DNA from: Deltaproteobacteria bacterium HGW-Deltaproteobacteria-18
GTDB taxonomy: Bacteria > Desulfobacterota > Desulfovibrionia > Desulfovibrionales > Desulfomicrobiaceae
Assembly: GCA_002841885.1 (NCBI GenBank)
Contig: PHBE01000007.1
Coordinates: forward strand, 1 to 64,000
Length of the DNA: 64,000 nt
Direction: 5' to 3'
The notes under the pieces were generated by a model. That model was not told where the DNA came from. It worked only from the letters and a program-made list of their open reading frames with translations, and did not search any database. Made by a program: the position numbers and the translations under genes. Positions 1-64,000 of the stretch are shown in pieces. How positions within the stretch are numbered: the first letter of the stretch is position 1; the number at the start of each line of letters is the position of its first letter.

Positions 1-74
1 AGGTGGTGCGTGGGGTGAGTGAAGAACTGCAAGGGGTGCAGGGGGTGAGCCCCCTGCCCGCCGGAGGCATGCCT

Positions 75-2546
75 TTACCGTGGCGTCGTGGCCTTCTTGG
101 TCTTGGCTGTGGGTATGGCTGTGGTCGGGTCTTCGGGCCAGGGGTGTTTGGGGTAGCGTCCGCGCATTTCGGCGCGCACGAGGGGGTAGGCGTTTTTCCA
201 GAACGAGGGCAGGTCGCGGGTGACCTGCAGGGGGCGTCCGGCCGGGGAGAGCAGGTGCAGGACCAGGGCGTGGCGTCCGTCTGCCAGGGTGGGGGTGGTG
301 GCGCAGCCGAACATTTCCTGCAATTTGACCGGAAGTACGGGGCCGGACTCGGGGCTGTAGTCGATCTTTCGTTTTGCTCCGGTGGGTACGGTCATGAATT
401 CCGGTGCCAGGCGGTCCAGTTCCCGCGATTTGTTCCAGCCTATCATGGCCTTGATCGCCTGCAGCAGGTCGATTTTACCCAGATCCGCGCTTGAGCGTGC
501 TCCGTTCGCAAATGGACCGAGCCAGTCATCGAGGCCATGGAGCAAGGCTTCGTCCGACACGTCTGGCCAGCTCTCCGGGTCCAGGCCGCGCAGGAACCGG
601 ATCCGGTCCCGGAGGTTTTTGCAGTCCTCGCTCCAGTTCAGGCTCGAGAGGTCTTTTTGTCCCTGCAGAAGAACCCTGGTCACGGTTTCGGAATCGGGAA
701 GCAGCTTTTTTTCCCGCACGCAGAGCGTATCAAGCATGATTTTACGCAGGCTGACGACCCGGTCCTTGAGTGGGTCGAAGCGTACGTCGTCTTCTTCCCG
801 GAACTGCTTTCCGAAGTGCGCCTGAAGCTGGGTCCACGAAAGCGGGGCTGACTGCCAGATTTTTGCTCCAGCCGCGTCTCCGTCCAGATCGGCGATGGCC
901 AGAAATTCGTTTCCGGCCAGGGCGCTCGGTCCGGGCCATACGGCTTTGCGGCCGCTGGTCAGGCGGTAGGAACCATCGTCCTGGCGGCGGGCGATGCGGT
1001 CCGGGTAGGCCAGGGCGGTAAGGATTCCGGCGGCTTCGGGATCGGGCTGCTCCAGGACGACGGAGGCGAGCCGTGCGATCTGTTCCATGCTGGCACGCAG
1101 GGTGTCTTTGCGTGAAAGGGAATGGGGATGAATACGGAGCGTGTCGCGCAGGTCCGAGGAGCCGCGCATGCTTCGGCCCGGTTCACCCAGGATTGCGGCC
1201 AGATAGGCGGCGGTGGGGGCGAGGCCGTGTTTTCTGGCCGTGAGCACCATGTGTCCCAGGCGCGGATGCAGGGGCAGAAGCGCCAGTTCTCGGCCGTGGG
1301 GGGTGATGCGTCCTTTGTCGTCTACGGCATTGAGGCTTCGCAGCAGATGCAGCGCGCTTTTGTAATGTCCGTGCGGGGGCGGCGTGAGCCAGGCGAGGGA
1401 GCCTGGATCGGGCGTGCCCCACAGGGCCAGGTCAAGCGCCAGCGGAGCCAGATCGGCTTCGAGCATCTCCGGAGCGGGGAAGGGCTTGCGGCTGATCTCG
1501 TCGGACGGGTCCCAGATCCGGAAGCAGACGCCGGGCCCGGTGCGTCCGGCCCGGCCCCGGCGCTGCGTCACGGTGGCCAGGGAGGCCGGTTCCGTGACCA
1601 GCATCGTCATGGAACTTTTGGGGTCGAAGCGCGGCAGCCGTGAGAGTCCGCTGTCGATGACGATGCGCACGCCTTCGATGGTCAGGGATGTCTCGGCAAT
1701 GGCTGTGGCCAGAACGATCTTGCGCGTGCCGGGAGCGGGCGGGGCGATGGCCTTGTCCTGCTCGGTGGCGGTCAGGGCCCCGAGCAGGGGGTGAATTTCG
1801 ACTCCGGCTCCGGGGTTTTCGAGCAGCTCCGCCGTGCGCCTGATTTCGCGGGCTCCGGGCAGGAAAGCCAGAATGCTGCCCGGTTCCGTGGCCAGGGCAT
1901 GTTGGATGGCGCGGGACATGCGCTCTTCAAGGAAGCGTCCGGACGGGCGCAGATAGCGGGTCTGAACTTCATGCGGCTGTCCAGGGCAGTCAAGGATCCT
2001 GCACGGCGCGAGAAGCTCGGCTACGGCTGTCACGTCCAGGGTGGCGGACATGACCACCAGGCGCAGGTCCGGCCGCAGGGCGGAGCGGACCTCCAGGCAC
2101 AGGGCCAGGCCCAAGTCGGCCTGCAGACTGCGCTCGTGATATTCGTCGAAAATGACGCAACCGTATCCCGAGAGCTCTGGATCGTGCTGCAGCATGCGGG
2201 TCAGGATGCCCTCTGTCACCACTTCGATCCGCGTGGCGCCTGAAACCCGGATATCGAGGCGGGTGCGATAGCCCACGCGCTCGCCGGCCTTCTCTCCCAG
2301 CAGGCCGGCCATGTGACGGGCCGCAGCCCTGGCGGCCAGGCGTCTGGGTTCGAGCATGAGAATCTTGTTTCGGCCCAGCCAGGGAGCGCCGAGCAGTGCC
2401 AGAGGGAAGCGCGTTGTTTTGCCGCTGCCCGGAGAGGCATGAACCAGGCAGGCGGTTTTTGAGGTCAGGGTGCGTGCAAGTTCGGGCAGGATCGCGTCGA
2501 TGGGGAGAGGGGGCATTGCCGCCGGATCATATCGGGAAGCGGACAT
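75..2546 (-). CDS. hrpB: ATP-dependent helicase HrpB
   Basis: DEAH/RHA-type ATP-dependent helicase of the HrpB family, 823 residues, close to the usual ~810-820. Visible motifs are Walker A GSGKTTRFP near residue 40, the DEYH box in DEYHERS near residue 135, SATLD (motif III) near residue 167 and QRRGRAGR (motif VI) near residue 330. The remainder matches the HrpB-specific C-terminal half. The cellular role of HrpB is poorly defined; RNA remodelling is generally assumed. It is the last gene of an lpd-maf-pgpA-hrpB operon and starts 3 nt after the pgpA stop, so translation is probably coupled. Bases 1-74 beyond its stop hold nothing recognisable. Confidence 0.93.
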   Translation of the reverse strand: MSASRYDPAAMPPLPIDAILPELARTLTSKTACLVHASPGSGKTTRFPLALLGAPWLGRNKILMLEPRRLAARAAARHMAGLLGEKAGERVGYRTRLDIRVSGATRIEVVTEGILTRMLQHDPELSGYGCVIFDEYHERSLQADLGLALCLEVRSALRPDLRLVVMSATLDVTAVAELLAPCRILDCPGQPHEVQTRYLRPSGRFLEERMSRAIQHALATEPGSILAFLPGAREIRRTAELLENPGAGVEIHPLLGALTATEQDKAIAPPAPGTRKIVLATAIAETSLTIEGVRIVIDSGLSRLPRFDPKSSMTMLVTEPASLATVTQRRGRAGRTGPGVCFRIWDPSDEISRKPFPAPEMLEADLAPLALDLALWGTPDPGSLAWLTPPPHGHYKSALHLLRSLNAVDDKGRITPHGRELALLPLHPRLGHMVLTARKHGLAPTAAYLAAILGEPGRSMRGSSDLRDTLRIHPHSLSRKDTLRASMEQIARLASVVLEQPDPEAAGILTALAYPDRIARRQDDGSYRLTSGRKAVWPGPSALAGNEFLAIADLDGDAAGAKIWQSAPLSWTQLQAHFGKQFREEDDVRFDPLKDRVVSLRKIMLDTLCVREKKLLPDSETVTRVLLQGQKDLSSLNWSEDCKNLRDRIRFLRGLDPESWPDVSDEALLHGLDDWLGPFANGARSSADLGKIDLLQAIKAMIGWNKSRELDRLAPEFMTVPTGAKRKIDYSPESGPVLPVKLQEMFGCATTPTLADGRHALVLHLLSPAGRPLQVTRDLPSFWKNAYPLVRAEMRGRYPKHPWPEDPTTAIPTAKTKKATTPR

Positions 2547-2549
2547 GGC

Positions 2550-3038
2550 TCAGAACAGGGCGCGGCATGCGAGCAACGCCATCATTGCGTAAAGTCCAGC
2601 CAGCCCGTCGTCGATCATGATTCCCCAGCCGCCGGGCAGCCAGCGTTCCGAGGCCCGTACCGGCCAGGGTTTGATGATGTCGAAAAGCCGGAAGAACACA
2701 AAGGCCGGAATGATCCAAAGTGTGTCCGACGCGGCCAGCGGCAGCAGCGTGATCCACTGTCCCCAAAGCTCATCCAGTACCACGCAGGAAGGGTCCTTGC
2801 AGCACAGGCTCTTTTCGGCCCGGCCAGCGCACCAGCTACCCAGCGGGAAGAGTAGCAGCAGGATGGCAATGCGGCCCCAGATCGGCAGCGGCAGAAAGAG
2901 AAAAGGCGCGAGGAACGCCGCGACCAGGGAGCCCCATGTACCGGGGGCCTTGGGCATGCGTCCGGCCGCACCGAGGGTGGCCAGGTTCAGCGGCAGCGTT
3001 TCGAGCCAGTTCCCTTTGTCCTTTGTTTTTTCAGGCAT
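2550..3038 (-). CDS. pgpA: Phosphatidylglycerophosphatase A
   Basis: 162-residue PgpA-family membrane phosphatase that removes the phosphate of phosphatidylglycerophosphate to make phosphatidylglycerol. Family features visible are the N-terminal segment with KAPGTWGS (about residues 30-37), the hydrophobic segment after it, the VLDELWGQW stretch (family DExxG-like region) and the FRLFDIIKPWP motif. Length is normal for PgpA. The start overlaps the end of maf by 8 nt, and the downstream hrpB begins 3 nt after its stop, which fits one minus-strand transcript. Confidence 0.92.
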   Translation of the reverse strand: MPEKTKDKGNWLETLPLNLATLGAAGRMPKAPGTWGSLVAAFLAPFLFLPLPIWGRIAILLLLFPLGSWCAGRAEKSLCCKDPSCVVLDELWGQWITLLPLAASDTLWIIPAFVFFRLFDIIKPWPVRASERWLPGGWGIMIDDGLAGLYAMMALLACRALF

Positions 3039-3657
3039 CAGCTACTCCGATGGCGCCGATTTCGAGCAGGCAATTGAGAACCGAGCGTAGCGGCAGGCCG
3101 ACCACGTTAGTGTAGGAGCCCTGCACCTCGTCGACCAGAAAAGCGCCGATACCCTGGATCCCATAGGCCCCGGCCTTGTCCATGGGTTCGCCCGTGCCGA
3201 TGTAGGCCTGGAGCATGGCCCGGGAATTATCGGCCATGTGGACCCGTGTGGTCACCGTTTGGCAAAGTGAGATCCCGTCGCCGTGATGAAGCACGCAAAA
3301 GCCGGTCATGACCTGGTGCCAGCGCCCTGAGAGCGAAGAGAGCATGGCCAGCGCGTCATCGGGATTTCGCGGCTTGCCCAGGATGTTCGTGCCCTCGACC
3401 ACGATGGTATCGGCGCTCACGACCACCTTGTCCGGATGTCTGGCCGCGATGTCCTGGCCCTTGATGCGGGCCATGCGGGCCGCGTAGTCCGCCGGGGCCT
3501 CTCCCGGTTCGGGGGCCGGTTCTTTCAGGGCGCTGGGCACGACCTCGAATCCGAGGCCCTGCCCGGCCAGGAGCGCTTGCCGCCGGGGCGAGGCCGAGGC
3601 CAGGAGCAGGGGCCTGCGGACACGAAAGGGTCCCTGGCTCAGTGGGCCTTTGCTCAT
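3031..3657 (-). CDS. maf: Maf-like nucleotide pyrophosphatase
   Basis: 208-residue Maf/Ham1-fold nucleoside triphosphate pyrophosphatase. The N-terminal LLLASASPRRQALL is the family signature, followed by the SADTIV motif with the catalytic Asp and by a GAYGIQG segment. Members hydrolyse dTTP/UTP or modified nucleotides and have been linked to septum control; which subgroup this belongs to cannot be settled by eye. The ATG overlaps the lpd stop as ATGA, so translation is probably coupled to lpd. About 17 residues precede the usual start of the fold, but the overlap supports this start. Confidence 0.9.
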   Translation of the reverse strand: MSKGPLSQGPFRVRRPLLLASASPRRQALLAGQGLGFEVVPSALKEPAPEPGEAPADYAARMARIKGQDIAARHPDKVVVSADTIVVEGTNILGKPRNPDDALAMLSSLSGRWHQVMTGFCVLHHGDGISLCQTVTTRVHMADNSRAMLQAYIGTGEPMDKAGAYGIQGIGAFLVDEVQGSYTNVVGLPLRSVLNCLLEIGAIGVADA

Positions 3658-5015
3658 TTGTCCTCCGGCGGGGCGATGAGCGCGTCGCGCAGGGCTTCGT
3701 CCAGGGTGGGGTGGGCGAAGATGTGTTCGTGCGCCGTGTGAGCGGTCCAGCGATCGCGGACCATGATCTCCGCCAGCGTGACAAGATGGGATGCGCCATG
3801 GCCGACGGCGGTCACGCCATGCACGACCCCATCCACCCAGGCGATCTTGACCAGACCCTGGGCCTGGCCGTGGGCCTGGGAGATCGGGTTGGCGCCGAGA
3901 TTGGCGCGGGAAACTTTCACGGCCTTGCCCTTGGCCGCCAGTTCGGCGGCGGTGTGGCCGGCGCGCATGACTTCAATGGATCCATAGATGCAGCCCGGGA
4001 TGGGGCCGGGATTGTATGGCGCGTTGGTTTCGCCCAGGGCGTGCAGCACGGCGTGGCGTCCCTGATGCTCGGCGGCGTGGGCCAGCAGGGTGCGGCCATT
4101 GACGTCGCCGATGGCGTAGATGTTTGGCGCTGCCCGCAGGAAGTCGTCGGTGGTGACCCAGCCGCCGCCGGTCAGGGCAATGTTTGCGTTTTCGAGCCCT
4201 AGGCCGGGAGTGTTCGGCTTTCGTCCGACGGCAACCAGGGCTTTCTCGACTCGGATTTCCGTGCCGTCCTCCAGCCGGACCATGACCGATTCGCCTTCAT
4301 TGACGAGCCCGGCCACGCGTTTGCCCGTGACGATGTTCCATTTTTTGCGCTTGAGCATGCCGTGGAGGGTTTGCGCGATTTCTTCGTCTTCGGCAGGGGC
4401 GATGCGGGGTGCGGCTTCGATGACATGGATTGAAGTCCCCAGACGGTGCCAGAAGTCGGCCATTTCAAGGCCGATGGCCCCCGCCCCGATGACCGCTAGG
4501 CTTGCGGGCGCTTCGTCGAGATCAAGAAGATCGGTGGAATCGAGAATCCGCGCGTGGTCGGGTTCAAGTCCGGGAAACCAGTTCGTGGTGGAGCCTGCGG
4601 CGATGATCAGCGTGTCGAAGCCCAGGGTCTGTTCGGTCTCGCCGGTGATGCGCAGCGTGTTTTTATTCAGCAGGGAGGCTTGACCTTGGAACAGGGCGAC
4701 CCCATTTGTAGTGAGGCAGCAGGACATGGCCTTGTGGGTCGCCGCGACAAAGGCGTTCTTTCGTTTTTTGAGCGCCCCCATGTCCATCTGCACGGAGCCG
4801 CTGCACAGGCGCAGGCGCGACTGGGCGCTCAGTCCCTCCAGGTGGGCTGTGGCTCCAAGATAGATCTTGGTGGGGATGCATCCCCAGTTGAGGCATGTCC
4901 CGCCGAGGTTTTGCTTCTCGATGAGGGCGACGTTTTTTCCTCTTTGACTGGCGAGCAGAGCTGCGGCATAACCGCCCGGACCTGCTCCTATGACAATGAT
5001 GTCAAAATGGCTCAT
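3654..5015 (-). CDS. lpd: Dihydrolipoamide dehydrogenase-type flavoprotein
   Basis: 453-residue FAD/NAD pyridine nucleotide-disulfide oxidoreductase. The start at MSHFDIIVIGAGPGG puts the FAD-binding GxGxxG near residue 10. The redox-active pair follows in GGTCLNWGCIPTK (CxxxxC), then the NAD-binding GAGAIGLE and FAD-binding YAIGDVNG. The C-terminal dimer domain ends with the HAHPTLDE segment that holds the catalytic His/Glu. The open frame extends 90 codons upstream of 5015, but that part shows no family similarity. It leads the lpd-maf-pgpA-hrpB operon. No 2-oxo acid dehydrogenase or glycine-cleavage genes lie in the window, so its partner complex is unknown. Confidence 0.9.
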   Translation of the reverse strand: MSHFDIIVIGAGPGGYAAALLASQRGKNVALIEKQNLGGTCLNWGCIPTKIYLGATAHLEGLSAQSRLRLCSGSVQMDMGALKKRKNAFVAATHKAMSCCLTTNGVALFQGQASLLNKNTLRITGETEQTLGFDTLIIAAGSTTNWFPGLEPDHARILDSTDLLDLDEAPASLAVIGAGAIGLEMADFWHRLGTSIHVIEAAPRIAPAEDEEIAQTLHGMLKRKKWNIVTGKRVAGLVNEGESVMVRLEDGTEIRVEKALVAVGRKPNTPGLGLENANIALTGGGWVTTDDFLRAAPNIYAIGDVNGRTLLAHAAEHQGRHAVLHALGETNAPYNPGPIPGCIYGSIEVMRAGHTAAELAAKGKAVKVSRANLGANPISQAHGQAQGLVKIAWVDGVVHGVTAVGHGASHLVTLAEIMVRDRWTAHTAHEHIFAHPTLDEALRDALIAPPEDK

Positions 5016-5184
5016 GTGGATTCCCGTGTGGCTTAATTGATGGGCATTCAAGCTGAAGCGCGAAATCCTAATCGGAAGCAGGGAGGAACTCAACCCTTGG
5101 CGCAACCTGTGCGCTTCGGCCGTAACCAGAGCTGGACAGGTGTCCGGCCTTTTTGTTTGGCAGGGCGGGTTGGCGGGGATTCCA

Positions 5185-5203
5185 ATACCAAAATACTCGG
5201 ATT
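5185..5203 (+). promoter_or_regulatory. Possible operator ATACC-N7-TCGGATT
   Basis: In the 236-nt gap between lpd and the 5252 gene there is ATACC, seven bases, then TCGGATT. The same half-sites with the same 7-base spacing occur at 10403-10421 just upstream of hmcA (ATACC-N7-TCGGAAT). The halves are imperfect inverted repeats (ATtCCgA against TCGGaAT), a form reminiscent of Rrf2-family sites. That an Rrf2 protein binds here is inference from spacing only. Confidence 0.25.
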
Positions 5204-5251
5204 TACAAGTCGCTTGCCTCTTCGTCATGGCGGAGAGGATATGGAGATACG

Positions 5252-6028
5252 ATGCAGGAGAATTTGAAAAGTCAGAGCGGGGCAAAGCGAAAGGGAGTCG
5301 CTTCGCTTTTTGACGATTACGAAATCAAGGACCTTTTTCGCAGATACATCCAGCTCTTGATAGTTGTCGAAGTGCTGATCTTTCTGGTCTGCTGGGTTTA
5401 CCAGTTGGGCATTGACGAGGTGGCGGTGACCGGAAAGCCCGTGGATGTGCCTTTTCCCTGGAAGGCTTATTTTCTGGTCTCTTTCTCGGCTCCTGTGGCC
5501 TTGACGTTTCTGGTCGGCATAGTGGTAGTGGCCTTCAACTCCTTTCTTTACGGACAGAAAAAAGGGACTGTGTTCAAGGAAACCTCGGCCGGAGGTGCTA
5601 CGAGCAGGTTGGCCAAGGCTGCCAATTTCTGTTTTCAACTCCCCTTTTTGCTGACTCTTCTGTTGCTGGGCGTATTCATGGGCATCGTCTATAATTTGGG
5701 CTCGATCATGGATTATCTGGGCCGTTTCGGCGAGGCTGCGGCCAGAGTCATTCTGATCGGGCTTGGCTGCGTGCTTGTGGCCGGGACCATATTCGGGATC
5801 GTGCGCATGATTCTCAACTACAAATTGCGCAAAAAGAACATGGAATACGATTACAAGCGGGAGGTCATGGACCGCCTGGGCATCGCAATCCTGGACGAAC
5901 GCACTATGATCGACAGCCAGGGGCAGGTGGTCGGGCCGCGCAATATCGAGATCTCCGCCGCCGGACAGGACGTGTTGCCGCCCGCGACGTCGGAATCCAC
6001 GGTTTCCGAGAAGCCGGATTGCCGCTGA
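5252..6028 (+). CDS. Unrecognised four-helix membrane protein
   Basis: 258-residue protein I cannot assign to a family. The start at MQENLKSQSG is chosen because GGAG lies 5 nt upstream. A basic, soluble N-terminus (about 30 residues) precedes four hydrophobic segments at about residues 34-55, 75-100, 128-150 and 163-185. A charged cytoplasmic-looking tail follows, containing MEYDYKREVMDRLG and ending in a Ser/Glu-rich stretch. It stands alone between a divergent lpd operon and the tmc genes and has its own terminator, so it is not obviously part of the Tmc complex. A putative operator at 5185-5203 resembles one upstream of hmcA. Confidence 0.75.
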   Translation: MQENLKSQSGAKRKGVASLFDDYEIKDLFRRYIQLLIVVEVLIFLVCWVYQLGIDEVAVTGKPVDVPFPWKAYFLVSFSAPVALTFLVGIVVVAFNSFLYGQKKGTVFKETSAGGATSRLAKAANFCFQLPFLLTLLLLGVFMGIVYNLGSIMDYLGRFGEAAARVILIGLGCVLVAGTIFGIVRMILNYKLRKKNMEYDYKREVMDRLGIAILDERTMIDSQGQVVGPRNIEISAAGQDVLPPATSESTVSEKPDCR

Positions 6029-6075
6029 AGAGTCTTTGATTGCCGTCCAAAAGGGAGTAATTCCTTGCATAACAG

Positions 6076-6097
6076 CCCGGTTTTTCCGGGTTTTTTT
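6076..6097 (+). terminator. Terminator after the 5252 membrane gene
   Basis: CCCGG, a T5 loop and CCGGG form a short 5-bp stem followed directly by seven T, 48 nt after the stop codon. The stem is short but all G-C, and the T run is clean. Confidence 0.6.
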
Positions 6098-6473
6098 GCG
6101 TCTTGTATCTTGCAGGCCAGTTTGATGACCTTGGCCGACGGGATTAATTCGCTTGAAAATCCAATTTTTGTAGCATTCGCTTACAGACGTGTCGTGTATG
6201 CATGAATGCAAAGTAGTGAATGTTTACCTGCTCTTGGGATAATGTGTATGAAAACAGTCCGAAATAATTTGTCGACTTATTGGGTCTGAAATCAAAATGA
6301 TATTTACACATTGTCATTTCTAGGCTAGCCGGATTGCAAGAAAATTTAGCAAGTAAAGTGAGTCTTTGGCATGATTTAGCAGGTTTGAGTGTTATAAATG
6401 CTCATCTGAATTCATTCCGACATCATGTGTAAGATTGGCTTTTGGCGTAACCTAGTTGGTAAGGAGGGCGTGT
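6098..6473 (+). other. Gene-free leader upstream of tmcD
   Basis: About 375 nt, clearly more AT-rich than the flanking genes, with no plausible ORF. It must hold the tmc promoter. A TATAAA at 6393-6398 could be a -10 element, but no good -35 is correctly spaced. TGGCATGATTTAGCA at 6367-6381 resembles a sigma-54 site, but its GG-GC spacing is one base short. GGAGG at 6463-6467 is the tmcD ribosome binding site. Confidence 0.5.
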
Positions 6474-7736
6474 ATGATTGAGTATTCTGCCTGGGATTGG
6501 GGCATAGGCTCCAGAACCGTGGCCGACCTATCCGAATGTGATTGCGACGTTGAATGGCGCGAGGAAAACCAGGTCAGTCCCGATGGCGAAAAGGTGGCGG
6601 CCGTGGTCAAGACCGGCGAGATGGAATTCAGCGTCTGTGTCAACGGCACATGTTGGGAGCCGAGGTATGAGCGCATCTGGTATTTGCGCTATTCTCCCGA
6701 TGGACGCTTGGCCGGATTGGCCTGCGACGGGGATTGGACCTTGTGCGTGGATGGTGAGCCTTGGGAAGATACCTACAGTTTTCTCTTCAACACGCTGTTT
6801 TCCAAGGATGGCTCGGTCATCGCCTGTTGCGTAGCCGATTCCATGACCTACGGAATGGTGGTCGAAGGAGTGCCCTGGGAAACGCTCTTTCCGAACGCCA
6901 ACAATTTTGTGCTCAGTTCCAACGGCAAGCGCAGTGCAGCCGTGGTTCAGACCGTGCCTCTGGGACAAGCCGACGTGTTCAAGTTCAAGGAAGGTGCCTA
7001 TTCCGTTGCGATTGACGGCACGCCTTGGGACGTGAACTTCGTGAACGTCTGGACGCCTCGCTTCAATGCCGACAATACTTCGGTCGCGGCCCAGATTCGA
7101 CACACGCTCTTCGATTACACCATTGTCGTTGATGGCAAGCCCTGGGCGGAGAATTTCAATCAGGTCTGGGAACCACTCTTTCACCCGGTCAAGAACTCTG
7201 TGGTCGCGCCAGTACGCCTGGCAGGCAAATGGGGAATGGCGCTGGATGGCAAGATCATCTGGCAGCCTACTTTCTTCCAGGTCTGGCAGCAGCAGTTCAG
7301 CCCTTCCGGTGACAGGCTCGCCGCCATAGTCTGTCCCAAATACGGACGCTGGACACTGGCCGTGGACGGCACCCCCTGGAACACGACTTTTGGCGACATG
7401 GTCATGGACATGACCTTCAGCCCCGACGGTAAACGTCTGGCCGCCCTTGGCAAGCAGGATGGCAAATGGACCGTATTCTCCGACGACAGGGCTTGGAGCA
7501 GCCACTACGATATGTGTTATGCTCCTGTTTTTTCTCCGGACAGCAAGCATGTCGCCGCCAGAGTGGAAAAAAATGGCCGTTTCACCATTTCGGTGGATGG
7601 CAAGGATTATGGCCAGGGTTTCGATCAATGCTTTGACCCGACGTTCAGCCCCGATGGAAGCAGGATTCTCATTCGCGCCATCGTGGACGGAAAGTACCAA
7701 AGAATTGTCGAGTCCGTAGCAAAAATTATCGGATAA
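6474..7736 (+). CDS. tmcD: TmcD, tryptophan-rich repeat protein of the Tmc complex
   Basis: 420-residue soluble protein without a signal peptide, so probably cytoplasmic. It consists of about nine repeats of ~40 residues, each with an FSPDG-type turn, a VAA strand, a W or Y strand and a VDG-PW motif, plus a final half repeat. This suggests a beta-propeller. The Trp-rich composition and its position directly before the tmcC homologue identify it as TmcD, a Tmc subunit with no assigned activity. The start at MIEYSAWDWG has GGAGG 6 nt upstream; upstream in-frame codons lie before that ribosome binding site. tmcC follows after 11 nt. Confidence 0.82.
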   Translation: MIEYSAWDWGIGSRTVADLSECDCDVEWREENQVSPDGEKVAAVVKTGEMEFSVCVNGTCWEPRYERIWYLRYSPDGRLAGLACDGDWTLCVDGEPWEDTYSFLFNTLFSKDGSVIACCVADSMTYGMVVEGVPWETLFPNANNFVLSSNGKRSAAVVQTVPLGQADVFKFKEGAYSVAIDGTPWDVNFVNVWTPRFNADNTSVAAQIRHTLFDYTIVVDGKPWAENFNQVWEPLFHPVKNSVVAPVRLAGKWGMALDGKIIWQPTFFQVWQQQFSPSGDRLAAIVCPKYGRWTLAVDGTPWNTTFGDMVMDMTFSPDGKRLAALGKQDGKWTVFSDDRAWSSHYDMCYAPVFSPDSKHVAARVEKNGRFTISVDGKDYGQGFDQCFDPTFSPDGSRILIRAIVDGKYQRIVESVAKIIG

Positions 7737-7747
7737 GGAGGCTAGAC

Positions 7748-8407
7748 ATGCAGGATGTCTATTTATTGGTATCTGGCCCCCTGGCTTGGGCTGCCTGGAT
7801 TATTTTTGTTCTTGGATCAATATACAAAATCTGGTCGACACTGAATACAGCGAAAAAGAAAGATCAGGTTTTACTTAACTATATCTCATTCAAATACGGA
7901 TTGAGATCCATCATCAACTGGTCAATTCCTTTCAATACGGTCAATATGAGGTTGAACCCCATTTTTACCGGAGTGGCATTTTTCTTCCACATTGCTTTTT
8001 TTGTGTTGCTCATATTTGTTTCCGCGCATCAAATCATGATCGAGGAAGGATTCGGTATCGGCTGGTTCACCATTCCTGATTTTGTGGCCGACATTCTGGC
8101 CTTTGCGGTCATTGGCGCGTGCATCTTCTTTGCCGTGCGTCGGGTCATTCGTCCCGAAGTGAGCTATGTCACCGATTGGACGGACTTTGCCCTGCTCGCC
8201 CTTGTGGCGGCGCCCTTTGTGACGGGATTTTTGGCCTACCATCAGCTTGGTAATTACATGCTCATGGTCGTGCTGCACATGGTTTCGGCAGAGCTTCTGC
8301 TTGTGGCCATTCCCTTCACGCGTCTCAGTCATATGCTGCTGGCTCCTTTGACCAGAGCGTATATCGGGTCTGAATTCGGCATGGTGCGCCACGTCAAGGA
8401 TTGGTAA
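7748..8407 (+). CDS. tmcC: TmcC, cytochrome b subunit of the Tmc complex
   Basis: 219-residue integral membrane protein of the HdrE/NarI-like cytochrome b type, with about five hydrophobic segments. Histidines that could ligate haem b appear in helical contexts: FHIAFF, VSAHQ, AYHQLGN, VLHMV and RLSHM. It carries electrons between periplasmic TmcA and cytoplasmic TmcB through the quinone/haem b region. Its closest relative in the window is HmcE (14609-15283), with the same layout and a shared C-terminal RLSH/KLSH element. The ribosome binding site AAGGAGG lies just before the ATG. Confidence 0.87.
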   Translation: MQDVYLLVSGPLAWAAWIIFVLGSIYKIWSTLNTAKKKDQVLLNYISFKYGLRSIINWSIPFNTVNMRLNPIFTGVAFFFHIAFFVLLIFVSAHQIMIEEGFGIGWFTIPDFVADILAFAVIGACIFFAVRRVIRPEVSYVTDWTDFALLALVAAPFVTGFLAYHQLGNYMLMVVLHMVSAELLLVAIPFTRLSHMLLAPLTRAYIGSEFGMVRHVKDW

Positions 8408-8422
8408 AAAGAGGAGAACGCT

Positions 8423-9739
8423 ATGAAAGAACGCGTCTGGATAAAAGACGAAGGTGTTGAACGGGGGGCTGAGAAGCTGACCCCGGAGAAGATCGAGAAG
8501 ACGATCAACGCGGTGCTTGGGAACGAAGCCGGTGCGCGAATGAAAGCATATGTCGAGACATGCGCGCACTGCGGGCTCTGTTCCGAGGCCTGCCATTTCT
8601 TTCTTTCCCGCGACCGCGACCCGCGCTTTTCCCCCGTGGGCAAGGTCAAACAGACCATCTGGGAAATGCTTGACAAGAAGGGCAAGGTTTCCGTTGAATT
8701 CATGAAGCAGGCCACTCAGATAGCGCAGACTGAATGCAATTTGTGCAGAAGATGCGTGCAGTATTGTCCTTTTGGAATAGATATTGGCTATATGATGACT
8801 ATGGTGCGTCGTATTGTGCACAAGCTGGAACTTACTCCTTTATATATCCAAGATACTGCACATTCTCACTCCGCGACCATGAATCAGATGTGGGTCAAGG
8901 ATGACGAGTGGATCGACGCCCTGATCTGGCAGGAAGACGAATTGCGGGAGGAATTGCCGAGCGCCCGCATCCCGCTGGAAAAGGAAGGCGCCGAGATCAT
9001 GTACTCCGTCATCGGACCGGAACCCAAGTTCCGCACCCAGCTTATCTACCAGGCTGCGGCTATTCTGAACGAATCGGGGTGCGATTGGACCATGCCAGCC
9101 ACTCCTGGCTGGGACAACTCGGATATGGCCATGTTTACCGGAGACTCGGAAATGATGGCTCGTCTGAAAAGGACGCATTTCGAGACTGCGGCGCGACTCA
9201 GGGTCAAAAAGATCGTCATGGGAGAATGCGGTCATGCATTCCGGTCGGTTTACGATACAGGCAACCGTGTTCTGGGATGGCAGATGCCGCCCATCCCGGT
9301 TGTCCATGCCCTTGAGTTTTATTGGGATTTGCTTAATGCAGGCAAAATCAAGGTTGCCAGGCAGATAGAAGAGCCGGTGACGTTTCATGATCCGTGCAAC
9401 GTGGTGCGTGGGCGAGGTCTTCATGAAAAAGCCAGGGAAGTTGTACGCGCTTTCTGTCCAAACCTGGTAGAGATGCACCCCAACAGAGAACACAATATCT
9501 GCTGCGCGGCTGGCGGAGGAGTTATCAATTGTGGTCCGCCTTTCAAGAACTCTCGCGTCGAAAGCAACAGTATCAAGGCTGAGCAGCTCAAAGCCACTGG
9601 GGTCCGACTTTGCATAGCTCCATGCCACAACTGTCACGGCGGACTTGAAGACATTATCCATAAATACAAGCTCGGCATGGAGCTCAAGTTCCTAGGGGAA
9701 ATTATCTATGATTGCATGGAAAAACCAAATGCTGTCTAG
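8423..9739 (+). CDS. tmcB: TmcB, HdrD-like iron-sulfur subunit of the Tmc complex
   Basis: 438-residue cytoplasmic iron-sulfur protein. Two [4Fe-4S] motifs are near the N-terminus: CAHCGLCSEAC (about residues 48-58) and CNLCRRCVQYC (about 100-110). The C-terminal half is CCG-domain-like, with ECGHAF, HDPCN, ICCAAGGG and IAPCHNC, the pattern of heterodisulfide reductase subunit HdrD that can carry an unusual cysteine-rich cluster. It should accept electrons from TmcC on the cytoplasmic face. HmcF (15301-16683) is its paralogue. It lies 15 nt after tmcC behind GAGGAG. Confidence 0.9.
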   Translation: MKERVWIKDEGVERGAEKLTPEKIEKTINAVLGNEAGARMKAYVETCAHCGLCSEACHFFLSRDRDPRFSPVGKVKQTIWEMLDKKGKVSVEFMKQATQIAQTECNLCRRCVQYCPFGIDIGYMMTMVRRIVHKLELTPLYIQDTAHSHSATMNQMWVKDDEWIDALIWQEDELREELPSARIPLEKEGAEIMYSVIGPEPKFRTQLIYQAAAILNESGCDWTMPATPGWDNSDMAMFTGDSEMMARLKRTHFETAARLRVKKIVMGECGHAFRSVYDTGNRVLGWQMPPIPVVHALEFYWDLLNAGKIKVARQIEEPVTFHDPCNVVRGRGLHEKAREVVRAFCPNLVEMHPNREHNICCAAGGGVINCGPPFKNSRVESNSIKAEQLKATGVRLCIAPCHNCHGGLEDIIHKYKLGMELKFLGEIIYDCMEKPNAV

Positions 9740-9748
9740 GGGTGAGCA

Positions 9749-10138
9749 ATGAGACATATACTATACAGATACTTCATTTTCTGCTCTGTCGTGCTCTGCG
9801 TCACGTTTTGCAGTATTTCGGCTTTTTCTCAGGACGACACCTACTTGAAGGTCGACGCCTTTGGAAAAATGGAACGTCCGGTCAGCGCATTTGATCATGA
9901 TGACCACAATGACAAGGCTGCTCTGGAAGATTGTTCAGTGTGCCATCATGTTTACGAAGATGGAAAACTCGTCGAGGGCGAGAGTTCCGAGGACCAGGGT
10001 TGCGCCGACTGCCATACGCTCAAGGCGCAAGGCAGCCAGCCAGGACTCATGATGGCCTACCACAAACAGTGTAAGAGCTGTCATATCGAATCCAAAAAGG
10101 GTCCAGTCGCTTGTGGCGAATGTCATGTAAAAAAATAA
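9749..10138 (+). CDS. tmcA: TmcA, type II tetrahaem cytochrome c3
   Basis: 129-residue periplasmic cytochrome with an N-terminal signal peptide (about residues 1-27). Four CxxCH haem sites are present: CSVCHH, CADCH, CKSCH and CGECH. The HH after the first site supplies the extra axial histidine typical of c3, and DHDDH upstream resembles the c3 heme-ligand region. The many Asp/Glu fit the acidic type II c3 that takes electrons from periplasmic hydrogenase or the type I c3 pool and passes them to TmcBC. It closes the tmcDCBA group and is followed by a strong terminator. Confidence 0.92.
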   Translation: MRHILYRYFIFCSVVLCVTFCSISAFSQDDTYLKVDAFGKMERPVSAFDHDDHNDKAALEDCSVCHHVYEDGKLVEGESSEDQGCADCHTLKAQGSQPGLMMAYHKQCKSCHIESKKGPVACGECHVKK

Positions 10139-10162
10139 CAGGTTCTATATTTAATTGCCTGT

Positions 10163-10193
10163 ACCGGCCTTCGCTTGAAGGCCGGTTTTTTTT
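10163..10193 (+). terminator. Terminator after tmcA
   Basis: Stem ACCGGCCTT / AAGGCCGGT (9 bp) with a 6-nt loop, followed by seven or more T. It separates the tmc transcript from the hmc leader. Confidence 0.9.
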
Positions 10194-10380
10194 GAGAAAA
10201 TTTCATTTTTTTTGGCTTATCCGCCTTGCGCTGTTGGGCTCACAACATTTTGCAGCAAATCAAATATTCTTTAATATTTATATAAAAAACAGATTGTTGC
10301 GTAGTGCTATCTCTTTGCTCCGGGCCGTGAAATTTTGGGTTTTCGTAATTCCAAGTGATTGTGAAAAAAGGGATTAGCTA

Positions 10381-10437
10381 TTGACGACATTGCCGTAATT
10401 CTATACCTCCTAGGTCGGAATAAATCATACCGGAATA
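10381..10437 (+). promoter_or_regulatory. Candidate hmc promoter with overlapping operator
   Basis: The 397-nt gap 10194-10590 is AT-rich at first and holds no gene. TTGACG at 10381-10386 and TATACC at 10402-10407 could be -35 and -10 elements, with a short 15-nt spacer. Over the -10 lies ATACC-N7-TCGGAAT (10403-10421), and 5 nt beyond it a second element, ATACCGGAATA (10427-10437). In D. vulgaris the hmc operon is repressed by Rrf2, whose homologue is encoded at 19671. These elements are candidate Rrf2 sites by position and symmetry only. Confidence 0.4.
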
Positions 10438-10590
10438 GTCTGCTTAATCTCAATTTTTTTGGGGGAGTTTAGGAACGGGCGCACACGGTCTGATTTTTTT
10501 CCGTTTCAAGGAAGGTGCTGGGGGGACGGCCTCCGGGCTTTGGAGGTTTCCGGAATTTTCCGGAGCGGATTTCAACAAAGGAATTTTCAC

Positions 10591-12135
10591 ATGGAGAAGG
10601 GAAGACCAATGCTGCGATGGGTTGGAATCCTGTGCGTAAGCATGGCTGTGGCTGGATTCGGTCTGAACGCTCTTGGGGGAAAACAGGAATCGGTCGAAAC
10701 GAAATTAATGGGCGCGGATCTGATTTCCATCGACACGCTCAAGAAGTTCGGCGATATCGATTATCCTGTGGTCCGGTTTGAGCACGACAAGCACACCAAG
10801 GCTGTGGAGGGTAAGTGCGAATCCTGCCATACAGTGACCGGCAACACGGTCACGGCCAAGTTCAAGCGTCAGGAAGATACGAATGCCGCGGAAATCAAGG
10901 CCATTTATCACGACAACTGCATCAAGTGTCATGAGGACACGACCAAGGCCGGCAAGAAAAGCGGTCCAGGCAGCGAACAGTGCCGGACCTGCCACGCAGG
11001 GCCTGCGGAGTCGCCACGGACTTTGATCTCGTTTGATAAATCCCTTCATTACCGCCACTCGTCCTCAAAGATGGTTCTTCCTGCCCCGGGGCAGAAGGAG
11101 AACTGCTCCAAATGCCATTCCCAGGACAAGCCCGAAGAGCGTAATCTCGCTTTTGCCGAGAACAAGGATCAGGCCCATGAAAAATGCCTGTCCTGCCATA
11201 TGGAAATCGGCAAGGCTCAGCAGCCTACCGGGCCTGTGGAGTGCGCCGGCTGTCATGACGCCGGTGTTCGTGCCGGATTCAAGAAGGTCGCGGATGTGCC
11301 AAGGCTTGAAGCCGGCCAATCCGACTACGCGCTGCTCATGGCCGCCACGGCCAAGGCCGGAACCGAGCCCAAACTGGTCAGTACCGTGCCCTTCAATCAC
11401 AAGTTGCACGAAGAAAAGAACGAGAACTGCTCGGTCTGTCACCACAACGCTTCCTCCAAGGGTGTGATCCCCTGTTCGCAGTGCCATACTTCGCTGGGCA
11501 AGGAAGAGGGCGGATTCATAACTACCGATCAGGCCATGCATCGCGTGACCGCGCAGGCCAGTTGCGTGGGTTGTCATACCCAGGCCCAGGCCAAGCCGGA
11601 GTGCTCCGGATGCCATACTTTCATGGGTAGAACCGGTCAGGGCACCGAGGCCAGCTGCGCCAAGTGTCATGTCGAGATCAATGCCGGAGCGGAACTGCTC
11701 GAGAGCAAGACTGCCCGGAACAACACCGCTGCGATGCTCATGAACTCCCGCGTCAAGACCGATCCTGAAATCAAGGTGAACGAGATTCCCGAGATCGTGG
11801 AGATCGGCGTGCTCGCCAATGAATACCAGCCCGGCAAGTTTCCGCATCGCAAGATCGTGCAGAAGATCATGGACGGCATGAAGGATAGCTCCATGGCGGC
11901 TTATTTCCATTCCAGCCCCAACGCGGTCTGTTCCGGTTGTCACCACAACAGCCCTGCGTCCGCAAATCCTCCCAAGTGTGCCAGCTGTCACGGCAAGGTC
12001 GCGGATTGGAAGGATGGCGCCAAGCCTGACCTGAAGACCGCTTACCATCAGCAATGCATCGGTTGTCATAGCGAAATGGGCATCCAGAAGCCGGCGGCCA
12101 CTGCCTGCGCGGAATGTCATGCCGTAAAGCAATAA
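10591..12135 (+). CDS. hmcA: HmcA, high-molecular-weight cytochrome c with 15 CxxCH sites
   Basis: 514-residue periplasmic multihaem cytochrome c of the Hmc complex. The signal peptide covers about residues 1-30. I count 15 CxxCH motifs, against 16 for D. vulgaris HmcA. They group as 3 + 3 in the N-terminal half and 4 + 1 + 4 in the C-terminal half, the latter like nonahaem cytochrome 9HcA. CxxCHH with the extra ligand His occurs at sites 7 (CSVCHH) and 12 (CSGCHH), but site 4 is CSKCHS. The ATG at 10591 follows AAAGGAA by 8 nt and matches my memory of the D. vulgaris N-terminus; ATG 10609 is an alternative. First gene of hmcABCDEF. Confidence 0.93.
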   Translation: MEKGRPMLRWVGILCVSMAVAGFGLNALGGKQESVETKLMGADLISIDTLKKFGDIDYPVVRFEHDKHTKAVEGKCESCHTVTGNTVTAKFKRQEDTNAAEIKAIYHDNCIKCHEDTTKAGKKSGPGSEQCRTCHAGPAESPRTLISFDKSLHYRHSSSKMVLPAPGQKENCSKCHSQDKPEERNLAFAENKDQAHEKCLSCHMEIGKAQQPTGPVECAGCHDAGVRAGFKKVADVPRLEAGQSDYALLMAATAKAGTEPKLVSTVPFNHKLHEEKNENCSVCHHNASSKGVIPCSQCHTSLGKEEGGFITTDQAMHRVTAQASCVGCHTQAQAKPECSGCHTFMGRTGQGTEASCAKCHVEINAGAELLESKTARNNTAAMLMNSRVKTDPEIKVNEIPEIVEIGVLANEYQPGKFPHRKIVQKIMDGMKDSSMAAYFHSSPNAVCSGCHHNSPASANPPKCASCHGKVADWKDGAKPDLKTAYHQQCIGCHSEMGIQKPAATACAECHAVKQ

Positions 12136-12169
12136 CCTGCCCGGAAGGTCGCAATAACGAGGAGCTACT

Positions 12170-13228
12170 ATGAAACGCAGAAAATTCATTGGCATGCTGG
12201 CTGGCGCAGGAGCCTGTTTGGCGGCGTCTTCGGCCACAGCCGGTGGAACACATCATTTTAAGGGATATCCCGAAAGCTTCGGGGTGCTGTTCGACAGCAC
12301 CAAGTGCATCGGCTGCAGAAAATGCGAAGCCGCATGCAACAAGGTCAACGAACTGCCCGCACAGCCGGTCCCCTTCGACGATTTGACTGTAATGGACAAG
12401 AAACGGCGTACGCACCACGACACCTTCACCGTGGTCAACAAGTACGAAATCGGCAACAAGCCGGTATATCGCAAGCAGCAGTGCAATCATTGTCTTGAGC
12501 CTGCCTGCGCCTCGGCCTGTTTTGTCGGCGCCTTCGTCAAGGACAAGACCGGCGCGGTGCGTCACGACGAATCCAAGTGTGTGGGTTGTCGTTACTGCAT
12601 GATCGCCTGTCCCTTCGAGGTTCCGACCTACGAATACCACGATCCGATCACCCCCCGTGTGCGCAAGTGCACCATGTGCCAGCCCCGGATTGAAGAGGGA
12701 AAGCTTCCGGGTTGCGTCGAAGACTGCCCCAAGGGAGCCCTGGTCTTCGGGCGTCGCGAGGATCTGCTGAACATCGCCCGGGAACGTATCCGCAAGCATC
12801 CGAACATTTACATTGATCACATCTACGGTGAACGTGAAATGGGCGGAACAAGCTGGATGTATATCTCCGCCGTGCCGTTCGAGAAAATCGGCATGCGTGA
12901 GGATCTGGGCATCACTCCTGCCCCGGAATTCACTTCCGGCGCATTGTCCGTCGTTCCGGCCATCGTGGGCCTGTGGCCCATGTTTTTGACCGGAGCTTAC
13001 GCCCTGACCAAACGCCGGGAGAAGATTGCCGAGGAAGAGCAGCACCATGCCGTGGCCGAGGCCGTGGCTGACGCGCAGGCCGAAGCGGCGAAGAAGACGA
13101 AAGCGGCCATGGACAAGGCGGAACGCGATAAGCAGGCTGCCATTGATCGAGAAGTGAAAAAAGCGCTCAAGGAAGCGGAAGAAGCCCGGCTAAAGGCCGA
13201 AACTCCCGCTGATCCGAGTGAGCAATAA
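12170..13228 (+). CDS. hmcB: HmcB, four-cluster ferredoxin subunit of the Hmc complex
   Basis: 352-residue iron-sulfur protein. The N-terminus [10 protein letters not shown] resembles a twin-arginine leader or anchor. Four [4Fe-4S] motifs of the DmsB/HybA type follow: [35 protein letters not shown] and CTMCQ with CVEDCP (about residues 43-190). A hydrophobic segment near residues 255-275 probably anchors the C-terminus. The last ~75 residues are an Ala/Lys/Glu-rich predicted coiled coil, [19 protein letters not shown] being typical. It connects HmcA to the membrane subunit HmcC, which starts 12 nt downstream. Confidence 0.92.
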
Positions 13229-13240
13229 GGAGGAGTGTTG

Positions 13241-14410
13241 ATGTCTCACCACACCACACCAAGCAAGACATTCTGGACTCCGGCGAATATTCTGACTGCC
13301 GTCATCCTGGTCATCGGGCTGGTTTTGACCGTGAAGCGATTCACCATGGGCATCGGGTCGGTGACCAACCTGAGCGACGACAATCCCTGGGGTATCTGGA
13401 TCGGCTTCGACCTGCTCTGCGGCGTCGCCCTGGCCGCCGGCGGATACACGACCTCCGCAGCCGTGTACCTGTTCGGCATGAAAAAATATCATTCTGCGGT
13501 GCGTCCGGCAATTACCACCGCATTTCTGGGCTACGCATTCGTCGTCTTTGCCCTGCTCTACGACCTGGGCCGCTATTACCGGCTGCCCTATCCGCTGACT
13601 ATCTATCCCGGCCCCACCTCCTTTCTTTTCGAAGTAGGTTTGTGTGTGGCCCTGTATCTGACCGTTCTCGCCATCGAATTCTCGCCCGCGCTGTGGGAAA
13701 CCCTGCGCTGGAAGAAGCTTCGGTTCTGGGCGCATAGCCTGACCCTGGTGCTGACCATCTTCGGCGTTGTCCTGTCCACCCTGCACCAGTCTTCGCTGGG
13801 CGGCCTGTACATGCTCGCGCCTTCGAAGCTGCACCCGCTGTGGTACTCGCCCTATCTGGCGCTCTTCTTTTTCATTTCAAGCATTCCAGCTGGTCTTTCA
13901 ATGGTCATTTTCGAAGGGGGCCTGTCGCACAAGTTTCTGCATCACAAGATGGATGAGACTCACATACAGGAAGCTCCCGGCGTGACTCTGGGTTTCTCCA
14001 AGGCTGCGGCAGTGGTTCTTTTTACCTATTTCAATCTGAAGTGGATCGGCGTGGCTCTGGACAATAACTGGCACCATCTCACGACGGGCTGGGGCGCCTG
14101 GTTTCTGGTTGAAATGCTCGGTTTCGTGCTCGTGCCTTGCCTGATGTATGCAATGGCTGCCCGCGAAAAAAATCAGAAGCTGGCCTTTTATGCATCCATC
14201 GTCACCGTGCTGGGAATCGTGCTCAACAGGCTCAATATCTCGCTGGTGGCCTTCAACTGGCAACTCCCGGCCGAAGTCCGTTATTTTCCTTCCTGGGAAG
14301 AGATCATGATCACCGTATTCATCGTCACCCTTGAAATCACCGTGTTGCGGATCTGCCTGAACAAGCTGCCGATCCTGCATGAACACCCTGAATTCAAGGG
14401 CGCGCACTAA
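13241..14410 (+). CDS. hmcC: HmcC, NrfD-like membrane subunit of the Hmc complex
   Basis: 389-residue integral membrane protein of the NrfD/PsrC family, with about ten hydrophobic segments, expected to exchange electrons with menaquinone or pass them across the membrane without haem of its own. The start at MSHHTTPSKT is chosen because AAGGAGGAG ends about 6 nt before it; GTG and TTG codons just upstream in frame are inside that spacing. Conserved-looking elements include NPWGIWIGFD, DLGRYYRL and LHQSSLGGLY. It sits between hmcB and the tiny hmcD. Confidence 0.92.
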   Translation: MSHHTTPSKTFWTPANILTAVILVIGLVLTVKRFTMGIGSVTNLSDDNPWGIWIGFDLLCGVALAAGGYTTSAAVYLFGMKKYHSAVRPAITTAFLGYAFVVFALLYDLGRYYRLPYPLTIYPGPTSFLFEVGLCVALYLTVLAIEFSPALWETLRWKKLRFWAHSLTLVLTIFGVVLSTLHQSSLGGLYMLAPSKLHPLWYSPYLALFFFISSIPAGLSMVIFEGGLSHKFLHHKMDETHIQEAPGVTLGFSKAAAVVLFTYFNLKWIGVALDNNWHHLTTGWGAWFLVEMLGFVLVPCLMYAMAAREKNQKLAFYASIVTVLGIVLNRLNISLVAFNWQLPAEVRYFPSWEEIMITVFIVTLEITVLRICLNKLPILHEHPEFKGAH

Positions 14411-14423
14411 AGGAGGCTGAAAG

Positions 14424-14573
14424 ATGGAATTCATGACCTATCATGACTTCATGTTCTGGACCAAGGGCATGGCCTATGTCGGCATGGGCATTGGTCTGGT
14501 GGCATTCGTGGCCTTCTGGCTGTTCGTGTCCGAAAGGGACGTGGACAAGTTCGCTGACACGGAAGAAGAATAG
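14424..14573 (+). CDS. hmcD: HmcD, small single-helix subunit of the Hmc complex
   Basis: 49-residue protein with one transmembrane helix (about residues 14-35, GMAYVGMGIGLVAFVAFW) and a short acidic tail ending in EEE. AGGAGG lies 7 nt before the ATG. Its size and position between hmcC and hmcE match D. vulgaris HmcD. Its function is unknown; it is presumed structural in the membrane part. Confidence 0.85.
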   Translation: MEFMTYHDFMFWTKGMAYVGMGIGLVAFVAFWLFVSERDVDKFADTEEE

Positions 14574-14608
14574 GCTCGGTCCTTATCCGACCAATGAAGG
14601 AGTAATCT

Positions 14609-15283
14609 ATGTATGAGATATTGACTGGCCCGCTGCTCTGGCTTGCCTTTGCGGTATTCTTTTTCGGCCTGGCCGCCCGGGTGGTGATGTATTTCATGGG
14701 TCTCGACTGGAGACTGGACCGTGTGGCCTACAAGCCGCACATGGGCTACGGCCTGAAGGGTGCCTTCAGGTCCGTTTATCGCTGGCTGCTGCCCTTCGGG
14801 ACTTACAGCTGGCGGGCCAAGCCCATTTTCACGGTCATGTTTTTCGCATTTCACATCGGGCTCGTGATCGTGCCCCTGTTCCTGGAAGGGCACGCGGTCA
14901 TGATCAGGAGCGGTCTTGGAATCGATTGGCCGGCCATGCCGCAGCTGCTCGCTGACGTTCTGGCCATAGCAGCCTTTCTGGCCGGCCTTGGCATTGCGGT
15001 TCGCCGTCTGCTTCTGCCTGAAGTGCGCATCCTGACCGACATCAAGGATGTCATGCTGCTGGTGCTGATTCTGACCCTGCTGGGCTCCGGCATCATCGCC
15101 ACCTATCATACCGCCAACTATTCGTTCTGGATCACCCTGCACGTACTGTGCGGCGTGATTGTGCTGCTCGCAGCCCCTTTCACCAAGCTGTCTCATATTG
15201 CGCTGTTTTTCTGCACGCGCATTCAGATCGGCATGGATTTCGGGATCAAGCGCGGCGGAATGAAGTCCAATTTTGACTGGTAA
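14609..15283 (+). CDS. hmcE: HmcE, cytochrome b subunit of the Hmc complex
   Basis: 224-residue membrane protein with about five helices, the HdrE/NarI-like cytochrome b partner of HmcF. Candidate haem ligands lie in FHIGL, EGHAV, TYHTANY, LHVLC and KLSHI, at positions equivalent to those in TmcC (7748-8407). It would receive electrons from the HmcC/quinone side and hand them to cytoplasmic HmcF. The ATG follows AAGGAG; hmcF starts 17 nt after the stop. Confidence 0.9.
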
Positions 15284-15300
15284 GCCAAGAGGAACACGAT

Positions 15301-16683
15301 ATGCCCGAAGGTACAATTTGTAATAAGAGACCCGTTGCCACCCGGGAGGACCTCGATGCCCTCTTGGCCGACAGCAACGGAAAGAAATACTACGCGGAAA
15401 TGGAAGAACTGGATGTAGATGCCGAGAAGCTCTGGGCAACCATCCAGAAAACAATGAAATCAAGAACCAAGACCTGGCTTGATATCTGCGCCCATTGCGG
15501 ACTCTGTGCCGACAGCTGCTTTCTGTACAGCGTAAACGGCCGCGATCCCAAGCAGGTTCCCTCGTACAAGATCCAGTCCACGCTTGGTGAAATCGTCAAG
15601 AAGAAGGGCAATGTGACCAACGAATTCATGCGCATGTGCATGGATACGGCCTGGTCCAAGTGCACCTGCTGCAACCGTTGCGGATCCTTTTGTCCCTACG
15701 GCATCGACATGGGCGTCATGTTCGGCTATCTGCGCGGATTGCTGCATTCCCAGGGTTTCGTGCCGTGGGAACTCAAGATTGGTTCCGGCATGCACCGTCT
15801 CTTCCGCGCGCAGATGGACGTCACCGTTGAGGAGTTCGTGGACACCTGCGAATGGATGGTTGACGAAGCGCTGGAGGAATGGCCTTGCCTGGAAATTCCG
15901 GTGGACAAGGAAGATGCCGACATTGTCTATATGATCAACGCCCGCGAGGCCAAGCATTACCCTGAAGACATCGTCGAGGCGGCCATCCTGTTCCACGTCG
16001 CCGGTGAGAACTGGACCATGCCCTCCGAAGGCTGGGAAATGACCAGTCTCTCCATGTTCGCCGGTGACTGGGAAGCCTGCAAGATGCAGGTTGAAACCGT
16101 GTACGGAGCCATGGAGCGTCTGCGCCCCAAACGCATGGTCGCCACGGAATGCGGTCACGCCTACCGTGCCACGGTCATCGAAGGTCCGTACTGGGCCGGT
16201 CGGCCCGATGGACAGCCTCCTGTGGAATGTCTGCACTACGTGGAATGGGTGGCCGAAGCCCTGGAAACAGGCAAACTGAAGATTGATCCGGCCAAGAGAA
16301 TCAAGGAACCGGTCACGCTGCAGGATTCCTGCAACTATGTGCGTAATGCCGGGCTGCGTGACTGCGGTCGAATCATCATGAAACATATTGCGGAAGACTT
16401 CCGTGAGATGGCTCCCAACAAGGAACACAACTATTGTTGTGGCGGTGGTGGCGGATTTAATGGTATCGGACGTTATCGTAAACAGCGCAACGTCGCGCTG
16501 AAGATGAAGCGTGAGCAGATTCTGGCTACAGGTGCGAAGTTCGTCATTGCCCCCTGCCACAACTGCTGGGATGCCATCCGCGATCTGGAAGAGGAGTTCG
16601 AGATCGGTATCCGTTGGAGCTTCCTGAAGCCGATTCTGATCAAGATGCTGGTTGTTCCGGAACATCTCTTGCCGCAGGAATAA
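15301..16683 (+). CDS. hmcF: HmcF, HdrD-like iron-sulfur subunit of the Hmc complex
   Basis: 460-residue cytoplasmic protein. Two [4Fe-4S] motifs are [11 protein letters not shown] (about residues 64-74) and [11 protein letters not shown] (about 120-130). CCG-domain features follow: [20 protein letters not shown] and IAPCHNC. The glycine run after CC is the normal CCG form, whereas TmcB has CCAAGGG at that place. HmcF should be the cytoplasmic electron exit of Hmc. It is the last hmc structural gene; a perfect hairpin separates it from the universal stress gene. Confidence 0.92.
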
Positions 16684-16697
16684 GTCTGTCCAGACAA

Positions 16698-16726
16698 CGG
16701 CATGCCGCTTTTATGGCGGCATGCCG
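16698..16726 (+). other. Intercistronic hairpin between hmcF and the stress gene
   Basis: Perfect 11-bp stem CGGCATGCCGC / GCGGCATGCCG with a 7-nt loop (TTTTATG). There is no T run after it, so it is not a standard terminator. It could stabilise the hmc mRNA or act as a processing site, setting lower expression of the downstream regulatory genes. Confidence 0.6.
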
Positions 16727-16748
16727 CAAACAGAACGGGAGTTGACAT

Positions 16749-17669
16749 ATGTTTACAAAGATTCTGTTCGCCACCTCCGGCTCTCCCTGTTGTGATGCCG
16801 CAGCGCGTGTCGCGTTCGATTTGGCAGCGCGTTATAATGCCAAACTTTTTGTCTATCATGTGCTGGGTGTTCCAAGCCGTGGCTTCAGTCAGGTCGTTGT
16901 TGACGTGAGAACTGGCGAAAAGGTGGAGTTGGACGAGGATTACACATTGTGGGTCAAGGATGAACTCAAAAACACCTATGACCGTCAAATGAAGAGCGGA
17001 GTCGATTGCGAGATCGAGACCGCAGTAGGCATTCCTCACCGCGAAGTGCTGCGCAAGGCACGCCAGGAAGATGTGGATCTGATTGTCATGGGTGCCAGCA
17101 CCACCGGCTGCGAGGCCGATGCCGATGCATATCAGCGTCATTTCGCAGGTTCCACGCTGCAGCGCGTAGCCAAGGCCTCCAAGGCCCCGGTCCTGGTGGT
17201 CAACCGTCCGGTGGCCTCTTTTTGGGGCGGGTTCACAAATATTGTCTTCGGTGCGGATTTTTCCAAGGCATCCGAGCATGCCTTCAAGTTCGCGCTCAAC
17301 ACGGCCAAGGAACTGGATGCCAAGCTGCATGTTTTCCATGCCATCGATATCGGCTCTACCCACAGCCTCATTTCCCAGAAGGACCTCGACGACCAGATGA
17401 TCGAGGCCAGGGACCGGATGCGCCGCAAATATCTCATCCAGACCGGCGATTTCAAGAATGTCACGGCCGATATCTGGGAAGGCATCCCGTATGTCGAAAT
17501 CGTCAAGTACGCCCGTGAGAAGCAGGCCGACCTGATCATCATGGCGCACCATTCCAAGGACGTCAGCGATGAGGCCTCCGCCTTTGGCCATACTCTGGAG
17601 CAGGTGCTGCTGCGCGCAACCTGTCCCGTGGCTTCGGTCAATCGTCCGGATAAAATTCAAACTGTATAA
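16749..17669 (+). CDS. Tandem universal stress protein
   Basis: 306 residues made of two Usp domains, about 1-150 and 155-306. Domain 1 has VMGAST and then FAGSTLQRVAKASKAPVLVV, close to the G-x2-G-x9-G-(S/T) nucleotide site. Domain 2 keeps the fold (FGADFSKASEHAF, IIMAHHS, ATCPVASV) but its GHTLEQVLL segment is less canonical. A universal stress gene occupies the same place in the D. vulgaris tmc locus (DVU0261, from memory). It probably senses energy or nucleotide state and lies 26 nt ahead of the receiver gene. Confidence 0.88.
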   Translation: MFTKILFATSGSPCCDAAARVAFDLAARYNAKLFVYHVLGVPSRGFSQVVVDVRTGEKVELDEDYTLWVKDELKNTYDRQMKSGVDCEIETAVGIPHREVLRKARQEDVDLIVMGASTTGCEADADAYQRHFAGSTLQRVAKASKAPVLVVNRPVASFWGGFTNIVFGADFSKASEHAFKFALNTAKELDAKLHVFHAIDIGSTHSLISQKDLDDQMIEARDRMRRKYLIQTGDFKNVTADIWEGIPYVEIVKYAREKQADLIIMAHHSKDVSDEASAFGHTLEQVLLRATCPVASVNRPDKIQTV

Positions 17670-17695
17670 CGTGTAATCGTGATTGGGGGTGTAAG

Positions 17696-18049
17696 ATGGG
17701 CAAGAAGATTCTGATCATTGATGACGATCCCAATATCGTCACGTATCTGGAAGACATTTTTCAGGACGCAGGCTACGCGACCTGCAAGGCTTCCGATGGA
17801 GCCGACGCACTGGCCGTGGTCAAGGAAGAGAAGCCCGATTTGATTACTTTGGATCTGGAGATGCCAAAGGAATGGGGTCCTCGTTTTTACCGGGAGTTGA
17901 GCCAGGACGATGAATGCAGCAACATTCCGGTAATTGTCATCAGCGGCCTGTCCGGCAACAAGTACGCAATACAGAAAGCCGTGGCTTCCTTCACCAAGCC
18001 TTTCGATCGCGAAGAACTCCTCAAAGTCATCAAGGAAACAATTGGTTAG
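17696..18049 (+). CDS. rrf1: Single-domain response regulator, Rrf1/DivK type
   Basis: 117-residue stand-alone receiver. The acidic pair is in IIDDDPN, the phospho-acceptor Asp in LITLDLEMP (about residue 52), the Thr/Ser switch in VISGLSG and the Lys in FTKPFD. There is no output domain, so it works by protein contact. D. vulgaris has a receiver (Rrf1) directly after hmcF and receivers beside the tmc genes; which one is orthologous cannot be decided by eye. A strong terminator follows 16 nt after the stop. Confidence 0.88.
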   Translation: MGKKILIIDDDPNIVTYLEDIFQDAGYATCKASDGADALAVVKEEKPDLITLDLEMPKEWGPRFYRELSQDDECSNIPVIVISGLSGNKYAIQKAVASFTKPFDREELLKVIKETIG

Positions 18050-18065
18050 CCGCAACTCAAACTTG

Positions 18066-18112
18066 AAAAACCCTTGCTCGGCCGCCTAGGTGAAGCGAGC
18101 AAGGGTTTTTTG
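18066..18112 (+). terminator. Terminator between receiver and kinase genes
   Basis: AAAAACCCTTGCTCG pairs with CGAGCAAGGGTTTTT (10 G-C-rich pairs plus five A-T) around a 15-nt loop, ending in T6. The descending arm contains AAGGG at 18101-18105, placed correctly as a Shine-Dalgarno for the kinase GTG at 18112. Confidence 0.92.
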
Positions 18113-19647
18113 TGGCAAAACATATGCATGACATCGTAATTTCCGAATCCATCGTGATCATAACCCAGGATCCTGAGCACGGGAGGGTCCTGGCGCATAT
18201 TCTGAACGAATATGGCTATCAGCCCTCCAATTGCGATTATGACGACGCTCTTGTCACCGTTGGCGTGGTGCGACCGCGTCTTGCGGTCATGGGGATCTGT
18301 GATTGCAAGCTTGGCCAGGCATTGCTGCGGCAGCTTCGTGCCGGCTATCCTGAAGTGCGTTTCATTGTCCTGGTTCCGCAAGGCGAATACGAGTTGGGTC
18401 TGGATTTTCTGGCCGACGGAGCTTCGGATTTTCTTTACAAACCGGTGTCGGAGCGTGCCTTGCGCGTGACACTCGACCGGGCCCTGACTTTTCTCGACCT
18501 GCAGCAGGAGAACGGGGTCCTCAGAGAAAAAGGCAAGATACTCGAATCAAGTCATCAGCTTTGCCGCCAGCTCTTCGATGAAGTGCCGTGCTACATCTCG
18601 GTGCAGAACAGGGACCGCCGCATCGTGAGGGCGAACAGGCAGTTCAAACTGGATTTCGGCTCCTGCCTGGGTGAGCGCTGCTATGAAATCTACAAGCACC
18701 GCACCCATCCCTGTCCGCAGTGTCCCGTGGAGGAGACTTTTCGCGACGGCATGGTGCACCAGACCGAAGAGGTGGTCACCACGCGCAGCGGTCAGCAGAA
18801 GATCGTGCTGACCCTGACCGCACCCTTGCGTAACGAGAAGGGCGAGATCCATGAAGTCATGGAACTTGCCACGGACATTACCCAGATCCGCGAGTTGCAG
18901 GACCGCCTGACCTCGCTTGGACTTTTCATAGGTTCCATTTCGCACGGCGTACGCGGCATGCTTACCGCCCTCGACGGCGGTCTGTACCGCCTGGAAAAGG
19001 GCATCATGAACAATGACATGGAGCTTGTTGCCAACGGCGCCGAGCGCGTCAAGCTGATGATATCCCGGATTCGCAATTCCGTTCTGGAGATGCTTTACTA
19101 CTCCAAGGACAGGGGCCTCAATATCCAGCTCATCGATGTGCGGAGTTTCGGTGACGGGGTGGCCAACTTTGTCGAGCCCAAGGCCACCAAAGACGATGTC
19201 AGGTTCCAAAAGGAATTTCATGGTGAGCTTGGGCGTTTTGAGATCGATCCCGAGGTCATCTCCGCCGGTCTGGTCAACATTCTCGAAAACGCAGTGGACG
19301 CGTGCATAGAGGATGAATCCAAGGAGCGGCATATTGTTTCTTTTCTGATTGAAGGAAGCAAAGACAAGGTTTCGTTCATCATTCGAGACAACGGGCCTGG
19401 AATTGACCGTTCCACACAGGAAAAAATGTTTTCCATGTTTTTCTCTTCCAAGGGCAGCAAGGGGACGGGGCTTGGGCTTTATATCGCAAGTGATGTCGTT
19501 CATCAGCACGGTGGAGAGATTCACGTCGATTCGACGCCTGGTGAAGGAACTGAATTTCGGGTGGATTTGCCCAGAAAGTATGTGCGAGTGGAAAATGGGG
19601 CAAATGGCGGCCAGAACGAGTCCGGAAAATCCGATGGCAACGGCTAG
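18112..19647 (+). CDS. PAS sensor histidine kinase with degenerate receiver
   Basis: 511 residues from GTG 18112; ATG 18124 would give 507. Domains in order: a receiver-like fold (about 10-125) whose phospho-acceptor position reads LAVMGIC, with no Asp; a coiled linker; a PAS domain (about 155-260) with a CYEIYKHRTHPCPQCP Cys cluster; HisKA with SISHG (His near 285); and HATPase with NILENAVDA, DNGPGI and GTGLGLYIA. No membrane segment is seen, so it is a cytoplasmic sensor. It corresponds in position to the kinase at the end of the D. vulgaris tmc locus. The likely phospho-partner is the 17696 receiver. The N-terminal receiver probably cannot be phosphorylated. Confidence 0.88.
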   Translation: MAKHMHDIVISESIVIITQDPEHGRVLAHILNEYGYQPSNCDYDDALVTVGVVRPRLAVMGICDCKLGQALLRQLRAGYPEVRFIVLVPQGEYELGLDFLADGASDFLYKPVSERALRVTLDRALTFLDLQQENGVLREKGKILESSHQLCRQLFDEVPCYISVQNRDRRIVRANRQFKLDFGSCLGERCYEIYKHRTHPCPQCPVEETFRDGMVHQTEEVVTTRSGQQKIVLTLTAPLRNEKGEIHEVMELATDITQIRELQDRLTSLGLFIGSISHGVRGMLTALDGGLYRLEKGIMNNDMELVANGAERVKLMISRIRNSVLEMLYYSKDRGLNIQLIDVRSFGDGVANFVEPKATKDDVRFQKEFHGELGRFEIDPEVISAGLVNILENAVDACIEDESKERHIVSFLIEGSKDKVSFIIRDNGPGIDRSTQEKMFSMFFSSKGSKGTGLGLYIASDVVHQHGGEIHVDSTPGEGTEFRVDLPRKYVRVENGANGGQNESGKSDGNG

Positions 19648-19670
19648 ATCTTGAAAATTTGGAGGACCAC

Positions 19671-20087
19671 ATGCGCTTGACCACGCGAAGCCGGTATGGA
19701 ACTCGACTGCTGCTCGATATTGCCCTGAATCAGGCCAAGGGTTGGGTCAACACGACAGACATCGCCAGACGGCAGAATATTTCACAGAAATATATTGAAA
19801 AATTGATCACTGGGCTTCGACGCGGGGGGCTCATCGAGAGCAAGAGAGGTCCTTTCGGCGGTCACAAGCTGGCCAAGCCAGCCATGGATGTCACGGTCGG
19901 CGACGTGGTCCGCGCCCTGGAAGAGAAAGTGGCCCTGACCCAGTGCGCCGAGGGGGAACCCATTTGCGGAGAATGTTCCCTGGCGGGCGAGTGCGTGACG
20001 CAGTTTGTCTGGATAGAAGCCAGCAACGTACTCATGCAGACTCTTGATTCCTACCGTCTTGGGGAGTTGATTGCCCGCAAGGGTTAA
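19671..20087 (+). CDS. rrf2: Rrf2-family transcriptional repressor
   Basis: 138-residue Rrf2 regulator. The winged helix is near the N-terminus (RLTTRSRYGTRLLLDIAL), with TTDIARRQNISQKYIEKL as the recognition helix region. The cysteines in CAEGEPICGECSLAGEC (about residues 88-104) could hold an Fe-S cluster. In D. vulgaris, rrf2 lies behind hmcF-rrf1 and represses hmc; here it follows the kinase by 23 nt. The start at 19671 has GGAGG 5 nt upstream; an ATG at 19659 overlaps that ribosome binding site and is rejected. Confidence 0.92.
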   Translation: MRLTTRSRYGTRLLLDIALNQAKGWVNTTDIARRQNISQKYIEKLITGLRRGGLIESKRGPFGGHKLAKPAMDVTVGDVVRALEEKVALTQCAEGEPICGECSLAGECVTQFVWIEASNVLMQTLDSYRLGELIARKG

Positions 20088-20112
20088 AAAGCGTCTTTTC
20101 ACAGCGTTCAAG

Positions 20113-20150
20113 GCCGCAAGCCGTCCATATGGAACGGCTTGCGGCTTTTT
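20113..20150 (+). terminator. Terminator after rrf2
   Basis: Perfect 12-bp stem GCCGCAAGCCGT / ACGGCTTGCGGC, a 9-nt loop, then TTTTT. It closes the redox cluster; the next gene is on the opposite strand and ends 2 nt further on. Confidence 0.92.
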
Positions 20151-20151
20151 G

Positions 20152-20733
20152 TCATTTTCCTGTTTTTTGCAGGACAAGCTCGCTTCGGCTGCGCTTGGGC
20201 ACGTAGTGCACACCGGCTTCGTCCCGGTAATACTTGACCGAGCCGTCCGCAGGCATCTCCACGATGCGCACGTCTTCGACGGGTTTGCCAAGGGCCAGCA
20301 CCAGACCAATCTCGATCTCCGGCGGCAGGGCAAAGTGCATGCGCAGCTTGTCGCGGTCAATTGCCCCGACCATGCATCCGCCCAGCCCTTTCTCAACCGC
20401 TCCAAGCAGCATTGTCTGGGCCATGATCCCCAGATCGAATTTGGCGAAATCCCAATCCTTGGCCGTGTTGAGCATTATGATATAGGCTGAGGGCCGTTCC
20501 GTTGGCGCGGGGCCATCCCAATCCTTCAGGTAGGCGGCCCATTTCAGGCAGTCGAAGATGGCTTGGTTGTCTTGTGGCGCGGTGCTCAAAATGAAGCGCA
20601 AGGGCTGCTTGTTCGCTGCTGAGGGACATATCCCGGCGAGATCCACAAGCTCTTCCAGGGTCGCCATGGAGATGGCGGCGGAGTTGTCGAATCTGCGGTA
20701 GCTGCGGTTTTTGAGGGCAAGATTTTTGAGCAT
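20152..20733 (-). CDS. Nitroreductase-family FMN protein
   Basis: 193-residue NAD(P)H-dependent nitroreductase-like flavoprotein. The FMN phosphate-binding start KNRSYRRFD, the SAANKQPLRF segment and the GGCMVGAID stretch are family features. Substrate unknown. The ATG follows a GGAGG ribosome binding site. It is convergent with rrf2 and tandem to tgt, from which it is separated by 39 nt. Its gene neighbours do not suggest a specific role. Confidence 0.85.
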   Translation of the reverse strand: MLKNLALKNRSYRRFDNSAAISMATLEELVDLAGICPSAANKQPLRFILSTAPQDNQAIFDCLKWAAYLKDWDGPAPTERPSAYIIMLNTAKDWDFAKFDLGIMAQTMLLGAVEKGLGGCMVGAIDRDKLRMHFALPPEIEIGLVLALGKPVEDVRIVEMPADGSVKYYRDEAGVHYVPKRSRSELVLQKTGK

Positions 20734-20772
20734 GGGGGCCTCCTTAAATGCCGATGATTTTATGAGTGCGGA

Positions 20773-22989
<2,217 letters not shown>

Positions 22990-23001
22990 CCCCAAAATCA
23001 G

Positions 23002-23029
23002 TTGACTGGGTTAAAAAAACGTTCATAGC
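23002..23029 (+). promoter_or_regulatory. Possible promoter for miaB
   Basis: TTGACT at 23002-23007 and CATAGC at 23024-23029 with a 16-nt spacer. The -35 is good and the -10 weak. It lies 38 nt before the miaB start. Confidence 0.35.
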
Positions 23030-23066
23030 AATGCGCAACGCATAATTGAGGAGGCTACCCCTTTTC

Positions 23067-24401
23067 GTGAGGTTTCACATACTGACTTTTGGTTGCCAGA
23101 TGAATGTGGCGGATGCCGACTGGTTGACCCAATCCCTGGTCTCCAGAGGCTGGACCGAGGCGTGCGAGGCGGACGCCCAGATTTTCGTGGTCACAACGTG
23201 CAGCGTGCGGGAAAAGCCCGAGCAGAAGGTGTATTCCCTGCTCGGTCGTTTGAAGAGCTACATTGACCAAAACCCGGATGCTTTCGTGGCCGTTGGCGGT
23301 TGCGTCGCCCAGCAGATCGGAGAGGAATTCTGGAACCGGTTTCCTTTCGTCCGTCTTGTTTTCGGCACCGACGGAACGGCCATGGTGCCCCAGTCTTTGG
23401 AGCGGCTGACCGCGGATCCCGCGCTGCGGATAAGTCTGCTCGATTTTCTGGACCACTACCCCGAGCGCGAGCAGCCCGAAGGCGGCAATGTCCAGGCTCA
23501 GGCCTTCGTGAACATCATGCAGGGGTGCGATAATTTCTGCACCTATTGCATCGTGCCCTTCACCAGAGGGCGGCAGAAATCGCGCGGCTCCGATGCCGTC
23601 GTGGCCGAATGTGAATCCCTGGTGCGGCGTGGCGCCCGCGAGTTGACCCTGCTGGGACAGAACGTGAACAGCTACGGGCAGGACAGTCATGGTGATGGAA
23701 CATCCTTTGCTTCCCTGCTGGAACGGATTTCCGTCATTCCGGGCCTCATGCGCCTTAAATTTACGACATCGCACCCAAAGGATATCGCCCCTGAGGTCGT
23801 GACCGCGTTCGGCAAATTGCCCAATCTTTGCCCGCAGCTGCACCTGCCCGTGCAGTCCGGCTCGGATGCCGTCCTGAAGGCCATGGGGCGTAAATACACC
23901 AGGGCGCGCTATCTGGACACTATCGGGGAGCTGCGCAGGGTTTGTCCGCAAATTGCGCTGACTACGGACATCATTGTCGGTTTCCCAGGGGAGACTCTTC
24001 AGGATTTTGAAGATACCCTGGAACTTATGCGCCAGGTGCGTTACGAATCCAGCTTCTCCTTCAAGTACTCGGACCGGCCGGGAGTGCGGGCCGAGAAGAT
24101 GGACTTCAAGGTCCCCGAAGAGGAGAAGGCGCGGCGTCTGGCGGTCTTGCAGGAACTGCAGGACCGGATCACCGTCGAGGAGTTGGCCGCGCAGGTGGGC
24201 CGGGATGCGGAGGTGCTGGTCGAGGGACCGAGCAAGATGCAGGACGGCGAGCAATTTTTTTGGAGAGGCCGTGACGGGGGCGGACGGATTGTCAATTTCT
24301 CATCGCCCATACCTTGCCTGACAGGCAGAATGGTTCGCGTGCGCATCGTGGACGCGAAGAAACACTCCCTCGTGGGAGAGATTCGAGGTGAACCGTGGTA
24401 G
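23067..24401 (+). CDS. miaB: tRNA-2-methylthio-N6-dimethylallyladenosine synthase
   Basis: 444-residue radical-SAM methylthiotransferase that adds the 2-methylthio group at A37 of tRNA. The N-terminal UPF0004 domain starts FHILTFGCQMN, with further cluster cysteines in TTCSVRE and VGGCVAQ. The radical-SAM cluster is CDNFCTYC (about residue 155), and the TRAM domain lies at the C-terminus. GTG at 23067 is taken as start (GAGGAGG 12 nt upstream); a TTG at 23046 precedes that ribosome binding site. The stop overlaps the start of the next gene by 7 nt. Confidence 0.94.
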   Translation: MRFHILTFGCQMNVADADWLTQSLVSRGWTEACEADAQIFVVTTCSVREKPEQKVYSLLGRLKSYIDQNPDAFVAVGGCVAQQIGEEFWNRFPFVRLVFGTDGTAMVPQSLERLTADPALRISLLDFLDHYPEREQPEGGNVQAQAFVNIMQGCDNFCTYCIVPFTRGRQKSRGSDAVVAECESLVRRGARELTLLGQNVNSYGQDSHGDGTSFASLLERISVIPGLMRLKFTTSHPKDIAPEVVTAFGKLPNLCPQLHLPVQSGSDAVLKAMGRKYTRARYLDTIGELRRVCPQIALTTDIIVGFPGETLQDFEDTLELMRQVRYESSFSFKYSDRPGVRAEKMDFKVPEEEKARRLAVLQELQDRITVEELAAQVGRDAEVLVEGPSKMQDGEQFFWRGRDGGGRIVNFSSPIPCLTGRMVRVRIVDAKKHSLVGEIRGEPW

Positions 24402-24889
24402 ACATGATGGTTTTCGGATTGGCACTGGATGAGGATTCGCAGATGCCCATCCTTATTTTAAAGGACACGTCGGAAGATATCATTTTTCCCATCTGGATCG
24501 GAGCCATGGAGGCCATGTCCATTTCAATGGCCCTGAACAAGGTCGCGGTGCCCCGGCCCATGACGCACGATTTGATTCTGACCATACTGGACAAGATGGA
24601 AGCGCGGCTTGTCGCGGTCGAGATCATTTCCATCCACGAAGGCACCTATTACGCCGAACTTGTGCTGCAGAGCGAGACCGGCGAGCGCCGCGTCGATTGC
24701 CGCCCCTCGGACTCCATCGCTCTGGCACTCAGGGCCCAGGTGCCGATCCGTGTTTCGGAGGAAGTCATCGCTCTCAACAAGACCTTGCAGAAAGGCGCTT
24801 TTCAGGAGGTTGTCACGGGCGAGGACAGCGACAAGTGGACGGACATCCTCTCCAAATACAGCCTGGACGATCTCAAGTACAAGATGTGA
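24395..24889 (+). CDS. Bifunctional nuclease (BFN/DUF151) domain protein
   Basis: 164-residue protein with a single BFN domain (about residues 3-130; FPIWIGAMEA, RPMTHDL and DCRPSDSIALALR are conserved in the family) and a short charged tail. Relatives have reported DNase/RNase activity, but the physiological role in bacteria is unclear. GTG start overlapping the miaB stop by 7 nt, so translation is likely coupled. Confidence 0.88.
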   Translation: MVDMMVFGLALDEDSQMPILILKDTSEDIIFPIWIGAMEAMSISMALNKVAVPRPMTHDLILTILDKMEARLVAVEIISIHEGTYYAELVLQSETGERRVDCRPSDSIALALRAQVPIRVSEEVIALNKTLQKGAFQEVVTGEDSDKWTDILSKYSLDDLKYKM

Positions 24890-24896
24890 CGCGGCC

Positions 24897-25550
24897 GTGA
24901 TCGATCTGCACACCCATTCGAGCTTCAGCGACGGGGAGCTGATCCCGGCCGAACTGGCTCGCCGGGCCAAGGTGGCCGGATACCGGGCCATCGCCATCAC
25001 CGACCACGCCGACGCCTCCAACATGGACTTCGTGCTGCCTCGCGTGGCCGCCATGGCGAAGGAGTATTCCATTTACATGGATCTCGTCATCGTGGCCGGG
25101 GTCGAGCTGACGCACGTTCCGCCCGCCCTCATGGAGCAGGAGGTGCTGCGAGCCCGTGCCCTTGGAGCCGGAATAGTCGTGGCCCATGGCGAGACCATCG
25201 TCGAACCGGTGGAGACGGGCACGAATCTCGCGGCAATCGAGGCCGGGGTTGATGTGCTGGCCCATCCCGGACTGATCACGTCGGAAGAGGTCCGGCTGGC
25301 GGCGAAAAAAGGCGTGCTGCTCGAAATCACGACCCGGGCCGGACACGGATACACCAATGGGCATGTCCTGGCCCTGGCCCGTGCGCATGGCGCCAGGGTG
25401 GTGGTCAACAACGACGCCCATGCTCCTCGTGACCTGGTCTGCGCAGAGCTGCGTCGCAAGATCGCCCTTGGGTGCGGCATGACCTCCGAAGAATACCGGC
25501 AGGCGGACGGGGATGCCTGGGCGCTTGTGTCCCGGAGTCTTTACCTGTAG
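24897..25550 (+). CDS. PHP-domain metal-dependent phosphoesterase
   Basis: 217-residue PHP hydrolase. Metal ligands are visible in DLHTHSSFSDG, ITDHAD, AHGE, AHPG and NNDAHAPRD. This is the histidinol-phosphatase-like single-domain branch; the substrate cannot be predicted. GTG start 7 nt after the previous stop with a weak ribosome binding site, so probably translated from the miaB transcript. No his genes are nearby, which argues against a dedicated histidine role. Confidence 0.85.
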   Translation: MIDLHTHSSFSDGELIPAELARRAKVAGYRAIAITDHADASNMDFVLPRVAAMAKEYSIYMDLVIVAGVELTHVPPALMEQEVLRARALGAGIVVAHGETIVEPVETGTNLAAIEAGVDVLAHPGLITSEEVRLAAKKGVLLEITTRAGHGYTNGHVLALARAHGARVVVNNDAHAPRDLVCAELRRKIALGCGMTSEEYRQADGDAWALVSRSLYL

Positions 25551-25581
25551 TGAACCAAAAATTTGTTGTGCCCTCTATAAT
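25551..25581 (+). promoter_or_regulatory. Likely tol operon promoter
   Basis: A perfect -10 TATAAT at 25576-25581 lies 24 nt before the tolQ ATG. The -35 is weak (TGAACC at 25551-25556, 19-nt spacer). Confidence 0.5.
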
Positions 25582-25605
25582 CTCGTAGTGTAAAAGGTGA
25601 CAGAT

Positions 25606-26397
25606 ATGGACGTAGTAGCTCAGACAGGCGTTGTTGAGCAGATGAATGTTACGCAGCCGATCGATTCCATGCAATCCCTGGGAGCTGCCACGCAGCTTGG
25701 CGGAATGTCGCAAATGGGTTTCTGGGACATGATTTCCAACGCGACCGTGGTTGTGCAGGGTGTCATGAGCCTGCTGGCCATTATGTCGCTCATCAGTTGG
25801 TCGATCATTTTTTTCAAGATCATTCAGATCAATGTCGGACGACGCAAGGCCCTCCGCGAGCGCGCGATGTTTCAGAACGCCACTAATCTGGCCGACGGAG
25901 TGCAGACCTTGCGCGAGCAGGGCAATTCGGCCCTGTATCCCATTGCCAAGCGGGGCCTGCAGGAGTTTCGTCGCCTTGAACAATCCGTGATTCATCCCAA
26001 CCTGAAGTTCCGCGTTGCTGGGGACAACCTGCGTCGGGTGCTCGAACAGGGAGTGAGCGAGGGGCTTGGGGAAATGTCCAGATCCTTGTCGTTTTTGGCG
26101 ACATGCGCCAATGCGGCCCCGTTTATCGGGCTTTTCGGAACCGTCTGGGGCATCATGAATTCGTTTCATGCCATCGGTCAGATGAAGACGGCGGCGCTGG
26201 CTGCGGTAGCGCCCGGCATCTCCGAGGCTCTGGTGGCCACCGCCATCGGCCTGGCCGTGGCCATCCCGGCGACCATCGCCTACAATACGTTTCTCGGCAT
26301 GATCACGACCGTGCATACGGAGATGGAGTGCTTCGCCAGCGAATTTTTGAATCGCGCCCAGCTTGAACTCCCATGGATGAACAAGCGGAGTGAATAA
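25606..26397 (+). CDS. tolQ: TolQ proton-channel subunit
   Basis: 263-residue MotA/TolQ/ExbB protein with three transmembrane segments: about 45-70, then a long cytoplasmic loop, then ~165-190 and ~205-230. The conserved [18 protein letters not shown] is TM2, and [17 protein letters not shown] is TM3. With TolR it forms the proton-driven motor for TolA-Pal. The N-terminus is about 35 residues longer than in E. coli TolQ, and this extra part is Met/Gln-rich. AAAGGTG lies 6 nt before the ATG. Confidence 0.92.
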
Positions 26398-26400
26398 ATC

Positions 26401-26811
26401 ATGCAGGTAAATTCGGGAAAAGGCTTTTTGGCGGAGATCAATGTCACGCCCTTTGTGGACGTCATGTTGGTGCTGCTCATAATTTTCATGGTGACTGCGC
26501 CCATGTTGACCCAGGGCGTCGAGGTCGACCTGCCTGAAACAAAGGCGGTTGAGACCCTGCCCGAGGACAGTGACACAGTGGTGTTGCACGTGCTCAAGGA
26601 TGGGACCATCAAGCTCGACAAATACGAGGTCAAGGTCGATGAGCTGGGTAACTATCTCAAGAGGATGGAGTTTGAGAAAGGAAAACTGCTCTATCTGCAG
26701 GCCGACAAGGATGTCGCATACGGCGTGGTCGTCAAGGTGATGGCGGAAGTCAGGGCTGCAGGCGTGCAAAAGCTTGGAGTCGTGGCTGAACCTGAGGAAG
26801 AGAACCCCTAG
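26401..26811 (+). CDS. tolR: TolR
   Basis: 136-residue ExbD/TolR protein with one N-terminal transmembrane helix. The essential Asp is in [14 protein letters not shown], and the periplasmic domain ends in [14 protein letters not shown]. It works with TolQ in the Tol motor; gap of 3 nt to tolQ. Confidence 0.93.
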
Positions 26812-26825
26812 GATAAGGCGTATAA

Positions 26826-27800
26826 GTGTTTCATTCGCTGCGTCATTTGAGTTGGGTTTTCTCCATTGTGCTGCATTTGATTGTGCTGCTCGGCGGAGCC
26901 TATGTTTCCACGGACACCCATATAAAACTAAATCTGAACAAAAGAATGTACGAGGTCGACCTGGTCGGCCCTCCGAACAAGGGCAAGCCCGGCGCCAAAA
27001 GTGCACCCAAGAAGGCCTCGGAAAAGGAAGCGCCCCCACAAAAGCCCGCGCCCAAGGATGCCAAGACGGTGAAGGCTCCGGATGAGCCGAAAAAGCCGGA
27101 CAAGAAAGTTGCGCCTAGCGAAACTGCCAAGGCGATTCCGTCGGATTCGGTGAACGCCACCAAGGTGGCCGAGGCCAAGCCCGAGGAGCCAAAGAAGCCG
27201 GAGCCCAAGAAGGAAGCGCCCAAAAAGGAAGAGCCCAAGAAGGAAGAGCCCAAGAAGACCGCCAAGGAAGAGCCTAAAAGCGAACCCAAGGTCGAAAAGA
27301 AGCCTACCAAGGAAGAAGTTCTGGCGCAGGCGCTGGGTGAGGCGACCAAGGTCGCCAAGTCTTCCTCCACGGGCGGCACGGACGGCTCGGCAAAAGGGAC
27401 CTCCAAGAGCGGATCAAAGGATGCCCTGGCCGACGCACTGGCTGATCTGGGGCGTGAAGTCTCGGGACGGGGTACCCGCGGGGACGGGACGGCCGAGGAT
27501 GGAGACGGCGAAGGGGTGTCCTCCGGCAGTCTGGACCAATTTTATGCCACGCAGGTCGTGCGGGCCATTCGCCAGAATTGGAGATTCCCCCGCTTATCGA
27601 ATATTGTGCTGGCCACGACGGTGGAGCTCAAAGTGAATAAGGCAGGAGAAATACTGGGTTCGCGTATGTTGAACGGGTCCGGGCGATCCGATTTTGACGC
27701 GTCGGTCATGCGTGCCATCGAGGATACCAAGAAATTGCCCCCCTTGCCTGAAACACTGGACGCGACTCTGGTCATAACTTTTTATAATACGGAAAATTGA
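26826..27800 (+). CDS. tolA: TolA/TonB-type energy transducer
   Basis: 324 residues: a transmembrane anchor (about 8-28), a long Lys/Pro/Glu/Ala-rich periplasmic stalk (about 45-190, with repeated KKEEP units), a Gly/Ser-rich linker, and a TonB/TolA C-terminal domain (about 235-324: VVRAIRQNWRFP, VELKVNKAGEI, FDASVMRAI). The position between tolR and tolB makes TolA the likely role, linking TolQR to TolB-Pal. GTG start with GGATAAGG upstream. Confidence 0.88.
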   Translation: MFHSLRHLSWVFSIVLHLIVLLGGAYVSTDTHIKLNLNKRMYEVDLVGPPNKGKPGAKSAPKKASEKEAPPQKPAPKDAKTVKAPDEPKKPDKKVAPSETAKAIPSDSVNATKVAEAKPEEPKKPEPKKEAPKKEEPKKEEPKKTAKEEPKSEPKVEKKPTKEEVLAQALGEATKVAKSSSTGGTDGSAKGTSKSGSKDALADALADLGREVSGRGTRGDGTAEDGDGEGVSSGSLDQFYATQVVRAIRQNWRFPRLSNIVLATTVELKVNKAGEILGSRMLNGSGRSDFDASVMRAIEDTKKLPPLPETLDATLVITFYNTEN

Positions 27801-27813
27801 GCAGGAGTCTGCC

Positions 27814-29133
27814 TTGATCAAAAAAATCCTTCTCATGCTGTTTGCGCTGCTGGCTTTCTCCGGGCCTGTCCTGGCGGCCGGAGTGCTGAATATCGACATC
27901 TATGGCCCGGGTCAGTCCAGGGTCAATCTTTTTGTGGCCGAGGCCCTATCCAAGGACGGCTCGGGACCCATGGGCGGCATCCCCGACAATGCTCCGGCGG
28001 AGTTGCAGCAGCGCATTCATGACAACTGTGCCTTTTTGCCTTTTTTTAACATGCTCTCGGGCAAAGATATCGTCGGCGGCCCCAATCCGGGCGGCTATGT
28101 TGCGCAGAGCATCGACTTCAACAAGTTTCAACTCTCGCGCACGGACGTGCTGGTCACAGCTGCATGGGCCCCTCGTCCCGGCGGAGTCGGCGAGGTGGAA
28201 CTTCGAGCATACGAGGTCTACACTGGCCGTCTGGTCGTGGGCAAGGGCTACGGCGTGGCCAATAAACAGCAGATTCCCGAGGTAGCGGCGCGCTTCTGCG
28301 CGGACCTTATGGAAGCGTTGACCGGGCAGGGGGATTTTTTCCGCTCGAACATCGCTTTCATCAAGAAAGAAGGGCAGCGCAAGCAGGTCTACATGGCCAC
28401 GGCGCAGGGTCTCAATCTGCAGAAAATCACCAATCTCGACGGGATTGCCGTCAGTCCTGCCTGGTCGCACGACGGGCAAAAACTGGTTTTTGTCTTTCTG
28501 GACAAGAAGTTTCACAATCTGTGCGTCTGGGATCGGCAGACCAGAGCGCTGCAGAAGAAGAGACTCCCCGGGAATACCCTCATCGCCCCAGCCTTCACCA
28601 AGGGCGGGAATGTGGCGATCAGTCTCGATATGAGAGGAAATCCAGATATTTATGAGCTCAATTCTGAATACAAGGTCGTGCGGGCCCTGGAGGAAAACTG
28701 GGGCATAGACATCGGGCCGGATTTTGATCGGTCCGGTGAAAAAATGGTTTTTGTTTCCAATAGGTTGGGAAATCCGCATGTGTTCCTCAAAAACCTGGTG
28801 ACAGGGACGAGCAAACGCATCTCCCTGACCGGAAAATACAACACCGGTCCAAGCATCAGCCCCGATGGTTCCCAGGTTGTTTTTGCCCAGATGGTGAACG
28901 GAAAACATAAGTTATTTCTGGTGGATTTGGCTTCCGGGCGTGAGCGCCAGTTGACATTTGGGCCCGGTAGTGATGAAGATCCCACTTGGTCTCCCGATGG
29001 TTATTTCATAGCTTTTGCATCAACCAGATCCGGTCCGAGCAAAATCTATCTGACCACCAAACACGGAGACGAACCAATCTTGATTCCAACCGGACCAGGA
29101 GAAGCGACTTCTCCGGCCTGGGGGAAATTATAA
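27814..29133 (+). CDS. tolB: TolB periplasmic beta-propeller
   Basis: 439-residue periplasmic protein: signal peptide (about 1-22, ending VLAAG), an alpha/beta domain, then a six-bladed propeller seen as repeats of SPDGS or SHDGQ turns with IYLT/IYEL strands. It binds Pal and the TolA C-terminus. TTG start with AGGAGT 6 nt upstream; no better start exists in frame. Confidence 0.92.
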   Translation: MIKKILLMLFALLAFSGPVLAAGVLNIDIYGPGQSRVNLFVAEALSKDGSGPMGGIPDNAPAELQQRIHDNCAFLPFFNMLSGKDIVGGPNPGGYVAQSIDFNKFQLSRTDVLVTAAWAPRPGGVGEVELRAYEVYTGRLVVGKGYGVANKQQIPEVAARFCADLMEALTGQGDFFRSNIAFIKKEGQRKQVYMATAQGLNLQKITNLDGIAVSPAWSHDGQKLVFVFLDKKFHNLCVWDRQTRALQKKRLPGNTLIAPAFTKGGNVAISLDMRGNPDIYELNSEYKVVRALEENWGIDIGPDFDRSGEKMVFVSNRLGNPHVFLKNLVTGTSKRISLTGKYNTGPSISPDGSQVVFAQMVNGKHKLFLVDLASGRERQLTFGPGSDEDPTWSPDGYFIAFASTRSGPSKIYLTTKHGDEPILIPTGPGEATSPAWGKL

Positions 29134-29173
29134 TGGCAGAGGCGTGTTTTTTTTTGTGTTAATGGAGGAAGTT

Positions 29174-29713
29174 ATGAAGAAGTTAGGCGTTTTTGGATTG
29201 ATCGTTTTGGTTTTTTGTTTGGCCATGGCTGGCGGTTGCTCCAAAAAAGTGAGCTCCACCCCTGCTGGCGCGACTGCTGCTGGTGCTGGAGACGGCTCCG
29301 GTGCTCAGGGTGGTTTGACGGCAGAGCAGCTCGAAGCGCAGCGCCTTGCTGAACTGCAGCGTCAGGCTATCGAAAAGATCGGTGCAGACAAGATTTATTT
29401 TGCTTTTGATTCCAATGAATTGACTCAGGAATCCCGCCAGGTTTTGACGGAGAAGGCCGAGCTGTTGAAGGCCAATCCTGCATTGTCCCTGCTTGTTGAA
29501 GGACATTGCGACGAACGCGGAACCAACGAGTACAACTTGGCTCTTGGCGAACGCAGAGCCCGTGCTACCTATGAGTTTCTCGTTCTTTTGGGAATTGATT
29601 CGTCCAAGCTGCAGATTATCAGCTACGGCGAAGAATACCCCGCGGTTCAGGGTTCCAACGAGGAAGCCTGGTCCAAGAACAGACGCGCAGAATTCAAGGC
29701 CAGCGCAAACTAG
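29174..29713 (+). CDS. pal: Peptidoglycan-associated lipoprotein Pal
   Basis: 179-residue outer-membrane lipoprotein. The signal peptide ends in a lipobox (MAGGC, Cys about residue 21), then an Ala/Gly-rich linker and an OmpA-like domain with IYFAFDSNEL and EGHCDERGTNEYN, the latter containing the Asp and Arg that bind diaminopimelate. Last gene of the tol operon; GGAGG before the ATG. Confidence 0.94.
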   Translation: MKKLGVFGLIVLVFCLAMAGGCSKKVSSTPAGATAAGAGDGSGAQGGLTAEQLEAQRLAELQRQAIEKIGADKIYFAFDSNELTQESRQVLTEKAELLKANPALSLLVEGHCDERGTNEYNLALGERRARATYEFLVLLGIDSSKLQIISYGEEYPAVQGSNEEAWSKNRRAEFKASAN

Positions 29714-29758
29714 TTCAAAAAATGATTTCAAAAGGCGGGGGAAATCCCACCCTTTTTT

Positions 29759-29787
29759 AAGCCCCGGTTCGCCGGGGCTTTTTTTTG
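29759..29787 (+). terminator. Terminator of the tol-pal operon
   Basis: AAGCCCCGG, TTCG tetraloop, CCGGGGCTT, then eight T in total. A textbook intrinsic terminator 45 nt after pal. Confidence 0.95.
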
Positions 29788-29862
29788 TTGGTGCTGTGCC
29801 CGGGAAGGCGCTTGGAGAATGGGACTTGTGGGACTTGAAGGAGCTATGGGATGCATGGAGAG

Positions 29863-29899
29863 AATGCACCAACGCAAGCGCTCAGACATCCCGCCATCC
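29863..29899 (+). repeat. Direct repeat, copy 1
   Basis: 37 bp beginning AATGCACCAACGCAAGCGCT. Copy 2 at 29931-29966 is identical except for one C missing. The unit is not part of a recognisable gene. The surrounding stretch 29788-30096 has no convincing ORF. Confidence 0.8.
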
Positions 29900-29930
29900 C
29901 CGGAGGAAGCCGGTGGAGGTAGTGGAGGAA

Positions 29931-29966
29931 AATGCACCAACGCAAGCGCTCAGACATCCGCCATCC
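29931..29966 (+). repeat. Direct repeat, copy 2
   Basis: 36 bp, same as copy 1 but with one C fewer in the CATCC(C)GCC part. The start-to-start distance is 68 bp. Confidence 0.8.
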
Positions 29967-30096
29967 GCTTCCTTCACGGAGGTGCCTGATCTGCGACAGA
30001 TGTGCAGGAGTCTTTACTTTTTGTGCGGCTTGGGCTTGGGAGAAGGGGTTTGTCCACGTTGGGGCGTGAGTGCCCGCATGTCTTCCGGCTATTCTC

Positions 30097-30143
30097 TAGG
30101 ACCCATGGGGCTCATATGCTCCATGGGTCCTATTTGTTTTTTT
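30097..30143 (+). terminator. Isolated strong terminator-like hairpin
   Basis: TAGGACCCATGG pairs with CCATGGGTCCTA (12 bp), extended inward by three pairs including one G-U, with loop TCATAT, then TTTGTTTTTTT. It is oriented for plus-strand transcription, although no plus-strand gene ends here and tol-pal already has its own terminator 310 nt upstream. It touches the end of opgH on the other strand. Confidence 0.75.
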
Positions 30144-32238
30144 AGTCCAGCCTGACTTTCCAGCGCTTTTCAAGATCATCCTGAGGCAGTGACCAGATGT
30201 GCTCGTGCAGCCTTTTCATGCGCTGTGCGTCATACAGGAGTTCCTTCTTTTCTTTTTTGGAGAGAGATTCCGGGCCGTTGTCCATGGTTTTTTCCAGGAT
30301 GGCGTCGCGGCGCTTTTCAATTTCCGGGGCCAGGGTGCGAGGTCCGCGCAGCATGGTGCGGTGCAGGGTGTTGACTCCCGGGATGACGGCAGCTCTGAGA
30401 AAGCCTTCCTCGGGTGGGATGCCGAAGCTGGATCTGTCTTCGGCGATTTTTTGCAGATAGCTGTCAATGTCCTCGTATTCGCGAGGCAGACGGATTTCTT
30501 CCGGCGTCGTGAAAATCCGCATGCCACGAAAAAGTCGGCCCAGTTCGGCCCGGCTGGTGAGCATGGACACCGGGATGGAGAGCAAGAGGGATACCACCAG
30601 CGGCGAACTCCACCAGAAGAAGACCCGGTTGATTTGAAACATCGCAACTCCCCAGACAAGGCCCAGCAGCGTCCCGCCGCCGTGAAAGCGCAGGGCGTCC
30701 CAGAAGCGCGTGCCTTCGTCGTCGCGCTGCTGGGTGCCCCAGCCGATACCCATGCCCATGAGAGTCAAGAAGACGTACTTGCTGTGAAAGAGCATGCGCA
30801 CGGGGGCCAGCAGGGTCGACAGCACGACCTCCGTCATGATGCTGCCGCACAATGCGAAGAAACCTCCGAACTGTTTTCGACGGCCCTTGATCAGAGCCAG
30901 GAGCAAGGCGCAGACCTTGGGCAGAAAGAGGATGACGGCGGTTCCGGCCAGCAGGAACAGGGCCGGTGTGGGATCCCAGACGGGCCATATGGGAAAGAGG
31001 GATTTGGCTGGAGCGAAATAGTCGGGCTGGACTACGGCCTCGGTGATCGCTGCGGCAGTGGCCAGGGCCAGGAACAGGAACCAGAGCAGCGCAGAGCCAT
31101 AGGCCATGACTCCGTTTAGAAACAGGGCGCGGTGTCCGGGAAAGATCCCGCGCGTGAAAACAAGGCGAAGATGCTGCAGGTTGCCCTGACACCAGCGTCG
31201 GTCACGTTTGAGCTCGTTGAGCAGGTTGGGGGGTACCTCTTCGTAGCTGCCCTCAAGGTCATAGGCCAGCCAGACGGCGTATCCCGCGCGGCGCATGAGG
31301 GCGGATTCCACAAAGTCGTGGGAGAGGATGTCGCCGCCCAGCGGAGGCTTGCCTGGCAAGCGCGTCAGTGCACAATGCTTGATGAAGGGCTTGACCCGGA
31401 TGATGGCGTTGTGTCCCCAGAACTGCGCATCTCCCAGGAACCAGTGATGCAGCCCTGCCGCGTACATTGGGCCATAGGCCCTGTTGGCGAACTGCTGGGC
31501 GCGGGCGATGAGTGTCTCGCGCCCCGTGCAGGCCGGGGCGGTTTGCAGGATGCCGACGTTCCGTCTGCGTTCCATGATGCGCACCATGCGGATCAGCGTT
31601 TCGCCGGACATGACGGAGTCAGCGTCAAAGACGATCATGTAAGTGTAATGGGCGCCGTGGCGGCGGCAAAAATCGGCTACGTTGCCGCTTTTGCGCTTAA
31701 GATTGATGCGTCGGCGACGGTAGAAGATGTGACCATGCGCACTGAGGTTTTCGCACAGCCTGTTCCAGGCTGTCTCTTCCTGCACCCAGCGGTCGGGGTC
31801 GCTTGAGTCGCTGAGGATGTGAATGTCGAATCTGTCCGCCGCGCCAAGTCTGACCAGCGAGCGCCAGACGGCCTGGATTCCGGCCATGATCCGCTCCGGG
31901 TCCTCGTTGCAGACGGGAAAGAGGATGGCGGTCTTGACGTGGGCGCGGATGGGTGCATCGAGCTCTCCGCGTGAGCGTGTCACGGCAAAGCGGTCGTCTT
32001 TTTTGAGCAGTGTCCAAAATCCGGCCAGGGCGGTCCAGAATCCGAGCGAGATCCAGATGAAGAGCACGCAGTAGACGAAAATGATGCTCGCTTCGAGGTA
32101 GGTGGTCCCACGATGCGGGAGCAGCGATCCCATGACGCTGGCGGCGATCAGAGCCGGGGTCAGGACCAGGATCAGGAGCAGGAGTCTGCGGCGGCTGGCG
32201 ATCTTGCGCCAGGGTTCGTTCAAGAATTCTCTTTTCAT
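30142..32238 (-). CDS. opgH: Osmoregulated periplasmic glucan glucosyltransferase OpgH
   Basis: 698-residue inner-membrane glycosyltransferase (GT2) that polymerises the beta-glucan backbone from UDP-glucose. Visible are two N-terminal helices, a GT domain with VFDADSVM, WGHNAIIRVKPF, LSHDF and RDRRWCQGN, then several C-terminal helices. It matches E. coli OpgH (847 residues) from about residue 135 onward, so the long cytoplasmic N-terminal region of that protein is absent. AAGGA precedes the ATG. It is the last gene of opgG-orf164-opgH, with a 116-nt gap before it. Confidence 0.9.
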   Translation of the reverse strand: MKREFLNEPWRKIASRRRLLLLILVLTPALIAASVMGSLLPHRGTTYLEASIIFVYCVLFIWISLGFWTALAGFWTLLKKDDRFAVTRSRGELDAPIRAHVKTAILFPVCNEDPERIMAGIQAVWRSLVRLGAADRFDIHILSDSSDPDRWVQEETAWNRLCENLSAHGHIFYRRRRINLKRKSGNVADFCRRHGAHYTYMIVFDADSVMSGETLIRMVRIMERRRNVGILQTAPACTGRETLIARAQQFANRAYGPMYAAGLHHWFLGDAQFWGHNAIIRVKPFIKHCALTRLPGKPPLGGDILSHDFVESALMRRAGYAVWLAYDLEGSYEEVPPNLLNELKRDRRWCQGNLQHLRLVFTRGIFPGHRALFLNGVMAYGSALLWFLFLALATAAAITEAVVQPDYFAPAKSLFPIWPVWDPTPALFLLAGTAVILFLPKVCALLLALIKGRRKQFGGFFALCGSIMTEVVLSTLLAPVRMLFHSKYVFLTLMGMGIGWGTQQRDDEGTRFWDALRFHGGGTLLGLVWGVAMFQINRVFFWWSSPLVVSLLLSIPVSMLTSRAELGRLFRGMRIFTTPEEIRLPREYEDIDSYLQKIAEDRSSFGIPPEEGFLRAAVIPGVNTLHRTMLRGPRTLAPEIEKRRDAILEKTMDNGPESLSKKEKKELLYDAQRMKRLHEHIWSLPQDDLEKRWKVRLD

Positions 32239-32354
32239 TAACGTCCTTCATGAGGAGGCCGAGCCCTGGCTATGCGAGCCCTGGGCGGCAGTGTGAAAGT
32301 CCGGGCGATTCGTCTGGCGCGTTTTCTTCAAGACCCTGTTTGCCTGACCTGGCG

Positions 32355-32849
32355 TTACGGCAGGTCTGCGTCGAGAAAATAGAGCCCCGCGAGCAGGAGT
32401 GCGTACAGCAGAATATCGATCAAGCGTGAATTGAAAAAGGACGCGATCATGTTCCAAAGAGGCCGCCCGAGGCGCAAAAACATGCGTACCCAGGGGCGTC
32501 TGTCCATCTCTTCGGGCTTCATGTGCACACGCTGCAGAGGCGGCCCTGGCACCACGAAAAGCGGGATCGGCTGCTCGCAGAGAAGCTCCCGCAGGATGGT
32601 CATGGCTCTGGCTTCAGCCTGCGACGGACTGTTGCCGGGATCTTCGGCCAGGGTTGTCAGCGTCTTCAGGGCCAGTTCGTGGCGGCTTCTCTCCGGCAGC
32701 GGCAGGTGCCTCAGATAGGCCGCGACCCGTCTTCCTGCTGCTTCCAGCCGGGTTTCGAGAATCGTGGCCGCCGTCTCCACCGGAGGGTGGGAGACGCCTG
32801 GAATGCAGGCATCGAGTGGCAAGGGAGGCTCCAGGTGTTTGCTTTTCAT
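32355..32849 (-). CDS. Small membrane protein between opgG and opgH
   Basis: 164 residues, not a family I recognise. A soluble, Arg/Leu-rich alpha-helical part (about 1-130, with VAAYLRHLPLPERSRHEL) precedes one transmembrane helix at the C-terminus (about 143-160, LIDILLYALLLAGLYFL). The ATG overlaps the opgG stop as TGATG, so it is translationally coupled. Because opgH here lacks the N-terminal cytoplasmic domain, this protein could supply a replacement or regulatory subunit. That is inference from position only. Confidence 0.75.
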   Translation of the reverse strand: MKSKHLEPPLPLDACIPGVSHPPVETAATILETRLEAAGRRVAAYLRHLPLPERSRHELALKTLTTLAEDPGNSPSQAEARAMTILRELLCEQPIPLFVVPGPPLQRVHMKPEEMDRRPWVRMFLRLGRPLWNMIASFFNSRLIDILLYALLLAGLYFLDADLP

Positions 32850-34417
32850 CAGAGCTTTATGGCGTAGGTCCACGTTTCGGTCAGCGGAGTTACGCCGTGT
32901 TGCAGGATTGCCCGCATTTCGATGCTTGGTCTCTTGTCCGGAAGGACCATGGAGAGAGCCGAAGTCGAGTCGGGTTCGATTTCGAATACCAGACGCCAGC
33001 CGCCTGTGACAGGGTTTTTGTGGACGCGTTTTTCCAGGAGTTTGCCACCCATTCCGACCCAGACGTTGGCATCAAGGGCTGCGTCATCCGGCAAATCTTC
33101 AAGCTTGCCGCCCATGAATTCGAGCACGAACAGCCTGGAATTGGGCTTTTTGCCTTTTCCGGTGCGCGTGAAGATGACCTGGCCCTCTGGAGAGGCCACG
33201 CGCTTGGGCGGAGACCAGCGCATCCTGTAGTCAAAGGTGACGGCTTGCCCCGGCTGCGGATTGATGTCCGGAGTCCAGAAGGTGACGATGTTGTCATGAA
33301 TCTCTTCCGGGGAGGGAATCTGAACCAGATGAAGCTTCCCGGGGCCCCAGTCGCCCTTGGGTTCGATCCAGGCGCTGGGCCTGGCCTCGTATTTTGCTTC
33401 AAGGTCGAGGTAGCTGGCATACTCGGTGTCGCGCTGCATGAGGCCCATGCCCCGGATATTGGGCGCGCTGAAGACATTGACGGACAGGGATTTGGGATTC
33501 TGCAGCGGCCTCCAGATCCATTCTCCGTTTTCAAGGGCTGCCATCAGGCCGTCTGAGTCGTGTACTTCGGGCCTGAAATCGTCGCTCACGCGTGGATTGG
33601 AATTTTCCCCGAAGATGAACATGCTGGTCAGTGGCGCGATACCCAGCTTGACCACCGATTCGCGCACAAAAAGAATGGACTCGACGTCGAGCACGGTTTC
33701 CGCCCCCGTAGTGACTTCGAAGCGATAGGCTCCGGTAACGCTGCGTGAATCCAGCAGGGCGTAGATGATGATGGACTTGTCTTTTTTGCCGGGTTTTACG
33801 ATCCAGAATTCCTTGAAAAAAGGAAATTCCTCGCCCGAGGGCTCCGCCGTGTCGATGGCGAGGCCACGGGCGGACAGACCGTAGTTCTGCCCTTTGCCCA
33901 CGGCCCTGAAATAGCTGGCCCCGAGAAAGACCAGGAATTCATCAAGATAGTTCTTGGTGTTGATGGCGGTGTGGATGCGAAATCCCGCGTAGCCCATTTC
34001 GGCCGGAATCTGGGCGGCAAAATCGTTCTTTCCGTAATTGAAGGCTTCAGTGTCGAAGGCCAGGCGGGTGGGAACGTTCTTTTCCACCACGTTGATGGCT
34101 ACCGTGCGGTCGTAAAACAGCCCCGGATGAAAAAATTGCAGCTCAAAGGGCAGCTTTTCATTTCGCCACAGGCTTTTTTCCGGGACAAAGCGAATGTCCC
34201 GCCACTGGTCATACGAGATGGTCTTCAGGACCTGCGGTACCAGCCCTGCGTTGTCTTCGTAAGGTTTGGCCGAGAGCTCTCGTGCCATGGCCGCGACGTC
34301 CTGCAGGCCGAAGCTGGCGGTCTGGGCCTGGCTCTGTGGCTGAGCCTGGAGCGGGACGGTGGATAAAAAGAGGAAAAGTCCGGCCACAAGACCGCACAAT
34401 CCGTTATGACTGAACAT
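32849..34417 (-). CDS. opgG: Periplasmic glucan biosynthesis protein OpgG
   Basis: 522-residue periplasmic protein needed for glucan backbone branching and release, MdoG family. A signal peptide (about 1-27, ending LQAQ) is followed by the MdoG beta-sandwich domain (FGLQDVAAMARELSAKPY, FPFFKEFWIVKP) and a C-terminal Ig-like part. The start at 34417 has AGGAG 8 nt upstream; the 21 codons further upstream in frame lack a signal-like sequence. First gene of the opg operon. Confidence 0.92.
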   Translation of the reverse strand: MFSHNGLCGLVAGLFLFLSTVPLQAQPQSQAQTASFGLQDVAAMARELSAKPYEDNAGLVPQVLKTISYDQWRDIRFVPEKSLWRNEKLPFELQFFHPGLFYDRTVAINVVEKNVPTRLAFDTEAFNYGKNDFAAQIPAEMGYAGFRIHTAINTKNYLDEFLVFLGASYFRAVGKGQNYGLSARGLAIDTAEPSGEEFPFFKEFWIVKPGKKDKSIIIYALLDSRSVTGAYRFEVTTGAETVLDVESILFVRESVVKLGIAPLTSMFIFGENSNPRVSDDFRPEVHDSDGLMAALENGEWIWRPLQNPKSLSVNVFSAPNIRGMGLMQRDTEYASYLDLEAKYEARPSAWIEPKGDWGPGKLHLVQIPSPEEIHDNIVTFWTPDINPQPGQAVTFDYRMRWSPPKRVASPEGQVIFTRTGKGKKPNSRLFVLEFMGGKLEDLPDDAALDANVWVGMGGKLLEKRVHKNPVTGGWRLVFEIEPDSTSALSMVLPDKRPSIEMRAILQHGVTPLTETWTYAIKL

Positions 34418-34619
34418 GCTTGGTTCTCCTACAGGGACATGTTGCCCCGGATGGGATGGGGCACATTTTGGTATTTCCACTTGTGCTTTTCGCTGGCGCT
34501 CGTCAAGAGCTAAGAAATGCCTCGGCAGCCCATGCTGTTCGGGGCTTGCGCCATTCGTTTCGCAGGCTTTTCATCAAGGCGGGCCGTCTTGGGCCGTAGG
34601 GGATGAAATCGGTGAGAGT

Positions 34620-34663
34620 GGTCCGGCCGTAAACGTTTCGGAGGGATTGCTTCCGGCCGGACC
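34620..34663 (-). other. Hairpin downstream of the NifA-like gene
   Basis: GGTCCGGCCG and CGGCCGGACC form a perfect 10-bp stem around a 24-nt loop, 8 nt after the regulator stop. There is no T run on the minus strand, so it is a weak or factor-assisted terminator at best. The rest of 34418-34671 holds the opgG promoter region with no clear motif. Confidence 0.4.
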
Positions 34664-34671
34664 GAGGGGTT

Positions 34672-36261
34672 TTAGGATTGCTCTTTGCGGTGCTCGACTC
34701 GCCCTTTGGCGATGAGTTCCTCGAGGTTGAATTTTCGTACCCGGTACCCCATCTGGCGAGGTGTCAGGTTAAGTTCCCGGGCTGCCTTGTACTGAATCCA
34801 GGCATTTCGTTTGAGCGCCGCCAGAACCTCTCTGCGCTCGGTTTCCTTGAGGGGTTGGCAAAGATTTTCCTGCTCGGAGGGGATGAAAGGCTGGGGAGCC
34901 TGCCTGACCGTTCCGGGGCGGTGCGCTTCGTGAGTGAGGAAGCCTCGTACCAGTTCCGCTTCCACCGGTTTGTCGTCGGTCAGAATGGCCAGGCGCTCGA
35001 CCAGATTTTCAAGCTCGCGCACGTTGCCGGGCCAATCGTAAGCCAGCAGCAGATCGAGAGTGCCCGTGGTCAGGGTCAGACTGCGCCCATATTCGCGTTC
35101 CATTTCCTTTTGAAAGTGATTCAGAAGCCGCGGGATATCTTCCTTGCGTTCCCGCACCGCCGGCACGTGCACCGGGAAGACGTTCAGTCGGTAGTAGAGG
35201 TCTTCGCGAAAGAGTCCTCGGCCTACGAGGACTTCAAGTTCGCGGTTGGTGGCGCTGATGATGCGTACATCGACCTTGCGCGTCTTGTTGCTGCCTATGC
35301 GTTCGAATTCGCGTTCCTGCAGCACTCGCAGCAGCTTGGATTGCAGGGTGAGGGGTAGTTCGCCGATTTCATCCAGGAAGATCGTACCCAGGTGCGCATC
35401 CTCGAAACGGCCGGGCTTGGCGCTGTTGGCGCCTGTAAAAGCCCCTTTCTCGTAGCCGAAAAGTTCCGCCTCCAGCAGGTTTTCGGGAATGGCGGCGCAG
35501 TTGACCTTGATGAATGGATGGGTTTTGCGGTCCGACAGTTCGTGGATGATGCGTCCGATGAGGGTCTTGCCCGTCCCCGATTCCCCGAGGAGCAGCACCG
35601 TGGCCTTGGTGATGGCGACCTTGGCCACGTATTGCTCGACTTCGAGCATGGCCTGGCTCTTGCCCACGATGTAGGGGCCATGATTCTCCCTGGCGATTTG
35701 GTACTTGAGCGAGGTGTTTTCCTGCTGGAGGGCGGCCTCTCTTTTTTTTACTTTTTCGTTAAGACTCAGGAATTGAGAAATGAGCGTGGCCACCACGGTC
35801 AGAAATTCCGTGTCGGCATCAAGTTGTTCCTGGCCCGTGAAGACGCGGTCCACGTTCATGACCCCGATGGGGGTTCCGTGCAGCAGAATGGGCACGCCTA
35901 CAAACGATATGCGTTCCCGGCTGATTCGGCGCGTGCCCGTTTTGTCCAGAAAGAGAGGTTCCAGGGAAATGTCCGGGACCACATATGGTTTTGCCGTGCG
36001 GAAAATGATTCCCGTGATCCCTTCGTCCATGCGATATACTCCGCGCTGTTTTTCAAGCGCCGAGAGGCCGTAGGAGGTGGATATGGCCAAGCGGCCAGAG
36101 AGGGGATCGTACAGAGTGACCGTGGCCCTGCGCATGTTCATGGTGTCGGACAGAATCTTCAGAATTGATTCCAGAGCGCTTTCCAGGTCCAGGGCCTGAT
36201 CGATGACCTTGCTGATGGCCAGCAGGACGCGCAATTCGGTGGAACAGGTTGAGGTACTCAT
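34672..36261 (-). CDS. NifA-like sigma-54 activator (GAF-AAA+-Fis)
   Basis: 529-residue enhancer-binding protein. An N-terminal GAF domain (about 15-175) is followed by a short linker and a sigma-54 interaction AAA+ domain (about 205-440) with Walker A GESGTGKT, an intact GAFTGA and Walker B LDEIGE. A Fis-type HTH is at the C-terminus (NAWIQYKAARELNLTPRQMGYRVRKF region). Domain order and the HTH resemble NifA. No nif genes lie in this window, so the target is unknown; the flanking opg and yihY genes are candidates only by proximity. Confidence 0.85.
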   Translation of the reverse strand: MSTSTCSTELRVLLAISKVIDQALDLESALESILKILSDTMNMRRATVTLYDPLSGRLAISTSYGLSALEKQRGVYRMDEGITGIIFRTAKPYVVPDISLEPLFLDKTGTRRISRERISFVGVPILLHGTPIGVMNVDRVFTGQEQLDADTEFLTVVATLISQFLSLNEKVKKREAALQQENTSLKYQIARENHGPYIVGKSQAMLEVEQYVAKVAITKATVLLLGESGTGKTLIGRIIHELSDRKTHPFIKVNCAAIPENLLEAELFGYEKGAFTGANSAKPGRFEDAHLGTIFLDEIGELPLTLQSKLLRVLQEREFERIGSNKTRKVDVRIISATNRELEVLVGRGLFREDLYYRLNVFPVHVPAVRERKEDIPRLLNHFQKEMEREYGRSLTLTTGTLDLLLAYDWPGNVRELENLVERLAILTDDKPVEAELVRGFLTHEAHRPGTVRQAPQPFIPSEQENLCQPLKETERREVLAALKRNAWIQYKAARELNLTPRQMGYRVRKFNLEELIAKGRVEHRKEQS

Positions 36262-36520
36262 GTTGTGTACAAAGCAACAAGGGTGCCGCTTGAATCAAAG
36301 ATTGCAATGTGCATGTCCTGCTGCGTGTACGCAGGGCTTGTTGGCAATAAAGCTCAAAAAAATCAGTTTGTTGGGCGTTGCTGCCCAGGCTGGGAGACGG
36401 AGGAGTTTGTTCGGAGTATAGTATTTCCGCGAAGCACCTAAAGGAATTTATTTACATTTACGTAATATAGGTTTTCGCTAACGTCACTAAAATGGAAAAC
36501 TTTAGACAAAATTGATCAAT

Positions 36521-37894
36521 TCATGATGATTCGTTAGGGGCGCTTTCCGCGCACTTGGTTGGTTCTATGTCGCGCAGCAGCGTATCGGCCATGCCGAGGT
36601 CCTTTCGGGACTCGAACGCGTCAAGGCAGGCGGAAAGGTTGGCGAGGCTTGGGTGCTGCTCGGTAAAACGCGGATTCTCATCGATGGTGTCGATGGCGGC
36701 GACGACATTTCGCAGGCTGATGTGTGCGCTGTCGCGGGCGGGCAGGAGTCGGAACGTGTTTTGGTTTTCATCCTGAACGCGGCTCAAGAGGTGCGCCCGT
36801 ATCAGCAAGTCGACCATTTCCCGCGTTTCGCGCGGGGAGATGGCGAGCCTGTGGGCGATGTCCTCTTCGGTCAGGGCTGGTTTGTCCTGGTGAAAGCGTT
36901 GCACCACGGCGTGGCAGATTCCAAGTGCCAGAAGTCTGGTTTGCGCCGTGCTCCTGGAATGAAGGCCCGATTTGGGATCGACGACATTCGATTGAGGAAA
37001 GGCATGAGCGATCTCGGCACCGAAGAGAACAATGCTCCAGCTCAGTTGCAACCAGATCAGGAAGAGGGGCAAGGCCGCGAAGCTGCCGTAGATGGCGTTG
37101 TAGCTGGTCACATAGATCTGGAATTTAACGTAGCCGATCTGGAGGAATTGGTAGGCCGAGCCCGCAAGAATGGCGGCCAGGAAAGCGCTGCCGAGTTGGA
37201 CGCGGGTGTTGGGCATGATCAGGTAGACCACGCAGAAAAGCACCCATAACAGTATGTAGGGGGCCAGGCTGAGGCCCAGGGAAATGGCCGGAGTCGCGAC
37301 CTCTTCCAGACCGACTTGGGAAGTAAGGGCGGACACCTTGGAGACGATGAAGACGGTGACGCTGCTGGACATGATGAGCAGCACAGGCGCGATGACCATC
37401 ATGGAGAGATAGTCGGTGAATTTGCGCACGATGGAGCGCGAGGACACTGACCAGATCTGGTTGAAGTTGTCCTCGATCTGGCCGAGAACCTTGACCACGG
37501 ACCAGAAGAGGACGATCACGCCGATCCCGGCGATGAGCCCTCCCTTGGTGTTTTCGAGCATGTTGCGTGCGAATTCGATGACCTGCTGGATCACTTCCTG
37601 CTGGGCCGTGAAATGCTTGAGGAGCTCTTTTTCAAGCAGCTGTTCGAACCCGAAGCCTTTGGCCACGCCGAACGCCATTGCCGCCAGAGGGACCAGTGAG
37701 AGGAGGGTGTAGAAGGTCAGCGCCGATGCATGAGATGAGCCCTGACGGCGGTTGAAGCCCAGCACCGCAAGGACGATGGTTCTGCCGAGGCGGACCAGAA
37801 ACCACGAGATGGCAGAGCCCTCGTGCCGGGCATGCCGGTGGGGCTGGGTGAGGAATTGGACCAGACGATCTGTTGGTGTGCCGCTTTCTTCCAT
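36521..37894 (-). CDS. YihY/BrkB-family membrane protein
   Basis: 457 residues. The YihY/UPF0761 domain (about 30-300) has about six helices and signature parts SSHASALTFYTLLSLVPL, NFNQIW and YGSFAALPLFLIWLQLSW. A cytoplasmic C-terminal region (about 320-457) looks like a winged helix (LTEEDIAHRLAISPRETREMV). The old name ribonuclease BN for this family is wrong, and function is unknown. The 259-nt gap 36262-36520 after its stop is partly AT-rich and holds the promoter side of the sigma-54 activator, with no clear motif. Confidence 0.85.
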   Translation of the reverse strand: MEESGTPTDRLVQFLTQPHRHARHEGSAISWFLVRLGRTIVLAVLGFNRRQGSSHASALTFYTLLSLVPLAAMAFGVAKGFGFEQLLEKELLKHFTAQQEVIQQVIEFARNMLENTKGGLIAGIGVIVLFWSVVKVLGQIEDNFNQIWSVSSRSIVRKFTDYLSMMVIAPVLLIMSSSVTVFIVSKVSALTSQVGLEEVATPAISLGLSLAPYILLWVLFCVVYLIMPNTRVQLGSAFLAAILAGSAYQFLQIGYVKFQIYVTSYNAIYGSFAALPLFLIWLQLSWSIVLFGAEIAHAFPQSNVVDPKSGLHSRSTAQTRLLALGICHAVVQRFHQDKPALTEEDIAHRLAISPRETREMVDLLIRAHLLSRVQDENQNTFRLLPARDSAHISLRNVVAAIDTIDENPRFTEQHPSLANLSACLDAFESRKDLGMADTLLRDIEPTKCAESAPNESS

Positions 37895-38017
37895 GCTGGA
37901 ATCCGTAGTGGTTGAGCTTGTCAGGGATTTTTTTCAATCCAGTGGCCACGTTCGGGGCAAGGTGTCAACCGGGAGGCGTAAGAAAAGTGGCTTCTCCAGA
38001 GGCTTATGCGGATAATA

Positions 38018-38054
38018 AATGACAATGCCCCGCGCGGTGCGGGGCATTGTCATT
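38018..38054 (-). terminator. Terminator after hcp
   Basis: Perfect 16-bp stem AATGACAATGCCCCGC / GCGGGGCATTGTCATT with a 5-nt loop, 11 nt after the hcp stop. On the minus strand it runs into TTATTATC, a weak T tract. Confidence 0.75.
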
Positions 38055-38065
38055 GAGAAGCAAAA

Positions 38066-39673
38066 TCAGCCGAGGATGGCTTTCAAGTCTTCGTCCGGGG
38101 TGCTCAGGGGCTTTATGTCGAAGTTTTCGACCAGCACATTCAGCACCGTCGGCGTGATGAAGGCAGGCAGGGTGGGCCCGAGGCGGATGCCCTTGATGCC
38201 GAGGGACAGGAGCGTCAGCAGGATGGCCACGGCCTTTTGCTCGTACCAGGACAGCACCATGGACAGGGGCAAGTCGTTCACTCCGCAGTTGAAGGCGCCG
38301 GCCAGGGCCGAGGCGATCTGGATGGCCGAGTAGGCATCGTTGCACTGCCCGATGTCCAGGAGGCGCGGGATGCCGCCGATGTCTCCGAGCTTCTTGTCGA
38401 AGAAGCGGAACTTGCCGCAGGCCAGGGTCAGCACGATGCAGTCGGAGGGGACCTTTTCCACGAACTCGGTGTAGTAGTTGCGACCGGGCTTGGCGCCATC
38501 GCAGCCCGCGACCAGGAAGAAGTGGCGGATGTCTCCGCTCTTGACCGCCGCGATGACCTTGTCGGCAACACCCAGCACCGCGTTGCGGGCGAACCCGGTC
38601 AGTACGGAGCCCTTGTCCTCGTCGGCCGTGAAACCGGGCATTTCAAGAGCCTTGCCGATAACCTCGGAGAAGTCCTTGCCGACGTGGGTAACGCCGGGCC
38701 AACCGACCAGGCCGGTGGTGAAGATGTTGCCCTTGTAGGACTCGACCGGCTTCTGGATGCAGTTGGTGGTCATCAGGATCGCACCGGGAAATTCGGAGAA
38801 TTCCTTCTGCTGGTTCTGCCAGGCCGTGCCGTAGTGGCCGTGGAAGTGCGGGTGTTTTTTCAGTTCCGGATACCCGTGGCAGGGCAGCATTTCGCCGTGG
38901 GTGTAGATGTTGATGCCTTTGCCCGCGGTCTGTTCCAGCAGTAGGGCCAGGTCTTTCAAGTCATGGCCGGAAACCAGGATGGCCTTGCCTTTCCTGGCTC
39001 CGAGCGGAACTTCCGTGGGCACCGGGTGGCCGTAAGTGCCGGTGTTTCCGCCGTCGAGAAGCTCCATGGCCTTGAGGTTGATCTGCCCGCATTCCATGCA
39101 CAGCCCGACCAGTTCGTCCACGCCCAGGTTTTCGAGGCTCTTGACCAGGGCGCGCTGCACGAATTCGTACACGCTCTCGTCCTCATGGCCGAGAATGGCG
39201 GCGTGATCGGCGTAGGCGGCCACGCCCTTGAGCCCGTAGATGAGGATCTGCTTGAGGGAGCGCAGGTCTTCGTGCGCTTCCAGCGCCTCTGAGATGCCGT
39301 GCTGTTCGCCCTGGGCGACAAGGCCTTCCAGGGTCGCGGCCGGGGTGAAGGTGGCGGCGGGGCTGTCCACGCTGACACCGGTTCTAACTTTGAGAGCTTC
39401 GCGGTGAGCGACGGCTTCGCCTATGAGCGTCTGAAAACGGGCCGGATCGAAATCCACGTTGGTCAGCGTCGAGAAAACGCCTTCGTTGATGAAGCGGTTC
39501 ACGGCCGCATCGGACACGCCCTTGGTCCGGGCCTGCTCGGTGATCTGGGAGAGCCCCTGTAGAACGTAAATGAGAAGATCCTGAAGGGCTGCAACGTCGG
39601 GCTGCTTGCCGCAAACGCCGACCTTGGTGCATCCGGTTCCTTGGGCGGTCTGTTCACACTGATTGCAAAACAT
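38066..39673 (-). CDS. hcp: Hydroxylamine reductase / hybrid cluster protein
   Basis: 535-residue prismane protein. The N-terminal cysteine motif MFCNQCEQT...CGKQPDV binds the [4Fe-4S] cluster. Hybrid-cluster ligands are in the middle and C-terminal parts (HGEMLPCHGYPEL, TTNCIQKP, VAGCDGAKPGRNYYTEF, LTLACGKFRF). It reduces hydroxylamine in vitro and is thought to handle NO or S-nitrosylation in vivo. The start at 39673 has GGAGG 8 nt upstream; the ATG at 39688 is part of that ribosome binding site. Divergent from a flavoprotein-ferredoxin pair across an FNR-type operator. Confidence 0.94.
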   Translation of the reverse strand: MFCNQCEQTAQGTGCTKVGVCGKQPDVAALQDLLIYVLQGLSQITEQARTKGVSDAAVNRFINEGVFSTLTNVDFDPARFQTLIGEAVAHREALKVRTGVSVDSPAATFTPAATLEGLVAQGEQHGISEALEAHEDLRSLKQILIYGLKGVAAYADHAAILGHEDESVYEFVQRALVKSLENLGVDELVGLCMECGQINLKAMELLDGGNTGTYGHPVPTEVPLGARKGKAILVSGHDLKDLALLLEQTAGKGINIYTHGEMLPCHGYPELKKHPHFHGHYGTAWQNQQKEFSEFPGAILMTTNCIQKPVESYKGNIFTTGLVGWPGVTHVGKDFSEVIGKALEMPGFTADEDKGSVLTGFARNAVLGVADKVIAAVKSGDIRHFFLVAGCDGAKPGRNYYTEFVEKVPSDCIVLTLACGKFRFFDKKLGDIGGIPRLLDIGQCNDAYSAIQIASALAGAFNCGVNDLPLSMVLSWYEQKAVAILLTLLSLGIKGIRLGPTLPAFITPTVLNVLVENFDIKPLSTPDEDLKAILG

Positions 39674-39748
39674 GAGGGTAGCCTCCATTGTTGGGTGTTG
39701 TTGTCGTTTCCGTTGAGAAGGGGTTTACGGGGAAGCTGGCGCGCAAGC

Positions 39749-39764
39749 TTTGATCCAGATCAAA
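39749..39764. promoter_or_regulatory. FNR/HcpR-type operator in the hcp divergon
   Basis: TTTGATCCAGATCAAA is a perfect palindrome with the FNR consensus core TTGAT-N4-ATCAA. It lies in the 175-nt intergenic region between hcp and the 39849 flavoprotein gene. GTAAAC on the minus strand (39722-39727) is at the distance expected for a -10 if the site is at -41.5 for hcp. CRP/FNR-family HcpR regulates hcp in Desulfovibrio, so activation of one or both genes is likely. Confidence 0.8.
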
Positions 39765-39848
39765 AAACGCGACTTATGAGAGCAAGGCGACAGTGGTCTT
39801 TGTGAACGATTGCTCTATCTTGACAAAGACGCCACGCCGGAGGATTTC

Positions 39849-40961
39849 ATGCCAATACGGCAAATAAACGATAATGGAGTGCCCATGGACCCGATGAATT
39901 TCAACTTCCTGTGTTCCGAACCGGCCGCGCCCATTGGTCGCAGCGTCGGGATCATCGGTGCGGGCCCCTCGGGTCTTGCCGCCACGGGCTACCTTTCCTG
40001 TCTTGGCTACCAGGTCGAAGTCTACGACAAGCTGCCAAAGCCCGGCGGGCTCATGCTTTTCGGCATCCCGGGACATCGCATTCCCAAGGAACGCATCGAT
40101 CTGGGCGCGCGCAACCTGGAGAGAAAGGCGGGAGTCATTTTTCATACCCACACCAAGATCTGTTGCAGCGGCCCCCTGCATGACGAGGAGGGGGATCATT
40201 TCTGCCGGGAGATTCTGGGTTTTGGCGACATGGTCAAGAAGCACGACGCCATCATGATCTGTACCGGTTCCTGGAGGTCGCGCAAGCTGGGCATCCCCGG
40301 AGAGAGCCTGCCCGGGGTCTTTTCGGGCCTCGAATTCCTGTTTCCCATCCGCGCCGTCAAATACAGCGCGCCCAACGTGAAGCTGCCCGACGTGGCGGGC
40401 AGGATCGTGGCCGTCATCGGGGCCGGTCATTCGGCCGTGGATGTGGTCCACAGTGCGGTCCATCTCGGCGCGGCCAAGGTGTATCACATTTACCGGCGCA
40501 CGAGCCGTGAAGCGCCATGCGGAGCCTTCGAGATCGAGCAGCTGCGCCAGATGGGTGTTGAGTGGCTGGATCGCACTACACCGCTCCAGATCCTCGGCGG
40601 CGGCAAGGTCGAGGGTCTGGAGATTTCCCGGCCCGGAGCGGGCGAGGCGGAAGTCTCGGTCCTGCCCGTTGATCTGGTGGTCACCGCCATCGGCGAGACT
40701 GCGACTCCGCCGTTCGCCAAGGAGCTGGGCCTTGAGAACGTGCGCAAGGGCGAGGTACGCTGGCTGCACATGACGGCCATCGAGAACGTGTTCGTGGCCG
40801 GCGACGCCTTGAGCGGTCCGAGCAAGATCGGCAAGGCGGTCTACAGCGGCCTGCGCGCGGCCCGGTCCCTGGCCAACTGGCTGGATCTGAAGGCTCAGGA
40901 CAGGCTTGACGCATACGACTACAACGATCTCGTGACCAACGAAGCGGGATTCAGGAGCTGA
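39849..40961 (+). CDS. GltD-like NAD(P)H/FAD oxidoreductase
   Basis: 370-residue flavoprotein of the glutamate-synthase-beta/NfnB fold but without the N-terminal [4Fe-4S] domain. The FAD site GAGPSG is near residue 37, then GGLMLFGIP, a second nucleotide site GAGHSA (NAD(P)H) near 195, and the C-terminal FVAGDALSG. The start at MPIRQINDNG has GGAGG 5 nt upstream. It is followed by a ferredoxin gene after 1 nt and is divergent from hcp, so it probably supplies NAD(P)H electrons to Hcp through that ferredoxin (inference). Confidence 0.85.
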   Translation: MPIRQINDNGVPMDPMNFNFLCSEPAAPIGRSVGIIGAGPSGLAATGYLSCLGYQVEVYDKLPKPGGLMLFGIPGHRIPKERIDLGARNLERKAGVIFHTHTKICCSGPLHDEEGDHFCREILGFGDMVKKHDAIMICTGSWRSRKLGIPGESLPGVFSGLEFLFPIRAVKYSAPNVKLPDVAGRIVAVIGAGHSAVDVVHSAVHLGAAKVYHIYRRTSREAPCGAFEIEQLRQMGVEWLDRTTPLQILGGGKVEGLEISRPGAGEAEVSVLPVDLVVTAIGETATPPFAKELGLENVRKGEVRWLHMTAIENVFVAGDALSGPSKIGKAVYSGLRAARSLANWLDLKAQDRLDAYDYNDLVTNEAGFRS

Positions 40962-40962
40962 C

Positions 40963-41463
40963 ATGGGCGGGCAAAAGACACTTTATATCGACTACAGCCT
41001 GTGCATCGGCTGCGAAACCTGCGAATACGTTTGCCGCTTCACCAACGACACCTCGCGCATCCACATGACCCGGACCATCGACGGGGTCATGGTGCCGCTG
41101 TATTGCCAGCACTGCGAAAACCCCAAGTGCGCCAACGCCTGTCCGCGCGGAGCGCTGAAACGGGACAAGGATGGCGCGCTCATCCTGCAATCCATGCTCT
41201 GCCGTGGCTGCCAGACCAAAAACTGCATCCTGGCCTGTCCGCACAGCGCCATGTTCGAGACCGATCGCGGGGTCATGGTCGCCAAGTGCGACATGTGCGC
41301 CCAGCGTCGTCAGGTCGGCATGGGCCCGGCCTGCGTGGAGATGTGTCCGTGCGCGGCCATCCGCTATGTGGACCGCGATGAGATACCGGCTCTGGAAACG
41401 GAGAAATCGAAACTGGCGCACCAGAAGGTGCTCGATCATCTGAAGCTGCCGGGAAAAGAATAG
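40963..41463 (+). CDS. Four-cluster [4Fe-4S] ferredoxin
   Basis: 166-residue DmsB/HycB-type electron carrier with four cluster motifs: CIGCETCEYVC, CQHCENPKCANAC, CRGCQTKNCILAC and CDMCAQRRQVGMGPACVEMC. No signal peptide and no membrane segment, so cytoplasmic. It starts 1 nt after the flavoprotein stop, making an enzyme-carrier pair likely. A ferredoxin next to hcp is also known in D. vulgaris (from memory). Confidence 0.88.
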   Translation: MGGQKTLYIDYSLCIGCETCEYVCRFTNDTSRIHMTRTIDGVMVPLYCQHCENPKCANACPRGALKRDKDGALILQSMLCRGCQTKNCILACPHSAMFETDRGVMVAKCDMCAQRRQVGMGPACVEMCPCAAIRYVDRDEIPALETEKSKLAHQKVLDHLKLPGKE

Positions 41464-41487
41464 GCCCCGGCGTGGAAAGGGCAGCCA

Positions 41488-41523
41488 AAGGCTGGAAGAG
41501 ATTCCGGCCTTTTCATTTTTTTG
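41488..41523 (+). terminator. Terminator after the ferredoxin gene
   Basis: AAAGGCTGGAA, GAGA loop, TTCCGGCCTTT (one G-T pair), followed by T and A-poor sequence ending in seven T. It separates the ferredoxin from the NapH-like gene. In the rest of the 286-nt gap, CTGAGCT/AGCTCAG (41606-41631) is a 7-bp inverted repeat of unknown meaning. Confidence 0.8.
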
Positions 41524-41749
41524 GGGAGTGTTTCTAAGATGTTGCCGCGCTACAAATGAAACGGTGCCACCTGGTTTTGAGGCTCTTAATGTGGCATTCA
41601 TTATGCTGAGCTACTCCGTCGATCAGCTCAGGCTTTGATTTTCAAGACATTTCGACTTTTTTTTGCACAGCTGGCTCTGCACAAGTGCTCAGATGCAATG
41701 CTCTGGAGTGCGCGGTCTTTTTTGGTCCAAGGGCGAGTCTCAACAGTTC

Positions 41750-42748
41750 ATGATGTTTGCGAGGAATCCCGTGCGTTTCACCCTGCCGTCCCCTGCCGTG
41801 TTCCACCGTCTGATCCAATCGGCTTTTCTAATTTTTTGCCTGTATTCGGGCTTGAAATTCTACCACTTCGTACTGTGGATGACGGGCCAGAGCGAAATCC
41901 CGGTGCCCAGGCCCCCGTCCGTCGAGGCTTTTCTGCCCATTGCGGCGTTGATGGGTCTGCGTCGCTTACTTGAAATCGGGGTATGGGACGTGGTGCATCC
42001 GGCGGGACTGGCCATTTTTCTGGCCGCGCTGAGCATGGCCCTGCTCCTGCGCAAAGGTTTTTGCGGCTACGTTTGCCCGGTGGGCCTTGCATCCGGGCTG
42101 CTCAACCATCTGGGCCGGAAGCTGAATCTTTCCAGGGTTCCCGGCCCGCGCGTCGATATCCTGTTGCACGCCCCCAAATATGCGTTGCTGGCCTTTTTCC
42201 TGTACACGGTCTTCGTGGGTATGGATTTGCGAGCCGTGGAGCGGTTCTCCTCCAATCCGTACAATTTTGCGGCCGATGCACGCATGTTGGCTTTTTTCCT
42301 GGATCCTTCGGCGTTGACCCTGATGGTCCTGCCCGGACTGGCCGTGTTCGGAGTTCTTCTTCGCAGCGCGTGGTGTCGCTATCTCTGCCCCTACGGAGCG
42401 CTGCTCGGCCTCTTGAGCTGGGCCGGTCCCGTTCGCATCCGCCGCGACAAGGACGTTTGCGTGCAGTGCGCCCGCTGCAGCGCGTCATGCCCCGGCGGCA
42501 TTCCGGTGCACCTCAAGGACGACGTGCGCAGCCCGGAATGCGTGGGCTGCATGCGCTGTCAATCCGTCTGCCCGGTGCCCGAGTGCGTGACCCTGCGCGT
42601 CGGGGGCAGAAGCTTGCCGTTCTGGAGCATTGGTTTGGGATGCGTGCTCCTGCTGCTCGCGGTCTGGCTCCTGGCTGACTCCCAAGGCCTGTGGCATCAG
42701 AATTTGCCAGAAAACATGCTGCGCATGATGTATCGCCAGGCCTTCTAA
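41750..42748 (+). CDS. NapH-like membrane polyferredoxin
   Basis: About 332 residues. Roughly five transmembrane segments are interspersed with the NapH/NosR-type motifs CGYVCPVG and CRYLCPYG. Two [4Fe-4S] motifs follow, CVQCARCSASC and CVGCMRCQSVC, then a last helix. It would move electrons from quinol or ferredoxin across or along the membrane. The start is uncertain: ATG codons at 41750 and 41753 both lack a good ribosome binding site. It lies downstream of the hcp-divergent pair but behind a terminator, so a separate promoter is likely. Confidence 0.8.
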   Translation: MMFARNPVRFTLPSPAVFHRLIQSAFLIFCLYSGLKFYHFVLWMTGQSEIPVPRPPSVEAFLPIAALMGLRRLLEIGVWDVVHPAGLAIFLAALSMALLLRKGFCGYVCPVGLASGLLNHLGRKLNLSRVPGPRVDILLHAPKYALLAFFLYTVFVGMDLRAVERFSSNPYNFAADARMLAFFLDPSALTLMVLPGLAVFGVLLRSAWCRYLCPYGALLGLLSWAGPVRIRRDKDVCVQCARCSASCPGGIPVHLKDDVRSPECVGCMRCQSVCPVPECVTLRVGGRSLPFWSIGLGCVLLLLAVWLLADSQGLWHQNLPENMLRMMYRQAF

Positions 42749-42901
42749 AAAATACCGCGTCCTTCCCGAGCGTTGACGTGATCGGCATGATCTTTTCCGT
42801 GCTGGTCGCAGTGCTGCTGAATGGCGGTCTGGGCCGCGTGCGCGAGGGCCGGGCCGATATTCAAAGGGCGAAATCGATATGGCGCAAGGTCGTGGCCGGT
42901 C

Positions 42902-43612
42902 TCACCAGCTTCGTTTTTCTCCGACCAGCCCATGGGTGGCGAAATACCTGCCGCCCTCCATTTCCATCATGGTTACGTCGGTTTTGGCGTATTCGTTGTC
43001 GCTTTGCAGCCATTCGTCCCAGGCCTGGTTGTGGCGCCGCATGTCGAAGGCGTGCCGGATGGTCAGATCCGTGCATTGCAGCCACATCTCCCGCCACCAG
43101 GACAGGGTACAGAAGTTCATGCCGTCCACCCAGTAGGGGCGCAGGTCGTCGGGAATGCGGTCAAGCGGCCTTTGAAGGCCGGGAATGCCGACTGCGAGCA
43201 GGCCGCCCGGCTTTATTGTCGGGAGCAGGTGCGTGCTCAGATAGGCCGAGTCCGCAGCGAAGTAGTGCCAGGCGTCGACGCTGATCACGGCATCGAAGGA
43301 CTCCGGCTCGAAGGGCAGGGCGCGGGCCTCGCAGTGCACGGCCGTGATGCGGTCCGGGAGGCCTGCCTCGGAAAAGCGCCGGGCGTTTTCCTCGGCTGGT
43401 ATCCACAGGTCGGCGGCGGTCACTGTGCACCCGTAACCCTTGGCCAGAGCCATGGAGGTCAGGCCCATGCCGCAGCCAAGGTCGAGCACGCGGGCATTGG
43501 CTGGCAGGTCGATGCGGGAGAGCAGTTCGTCCAGGATGCGCAGGCAGTTTGGTCCCATCATGGTCTGAAGCTGGTATTCGCGGGAAAAGAGTGTGGTCGA
43601 GTCAAAGGTCAT
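42902..43612 (-). CDS. Class I SAM-dependent methyltransferase
   Basis: 236 residues with the SAM-binding motif I VLDLGCGMGLTSMAL (about residue 43) and later VTAADLWIP, FDAVISVDAWHYF (motif II/III) and LLPTIKPGGLLAVG. The fold is complete; the substrate is unknown. It stands alone, with a separately terminated HTH gene upstream. Bases 42749-42901 contain no convincing gene. Confidence 0.85.
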   Translation of the reverse strand: MTFDSTTLFSREYQLQTMMGPNCLRILDELLSRIDLPANARVLDLGCGMGLTSMALAKGYGCTVTAADLWIPAEENARRFSEAGLPDRITAVHCEARALPFEPESFDAVISVDAWHYFAADSAYLSTHLLPTIKPGGLLAVGIPGLQRPLDRIPDDLRPYWVDGMNFCTLSWWREMWLQCTDLTIRHAFDMRRHNQAWDEWLQSDNEYAKTDVTMMEMEGGRYFATHGLVGEKRSW

Positions 43613-43689
43613 ATCTGTTTCTCCGTGTTTTGTTTGAGCGGAAATACACCGATTCGCGGCATTCGTCCCGCCCCTGGACGGCTATGAAA

Positions 43690-43722
43690 CAAAAAAGCGC
43701 CACGGGACGGGCCCGTGGCGCT
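43690..43722 (-). terminator. Terminator after the CD3324-type gene
   Basis: On the minus strand AGCGCCACGGG / CCCGTGGCGCT (11 bp, 5-nt loop) is followed by TTTTTTG. It lies 4 nt after the stop of the 43727-44002 gene. Confidence 0.9.
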
Positions 43723-43726
43723 GTGT

Positions 43727-44002
43727 TTACCTTCCGGCGGTTGGTGCGCGGAGAATTTTGGCGATGGTCTTGGGGGAAAGGTAGAATTGGTCCGCCAGTT
43801 CCCGCACTCCCGTGCCCCGGGCGTGCCGGGCATGGATCTCGCGGTTTCTGGCCCTTATGTTCGCGCGCGTCTGCGTGCGCTCCCCCCAGGCTTTTCTGCG
43901 GTCATCCCGGCGCGGGATGTACAGATAATCGCCATCGACATACTTCTGCACTGCCTCCAGAACGGTTTTCGGCAAGACTTCCGTGGCGTTGGTGTAGCCC
44001 AT
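43727..44002 (-). CDS. CD3324-type small helix-turn-helix protein
   Basis: 91 residues. The N-terminal half reads YTNATEVLPKTVLEAVQKYV and DGDYLYIPRR, typical of CD3324-like proteins; the C-terminal half has RNREIHARHARGTGVREL and LADQFYLSPKTIAKIL, a clear HTH (compare Mor-type activators). Likely a DNA-binding regulator with unknown targets. GGAGGAG precedes the ATG and a strong terminator follows, so it is a single-gene unit. Confidence 0.75.
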   Translation of the reverse strand: MGYTNATEVLPKTVLEAVQKYVDGDYLYIPRRDDRRKAWGERTQTRANIRARNREIHARHARGTGVRELADQFYLSPKTIAKILRAPTAGR

Positions 44003-44216
44003 GATGCTCCTCCTCGTGATGAATCAATTGAGGACGGGGCAGGGGCCACGGACCCGGCTAGCTCACCGGGCGTCGCCCCTGCGGAGCGTGCCGACAAAAT
44101 CCAATGATGCGCTGAACATCCAGACTCCGGGGTTGAGGGTTATTGGGAGGCCACGTGTCTGAGGCCGAATTTGCCATAGCGAGGAGAGAAAGAGTTGTCA
44201 CCTCCCCCTGGCCAGC

Positions 44217-44331
44217 TCAGAAGATGCTTGGCAGGGGGACGCCCCTGCGCAGGAGTTCCCGGATTTCGGACAATTCCCGTTCCATTCCTTCCAGCCGTGC
44301 CAGTCCGTCAGGGGCGGGAGCGCTGCCTGCG
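44217..44331 (-). other. Out-of-frame C-terminal extension of the stomatin gene
   Basis: Directly after the stomatin stop, another frame reads for 38 codons with a coding-like, coiled-coil character (LARLEGMERELSEIRELLRR) before TGA at 44217. Removing one base near 44341 would fuse it to the stomatin. The remaining gap 44003-44216 holds the promoter side of the CD3324 gene and nothing else clear. Confidence 0.4.
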
Positions 44332-45192
44332 CTACTTTCCAAGCGTGCCCATGATGCCGCGCACTGCAGCAGGCAGGTCGGCAGGCAGAACGACGACCTT
44401 GGAATTGTTGTTTTCGGCCATCTTGCGCATGGCGTCCACGTAGCGTTGGCCCAGCAGGAAGACCAGCGGCAGCTCACCTCCCTTGGTCGCCTCGGCGACC
44501 TTGGCGATGGCCTCCCGGTCCGCTTCGGCCAATACGACCTTGGCTTCGGCGTCGCGGCGGGATGCTTCCAGGCGTCCGTCGGCCTGCAGGATGGCCGCCG
44601 ATTTGTCGCCCTCAGCCCTGGTGACGGTGGCGCGTCTGGCGCGCTCTGCCGCAGCCTGTTCTTCCATGGCGTGCTGCATGGTGTCGGAGGGGTTGATGTC
44701 CTGGATTTCCACGGTCTTGAGCATGATGCCCCAGTCCGAAATGTCATCGGAGATGGTCTCCTTGAGTCTGGCCTTGATCCTGTCCCGGGAGGACAGGGCG
44801 TCGTCAAGGTCCATTTCGCCGACAATGGATCTGAGCGAGGTCTGGACCAGGGTCTGGATGGCCATGCGGTAGTCCTCGACACCGTATACGGCCTTTTCCG
44901 GGGAAACGATGTTGATGTAGGCCACGGCATTGGTGATGATCACCGCGTTGTCGCGGGTGATGACCTCCTGGGAGGGGATGTCCATGACGATGTCCTTTGT
45001 CGTCACCTTGTAGGCCACGGTGTCCATGTACGGGATGATGATGTTCAGGCCCGGGCCCAGCGTGCTGTGGTACTTGCCCAGACGCTGGATCACGAACTTG
45101 AAGCCCTGCGGCACGATGCGCACGCCCATGCTGATGGTGATGATGACCAAGAGAAGTAGGAAAGCGACTACGATAAGTCCTGGATTGGGCAT
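44332..45192 (-). CDS. SPFH stomatin-like protein (QmcA type)
   Basis: 286 residues. One N-terminal transmembrane segment (about 5-23) is followed by the SPFH/band 7 domain (VPQGFKFVIQRLGKYHSTLGPGLN, then DIPSQEVITRDNA). A helical region follows with AERARRATVTRAEGDKSAAIL and a C-terminal EGDKSAA-type coil. It is paired with nfeD, as is usual: such pairs form membrane microdomain complexes. It lies 9 nt after nfeD. The C-terminus may be shortened by a frameshift (see 44217-44331). Confidence 0.9.
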   Translation of the reverse strand: MPNPGLIVVAFLLLLVIITISMGVRIVPQGFKFVIQRLGKYHSTLGPGLNIIIPYMDTVAYKVTTKDIVMDIPSQEVITRDNAVIITNAVAYINIVSPEKAVYGVEDYRMAIQTLVQTSLRSIVGEMDLDDALSSRDRIKARLKETISDDISDWGIMLKTVEIQDINPSDTMQHAMEEQAAAERARRATVTRAEGDKSAAILQADGRLEASRRDAEAKVVLAEADREAIAKVAEATKGGELPLVFLLGQRYVDAMRKMAENNNSKVVVLPADLPAAVRGIMGTLGK

Positions 45193-45201
45193 GATGATCT
45201 C

Positions 45202-45666
45202 CTAAGGGGCTTGTTGGTTGTTTTTCGGGGCAACCACAAGCGTGTTGCCCGATACGTCGCGGATCTGGACCCGGTCGCCCAGTTGCACGGGTTCGTCACA
45301 GATGAAGGACCACTCGTCGGAGCCGAGCAGGGGTTTGGAGAAGCGCACGACGCCGCGCCTGTCGCCTTCGGGCGTGCTGATGACCTGGCCGGTTTCGCCC
45401 AGGAGTGCCTCGCGGGACATGCCTGCGCGGGTCTTGTCCACCATTCGCGGTTTCATGACCAGAAACCAGAAGGCGGTCAAAAGTGCCGAGAATACGGCCC
45501 AAAGCAACAGTTGCAAGGTCAGGCTCATGGCCGGGACGATCCAGATCAGACCACCCACGGCCAGTGCACCCAGACCGAACCAGAAAATGGTGAAACTTGG
45601 AATGAACACCTCGGCGATGATGAGGATCATGCCGAATACAAGCCAGTGCCAATATTGAAGTTCCAT
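45202..45666 (-). CDS. NfeD-like membrane protein
   Basis: 154-residue short NfeD (NfeD1b type, no protease domain): three or four hydrophobic segments (about 5-75) and a C-terminal OB-fold (about 85-150, LGETGQVISTPEGDRRGVVRFSKP, GDRVQIRDVSGNTLVV). It cooperates with the SPFH protein encoded next. Start ATG at 45666; first gene of the pair. Confidence 0.88.
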   Translation of the reverse strand: MELQYWHWLVFGMILIIAEVFIPSFTIFWFGLGALAVGGLIWIVPAMSLTLQLLLWAVFSALLTAFWFLVMKPRMVDKTRAGMSREALLGETGQVISTPEGDRRGVVRFSKPLLGSDEWSFICDEPVQLGDRVQIRDVSGNTLVVAPKNNQQAP

Positions 45667-46003
45667 GAGTGCTCCCGGAAAAGTGGTTCGTTTTGGCGCT
45701 GCCCATTGCTAGCAGGGTCCTGTCCGTAAAGCCAGCGCAGGGTTCGGGCGGGCGGCGGCGAGGCTCACCGGGAGCCGCAGGGCCTCGACACACGACTTCT
45801 CTCCCGGCTGTCGCCACGAAGGTCTTGCCTGGGTCGCTGCGTGTGGACGGTCCATCTCCGGCCTGTGAAGTTAGTAGATATTGGAGACCATTGTCCCCTT
45901 AAAATACCTATCTTTCATTAAATAAATTTAAACTTCTCAGTGTATTTAATGCTCGGACTCCTTCTCATATGCTGAAATTAAAATCAGACCCGAGGAGGAT
46001 GTG
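45667..46003. other. Gene-free region between nfeD and the peptidase
   Basis: 337 nt: GC-rich near nfeD, then AT-rich from about 45890. It should hold both divergent promoters. No clear -35/-10 pair or operator was found. GAGGAGG at 45992-45998 is the ribosome binding site for the peptidase. Confidence 0.5.
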
Positions 46004-46786
46004 ATGATGGATTTCACGACGCGGATTCTCAACTGTATTCCATCCCGGAATACCGGGTCCGACTGGACGTTCGAAGACGCGACGGACGCGGCCCTTCTCG
46101 ATACGGCTCCCACTGTTCCGAAAGCAAAGGATCTGCGGGAGCTTTGGTGGGAAATCGATGATCAGGGAGAGACGGGTTCCTGCGTGGGATGGGCCGCGGC
46201 CAATTCGGTGCTGCGGTGGCATTACGTCAAGTCGGGACTGCTGCCGGCGTTTGAGAGGCTGTCGGCAAGGTATGTCTGGATGGCTTCCAAGGAGACGGAC
46301 ATGTTCACCTCCTATCCCACGACCTTCATCGAGAACGCAGGGACCAGCATCAAGGTGGCTCTTGATGTCGCCAGGAAATTTGGCGTGGTGCCGGAGTCCG
46401 TATTGCCGTTCCGTCATGGCGGCATGTATTCCGGCAGGCCCAATTCCTTTTATGCCCTGGCCGCCCGGTTCAAGATATCAGGGTATTTTTCCCTGGGCGT
46501 CGATTTGGCCCGGTGGCGGGAATGGCTGGCGTTTAACGGCCCCATTCTCACGCGTCTTGACGTCGATGACACGTGGTATCAGGCCTCGGTCAACGCAGGC
46601 GTGCTTGAATCCTACAACAAGGAGAGCGCAAGAGGAGGCCATGCGGTAGCATTGGTGGGATACGACAATGCCGGCTTCATCGTGCGCAACAGCTGGGGGG
46701 AAGAGTGGGGCGATGCCGGGTTCGCCCATGCCCGAAACGCCTACGCCGAGGCGGCGTTTACCGAAGCCTATGGCGTGGTGATGTGA
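46004..46786 (+). CDS. Papain-like (C1 family) cysteine peptidase
   Basis: About 260 residues; ATG 46004 is used, with GTG 46001 and ATG 46007 as alternatives behind the same GAGGAGG. The catalytic set is complete: Gln and Cys in DQGETGSCVGWAAA (about residues 53-66), His in GGHAVALVGYD and Asn in IVRNSWGEEWGDAGF. No signal peptide or propeptide is visible, so it looks cytoplasmic and immediately active, or secreted with help. It is followed after 29 nt by a small membrane protein; the pair may act together. Substrate unknown. Confidence 0.85.
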   Translation: MMDFTTRILNCIPSRNTGSDWTFEDATDAALLDTAPTVPKAKDLRELWWEIDDQGETGSCVGWAAANSVLRWHYVKSGLLPAFERLSARYVWMASKETDMFTSYPTTFIENAGTSIKVALDVARKFGVVPESVLPFRHGGMYSGRPNSFYALAARFKISGYFSLGVDLARWREWLAFNGPILTRLDVDDTWYQASVNAGVLESYNKESARGGHAVALVGYDNAGFIVRNSWGEEWGDAGFAHARNAYAEAAFTEAYGVVM

Positions 46787-46815
46787 CATGTACTTCAACC
46801 GTGAGGTGAGCACGG

Positions 46816-47307
46816 ATGATACCGAGTCCCGACGCCGCTTATGAGCGATTGCTTGATGTTCTGGGGGCCCTGCTCCTGCTGGCCGTGCTGGCCATGCTGC
46901 TGGAGCGGGCCCTGGCCCTTGTCTTTGAGTACCACTGGTTTCGAAGGCTTTCCGCCAGGGTCCCCGGACTCAAGACTCCCATGGCGCTGCTGGCGTCCTG
47001 GTTCACCTGCCAGCATATCCAGTTTGACATCCTGGCTCGTTTGTTTTCCCCGGCGCCGGGCGCTTCCCCCGCGACCGAGATCGGAGTGCTGATCACTTCG
47101 GCCGTGGTCGCGGGAGGCAGCGCCGCAGCCATTACCCTGTTCCAGGGAGTGCTGCATTTCGGCCGGGATGCCCGTCTGGGTCTGATTAAAGCCAACCAGG
47201 CCAGCATCGAGGCGAAAACGGCAGAGGCAAGGCTGCGTGCGAGCAGGGCCGATTCGGCCGCATCCAGGTCCTTGGCGGCTGGCACAGGGGTCGAAGCGGG
47301 CGGATGA
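46816..47307 (+). CDS. Small membrane protein paired with the peptidase
   Basis: 163 residues, unrecognised. Two clear hydrophobic segments (about 13-36 and 88-110, LITSAVVAGGSAAAITLFQG), possibly a third near 55-65, and an Ala/Arg-rich helical tail (about 118-163, KANQASIEAKTAEARLRAS). GAGGTG is 7 nt before the ATG. Size and layout recall holin-like or peptidase-anchor proteins, but no family is claimed. Confidence 0.65.
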   Translation: MIPSPDAAYERLLDVLGALLLLAVLAMLLERALALVFEYHWFRRLSARVPGLKTPMALLASWFTCQHIQFDILARLFSPAPGASPATEIGVLITSAVVAGGSAAAITLFQGVLHFGRDARLGLIKANQASIEAKTAEARLRASRADSAASRSLAAGTGVEAGG

Positions 47308-47507
47308 TGTCTGGTCAACGATATCCGGGCAGCTTTGCCCGAAGCGTGAAAAAGTCCCGTGCTACCCACCTTGAGGGGGTCGCTTCGTGGACCTGTCCTT
47401 GAAGATTTGCCGTTTTTTTTCAGATCGGTTTTTGAATATATTCCCGCCGCTTCCGATTCTCCACGTCACTTGTTTGTGAAATGGCGCTCCAGTGGGTCTG
47501 CGTTGTA

Positions 47508-47535
47508 TTGACAATCAGCGGTCTTTTCGCATAGC
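47508..47535 (+). promoter_or_regulatory. Possible promoter of the IclR gene
   Basis: A perfect TTGACA at 47508-47513 and CATAGC at 47530-47535, 16-nt spacer, about 100 nt before the regulator start. The remaining gap 47308-47638 shows nothing else. Confidence 0.4.
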
Positions 47536-47638
47536 CGTTTCGCAGCTTCACGAATAGGTTCTCTCAGCGGAACGAGTTGTTCATTATTTCAGCATTTCCA
47601 ATCGATCAGCGAATTTTCATCGTCAACCGGAATCATCC

Positions 47639-48406
47639 ATGGCAGGCAAGGACAACAGTTCCGAAACATTGGCCAAAGGCCTCTGGATTCTTGATATTTT
47701 CGGCGACGACGACGTCGGTTACACTCTCGCCCAGATTTCCCGCCGCACAGGCATCAACAAGACCTCCATATACAGATACGTCAACACCTTTTGCGATCTC
47801 GGCTTTTTGAAGCGTGACGATCGCACCGGCCTGTACAGGCTGGGGGTGCGCATGCTGGCCCTGGCCCACGCCATGCTCGAAAAAAGTGAACTGGAGCGCG
47901 CCGTCAAGACTCAGGTTGACGCAGCCCACGAGCGCCACGACGTGCATGTCGACGTCGGCCTCTTGTCCGGGGACTCCATCTACCTGATTTATCGCCGCGA
48001 GTCCCAGGACACCAAGGCCTTCCGTTCGTTCAGCTATGGCTCCGAGCCGTATTACCTGGCCGCCGGCAAGGCGGCCATGGCCTTCATGGGTGATGAAGAG
48101 CTTGAAGCCTTTGTCTCGCGCCTGGACTTGACTCCCAAAACCGACAAGACCATCATTTCCGGACCTGAATTGCTGGCGGACCTGCGCCAGTCCGTGGAGC
48201 GCGGCTATACCCGCAATCGCGAGGAATTCGTACCCGGGCTCATCGCCATCGGTGCGCCGCTGTACAGCCTGCGCACGGGCAAGGTCATTGGCGGGGTGAG
48301 TTTTGATTCCTCCACGGACCGCTTTTCCATGGAGGAGTTTGAAAGTCGCTTTGCCGGTTATCTGGTGGAGCTGGCCAAGAAAATTTCCGCGGTGGTGTCC
48401 TGGTAA
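47639..48406 (+). CDS. IclR-family transcriptional regulator
   Basis: 255 residues: an N-terminal winged helix (about 8-70; SETLAKGLWILDIF, LAQISRRTGINKTSIYRYVNTF) and an IclR effector domain (about 80-250; YYLAAGKAAMAFM, GYTRNREEFVPGLIAIGAPL). It sits directly ahead of livJHMGF in the same direction and probably senses a substrate or catabolite of that transporter (inference). Confidence 0.9.
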   Translation: MAGKDNSSETLAKGLWILDIFGDDDVGYTLAQISRRTGINKTSIYRYVNTFCDLGFLKRDDRTGLYRLGVRMLALAHAMLEKSELERAVKTQVDAAHERHDVHVDVGLLSGDSIYLIYRRESQDTKAFRSFSYGSEPYYLAAGKAAMAFMGDEELEAFVSRLDLTPKTDKTIISGPELLADLRQSVERGYTRNREEFVPGLIAIGAPLYSLRTGKVIGGVSFDSSTDRFSMEEFESRFAGYLVELAKKISAVVSW

Positions 48407-48469
48407 ATCCGGGAACATCGCTGCCCGGAGCCTTTGCTGGCTCCACCCTGGACGAGGAGAAAAGGGAAG

Positions 48470-48490
48470 CCGGAAACGTTGGGTTTCCGG
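48470..48490 (+). other. Stem-loop in the livJ leader
   Basis: CCGGAAAC, loop GTTGG, GTTTCCGG: a perfect 8-bp stem without T tail, between iclR and livJ. Function unknown; possible operator or mRNA structure. Confidence 0.35.
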
Positions 48491-48602
48491 GTTCATGGCA
48501 GGCTTTGACGTGTTTACGCGAAGCCAAACGGCAGCCGGTGATACGGGGCGCTTCGCGCGTCGTCGTCTCCGGAATTCAACGTTCACCTTGGAGGAGTTTT
48601 TG

Positions 48603-49742
48603 ATGAAACGACTAGGAGTCCTGTGCATGGTTTTGGCCATGGTTTGCGGCTTCGCCGGCATGTCCGTGGCAGCCGACGACACCGTACGCGTTGGCGTGTT
48701 TCTGCCCCTGACCGGCCAGAATGCCTTTGGTGGCCAACTGGAATTGGAAGGCGTGCAGATGGCCCACAAGGAAATGGGCGAGGTTCTCGGCAAGAAAGTC
48801 GAGCTGTTCGTGGTTGACAACAAGTCCGACAAGGTCGAGTCCGCCAACGCGGTCAAGCGCTTGATCGAAAAGGAAAAAGTCCAGGCCATCATCGGCACCT
48901 ACGGTTCTTCCCTGGCCATGGCCGGTGGTGAAGTTTCCGAAAAGGCCGGTATCCCGCAGGTCGGCACCAGCTGCACCAATCCGCTCGTCACCCAGGGCAA
49001 GAAGTACATCTTCCGCGTGTGCTTCATCGATCCCTTCCAGGGCGCCGGTGCGGCCACCTACGCCTACCGCGATCTGGGCCTGAAAAAGGCCGCTCTCTTG
49101 ATCGACGTGGCCAACGACTATTCCGTCGGCCTGGCAAGTTTCTTCAAAAAGTCCTTCACCAAGCTTGGCGGCGAAGTTGTCGCCACCCTGAACTACCAGT
49201 CCGGCGACCAGGATTTCACTGCGCAGCTGCAGGAAATCATGAGCAAGCAGCCTGACGTCCTGTTCATTCCTTCCTACTTTTCCGAAGGCGCCATCATCAT
49301 GAAGCAGGTCCAGGAACTGGGCGGAACCTTCAAGATCATGGGCGGCGACGCCATGGACAACCCGGAGATCACCGCCATCGGCGGCTCTGCCGTGGAAGGT
49401 TTCATGCACACCACCTTCCCCTACGATCCTTCCATGCCCGACATGAATCCCGTGGCTCAGAAGTTCACCGACGAGTGGAAGAAGATCAATCCCGACAGTG
49501 ACCCCAACGTCAACGCCGCCCTGGGCTATGACGCCTACATGATCATCATGGACGCCATCACCCGCGCCGGTTCCGCCGAACCCCAGGCCATCACCGACGC
49601 TCTGGCCGCTACAAAGGGCTTTGTCGGCGTGACGGGCACCACGACCATCAACGAGACCCACGACGCTGAAAAGCCCGTTGGCCTGGTCATGATCAAGGAC
49701 GGCAAGAAGACATACATCGGTGCCATCACTCCCGAACTCTAA
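48603..49742 (+). CDS. livJ: Branched-chain amino acid-type ABC substrate-binding protein
   Basis: 379 residues. Signal peptide about 1-24 (ending SVAA), then the LivJ-type two-lobe binding fold: VRVGVFLPLTGQNAFGGQ, IGTYGSSLAMAGGEVSEKAGIPQVG, FIPSYFSEGAIIMKQ and LGYDAYMIIMDAI. The ligand is an amino acid or related small acid; the exact one cannot be read from sequence. GGAGGAG 6 nt before the ATG. First gene of livJHMGF. Confidence 0.92.
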   Translation: MKRLGVLCMVLAMVCGFAGMSVAADDTVRVGVFLPLTGQNAFGGQLELEGVQMAHKEMGEVLGKKVELFVVDNKSDKVESANAVKRLIEKEKVQAIIGTYGSSLAMAGGEVSEKAGIPQVGTSCTNPLVTQGKKYIFRVCFIDPFQGAGAATYAYRDLGLKKAALLIDVANDYSVGLASFFKKSFTKLGGEVVATLNYQSGDQDFTAQLQEIMSKQPDVLFIPSYFSEGAIIMKQVQELGGTFKIMGGDAMDNPEITAIGGSAVEGFMHTTFPYDPSMPDMNPVAQKFTDEWKKINPDSDPNVNAALGYDAYMIIMDAITRAGSAEPQAITDALAATKGFVGVTGTTTINETHDAEKPVGLVMIKDGKKTYIGAITPEL

Positions 49743-49771
49743 TTCTCTGAATGAGCGCTTTTTTGGCGTGA

Positions 49772-49795
49772 GCGGCAGGGGGGAACCCCTGCCGC
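49772..49795 (+). other. Hairpin between livJ and livH
   Basis: GCGGCAGGGG, GGAA tetraloop, CCCCTGCCGC: a very stable 10-bp stem without T tail. Such hairpins after binding-protein genes usually protect the upstream mRNA and keep binding protein in excess over permease. Confidence 0.7.
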
Positions 49796-49817
49796 CGTAT
49801 TCAGACAAGGATCGTCC

Positions 49818-50711
49818 ATGAATCTGGCAACATTCATCCAGCACTTCCTGAACAGCCTGACCCTGGGCAGCCTCTACGCGCTTATCGCCATCGGCTATAC
49901 CATGGTCTACGGCATTTTGCGTTTGATCAACTTCGCGCACAGCGAAATTTTCATGCTCGGCGCCTACTTTGTTTTCTGGGGCATCACGCTTTTTCACATG
50001 CCCTGGGGCGTGGCCATGGTTGCGTCCATAATTTTCGTCGCAGGCATAGGCATTCTGGTCGACCGCATCGCCTACCGCCCCCTGCGAGACGCGCCCCGCA
50101 TTTCGGCTCTGATCAGCGCCATCGGCGTCTCCTTTTTCCTGCAGAACGTGGCCATCGTCTTCTTTCAGGCCATCCCGCGCCAGGTGTACCGCCCGCTGTG
50201 GCTGGAAACCCCCATGCTCTGGGGTGACGTGCGCGTTCTGCCCCTGACTCTCTTTGTGCCGGTGCTGTCGTTCTTTCTCATGATGGGCCTGGTCTACATC
50301 GTCTATCACACCAAGGCCGGCCTCGGCATGCGGGCCATCAGCAAGGATATCGAAACCAGTTATCTAATGGGCGTGCCCGTAAACAAGGTCATTGCGCTGA
50401 CGTTCGGCATCGGTTCGGCCCTGGCTGCGGCCAGCGGCATCATGTGGGCCCTGCGCTATCCACAGCTGCAGCCCATCATGGGCACCATTCCCGGCTTCAA
50501 GGCCTTCATCGCGGCCGTTTTCGGCGGCATCGGCTCCATCCAGGGCGCCGTCATCGGCGGCCTGGCCCTGGGTTTCATTGAAATCATGACCGTGGCATTT
50601 TTTCCGGATCTGGCAGGATACCGCGATGCATTCGCCTTCATTCTGTTGATCGGCATCCTGCTGGTCAAACCGACCGGTATCATGGGCGTCAAGACGGAGG
50701 ACAAGGTCTGA
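49818..50711 (+). CDS. livH: ABC transporter permease LivH
   Basis: 297-residue membrane permease of the LivH family with about eight helices. Family stretches are SLTLGSLYALIAIGYTMVYGILRLINFAHSE at the N-terminus and the EAA-like loop with GIGSALAAASGI, then FGGIGSIQGAVIGGL. Its stop overlaps the livM start as TGATG. Confidence 0.92.
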   Translation: MNLATFIQHFLNSLTLGSLYALIAIGYTMVYGILRLINFAHSEIFMLGAYFVFWGITLFHMPWGVAMVASIIFVAGIGILVDRIAYRPLRDAPRISALISAIGVSFFLQNVAIVFFQAIPRQVYRPLWLETPMLWGDVRVLPLTLFVPVLSFFLMMGLVYIVYHTKAGLGMRAISKDIETSYLMGVPVNKVIALTFGIGSALAAASGIMWALRYPQLQPIMGTIPGFKAFIAAVFGGIGSIQGAVIGGLALGFIEIMTVAFFPDLAGYRDAFAFILLIGILLVKPTGIMGVKTEDKV

Positions 50712-51748
50712 TGAACCGCAGCACAACCATTTTTCTCAATTTCGTTCTGGTGGCCTGTCTGGGCCTTTTCCTGTGGTGGGCCGAAGCCAACCTCGATGGT
50801 TACAAGATTCAGATCCTGAACCTCATCGCCGTGAACATCATCCTGGCCCTGTCGCTCAACCTCATCTACGGTTTCACCGGCATGTTCAGCCTTGGACACG
50901 CGGGCTTCATGGCCATCGGCGCCTATGTCTGCTCCATTCTGATCATGACTCCCGATCAGAAGATCACGCTTTTCATCCTGGAGGAAGCGTATCCCTGGGT
51001 GCAGAATTCGCATGCGCCATTCCTGGTGGCCGTGATCGCGGGCGGTCTGGTGGCGGCCCTCTTCGGTCTCGTCATAGGCACACCTCTCCTGCGCCTGGGT
51101 GATGACTATCTGGGCATCGCCACGCTCGGTTTCGCGGAGATCGTGCGCGTCATCGCCAACAACATCCCCCGCGTGACCAACGGAGCCCTGGGCTTCAAGG
51201 GCATCCCGGATCACGCAAACCTGTGGTGGAACTATGGCTGGTGCCTGCTGACCCTCTATTTCGTTATCCGCATTCTGGGCAGCAACACCGGCAACGTCTT
51301 CAAGGCCATCCGCGACGACGAGACGGCAGCCAAGGCCATGGGCGTCGATGTCTTTCGGGTGAAGCTCCTGTCCTTTGTCTTTGGCGCATTCTTCGCAGGT
51401 GTCGGCGGAGCGCTCCTGGGCAGCCTGCTGACCACCATCGATCCCAAGATGTTTCTTTTCACCCTGACCTTCAACGTGCTCATGATCGTTGTCACCGGCG
51501 GACTCGGCTCCATCACCGGTTCCATCATCGCCGGAGTGGGCATCACCGTGGTGCTTGAATGGCTCAGGTTCGTGGAAAATCCCATCACCATCGGCGATTG
51601 GAGCATGGACGGCATCCCCGGCATGCGCATGGTGGTCTTTTCCCTGGTGCTTATCCTGGTCATCCTCTTCAGGCGCGAGGGCATCATGGGCATGCGTGAA
51701 ATCACCTGGGACGGCGTGGCCCGGTACATGAAGCGAGGTAAGGCATGA
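50711..51748 (+). CDS. livM: ABC transporter permease LivM
   Basis: 345-residue permease with about ten helices; NIILALSLNLIYGFTGMFSLGHAGFMAIGAY is the LivM signature, and GVGGALLGSL...GGLGSITGSIIAG lies near the C-terminus. It forms the channel with LivH. Its stop overlaps the livG start as ATGA. Confidence 0.92.
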   Translation: MNRSTTIFLNFVLVACLGLFLWWAEANLDGYKIQILNLIAVNIILALSLNLIYGFTGMFSLGHAGFMAIGAYVCSILIMTPDQKITLFILEEAYPWVQNSHAPFLVAVIAGGLVAALFGLVIGTPLLRLGDDYLGIATLGFAEIVRVIANNIPRVTNGALGFKGIPDHANLWWNYGWCLLTLYFVIRILGSNTGNVFKAIRDDETAAKAMGVDVFRVKLLSFVFGAFFAGVGGALLGSLLTTIDPKMFLFTLTFNVLMIVVTGGLGSITGSIIAGVGITVVLEWLRFVENPITIGDWSMDGIPGMRMVVFSLVLILVILFRREGIMGMREITWDGVARYMKRGKA

Positions 51749-52524
51749 GCATGATTCTCGAAACAAGAAATCTGACCATGCGCTTCGGTGGCCTGGTCGC
51801 CGTCTCCGATTTCTCCGCGAGCGTGCCCCAGGGCAGCATCACGGGTCTGATCGGCCCGAACGGCGCCGGTAAGACGACTTGCTTTAACATGGTCACCGGT
51901 TTTTACCGTCCCTCCGAGGGCCAGGTGTTCTTCGAAGGCAAGGAGCTCACCGGTAAGAATCCGCATCAGGTCTGCCGGGCGGGCATCGCCCGCACCTTTC
52001 AGAACATCCGCCTTTTCGGCAACGAGACGGCTCTGGAAAACGTCATGATCGGCAGCTTCGTGCGCCAGCGCACAGGCTGGATTCAGTCCGTGCTCATGAC
52101 TCCTGCGTCCCTGCGGGAAGAGAAGGAGATCCGCAAAAAATCCATGGAACTCCTCGAAGTCGTCGGTCTGGGGGATATTGCCGGGGAGAAGGCCAACAGT
52201 CTTCCTTACGGTGCGCAGCGGCGTCTTGAGATCGCCCGCGCCCTGGCCACCGGCCCCCGCTTCCTGCTGCTCGACGAGCCAGCTGCGGGCATGAACCCTC
52301 AGGAGTCCATGGAACTCATGGATTTTATCCGCACCATCCGGACCCGCTTCGATCTGACCATCCTGCTCATCGAACACGACATGAAAGTGGTCATGGGCGT
52401 GTGCGAGCACATGTGGGTTCTGGATTACGGTGTGACCATCGCCGAGGGCGGCCCGGAATCCATCCAGTCCAATCCCAAGGTCATTGAAGCCTATCTGGGT
52501 GAGGAGTACGTGAAATATGCTTAA
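51745..52524 (+). CDS. livG: ABC transporter ATP-binding protein LivG
   Basis: 259-residue ATPase. Walker A is GPNGAGKTT, the signature-like LPYGAQRRLEIARAL, Walker B LLLDEPAAG and the switch His in IEHDMKVV. The LivG-specific ARTFQNIRLF is present. ATG 51745 or 51751; the first overlaps the livM stop. Confidence 0.92.
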   Translation: MSMILETRNLTMRFGGLVAVSDFSASVPQGSITGLIGPNGAGKTTCFNMVTGFYRPSEGQVFFEGKELTGKNPHQVCRAGIARTFQNIRLFGNETALENVMIGSFVRQRTGWIQSVLMTPASLREEKEIRKKSMELLEVVGLGDIAGEKANSLPYGAQRRLEIARALATGPRFLLLDEPAAGMNPQESMELMDFIRTIRTRFDLTILLIEHDMKVVMGVCEHMWVLDYGVTIAEGGPESIQSNPKVIEAYLGEEYVKYA

Positions 52525-53221
52525 GATTACCGACCTGCATGTATATTATGGGGGCATTCACGCCCTCAAGGGGATCTCGCTTGATGTGCCCACGGGCAAG
52601 ATCGTGACCCTCATCGGAGCCAACGGCGCGGGCAAGAGCAGCACGCTTCGGGCCATATCGGGTCTGATCAAGAACAAGAAGGGCACCATTACCTACAACG
52701 ATCGCGACATCACCACTCTTGATCCGGTGGAGATCGTCAAGGGCGGGATCGTCATGTCGCCCGAGGGCCGGCGCATATTTCCGCACCTTTCGGTGACCGA
52801 GAACCTGTATCTGGGGGCTTTCAGCCGCAGTGACAAGGAAGGCATCGAGCGGGACAAGGAATGGGTCTTCGATCTCTTCCCGCGCATGCGCGAGCGCCAG
52901 AACCAGAAAGGCGGCACCCTGTCCGGCGGAGAGCAGCAGATGCTGGCCGTGGGCAGGGCGCTGATGAGCGCTCCCGACGTGGTCATGCTCGATGAGCCAT
53001 CCCTGGGCCTGGCTCCGCTGCTGGTCAAGGATGTCTTCGAGATCATCAAGGTCATCAACGCCCAGGGCAAGACCGTCGTTCTGGTCGAGCAGAACGCTTT
53101 TGCGGCCCTCAAGGTGGCCCATTACGCCTATGTTCTCGAAACCGGGACCATCGTCCTGCAGGGGCCCGGCGAGGAACTGCTCACTGACGAGCGCGTTATC
53201 CAGGCCTATCTCGGCGGATGA
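52517..53221 (+). CDS. livF: ABC transporter ATP-binding protein LivF
   Basis: 234-residue ATPase partner of LivG. Walker A is GANGAGKSS, the signature LSGGEQQMLAVGRAL and Walker B MLDEPSLGL, with the LivF element SPEGRRIFPHLSV. It overlaps livG by 8 nt and ends the operon ahead of a terminator. Confidence 0.92.
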   Translation: MLKITDLHVYYGGIHALKGISLDVPTGKIVTLIGANGAGKSSTLRAISGLIKNKKGTITYNDRDITTLDPVEIVKGGIVMSPEGRRIFPHLSVTENLYLGAFSRSDKEGIERDKEWVFDLFPRMRERQNQKGGTLSGGEQQMLAVGRALMSAPDVVMLDEPSLGLAPLLVKDVFEIIKVINAQGKTVVLVEQNAFAALKVAHYAYVLETGTIVLQGPGEELLTDERVIQAYLGG

Positions 53222-53291
53222 AGCAGGGGTCGCGCAACGGCAATGAAGGGCGGGCATGCGCGCCTGGCTTTCAATTTGAACATTGAACATG

Positions 53292-53326
53292 AACCCTCCC
53301 TCTCTTTTGAGACGGAGGGTTTTTTA
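53292..53326 (+). terminator. Terminator of the liv operon
   Basis: AACCCTCC pairs with GGAGGGTT, with an inner TCTC/GAGA extension around TTTT, followed by TTTTTT. It lies 71 nt after livF. Confidence 0.88.
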
Positions 53327-53572
53327 GTGACCACCGTGTGTCGATTTGAGCCATCATGGCCCCATTCCAAAGATGCAACCCCTTAAGAATCCAGGGTTCC
53401 CGCGCACTCAAATTGGACTTCTCATGACGGGCGCAACCGGGTATGGTGCAACTCTGACGCATATTCAGGCAAGGGCTTGCCAGCCGGAAGGTTGATCCAT
53501 CCGATGATCGAGGCGACTGTGACGTATCCATCGTCCCGGTCCGCATTATCACGTATGTAACGGGAGAATGGT
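53327..53572 (+). other. Leader region of nfnAB
   Basis: 246 nt without a gene. GGCAAG-GG-CTTGCC at 53468-53481 is a perfect interrupted palindrome that might be an operator. No convincing -35/-10 pair was identified. GGGAG before the nfnA ATG is the ribosome binding site. Confidence 0.4.
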
Positions 53573-54406
53573 ATGTTCAAAATAGTCAAGCGCGAGGAAA
53601 TGGCCGGGGGCACGGTCATCCTCAATGAGATAGACGCGCCGCGCATCGCCGCCAAGGCTCGACCGGGCCAGTTTCTCATACTGAAGGCCAACGAGGACGG
53701 CGAGCGAATTCCGCTGACCATGGCCGAGACCGATCCGGTCAAGGGCACCGTTACGGTCATCTACATGGTGGTCGGCAAGAGCACCGAGCTGTTTTCGCGG
53801 CTGCAGGTCGGGGATGCCTACCAGAACGTCATCGGCCCCCTTGGGCAGCCGACTCACATCGAGGGCGGCAAGAACGTCGTCTGCGTTGGCGGCGGGACTG
53901 GGGTGGCGGTGCTGCATCCCATTGCGCGCGGCATGAAGGACGCAGGCTGCAAGGTGACCTCCATCATCGGGGCTCGCAACAAGGATCTGCTTATCCTGGA
54001 AGACAAGATGCGCCTGGCCTCCCATGAACTGCATGTCTGCACCGACGACGGCAGCCACGGCCGCAAGGGTTTTGTGACCGAGGTGCTGCGGGAACTTCTG
54101 GATCAGGGCGGGATCGATCAGGTTGTGGCCATCGGGCCCGTGCCGATGATGAAGTTCGTGTCGCTGCTGACCAAGGAATTTGATGTTCCGACTCTGGTCA
54201 GCCTCAACCCGATCATGGTCGACGGGACGGGCATGTGCGGCGGATGCCGGGTTTCCGTTGGCGGCGAGACAAAATTCGGTTGCGTGGACGGGCCCGAGTT
54301 CGACGGGCACAAGGTGGATTTCGATCAACTGATTCTGCGACTGCAGGCCTACTCGGAACAGGAGCAGTTCAGTCGGCACCAGTGCAAATGCGAAGGAGGC
54401 CGGTAG
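53573..54406 (+). CDS. nfnA: NfnA, small subunit of NADH-dependent ferredoxin:NADP+ oxidoreductase
   Basis: 277-residue FAD/[2Fe-2S] protein of the ferredoxin-NADP reductase fold. The FAD-binding part is IPLTMAETD, NAD(P)-binding is VCVGGGTGVAVLHP, and the C-terminal [2Fe-2S] site is C-x-G-G-C...C in GMCGGCRVSVGGETKFGC. With NfnB it runs electron bifurcation, coupling NADPH to reduced ferredoxin and NADH. nfnB starts immediately at the next base. Confidence 0.92.
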   Translation: MFKIVKREEMAGGTVILNEIDAPRIAAKARPGQFLILKANEDGERIPLTMAETDPVKGTVTVIYMVVGKSTELFSRLQVGDAYQNVIGPLGQPTHIEGGKNVVCVGGGTGVAVLHPIARGMKDAGCKVTSIIGARNKDLLILEDKMRLASHELHVCTDDGSHGRKGFVTEVLRELLDQGGIDQVVAIGPVPMMKFVSLLTKEFDVPTLVSLNPIMVDGTGMCGGCRVSVGGETKFGCVDGPEFDGHKVDFDQLILRLQAYSEQEQFSRHQCKCEGGR

Positions 54407-55807
54407 ATGGAGGGGACGAACAAGAAATCACGCCAGGCCATGCCGGAGCAGGACCCCAAGGTCCGGGCCAGAAATTTTGAGGAAGTGCCTCAGGGCTACA
54501 CCCCTGAAATGGCCATCGCCGAAGCGGGCCGCTGCCTGCAGTGCAAGAATCCGCTCTGTGTGCAGGGATGCCCCGTGGGTGTCGACATTCCCGCTTTCAT
54601 AAAACACGTCGCTGACGGGAAATTCGATCTGGCCATCGGCAAGATCTGGGAACGCAACAGCCTCCCGGCAGTCTGCGGCCGGGTCTGTCCGCAGGAAATC
54701 CAGTGCGAGGGCAACTGCATCCTTGGCCGCAAGGGCGAGGCCGTGGCCATTGGCAACCTGGAACGTTTTGCTGCTGACTGGGAACGGGCCCAGCAGGTAT
54801 GCGAGCTGCCGTCCCGCGAAAAGGCCACGGGCAAGAAGGTTGCCGTGGTCGGCTCCGGCCCTTCCGGGCTGACCGTGGCCGGGGACCTGATCCTCAAAGG
54901 TCATGAAGTCACCATTTTCGAGGCTTTCCACAAGCCCGGCGGAGTGCTGGTTTACGGCATCCCCGAGTTCCGGCTGCCCAAGGACATCGTCGCCTCGGAG
55001 GTGTCCTGCCTTCAGGCCCAGGGCGTGAAAATCGAGTGCGACGTGGTCGTGGGGCGTACCGAGACGGTGGACGAACTCTTCGAGCTGGGTTTTGACGCCG
55101 TGTATCTGGGCGTGGGTGCGGGCCTGCCCCGGTTCATGGATATCCCCGGCGAGAATCTGGTCGGGGTGCTTTCGGCCAATGAATACCTGACCCGGGCCAA
55201 CCTGATGAAGGCCTACCTCTTTCCGAAAGTGGACACACCCATCCCGCCGGGGCGCCACGTGGTGGTGCTGGGCGCCGGCAACGTGGCCATGGACAGCGCC
55301 CGTACGGCCATGCGTCTGGGTGCGGAGAAGGTCAGTATCGTCTATCGCCGCTCAAGGGCGGAGATGCCGGCCCGGAGCGCCGAGATTCACCACGCCGAGG
55401 AGGAAGGCCTCAATTTTGAGCTGCTGTCCAATCCGGTGCGCTATCTGGGAGATGAGAAAGGACGTCTGAAGGGCATCGAATGCGTGCGCATGGAGCTGGG
55501 CGAGCCTGATTCGTCGGGACGCAGACGTCCGGTGGCCGTGGCCGGCTCGGAGTTCGTCATCGAGTGCGACCTGGCCATCGTGGCCATCGGTTCCGGGGCT
55601 AATCCGCTGCTGACCCGCTCGACCCCTGATCTGCCCCTGGGTAGATCAGGATACATCCTGGCCAACCCCGACACCGGCAAGACCGGCAAGAAGGCGGTCT
55701 GGGCCGGGGGTGACATCGTCACCGGAGCGGCAACCGTCATCCTGGCCATGGGCGCGGGAAGGAAGGCCGCGGACTCGATCCACGAATATCTGACCTGGGG
55801 CTGGTAG
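54407..55807 (+). CDS. nfnB: NfnB, large subunit of NADH-dependent ferredoxin:NADP+ oxidoreductase
   Basis: 466 residues of the glutamate-synthase-beta type. The N-terminal domain has two [4Fe-4S] sites (CLQCKNPLCVQGC at about 44-56 and CGRVCPQEIQCEGNC at about 88-102). Then come FAD-binding GSGPSGL, NADPH-binding GAGNVAMD and the C-terminal GGDIVTGAAT. It holds the bifurcating FAD. ATG directly after the nfnA stop; GGAGG lies within the nfnA end. Confidence 0.93.
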   Translation: MEGTNKKSRQAMPEQDPKVRARNFEEVPQGYTPEMAIAEAGRCLQCKNPLCVQGCPVGVDIPAFIKHVADGKFDLAIGKIWERNSLPAVCGRVCPQEIQCEGNCILGRKGEAVAIGNLERFAADWERAQQVCELPSREKATGKKVAVVGSGPSGLTVAGDLILKGHEVTIFEAFHKPGGVLVYGIPEFRLPKDIVASEVSCLQAQGVKIECDVVVGRTETVDELFELGFDAVYLGVGAGLPRFMDIPGENLVGVLSANEYLTRANLMKAYLFPKVDTPIPPGRHVVVLGAGNVAMDSARTAMRLGAEKVSIVYRRSRAEMPARSAEIHHAEEEGLNFELLSNPVRYLGDEKGRLKGIECVRMELGEPDSSGRRRPVAVAGSEFVIECDLAIVAIGSGANPLLTRSTPDLPLGRSGYILANPDTGKTGKKAVWAGGDIVTGAATVILAMGAGRKAADSIHEYLTWGW

Positions 55808-55844
55808 ACTTTCATGCTTTAGGAAGACGGTCCTTTAAGTATCG

Positions 55845-55917
55845 AAGAACTGCCCCCGGCAGGTGCCACGGCGATTGTTTTCGCTTTGTGGATGCCCGCC
55901 GGGGGCAGTTCTTTTTC
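55845..55917 (+). terminator. Long-loop terminator after nfnB
   Basis: AAGAACTGCCCCCGGC and GCCGGGGGCAGTTCTT pair perfectly over 16 bp, with a 37-nt loop, followed by TTTTT overall. It lies 38 nt after the stop. Confidence 0.8.
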
Positions 55918-56059
55918 AATTCCCGCCCCTCATCCCGCGCTAAAACTCCTTCTCCGGCTTCGCTGCATTGTGGCGTTGTGGGTCTTTCTTCAAGCTGAGA
56001 GCTCTTTCTTGGGAATGGGACGGTGTCCTCTCGCCGCAGGCGGCAAACGAAGGGTCTCG

Positions 56060-57483
<1,424 letters not shown>

Positions 57484-57495
57484 TCCCGTCAGATC

Positions 57496-58044
57496 ATGAA
57501 TACATTCATCAACAAAGTGGAGGAGGGGATCATTTCCCTCCTCCTGGCTTCGATGACACTCCTGGTTTTCATGGAAGTGCTGATGCGGTTCGGGTTCAAC
57601 GTGGGCATCCACTGGGCCCAGGAGTTGACTCTGCTGCTGTCGGGCTGGCTGGTCATGTTCGGGGTTTCCTACGGCATCAAGGTCGGTTCGCATATCGGTG
57701 TCGACGCCTTGGTCAGGCTGTTTTCGGCGAATGTGCGCAGAACCATCTCCATCGTGGCCATTCTGCTGTGCCTCATCTACTGTGGGCTGTTTCTCGTGGG
57801 CAGCTGGGTCTATCTCGGGAAGCTCAAAAGCATAGGGATCCACCTTGAGGACATTCCTGTCCCCAAATGGATTGCCAACAGCATCCTCTTTGGCGGCATG
57901 ATCATGCTGGCCATCCGTCTTCTGGACCTTCTCTGGGCAGTCATCCAGGGCAGGCAGGAAGGTTTCAAGCTGCTGGATGAGGCCAAGGAGAGCATGTATC
58001 TGGCGCAAAAAGAGGGGACTTCCCTGGATGGAGACGACGAATGA
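57496..58044 (+). CDS. dctQ: TRAP transporter small permease DctQ
   Basis: 182-residue DctQ with four helices (about 13-33, 45-65, 88-110, 130-150). The conserved HWAQELTLLLSGWLVMFG is helix 2. The stop overlaps the dctM ATG by 4 nt (ATGA). Confidence 0.9.
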   Translation: MNTFINKVEEGIISLLLASMTLLVFMEVLMRFGFNVGIHWAQELTLLLSGWLVMFGVSYGIKVGSHIGVDALVRLFSANVRRTISIVAILLCLIYCGLFLVGSWVYLGKLKSIGIHLEDIPVPKWIANSILFGGMIMLAIRLLDLLWAVIQGRQEGFKLLDEAKESMYLAQKEGTSLDGDDE

Positions 58045-59438
58045 CAACTGCGGCACTGTTCACCCTGCTCTTCCTCTTTATTGCCACGGGGATGCCCATC
58101 GCCATTGCGTTGGGTCTTTCGAGCATCACGACCATCCTGTTCTTTTCCCACGATTCCCTGGCGTCCATCGCCTTGAAACTCTTTGAATCGGTTTCCGAAC
58201 ACTATACCCTGCTGGCCATTCCGTTCTTCATCCTGTCCTCCCAGTTTTTGTCCACGGGGGGCGTGGCCAAGCGGCTCATCAACTTCGCTCTCGATTGCAT
58301 CGGGCATGTCAAGGGCGGCCTGGCCATGGCCTCGGTCCTGGCCTGCATGCTCTTTGCCGCCGTATCCGGATCCTCGCCGGCCACAGTGGCCGCCATCGGC
58401 AGCATCGTCATTGGCGGCATGGTCCGTTCGGGCTATCCTGAATCCTTCGCGGCCGGTGTCATCTGCAACGCCGGCACGCTCGGTATCCTCATTCCGCCTT
58501 CCATCGTCATGCTCGTGTACGCGGCGGCCACCCAGGAGTCGGCGGCCCGGCTGTTCATGGCCGGTTTCATCCCCGGCATCTGCCTGGGACTGCTGCTCAT
58601 GATCGCCATCTACATCGTGGCCCGGATCAAGAATTATCCGGCCCTGGCCTGGCCGGGATTCAGGCAGGTTTTCAGGTCCGGATTCACGGCCATGGGCGGA
58701 CTGATGCTGGTCGTCATCGTGCTCGGGTCCATCTACGGAGGCATCTGCAGTCCCACGGAAGCGGCGGCCATTTCGGCCGTGTATGCCTACTGGATCGCAG
58801 TCTTCGTCTATCGCGACATGGGCCCGCTCAAGGAAGTTCCCCTGCGCAAAGTTGACGAGCCCCTGGCTTCGGCTCTGTTTCGCGGATTGTGGCAGACCTT
58901 GGCGGCCATTCCCAGGTCCTGGGTTCATCCGGAAGTGCGGCACGTGGTCCTGGATGCCGCGAAGGTCAGCATCATGCTGCTTTTTATCATCGGCAACGCC
59001 ATGCTTTTTGCCCACGTTCTGACCACGGAGCGGATTCCGCACCTTATCGCCGAGACCATTGTCGGCTGGGGTTTGCCGGCCTGGGGCTTCCTGATCGTCG
59101 TCAACATCCTGCTGCTCCTGGCAGGCAACTTCATGGAGCCTTCGGCCATCACCATGATCATGATCCCGATCCTCTTTCCCATCGCGGTCAAGCTCGGCAT
59201 CGATCCCATTCATCTGGGTGTCATCTGCGTGGTCAACATGGAGATCGGGCTGATCACTCCGCCCGTTGGGCTCAACCTCTTTGTCACGGCGGGCATAACC
59301 AAGCGCGACCTGACCTGGGTCGTGCGCGCGGCGCTGCCGTGGCTCATGATTCTGCTTTTCTTCCTGATCCTCGTCACCTACATCCCGCAAATATCCCTGT
59401 GGCTGCCCGAGTATATCGACAAGCTCAAAGGGTATTGA
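58041..59438 (+). CDS. dctM: TRAP transporter large permease DctM
   Basis: 465-residue DctM with about 12 helices; family stretches are SSQFLSTGGVAKRLI, FAAVSGSSPATVAAIGSI, GTLGILIPPSIVMLVYAA and GLITPPVGLN. Somewhat longer than the usual ~425-430, the extra lying in a polar loop near residues 255-305. It transports organic acids with Na+ or H+ together with DctQ. Confidence 0.92.
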   Translation: MTTAALFTLLFLFIATGMPIAIALGLSSITTILFFSHDSLASIALKLFESVSEHYTLLAIPFFILSSQFLSTGGVAKRLINFALDCIGHVKGGLAMASVLACMLFAAVSGSSPATVAAIGSIVIGGMVRSGYPESFAAGVICNAGTLGILIPPSIVMLVYAAATQESAARLFMAGFIPGICLGLLLMIAIYIVARIKNYPALAWPGFRQVFRSGFTAMGGLMLVVIVLGSIYGGICSPTEAAAISAVYAYWIAVFVYRDMGPLKEVPLRKVDEPLASALFRGLWQTLAAIPRSWVHPEVRHVVLDAAKVSIMLLFIIGNAMLFAHVLTTERIPHLIAETIVGWGLPAWGFLIVVNILLLLAGNFMEPSAITMIMIPILFPIAVKLGIDPIHLGVICVVNMEIGLITPPVGLNLFVTAGITKRDLTWVVRAALPWLMILLFFLILVTYIPQISLWLPEYIDKLKGY

Positions 59439-59467
59439 CGGGTTTGCTGAGGATAAACTGCATTGCA

Positions 59468-59496
59468 ACCGGGCTTCGCGAGGAGCCCGGTTTTTT
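59468..59496 (+). terminator. Terminator of the dctPQM operon
   Basis: ACCGGGCT, 8-nt loop, AGCCCGGT, then TTTTT. It lies between the convergent dctM and zur genes. Confidence 0.9.
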
Positions 59497-59521
59497 CATG
59501 CTTCTGTCTGCGTGAGGATTT

Positions 59522-59998
59522 CTATTCAGGCTTGACGGGTGACGACGATTCATGTGGTTCGCGCAACTTTTTCTGGCAGGCGGGGCAGATGCCTTCCAGG
59601 CGGATGTCGACGTGGCGGATGTCCAGGGAAAGATCGTCCAGGGCTTGGCGGTCCAGCGGCAGGTGGGGAACATTCAGGCACAGATAGCAGTCGCATCGGG
59701 TGCAGTGGAAGTGCGGGTGCTCGTCTTCATGGGCGCCCCGCAGGCAGAAGCGCTGGGATTTTTCGCCGAGCCCAAGCCGGTTCAGGACTTCGTGTTCCAC
59801 CAGCAGATCGAGAATGCGATACACCGTGACCCGGTTGATGTCGTTTTTGGCGCTGATCTTTTCCAGAATTTCCTGTGCGCTGGACGGATGCGCCGTGTTG
59901 CCGACCTCCATGAGCACCTGCAGGCGGCGATCGGTGCTCTCAAGGCCCGCCTCCTTCAATCGTTTGGCGGCCGTCTTTGCGGGCATGCGCGCCCTCAT
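59522..59998 (-). CDS. zur: Fur-family regulator, probably Zur
   Basis: 158-residue Fur-family repressor: a winged helix (about 20-90; INRVTVYRILDLLVEHEVLNRL), a HEDEHPHFHC metal-binding segment and two CxxC zinc pairs (CTRC and CPAC). Its place as last gene of znuACB points to zinc. The ATG at 59998 overlaps the znuB stop as ATGA and has GGAGG 5 nt upstream; a TTG at 60010 in frame is less likely. Confidence 0.88.
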   Translation of the reverse strand: MRARMPAKTAAKRLKEAGLESTDRRLQVLMEVGNTAHPSSAQEILEKISAKNDINRVTVYRILDLLVEHEVLNRLGLGEKSQRFCLRGAHEDEHPHFHCTRCDCYLCLNVPHLPLDRQALDDLSLDIRHVDIRLEGICPACQKKLREPHESSSPVKPE

Positions 59999-60804
59999 GT
60001 CCGCCTCCAAAGCGATCTGCCGCTCCAGGCCAGGACGTATCCGGTCGTGGCCACGGCGATGATGGACGCTCCGGATGTGAGGTCAAGATGATAGGAGACC
60101 GCCAGTCCGCAGAGACAGAAGAACAGGCTGGCCAGGGTTGCAAGGGCCATGGTCTTCCATAGGGAATTGGTGAAGAGTTCGGCCAGCATGGGAGGGATGG
60201 TCAAAAGCGCGATGACCAGAATGAGGCCAGCGACCTGGATGACCATGACCACGGTCACGGCGGTCATGACCTGCATCAGGACGTAGAGCATGCGCACGGG
60301 CACGCCGGTTGAGCGTGCGAATTCCATGTCGAAGGACAGGGACAGAAAGTCCTTGTACCAGAAAAGGACCACGGCCAGGATGAAAACATCGAGCAGGAGC
60401 ATGAACCAGATGTCGCTTGTGGGCACCGCCAGAAGGCTGCCGAAGAGGTAGCTCATCAGATCGACGTTGTAGCCCGGGGTCAGATCCAGCAGGATGATTC
60501 CAAAGGCCATGCCCGCCGCCCACATGATGCCGATGATGCCGTCGCTGCGTTCGCTGCGGCCAAAGGAGGCCAGGGCCATGATCAGCGCGGCCAGCACCGT
60601 GAAGCCCACGGCGCAGGGCAGGACGGGGAGGCCGAGGTAGAAGGCCAGGCCCACTCCGCCGTATGCGGTGTGAGCCACCCCGCCGGCCATGAAGACCTGC
60701 CGGTTGACGACCACCAGCGAGCCGATGATGCCGCAGGCCAGGCTTGCCAGCAGTCCCGCCATCAGGGCGTTTTGCATGAATTCCATGCCGAGCACGGAGT
60801 TCAT
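59995..60804 (-). CDS. znuB: Zinc ABC transporter permease ZnuB
   Basis: 269-residue ABC-3 family permease with about eight helices (LACGIIGSLVVVNRQVFMAGGVAHTAYGG, IALLTIPPMLAELFTNSLW). The ATG overlaps the znuC stop as ATGA; the stop overlaps zur likewise. Confidence 0.92.
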   Translation of the reverse strand: MNSVLGMEFMQNALMAGLLASLACGIIGSLVVVNRQVFMAGGVAHTAYGGVGLAFYLGLPVLPCAVGFTVLAALIMALASFGRSERSDGIIGIMWAAGMAFGIILLDLTPGYNVDLMSYLFGSLLAVPTSDIWFMLLLDVFILAVVLFWYKDFLSLSFDMEFARSTGVPVRMLYVLMQVMTAVTVVMVIQVAGLILVIALLTIPPMLAELFTNSLWKTMALATLASLFFCLCGLAVSYHLDLTSGASIIAVATTGYVLAWSGRSLWRRT

Positions 60805-61685
60805 ATGGAACCCCGCGGGCCGGTCTGGCCGAAGATGGAGGACACTTCCCGTATGTAGGTGTCCAGGGGGCAGGATGCGTCGTGTGTGCCGTAGATGAGT
60901 TCGAGCATGGATGGTGTGAGTTCCCGGCTTTGGTTCTGGATGAGTTTGCGGTTGACCACGGCCACGCTTGAGATGCGCGTGGAGGCGGAGATGAGGTCGT
61001 GGCTGACCATGACTATGGTGATGGAGGAACTGAGCGCCGAGAGCAGATCGAAGAGGCAGACCTTGCCCTGGGGGTCGATGTTTGACGTGGGCTCGTCAAA
61101 GAGCAGAAGGGCCGGATCCGAAACCAGGGCCCGGGCCACCAGGACGCGCTGCTTTTGTCCTCCGGAGAGGGCGTCGAAGCGGCGCGTGGCCAGTTCGGCC
61201 ATGTCCACCATGCGCAGGGTTTCCATGGCCTTGGCCTTGTCCCTGGCGCGATAGCCGGGCCAGCGCCCGGTAGAGAGCAGCCCGCCTTCCCGGCGCAGTC
61301 CGAGCAGGACGGCCTCATGGACCGTGACCGGAAAGCTTGGCTGGATGAGCGCGTGCTGCGGCACATACCCCACTGCGGGCCGCACGGAGAGCGGATCGGC
61401 TCCGAGCACGCGCACCGTCCCTGCCCTGGGCGCGAGCAGACCGAGGATAAGCTTGACAAGAGTGGTCTTGCCCCCGCCGTTGGGACCGATCACGGCCATG
61501 AAGTCGCCGCTTGAGACTTTCAGGTCGACATCCGAGAGCACTTCCCGATCGTCGTAGGCGAAACTCACGCCCTGAAGCTCGATGACAGGGGTCCCCGTTC
61601 CCGGCAGGGGCCTGAAGTGAGGTTCGGGAATGATCGGATGGCCATGTCCGGAACAGGTGGGGCAGGAGTGGTCGTGCGTGTTCAT
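60801..61685 (-). CDS. znuC: Zinc ABC transporter ATPase ZnuC
   Basis: 294-residue ATPase. Walker A is GPNGGGKTT, the signature LSGGQKQRVLVARAL and Walker B LLFDEPTSN. The N-terminus carries a Cys/His-rich extension (MNTHDHSCPTCSGHGH) that could bind zinc. The start at 61685 is preferred (GGAAAG 5 nt upstream); an ATG at 61742 in frame would place the 61715-61737 hairpin inside the gene. Confidence 0.9.
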   Translation of the reverse strand: MNTHDHSCPTCSGHGHPIIPEPHFRPLPGTGTPVIELQGVSFAYDDREVLSDVDLKVSSGDFMAVIGPNGGGKTTLVKLILGLLAPRAGTVRVLGADPLSVRPAVGYVPQHALIQPSFPVTVHEAVLLGLRREGGLLSTGRWPGYRARDKAKAMETLRMVDMAELATRRFDALSGGQKQRVLVARALVSDPALLLFDEPTSNIDPQGKVCLFDLLSALSSSITIVMVSHDLISASTRISSVAVVNRKLIQNQSRELTPSMLELIYGTHDASCPLDTYIREVSSIFGQTGPRGSI

Positions 61686-61714
61686 GCGCTTTCCGGTTTT
61701 ATGAGTTGAAGATG

Positions 61715-61737
61715 GCCGGGCCTTGAAGTGCCCCGGC
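61715..61737 (-). other. Small hairpin between znuA and znuC
   Basis: GCCGGG and CCCGGC, 11-nt loop, in the gap between the zinc-binding-protein gene and znuC. It may protect znuA mRNA, as in the liv operon. Confidence 0.35.
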
Positions 61738-61760
61738 GTCATGATCGCTTTTGAAGTCCT

Positions 61761-62684
61761 TTAGTTGAGTGCGTCGGCACAGGCGCGGGCAGCGCTGCGC
61801 ATATTCGTGGCCCAATCCTCGGCCAGAGGGTCGAGGCGGACAACCGTGGCTCCGATCTGCTTGGCGATGACGGTGGCGCTTTTCTGCGAAAATTGCGGCT
61901 GCACGAAAACAACCTTGGCCCCCGATTCCTTGCCGGCCGCGATGATCCGCGCCAGATCCCTGGGGCTTGGCTCCTTGCCGTCCACCTCGATGGATGCCTG
62001 GGTCAGCCCGTAGGCCTTGGCAAAATAGCCCCATGAGGGATGGAAGACAAGGAATGTCCGTTTTTCCGGGGGCAACGGTGCCAGAATGGACCGGATTTCG
62101 CGGTCGAGTTCGTCCAGTTCCCTTTCGAAGGCGGCAGCATTGGCGGCATAGAGATCCGCCCGATCGGGATCCACACGGCTGAGACCGTCCCGGATGTGAG
62201 CCACCTGAATCCTGACCAGCGCGGGATCGAGCCAGATGTGCGGGTCGAGCATGCCCTGGTCAGGATCGTGCTGGTCGTGGCGTCCGGCATCATCCGCCTC
62301 CGTCACGTGTCCATCCCCGGCGTGGTCTTCTTCGTGGTGATGCTCCTCGCTCATGGGAATCTTTGCGATGCCCTCGGCCGTGTGTACGACGGTCATTTTC
62401 GGGCTTGCGCCCATGATCCGCTCAAGCCAAGTCTGATCGAAGCTGTCGCCGATGGCAAAGTAGATGCTGGCCTTGGCCAGTTCGGCCATTTGCCTTGGCC
62501 TTGGCTCGTAAGCGTGGGGATTGGCCCCGGGTTCGACCATGACCGCAACGGGGACCTCGCCGCCGCTGACTTTGTCAACAAAGTATTTTTGCGGAGTTAT
62601 GGTCACGAAGGCGGAGGGAGCGGCCTGGGCCGAGACTGAGAACAAACTCAGTAACAAGGTGAGCAAGCAAAGGTTTTTTCTCAT
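61761..62684 (-). CDS. znuA: Zinc ABC transporter substrate-binding protein ZnuA
   Basis: 307 residues: signal peptide about 1-22 (ending AQAA), a cluster A-I binding fold, zinc ligand His in GANPHAYEP (about residue 57) and later HPSWGYF. The His/Asp-rich loop (about 115-148, SEEHHHEEDHAGDG) is typical of ZnuA. GGAGG 5 nt before the ATG. First gene of znuA-znuC-znuB-zur, preceded by two Zur-like operators. Confidence 0.92.
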   Translation of the reverse strand: MRKNLCLLTLLLSLFSVSAQAAPSAFVTITPQKYFVDKVSGGEVPVAVMVEPGANPHAYEPRPRQMAELAKASIYFAIGDSFDQTWLERIMGASPKMTVVHTAEGIAKIPMSEEHHHEEDHAGDGHVTEADDAGRHDQHDPDQGMLDPHIWLDPALVRIQVAHIRDGLSRVDPDRADLYAANAAAFERELDELDREIRSILAPLPPEKRTFLVFHPSWGYFAKAYGLTQASIEVDGKEPSPRDLARIIAAGKESGAKVVFVQPQFSQKSATVIAKQIGATVVRLDPLAEDWATNMRSAARACADALN

Positions 62685-62713
62685 TTTTCCTCCATGATTT
62701 TGGAAGGATATTT

Positions 62714-62730
62714 ATGCAACAGAATTGCAT
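62714..62730. promoter_or_regulatory. Zur-like operator, copy 1
   Basis: ATGCAACAGAATTGCAT: perfect 6-bp inverted repeat with a 5-nt centre, 30 nt upstream of the znuA start. It shares RTGCAACARARTTGCRT with copy 2. Confidence 0.75.
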
Positions 62731-62743
62731 GAAGTCAAGGTTC

Positions 62744-62760
62744 GTGCAACAAAGTTGCGT
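62744..62760. promoter_or_regulatory. Zur-like operator, copy 2
   Basis: GTGCAACAAAGTTGCGT, 30 bp centre-to-centre from copy 1, about three helical turns, so both sites lie on nearly the same face of the DNA. It lies between znuA and the divergent nitroreductase. Confidence 0.72.
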
Positions 62761-62836
62761 GCCTTTGCCGCACTTGTGCATCCACCGCTCACGCCGTAGG
62801 AGGGAAATGTTCACGCTCATGACTTTTGGAGGAAGC

Positions 62837-63676
62837 ATGCTTGATTTCATCATTGACGAGACCCGCTGCGTACAGTGCGGAGAATGCGCGGCCGATTGCC
62901 CGGTGTCCATCATAACCATGGACGAAGGCTTGCCGCGCATTCCCGAGCACCGGGAGTCGTATTGCATCGGGTGCCAGCACTGCCTGGCCGTTTGTCCCAC
63001 CGCAGCCCTTTCCATTCTGGGCAAGGACCCGGATCGGAGCGCTCCGGTTTTGCCCCCGTCTCCCGATGCGCTGGAAAATCTGATCAAGAGCCGACGTTCA
63101 GTACGTCGCTTCCGTCCTGAAAGCGTTGACGGGGAAATTCTTGACAGGCTCATGGACGTGGTCGCCCATGCGCCGACGGGCAAGAATCAGCGCCGGGTCC
63201 GCTTCACCCTGGTTGACGACCCGCAGGTGATGGAACAGATCCGGGTCCGGACCATGGACGGGATCCGCAAGGCCGTGCTCGAGGACAGCCTGCCCGATGG
63301 CATGGAGTTCTTCGCCAAGATGGTCGCCCCTTACGATCAGGGGCGGGACATCATCTATCGCAAGGCTCCGCACATGATCATCGCTTCCGCGCCCAGGGAT
63401 TCGGCCGCTCCGGACGCGGATCCGTTCATAGCCCTGTCCTATTTCGAGCTCATGGCCCATAGCCTGGGATTGGGCACCGTCTGGTGCGGCTTTGCGCGCT
63501 GGGCTCTGCAGAGCGTGGTTCCGGAGCTTGGACGGGCGCTTGGCATCCCGGCCGATCATCGCTCAATGTACGCCATGATGTTCGGTCATCCGGCGGTAAG
63601 CTATGCCCGCACCGTGCAGCGCGACGTCGCGGATGTGCACCGGGTCGGCCTGGCCGGTCTGGAGGGCGGACGGTGA
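62837..63676 (+). CDS. Ferredoxin-domain nitroreductase
   Basis: 279 residues: an N-terminal two-cluster ferredoxin (CVQCGECAADC and CIGCQHCLAVC, about residues 11-55) fused to a nitroreductase-type FMN domain (LIKSRRSVRRFRPES, HAPTGKNQRR, GTVWCGFARWALQ). Reductant probably arrives through the ferredoxin part. The start at 62837 has GGAGG 4 nt upstream. It is divergent from znuA across the two Zur-like sites and may be zinc-regulated (inference). The stop overlaps the next start. Confidence 0.87.
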   Translation: MLDFIIDETRCVQCGECAADCPVSIITMDEGLPRIPEHRESYCIGCQHCLAVCPTAALSILGKDPDRSAPVLPPSPDALENLIKSRRSVRRFRPESVDGEILDRLMDVVAHAPTGKNQRRVRFTLVDDPQVMEQIRVRTMDGIRKAVLEDSLPDGMEFFAKMVAPYDQGRDIIYRKAPHMIIASAPRDSAAPDADPFIALSYFELMAHSLGLGTVWCGFARWALQSVVPELGRALGIPADHRSMYAMMFGHPAVSYARTVQRDVADVHRVGLAGLEGGR

Positions 63677-64000
63677 AGCAGCACATCCTGACGGCTCTGG
63701 GCGAGCGGGTGGTGGTGGCCGACGGGGCCATGGGGTCGCTGCTGTTTGATCGCGGCGTGGACAGCTCATCCTGTTACGATGCCCTGAACCTGACCGATCC
63801 GGCGCTGGTGCGATCCATCCACAAGGCCTACGCAGACGCCGGTGCGGAGATCATCGAGACCAACACTTTCGGGGCCAACAGGGCCAAGCTCGGGCGTTTC
63901 GATCTGGCGGACAGGACCCGCGAGATCAACCTGCGTGGCGCGGAACTGGCACGCGCCGAGGCCGGGGCCGGTCGCTGGGTTGCCGGGGCCATGGGGCCAT
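63673..64000 (+). CDS. Homocysteine S-methyltransferase domain protein (cut by window end)
   Basis: First 109 codons of a protein starting VKQHILTALGERVVVADGAMGS; NTFGANRAKLGRFDL is also visible. This is the homocysteine/selenocysteine methyltransferase domain, as at the N-terminus of MetH or of the bifunctional homocysteine methyltransferase/methylenetetrahydrofolate reductase type. The remaining part lies outside the window, so the two cannot be separated. GTG start overlaps the nitroreductase stop by 4 nt. Confidence 0.82.
   Translation, partial: MKQHILTALGERVVVADGAMGSLLFDRGVDSSSCYDALNLTDPALVRSIHKAYADAGAEIIETNTFGANRAKLGRFDLADRTREINLRGAELARAEAGAGRWVAGAMGP

Follow-up and report, generated by a model that had tools for sequence, protein, structure and literature searches.

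The N-terminal domain of OpgH as a separate gene between opgG and opgH, and its probable role in glucan synthesis

An operon in which OpgH begins at its first transmembrane helix, with a small gene placed in front of it, raises the question of whether the small gene encodes the part that OpgH lacks. In the window, the whole 64,000-nucleotide stretch of Deltaproteobacteria bacterium HGW-Deltaproteobacteria-18 that was analysed, opgH (positions 30142–32238; this and all features below lie on the minus strand) encodes 698 aa that start just before TM1 and carry no N-terminal domain. The protein scored 922.8 bits against the MdoH model NF003958 in an NCBIfam profile search (cutoff 419). The long MdoH model NF003955 pairs its position 137 with residue 7 of this protein, which puts the N-terminal loss relative to E. 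coli-type OpgH at about 130 residues, close to what the sequence-only reading had claimed. A single-sequence search with this OpgH found no relative among PDB sequences at E<=0.01. Upstream lies opgG (MdoG, 522 aa; 32849–34417; PF04349, E 1.1e-191), and between the two genes, in the position known for OpgI, is an ORF of 164 residues (P0001; 32355–32849). Its start shares one base with the opgG stop (TGATG, the stop TGA overlapping the next ATG), in agreement with the coupling to opgG proposed earlier, and by ORF coordinates 116 nt (32239–32354) separate its stop from the opgH start. The ORF looks like a real gene under purifying selection: dN/dS was 0.144 at dS 0.61 in comparison with the relative G138 and 0.14–0.23 over six pairs, with dS >1 in five of the six. 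In G138 a 9.7-kb element lies between this gene and opgH, so tight co-transcription of the two is not required. In a search for sigma-54 sites, these were no more numerous than expected by chance.

At E<=10, P0001 matched nothing in Pfam or NCBIfam, and a single-sequence search found nothing among PDB sequences. In sister genera, however, blastp maps its residues ~35–127 ahead of the P0002-matching part of fused OpgH proteins. Pairwise identity to fused domains is only 37–47% over part of the length. Alignment A3 combines detached forms with fused OpgH of the beta/gamma type, and identity to P0001 there is only 18–34%. An hhalign comparison of the profile of 31 stand-alone proteins with that of 70 beta/gamma-type N-termini of OpgH gave a probability of 97.1 and an E of 7.7e-11 over 95 columns, against 0.62 for an OpgH C-terminal control and 0.34 for a reversed one. 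An HMM built from the 31 stand-alone proteins alone matched, at E<0.01, 15 of the 16 fused OpgH of the window's phylum (the exception, G203, at 0.03) and 59 of 71 named in-frame OpgH among the matches listed, with values of 1.5e-11 for Endozoicomonas and 8.8e-4 for OpgH of E. coli K-12; the best reversed decoy reached 0.95 in a small database. The remaining 12 of the 71 listed were missed at this threshold, several completely; clear misses were L080, L081, L095 and L118. With relatives left out, 30 of the 31 stand-alone proteins were still recovered at E<0.01, the held-out G439 scoring 0.03. It is therefore near certain that the 164-aa protein and the N-terminal domain of full-length OpgH are homologous; the two are also collinear. 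Of the two origins first suggested for it, a detached and diverged OpgH N-domain is borne out, and a new, unrelated regulator is contradicted by the profile and by the fusion in sister genera.

The structural predictions fit this assignment. AlphaFold places a three-helix bundle at residues 27–92 (32574–32771; helices 27–47, 53–68 and 75–92, block mean pLDDT 86–97), followed by a conserved linear motif, GPPLQRVHMKPEEMDRR, at residues 102–118 (32496–32546). The motif has the form PPxxRxxMxP and aligns with peptide 83–101 of E. coli OpgH; R107 is invariant in the 34 rows of the alignment and P103 is conserved in at least 90%. The bare pattern P..R..[MLVIF] was discarded as a motif test, occurring in 174/519 control windows and 486/1550 shuffles and being absent from 7/31 stand-alone proteins; because it is so unspecific, our claims rest on profiles and alignments. 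The single C-terminal helix described from the sequence holds for hydropathy, which marks one membrane helix, but not for AlphaFold, which predicts two (119–138 and 141–160); both methods point to residues 141–160 (32370–32429) as a hydrophobic helix and probable membrane anchor. Such a helix is absent from 9 of 26 separate N-domain proteins in the phylum samples, and the anchor is hence not universal. The order of bundle and motif is also predicted in the fused OpgH of Mailhella (L076), a match judged by helix order without superposition. In that model the motif block has a pLDDT of only 64–73, too low to place it on the enzyme. Across the enzyme part, a structure search with the fused OpgH model found resemblance to cellulose and hyaluronan synthases. 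Searches with P0001 returned generic helical matches, the best at E 0.91 with Foldseek and at Z 7.9 with VIA-align, within what that tool calls common, and these exclude no family.

How strictly does the domain accompany OpgH? Within the window's phylum, 42 of the genomes sampled have a whole OpgH, and all 42 carry the domain, 16 fused and 26 separate (G497, with a partial OpgH, was left out), and the short OpgH without an N-part that was sought occurred in none of these 42 assessable genomes. Being a separate ORF in the window and in 26 of the 42, the 164-aa protein represents the split form rather than a domain of OpgH. Among 86 Pseudomonadota OpgH matches, a rough pattern assigned 38 to an R-type and 22 to a PL-type and found neither in frame in 26, for seven of which a separate ORF was seen by eye; these classes err both ways, since L227 was missed although the motif can be seen in its tail on inspection, and non-coding upstream frames were probably counted at loci without opgG, such as L239, L240, L250 and L251. 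That leaves 19 of the 86 with neither an in-frame motif nor a visible separate gene, and in 13 of these a recognisable opgG is absent from the fetched stretch. The expectation that the small protein always co-occurs with short OpgH thus held in the window's OpgH clade and failed across the superfamily.

At 80 named loci among the matches listed, the upstream part was in frame by an offset criterion in 71, a separate ORF in 7 and not judgeable in 2, two loci at contig edges (L102, L103) having been dropped before counting; the N proteins of L074 and L075 are the same as those of G413 and G304, so that these two loci add no independent cases to the 42 genomes. A first genome search with P0001 alone gave matches in 23 of 149 genomes, of which those in G131 and G113, which have no OpgH, look like chance, and it missed five genomes in which the domain was found later (G036, G075, G141, G142 and G048). 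As to a homologue beside a full-length OpgH, the sister genera carry it inside the full-length protein, and whole-genome search found one P0001 match per fused genome, a search that could miss a more diverged copy; the exception, G140, has a weak second match on another contig (E 0.008) that looks like chance. L077 carries the N gene and opgH as a duplicated pair, in the order opgG, N, opgH, N, opgH. On the OpgH tree, eight changes between fused and separate forms are needed, at least five of them forced on strongly supported branches, and a single clade of separate forms was rejected (p-AU 1.9e-107). The split between N-domain and enzyme has arisen several times in bacteria.

From these data we infer that the 164-aa protein functions as a subunit of OpgH: it is the cytoplasmic N-domain of OpgH carried as its own gene, and it probably acts in trans as an obligatory non-catalytic component of glucan synthesis. 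The protein would fold as a three-helix bundle, be tethered to the inner membrane through its C-terminal helix, in place of the covalent link to TM1 of OpgH, and present its PPxxRxxMxP motif to the glucosyltransferase; in fused relatives that contact would be intramolecular. It might thereby be obligatory without being catalytic, as is said of OpgI in Rhodobacter. This is favoured by the duplication of N gene and opgH together, by the presence of the domain with every whole OpgH assessed in the phylum, by its repeated splitting, and by a precedent in trans, since opgI and opgH of R. sphaeroides complement E. coli lacking opgH, according to PMC10514313. It is weakened by the missing anchors and the low-confidence placement of the motif described above, by some short Pseudomonadota OpgH without a recognisable N-part, by the named in-frame OpgH that the HMM misses and by the element between the two genes in G138. 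Also weakening it, OpgI and the stand-alone family gave a non-significant E of 0.19 in profile comparison, with the motif in register, whereas the unrelated OpgH C-terminal control did better against OpgI (0.023); OpgI-type proteins such as that of Sulfitobacter stood in for R. sphaeroides OpgI.

An alternative is that the detached domain is mainly regulatory, an FtsZ inhibitor tying cell size to UDP-glucose, as is reported of E. coli OpgH, and dispensable for glucan synthesis. No analysis made here lent support to the earlier hint that the domain serves FtsZ or cell-size control in this organism. By analogy this draws on E. coli, where OpgH 1–138 inhibits FtsZ and the 83–101 peptide, the very segment that aligns with the conserved motif, is enough for division inhibition and midcell localisation (PMC3723540). 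The comparison figure in that paper is confined to gammaproteobacteria; conservation of the motif reaches far outside them, the OpgI precedent (PMC10514313, as above) points to synthesis, and in L077 the N gene was duplicated along with opgH, all of which make this reading unlikely.

Somewhat less likely again is that a further cytosolic protein working with the synthase, such as acyl carrier protein, docks on the domain. The E. coli synthase is reported to require acyl carrier protein, and adaptors are commonly built as a small helical bundle with a linear motif; against this, the structure search with P0001 gave generic helical matches only. That the small gene is an unrelated insert between opgG and opgH, in an organism whose OpgH never needed an N-domain, might be argued from the lack of a database family match and from the modest, partial-length identity to fused domains. 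This is highly improbable: it is refuted by the profile match with its clean controls and by the collinear fused homologues of the sister genera, unless all of these are artefacts, and the matching helix arrangement predicted for P0001 and fused L076 also speaks against it.

Returning to the subunit reading, it is conceivable, at somewhat short of even chances, that the N-motif of OpgH is an ancient and widespread activator of glucan synthases, works in cis or in trans, has been detached or re-fused five times or more and is identical with OpgI. If so, the FtsZ inhibition reported for E. coli would reflect either overexpression or a lineage-specific use of a piece whose chief task is to activate the glucosyltransferase. 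One may ask whether the peptide that inhibits FtsZ in E. coli belongs primarily to the glucan synthase. Neither Pfam nor NCBIfam models picked up, in these searches, the family that the stand-alone proteins form, and this family gives OpgI a likely identity. Since the domain can be removed in these bacteria without touching the enzyme, the role of the OpgH N-terminus is simply testable.

Among known systems, the short OpgH/MdoH model NF003958 includes the window's OpgH as a clear member; it starts near TM1 and is silent on a companion protein. OpgH-N (E. coli OpgH 1–138) resembles the 164-aa protein in its YLxxLPL helix start and PxxxRxxMxP motif, whereas the latter is encoded apart from OpgH and has a hydrophobic C-terminal helix of its own. 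OpgI of the R. sphaeroides opgGIH operon, reportedly found by Cogez in 2002 to be needed for glucan backbone synthesis, occupies the same slot between opgG and a short opgH, an arrangement seen in Sulfitobacter, but the Sulfitobacter protein, at 56 aa, is too short for a helical bundle plus membrane helix. A related motif occurs in the tails of alpha-type OpgH and, detached, in OpgI-type genes, whose proteins match these tails in a tail profile. Three pooled tails (Sphingomonas, Bradyrhizobium and Mitsuaria) gave E 0.003 against OpgI in hhalign, and beta/gamma tails gave 0.47; an OpgI-like ORF in L234 was not significant (E 12). In an NCBIfam scan of eight small proteins, one of three OpgI-type proteins matched an MdoH model, and the other two, like both Leptospira proteins, had no match. 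In the literature searched, which covered few subscription journals, we found no statement equating OpgI with the OpgH N-terminus; a detached OpgH front domain may explain OpgI of Rhodobacter too. In Leptospira, a small gene of similar size (122–129 aa) lies in the same order between opgG/opgD and opgH, and its product has a C-terminal hydrophobic helix and an SMVP string at the matching place; with E 0.029 in hhalign, from two sequences, the comparison is suggestive of homology to the 164-aa family.

In the window, opgG (32849-34417) and opgH (30142-32238; P0002, 698 aa), both clear family members on the minus strand, are separated by the gene for the 164-aa protein P0001 (32355-32849, minus strand), whose ATG shares one base with the opgG stop and which leaves a 116-nt gap to opgH. 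The sequence-only reading had described an OpgH without its N-terminal part and a small gene between opgG and opgH. This observation is confirmed by the ORF layout and by the alignment to the long MdoH model, in which residue 7 of the window's OpgH falls at position 137, its start lying just ahead of the first membrane helix. P0001 itself gave no match in Pfam, NCBIfam or PDB sequences. By eye, the gene immediately upstream of opgG (34672-36261, same strand) resembles a GAF/AAA/Fis sigma-54 activator; a site search of the window found sigma-54-like sites to be no commoner than chance. Genes resembling tolA, tolB and pal, also recognised by eye (26826-29713), stand tail to tail with the opg genes, and the pal-like gene has the same place in the relative G138.

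We searched P0001 against 149 genomes of the class, 26 of which have OpgH. In sister genera a single open frame covers OpgH and the stretch matching P0001 (830-868 aa; 1059 aa in G061, where the frame extends upstream), with P0001 residues ~35-127 aligning immediately before the region that corresponds to P0002. The domain was fused to OpgH in 10 of the 26 genomes and separate in 16, including G036, where inspection of the ORF separating opgG from opgH revealed it, and G138, where it is 9.8 kb away. In the 15-kb G138 locus, a 9.67-kb element has the N-domain gene on one side and opgH on the other, lying right at the opgH start. This element appears by eye to contain an integrase-like gene and is flanked by a 14-bp repeat, ATGAAACGAGAATT, which takes in the start codon of opgH, whose ORF is intact despite the element. 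Judging by the taxonomy of named relatives such as Mailhella, the phylum is probably Desulfobacterota and the order Desulfovibrionales. Among 395 genomes sampled across the phylum, 18 have OpgH; besides the window's own genome these are 16 new ones and one with a partial OpgH, which was set aside. Six of the new genomes have the fused form and 10 the separate form, the latter chosen by eye with a loose pattern. Over both samples the domain is thus present in 42 of 42 genomes (16 fused, 26 separate). A C-terminal hydrophobic helix is found in 17 of the 26 separate proteins and absent in nine. When each of 31 stand-alone proteins was removed from the profile together with its relatives at ≥50% identity, 30 were still found at E<0.01 in a background of 3000 other ORFs (G439 at 0.03). 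The sole background ORF with a better score was the second N-domain gene of locus L077, and the next, in the one run inspected, had E 0.24.

A profile HMM built from these 31 stand-alone proteins, with no fused sequences, matches the fused OpgH N-termini of Endozoicomonas (1.5e-11), Pseudomonas (about 1e-9 to 1e-7) and E. coli K-12 (8.8e-4), the best reversed decoy reaching 0.95 in a small database. With a cutoff of E<0.01 it recovers 15/16 of the fused OpgH in the phylum samples and 59/71 of the named in-frame OpgH. Profile-profile comparison with 70 beta-/gamma-type OpgH N-termini gave probability 97.1, E 7.7e-11 and 95 collinear columns, against E 0.62 for the OpgH C-terminal control and 0.34 for the reversed one. 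When detached and fused forms are aligned (34 rows), the motif PPLQRVHMKP has an invariant R107 and a nearly invariant P103.

Five AlphaFold2 models of P0001, made from this alignment, predict a three-helix bundle (27-47, 53-68, 75-92), the motif in extended form and then helices 119-138 and 141-160 (mean pLDDT 84.4). A PDB structure search with the model returned generic helical proteins only. The model of a fused OpgH from Mailhella, whose input alignment shares many sequences with that of P0001, has three helices that match in order (9-20, 26-39, 47-65). Its motif block reaches pLDDT of only 64-73, too low to show where the motif would dock. The E. coli OpgH segment 83-101, EAKRSSMFPDPWRTNPVGR, aligns with the motif. 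PMC3723540 reports that E. coli OpgH 1-138 inhibits FtsZ, that an 18-residue peptide (83-101) is enough to inhibit division and to localise at midcell, and that inhibition by OpgH-N does not change significantly when residues 83-101 are removed. As the motif is kept in distant relatives of E. coli and also in stand-alone proteins next to OpgH, it seems more likely to serve the synthase first of all.

Eight changes of the fused/separate label are needed on a quick tree built from 78 OpgH cores, and well-supported branches force at least five of them; long-branch warnings were raised for some alphaproteobacteria and Mitsuaria. A reduced 66-row tree, without alphaproteobacteria, Leptospira, E. 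coli, Mitsuaria, L105, L143 and L145, needs six. These changes may be fission or fusion. On the 66-row set, a single clade of all separate forms was rejected (p-AU 1.9e-107), as was a clade uniting the proteins that carry a hydrophobic helix at the C-terminus (p-AU 5e-4), under a simpler model and with groups named only after the first tree was seen. In L077 opgG is followed by a tandem duplication of the N-domain gene and opgH as a unit (N, 4050-4487; opgH frame, 4366-6600; N, 6601-7119; opgH frame, 7007-9220), as would be expected of a working pair. In L052, a locus of the relative G018, frame 1467-2522 runs from a detached N-domain through a hydrophobic helix into another copy of the C-terminal part of OpgG, which points to a fusion of the two partners in synthesis that spans the membrane. 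In two Leptospira loci, a small gene (L069, 3477-3845; L070, 3465-3854) whose product has a hydrophobic helix at its C-terminus lies between opgG/opgD and opgH; this may be the same split in a different phylum.

The Pseudomonadota sample gave 86 OpgH matches from 75/299 genomes. Sorted with rough patterns, 60 carry an in-frame motif, seven have a separate ORF and 19 have neither; 13 of these 19 are away from opgG. OpgH-like enzymes without a recognisable N-terminal part therefore exist, mostly away from opgG.

Cogez in 2002 reportedly found that backbone synthesis needs opgI, the small gene of the Rhodobacter opgGIH operon. Among three OpgI-type proteins, one had as its best and only NCBIfam match the N-terminus (7-40) of an MdoH model (E 0.024), and the other two had no NCBIfam match. 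We built a tail profile from 26 of the 53 fused N-terminal OpgH tails in the Pseudomonadota sample, selected by their motif and termed alpha-type from their likeness to named Sphingomonas and Bradyrhizobium tails. It matches the OpgI-type proteins of Sulfitobacter D7 (3.9e-9), S. dubius (7e-6) and Qingshengfaniella (6.6e-4) and a separate ORF, L233 (1.4e-6); a further candidate, L234, was not significant with this profile. All four rank above all 4905 background ORFs (best 0.18), and it is therefore very likely that OpgI-type proteins are OpgH tails that have become detached. Compared by profiles with the stand-alone family, OpgI gave a non-significant E of 0.19, a control reaching 0.023; the alpha-type tail would correspond to the larger domain of the window by position and motif. 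OpgI-like ORFs in Qingshengfaniella (L066, 3648-3902) and upstream of mdoH in Sulfitobacter indolifex (L176) are absent from the PLSDB gene table, itself incomplete. According to PMC10514313, E. coli that lacks opgH is complemented by R. sphaeroides opgI and opgH. Sulfitobacter has a 56-aa gene between opgG and opgH and an OpgC-domain gene behind. The order in R. sphaeroides is opgGIH and opgC, the same as that of opgG, the 56-aa gene, opgH and the OpgC-domain gene in Sulfitobacter.
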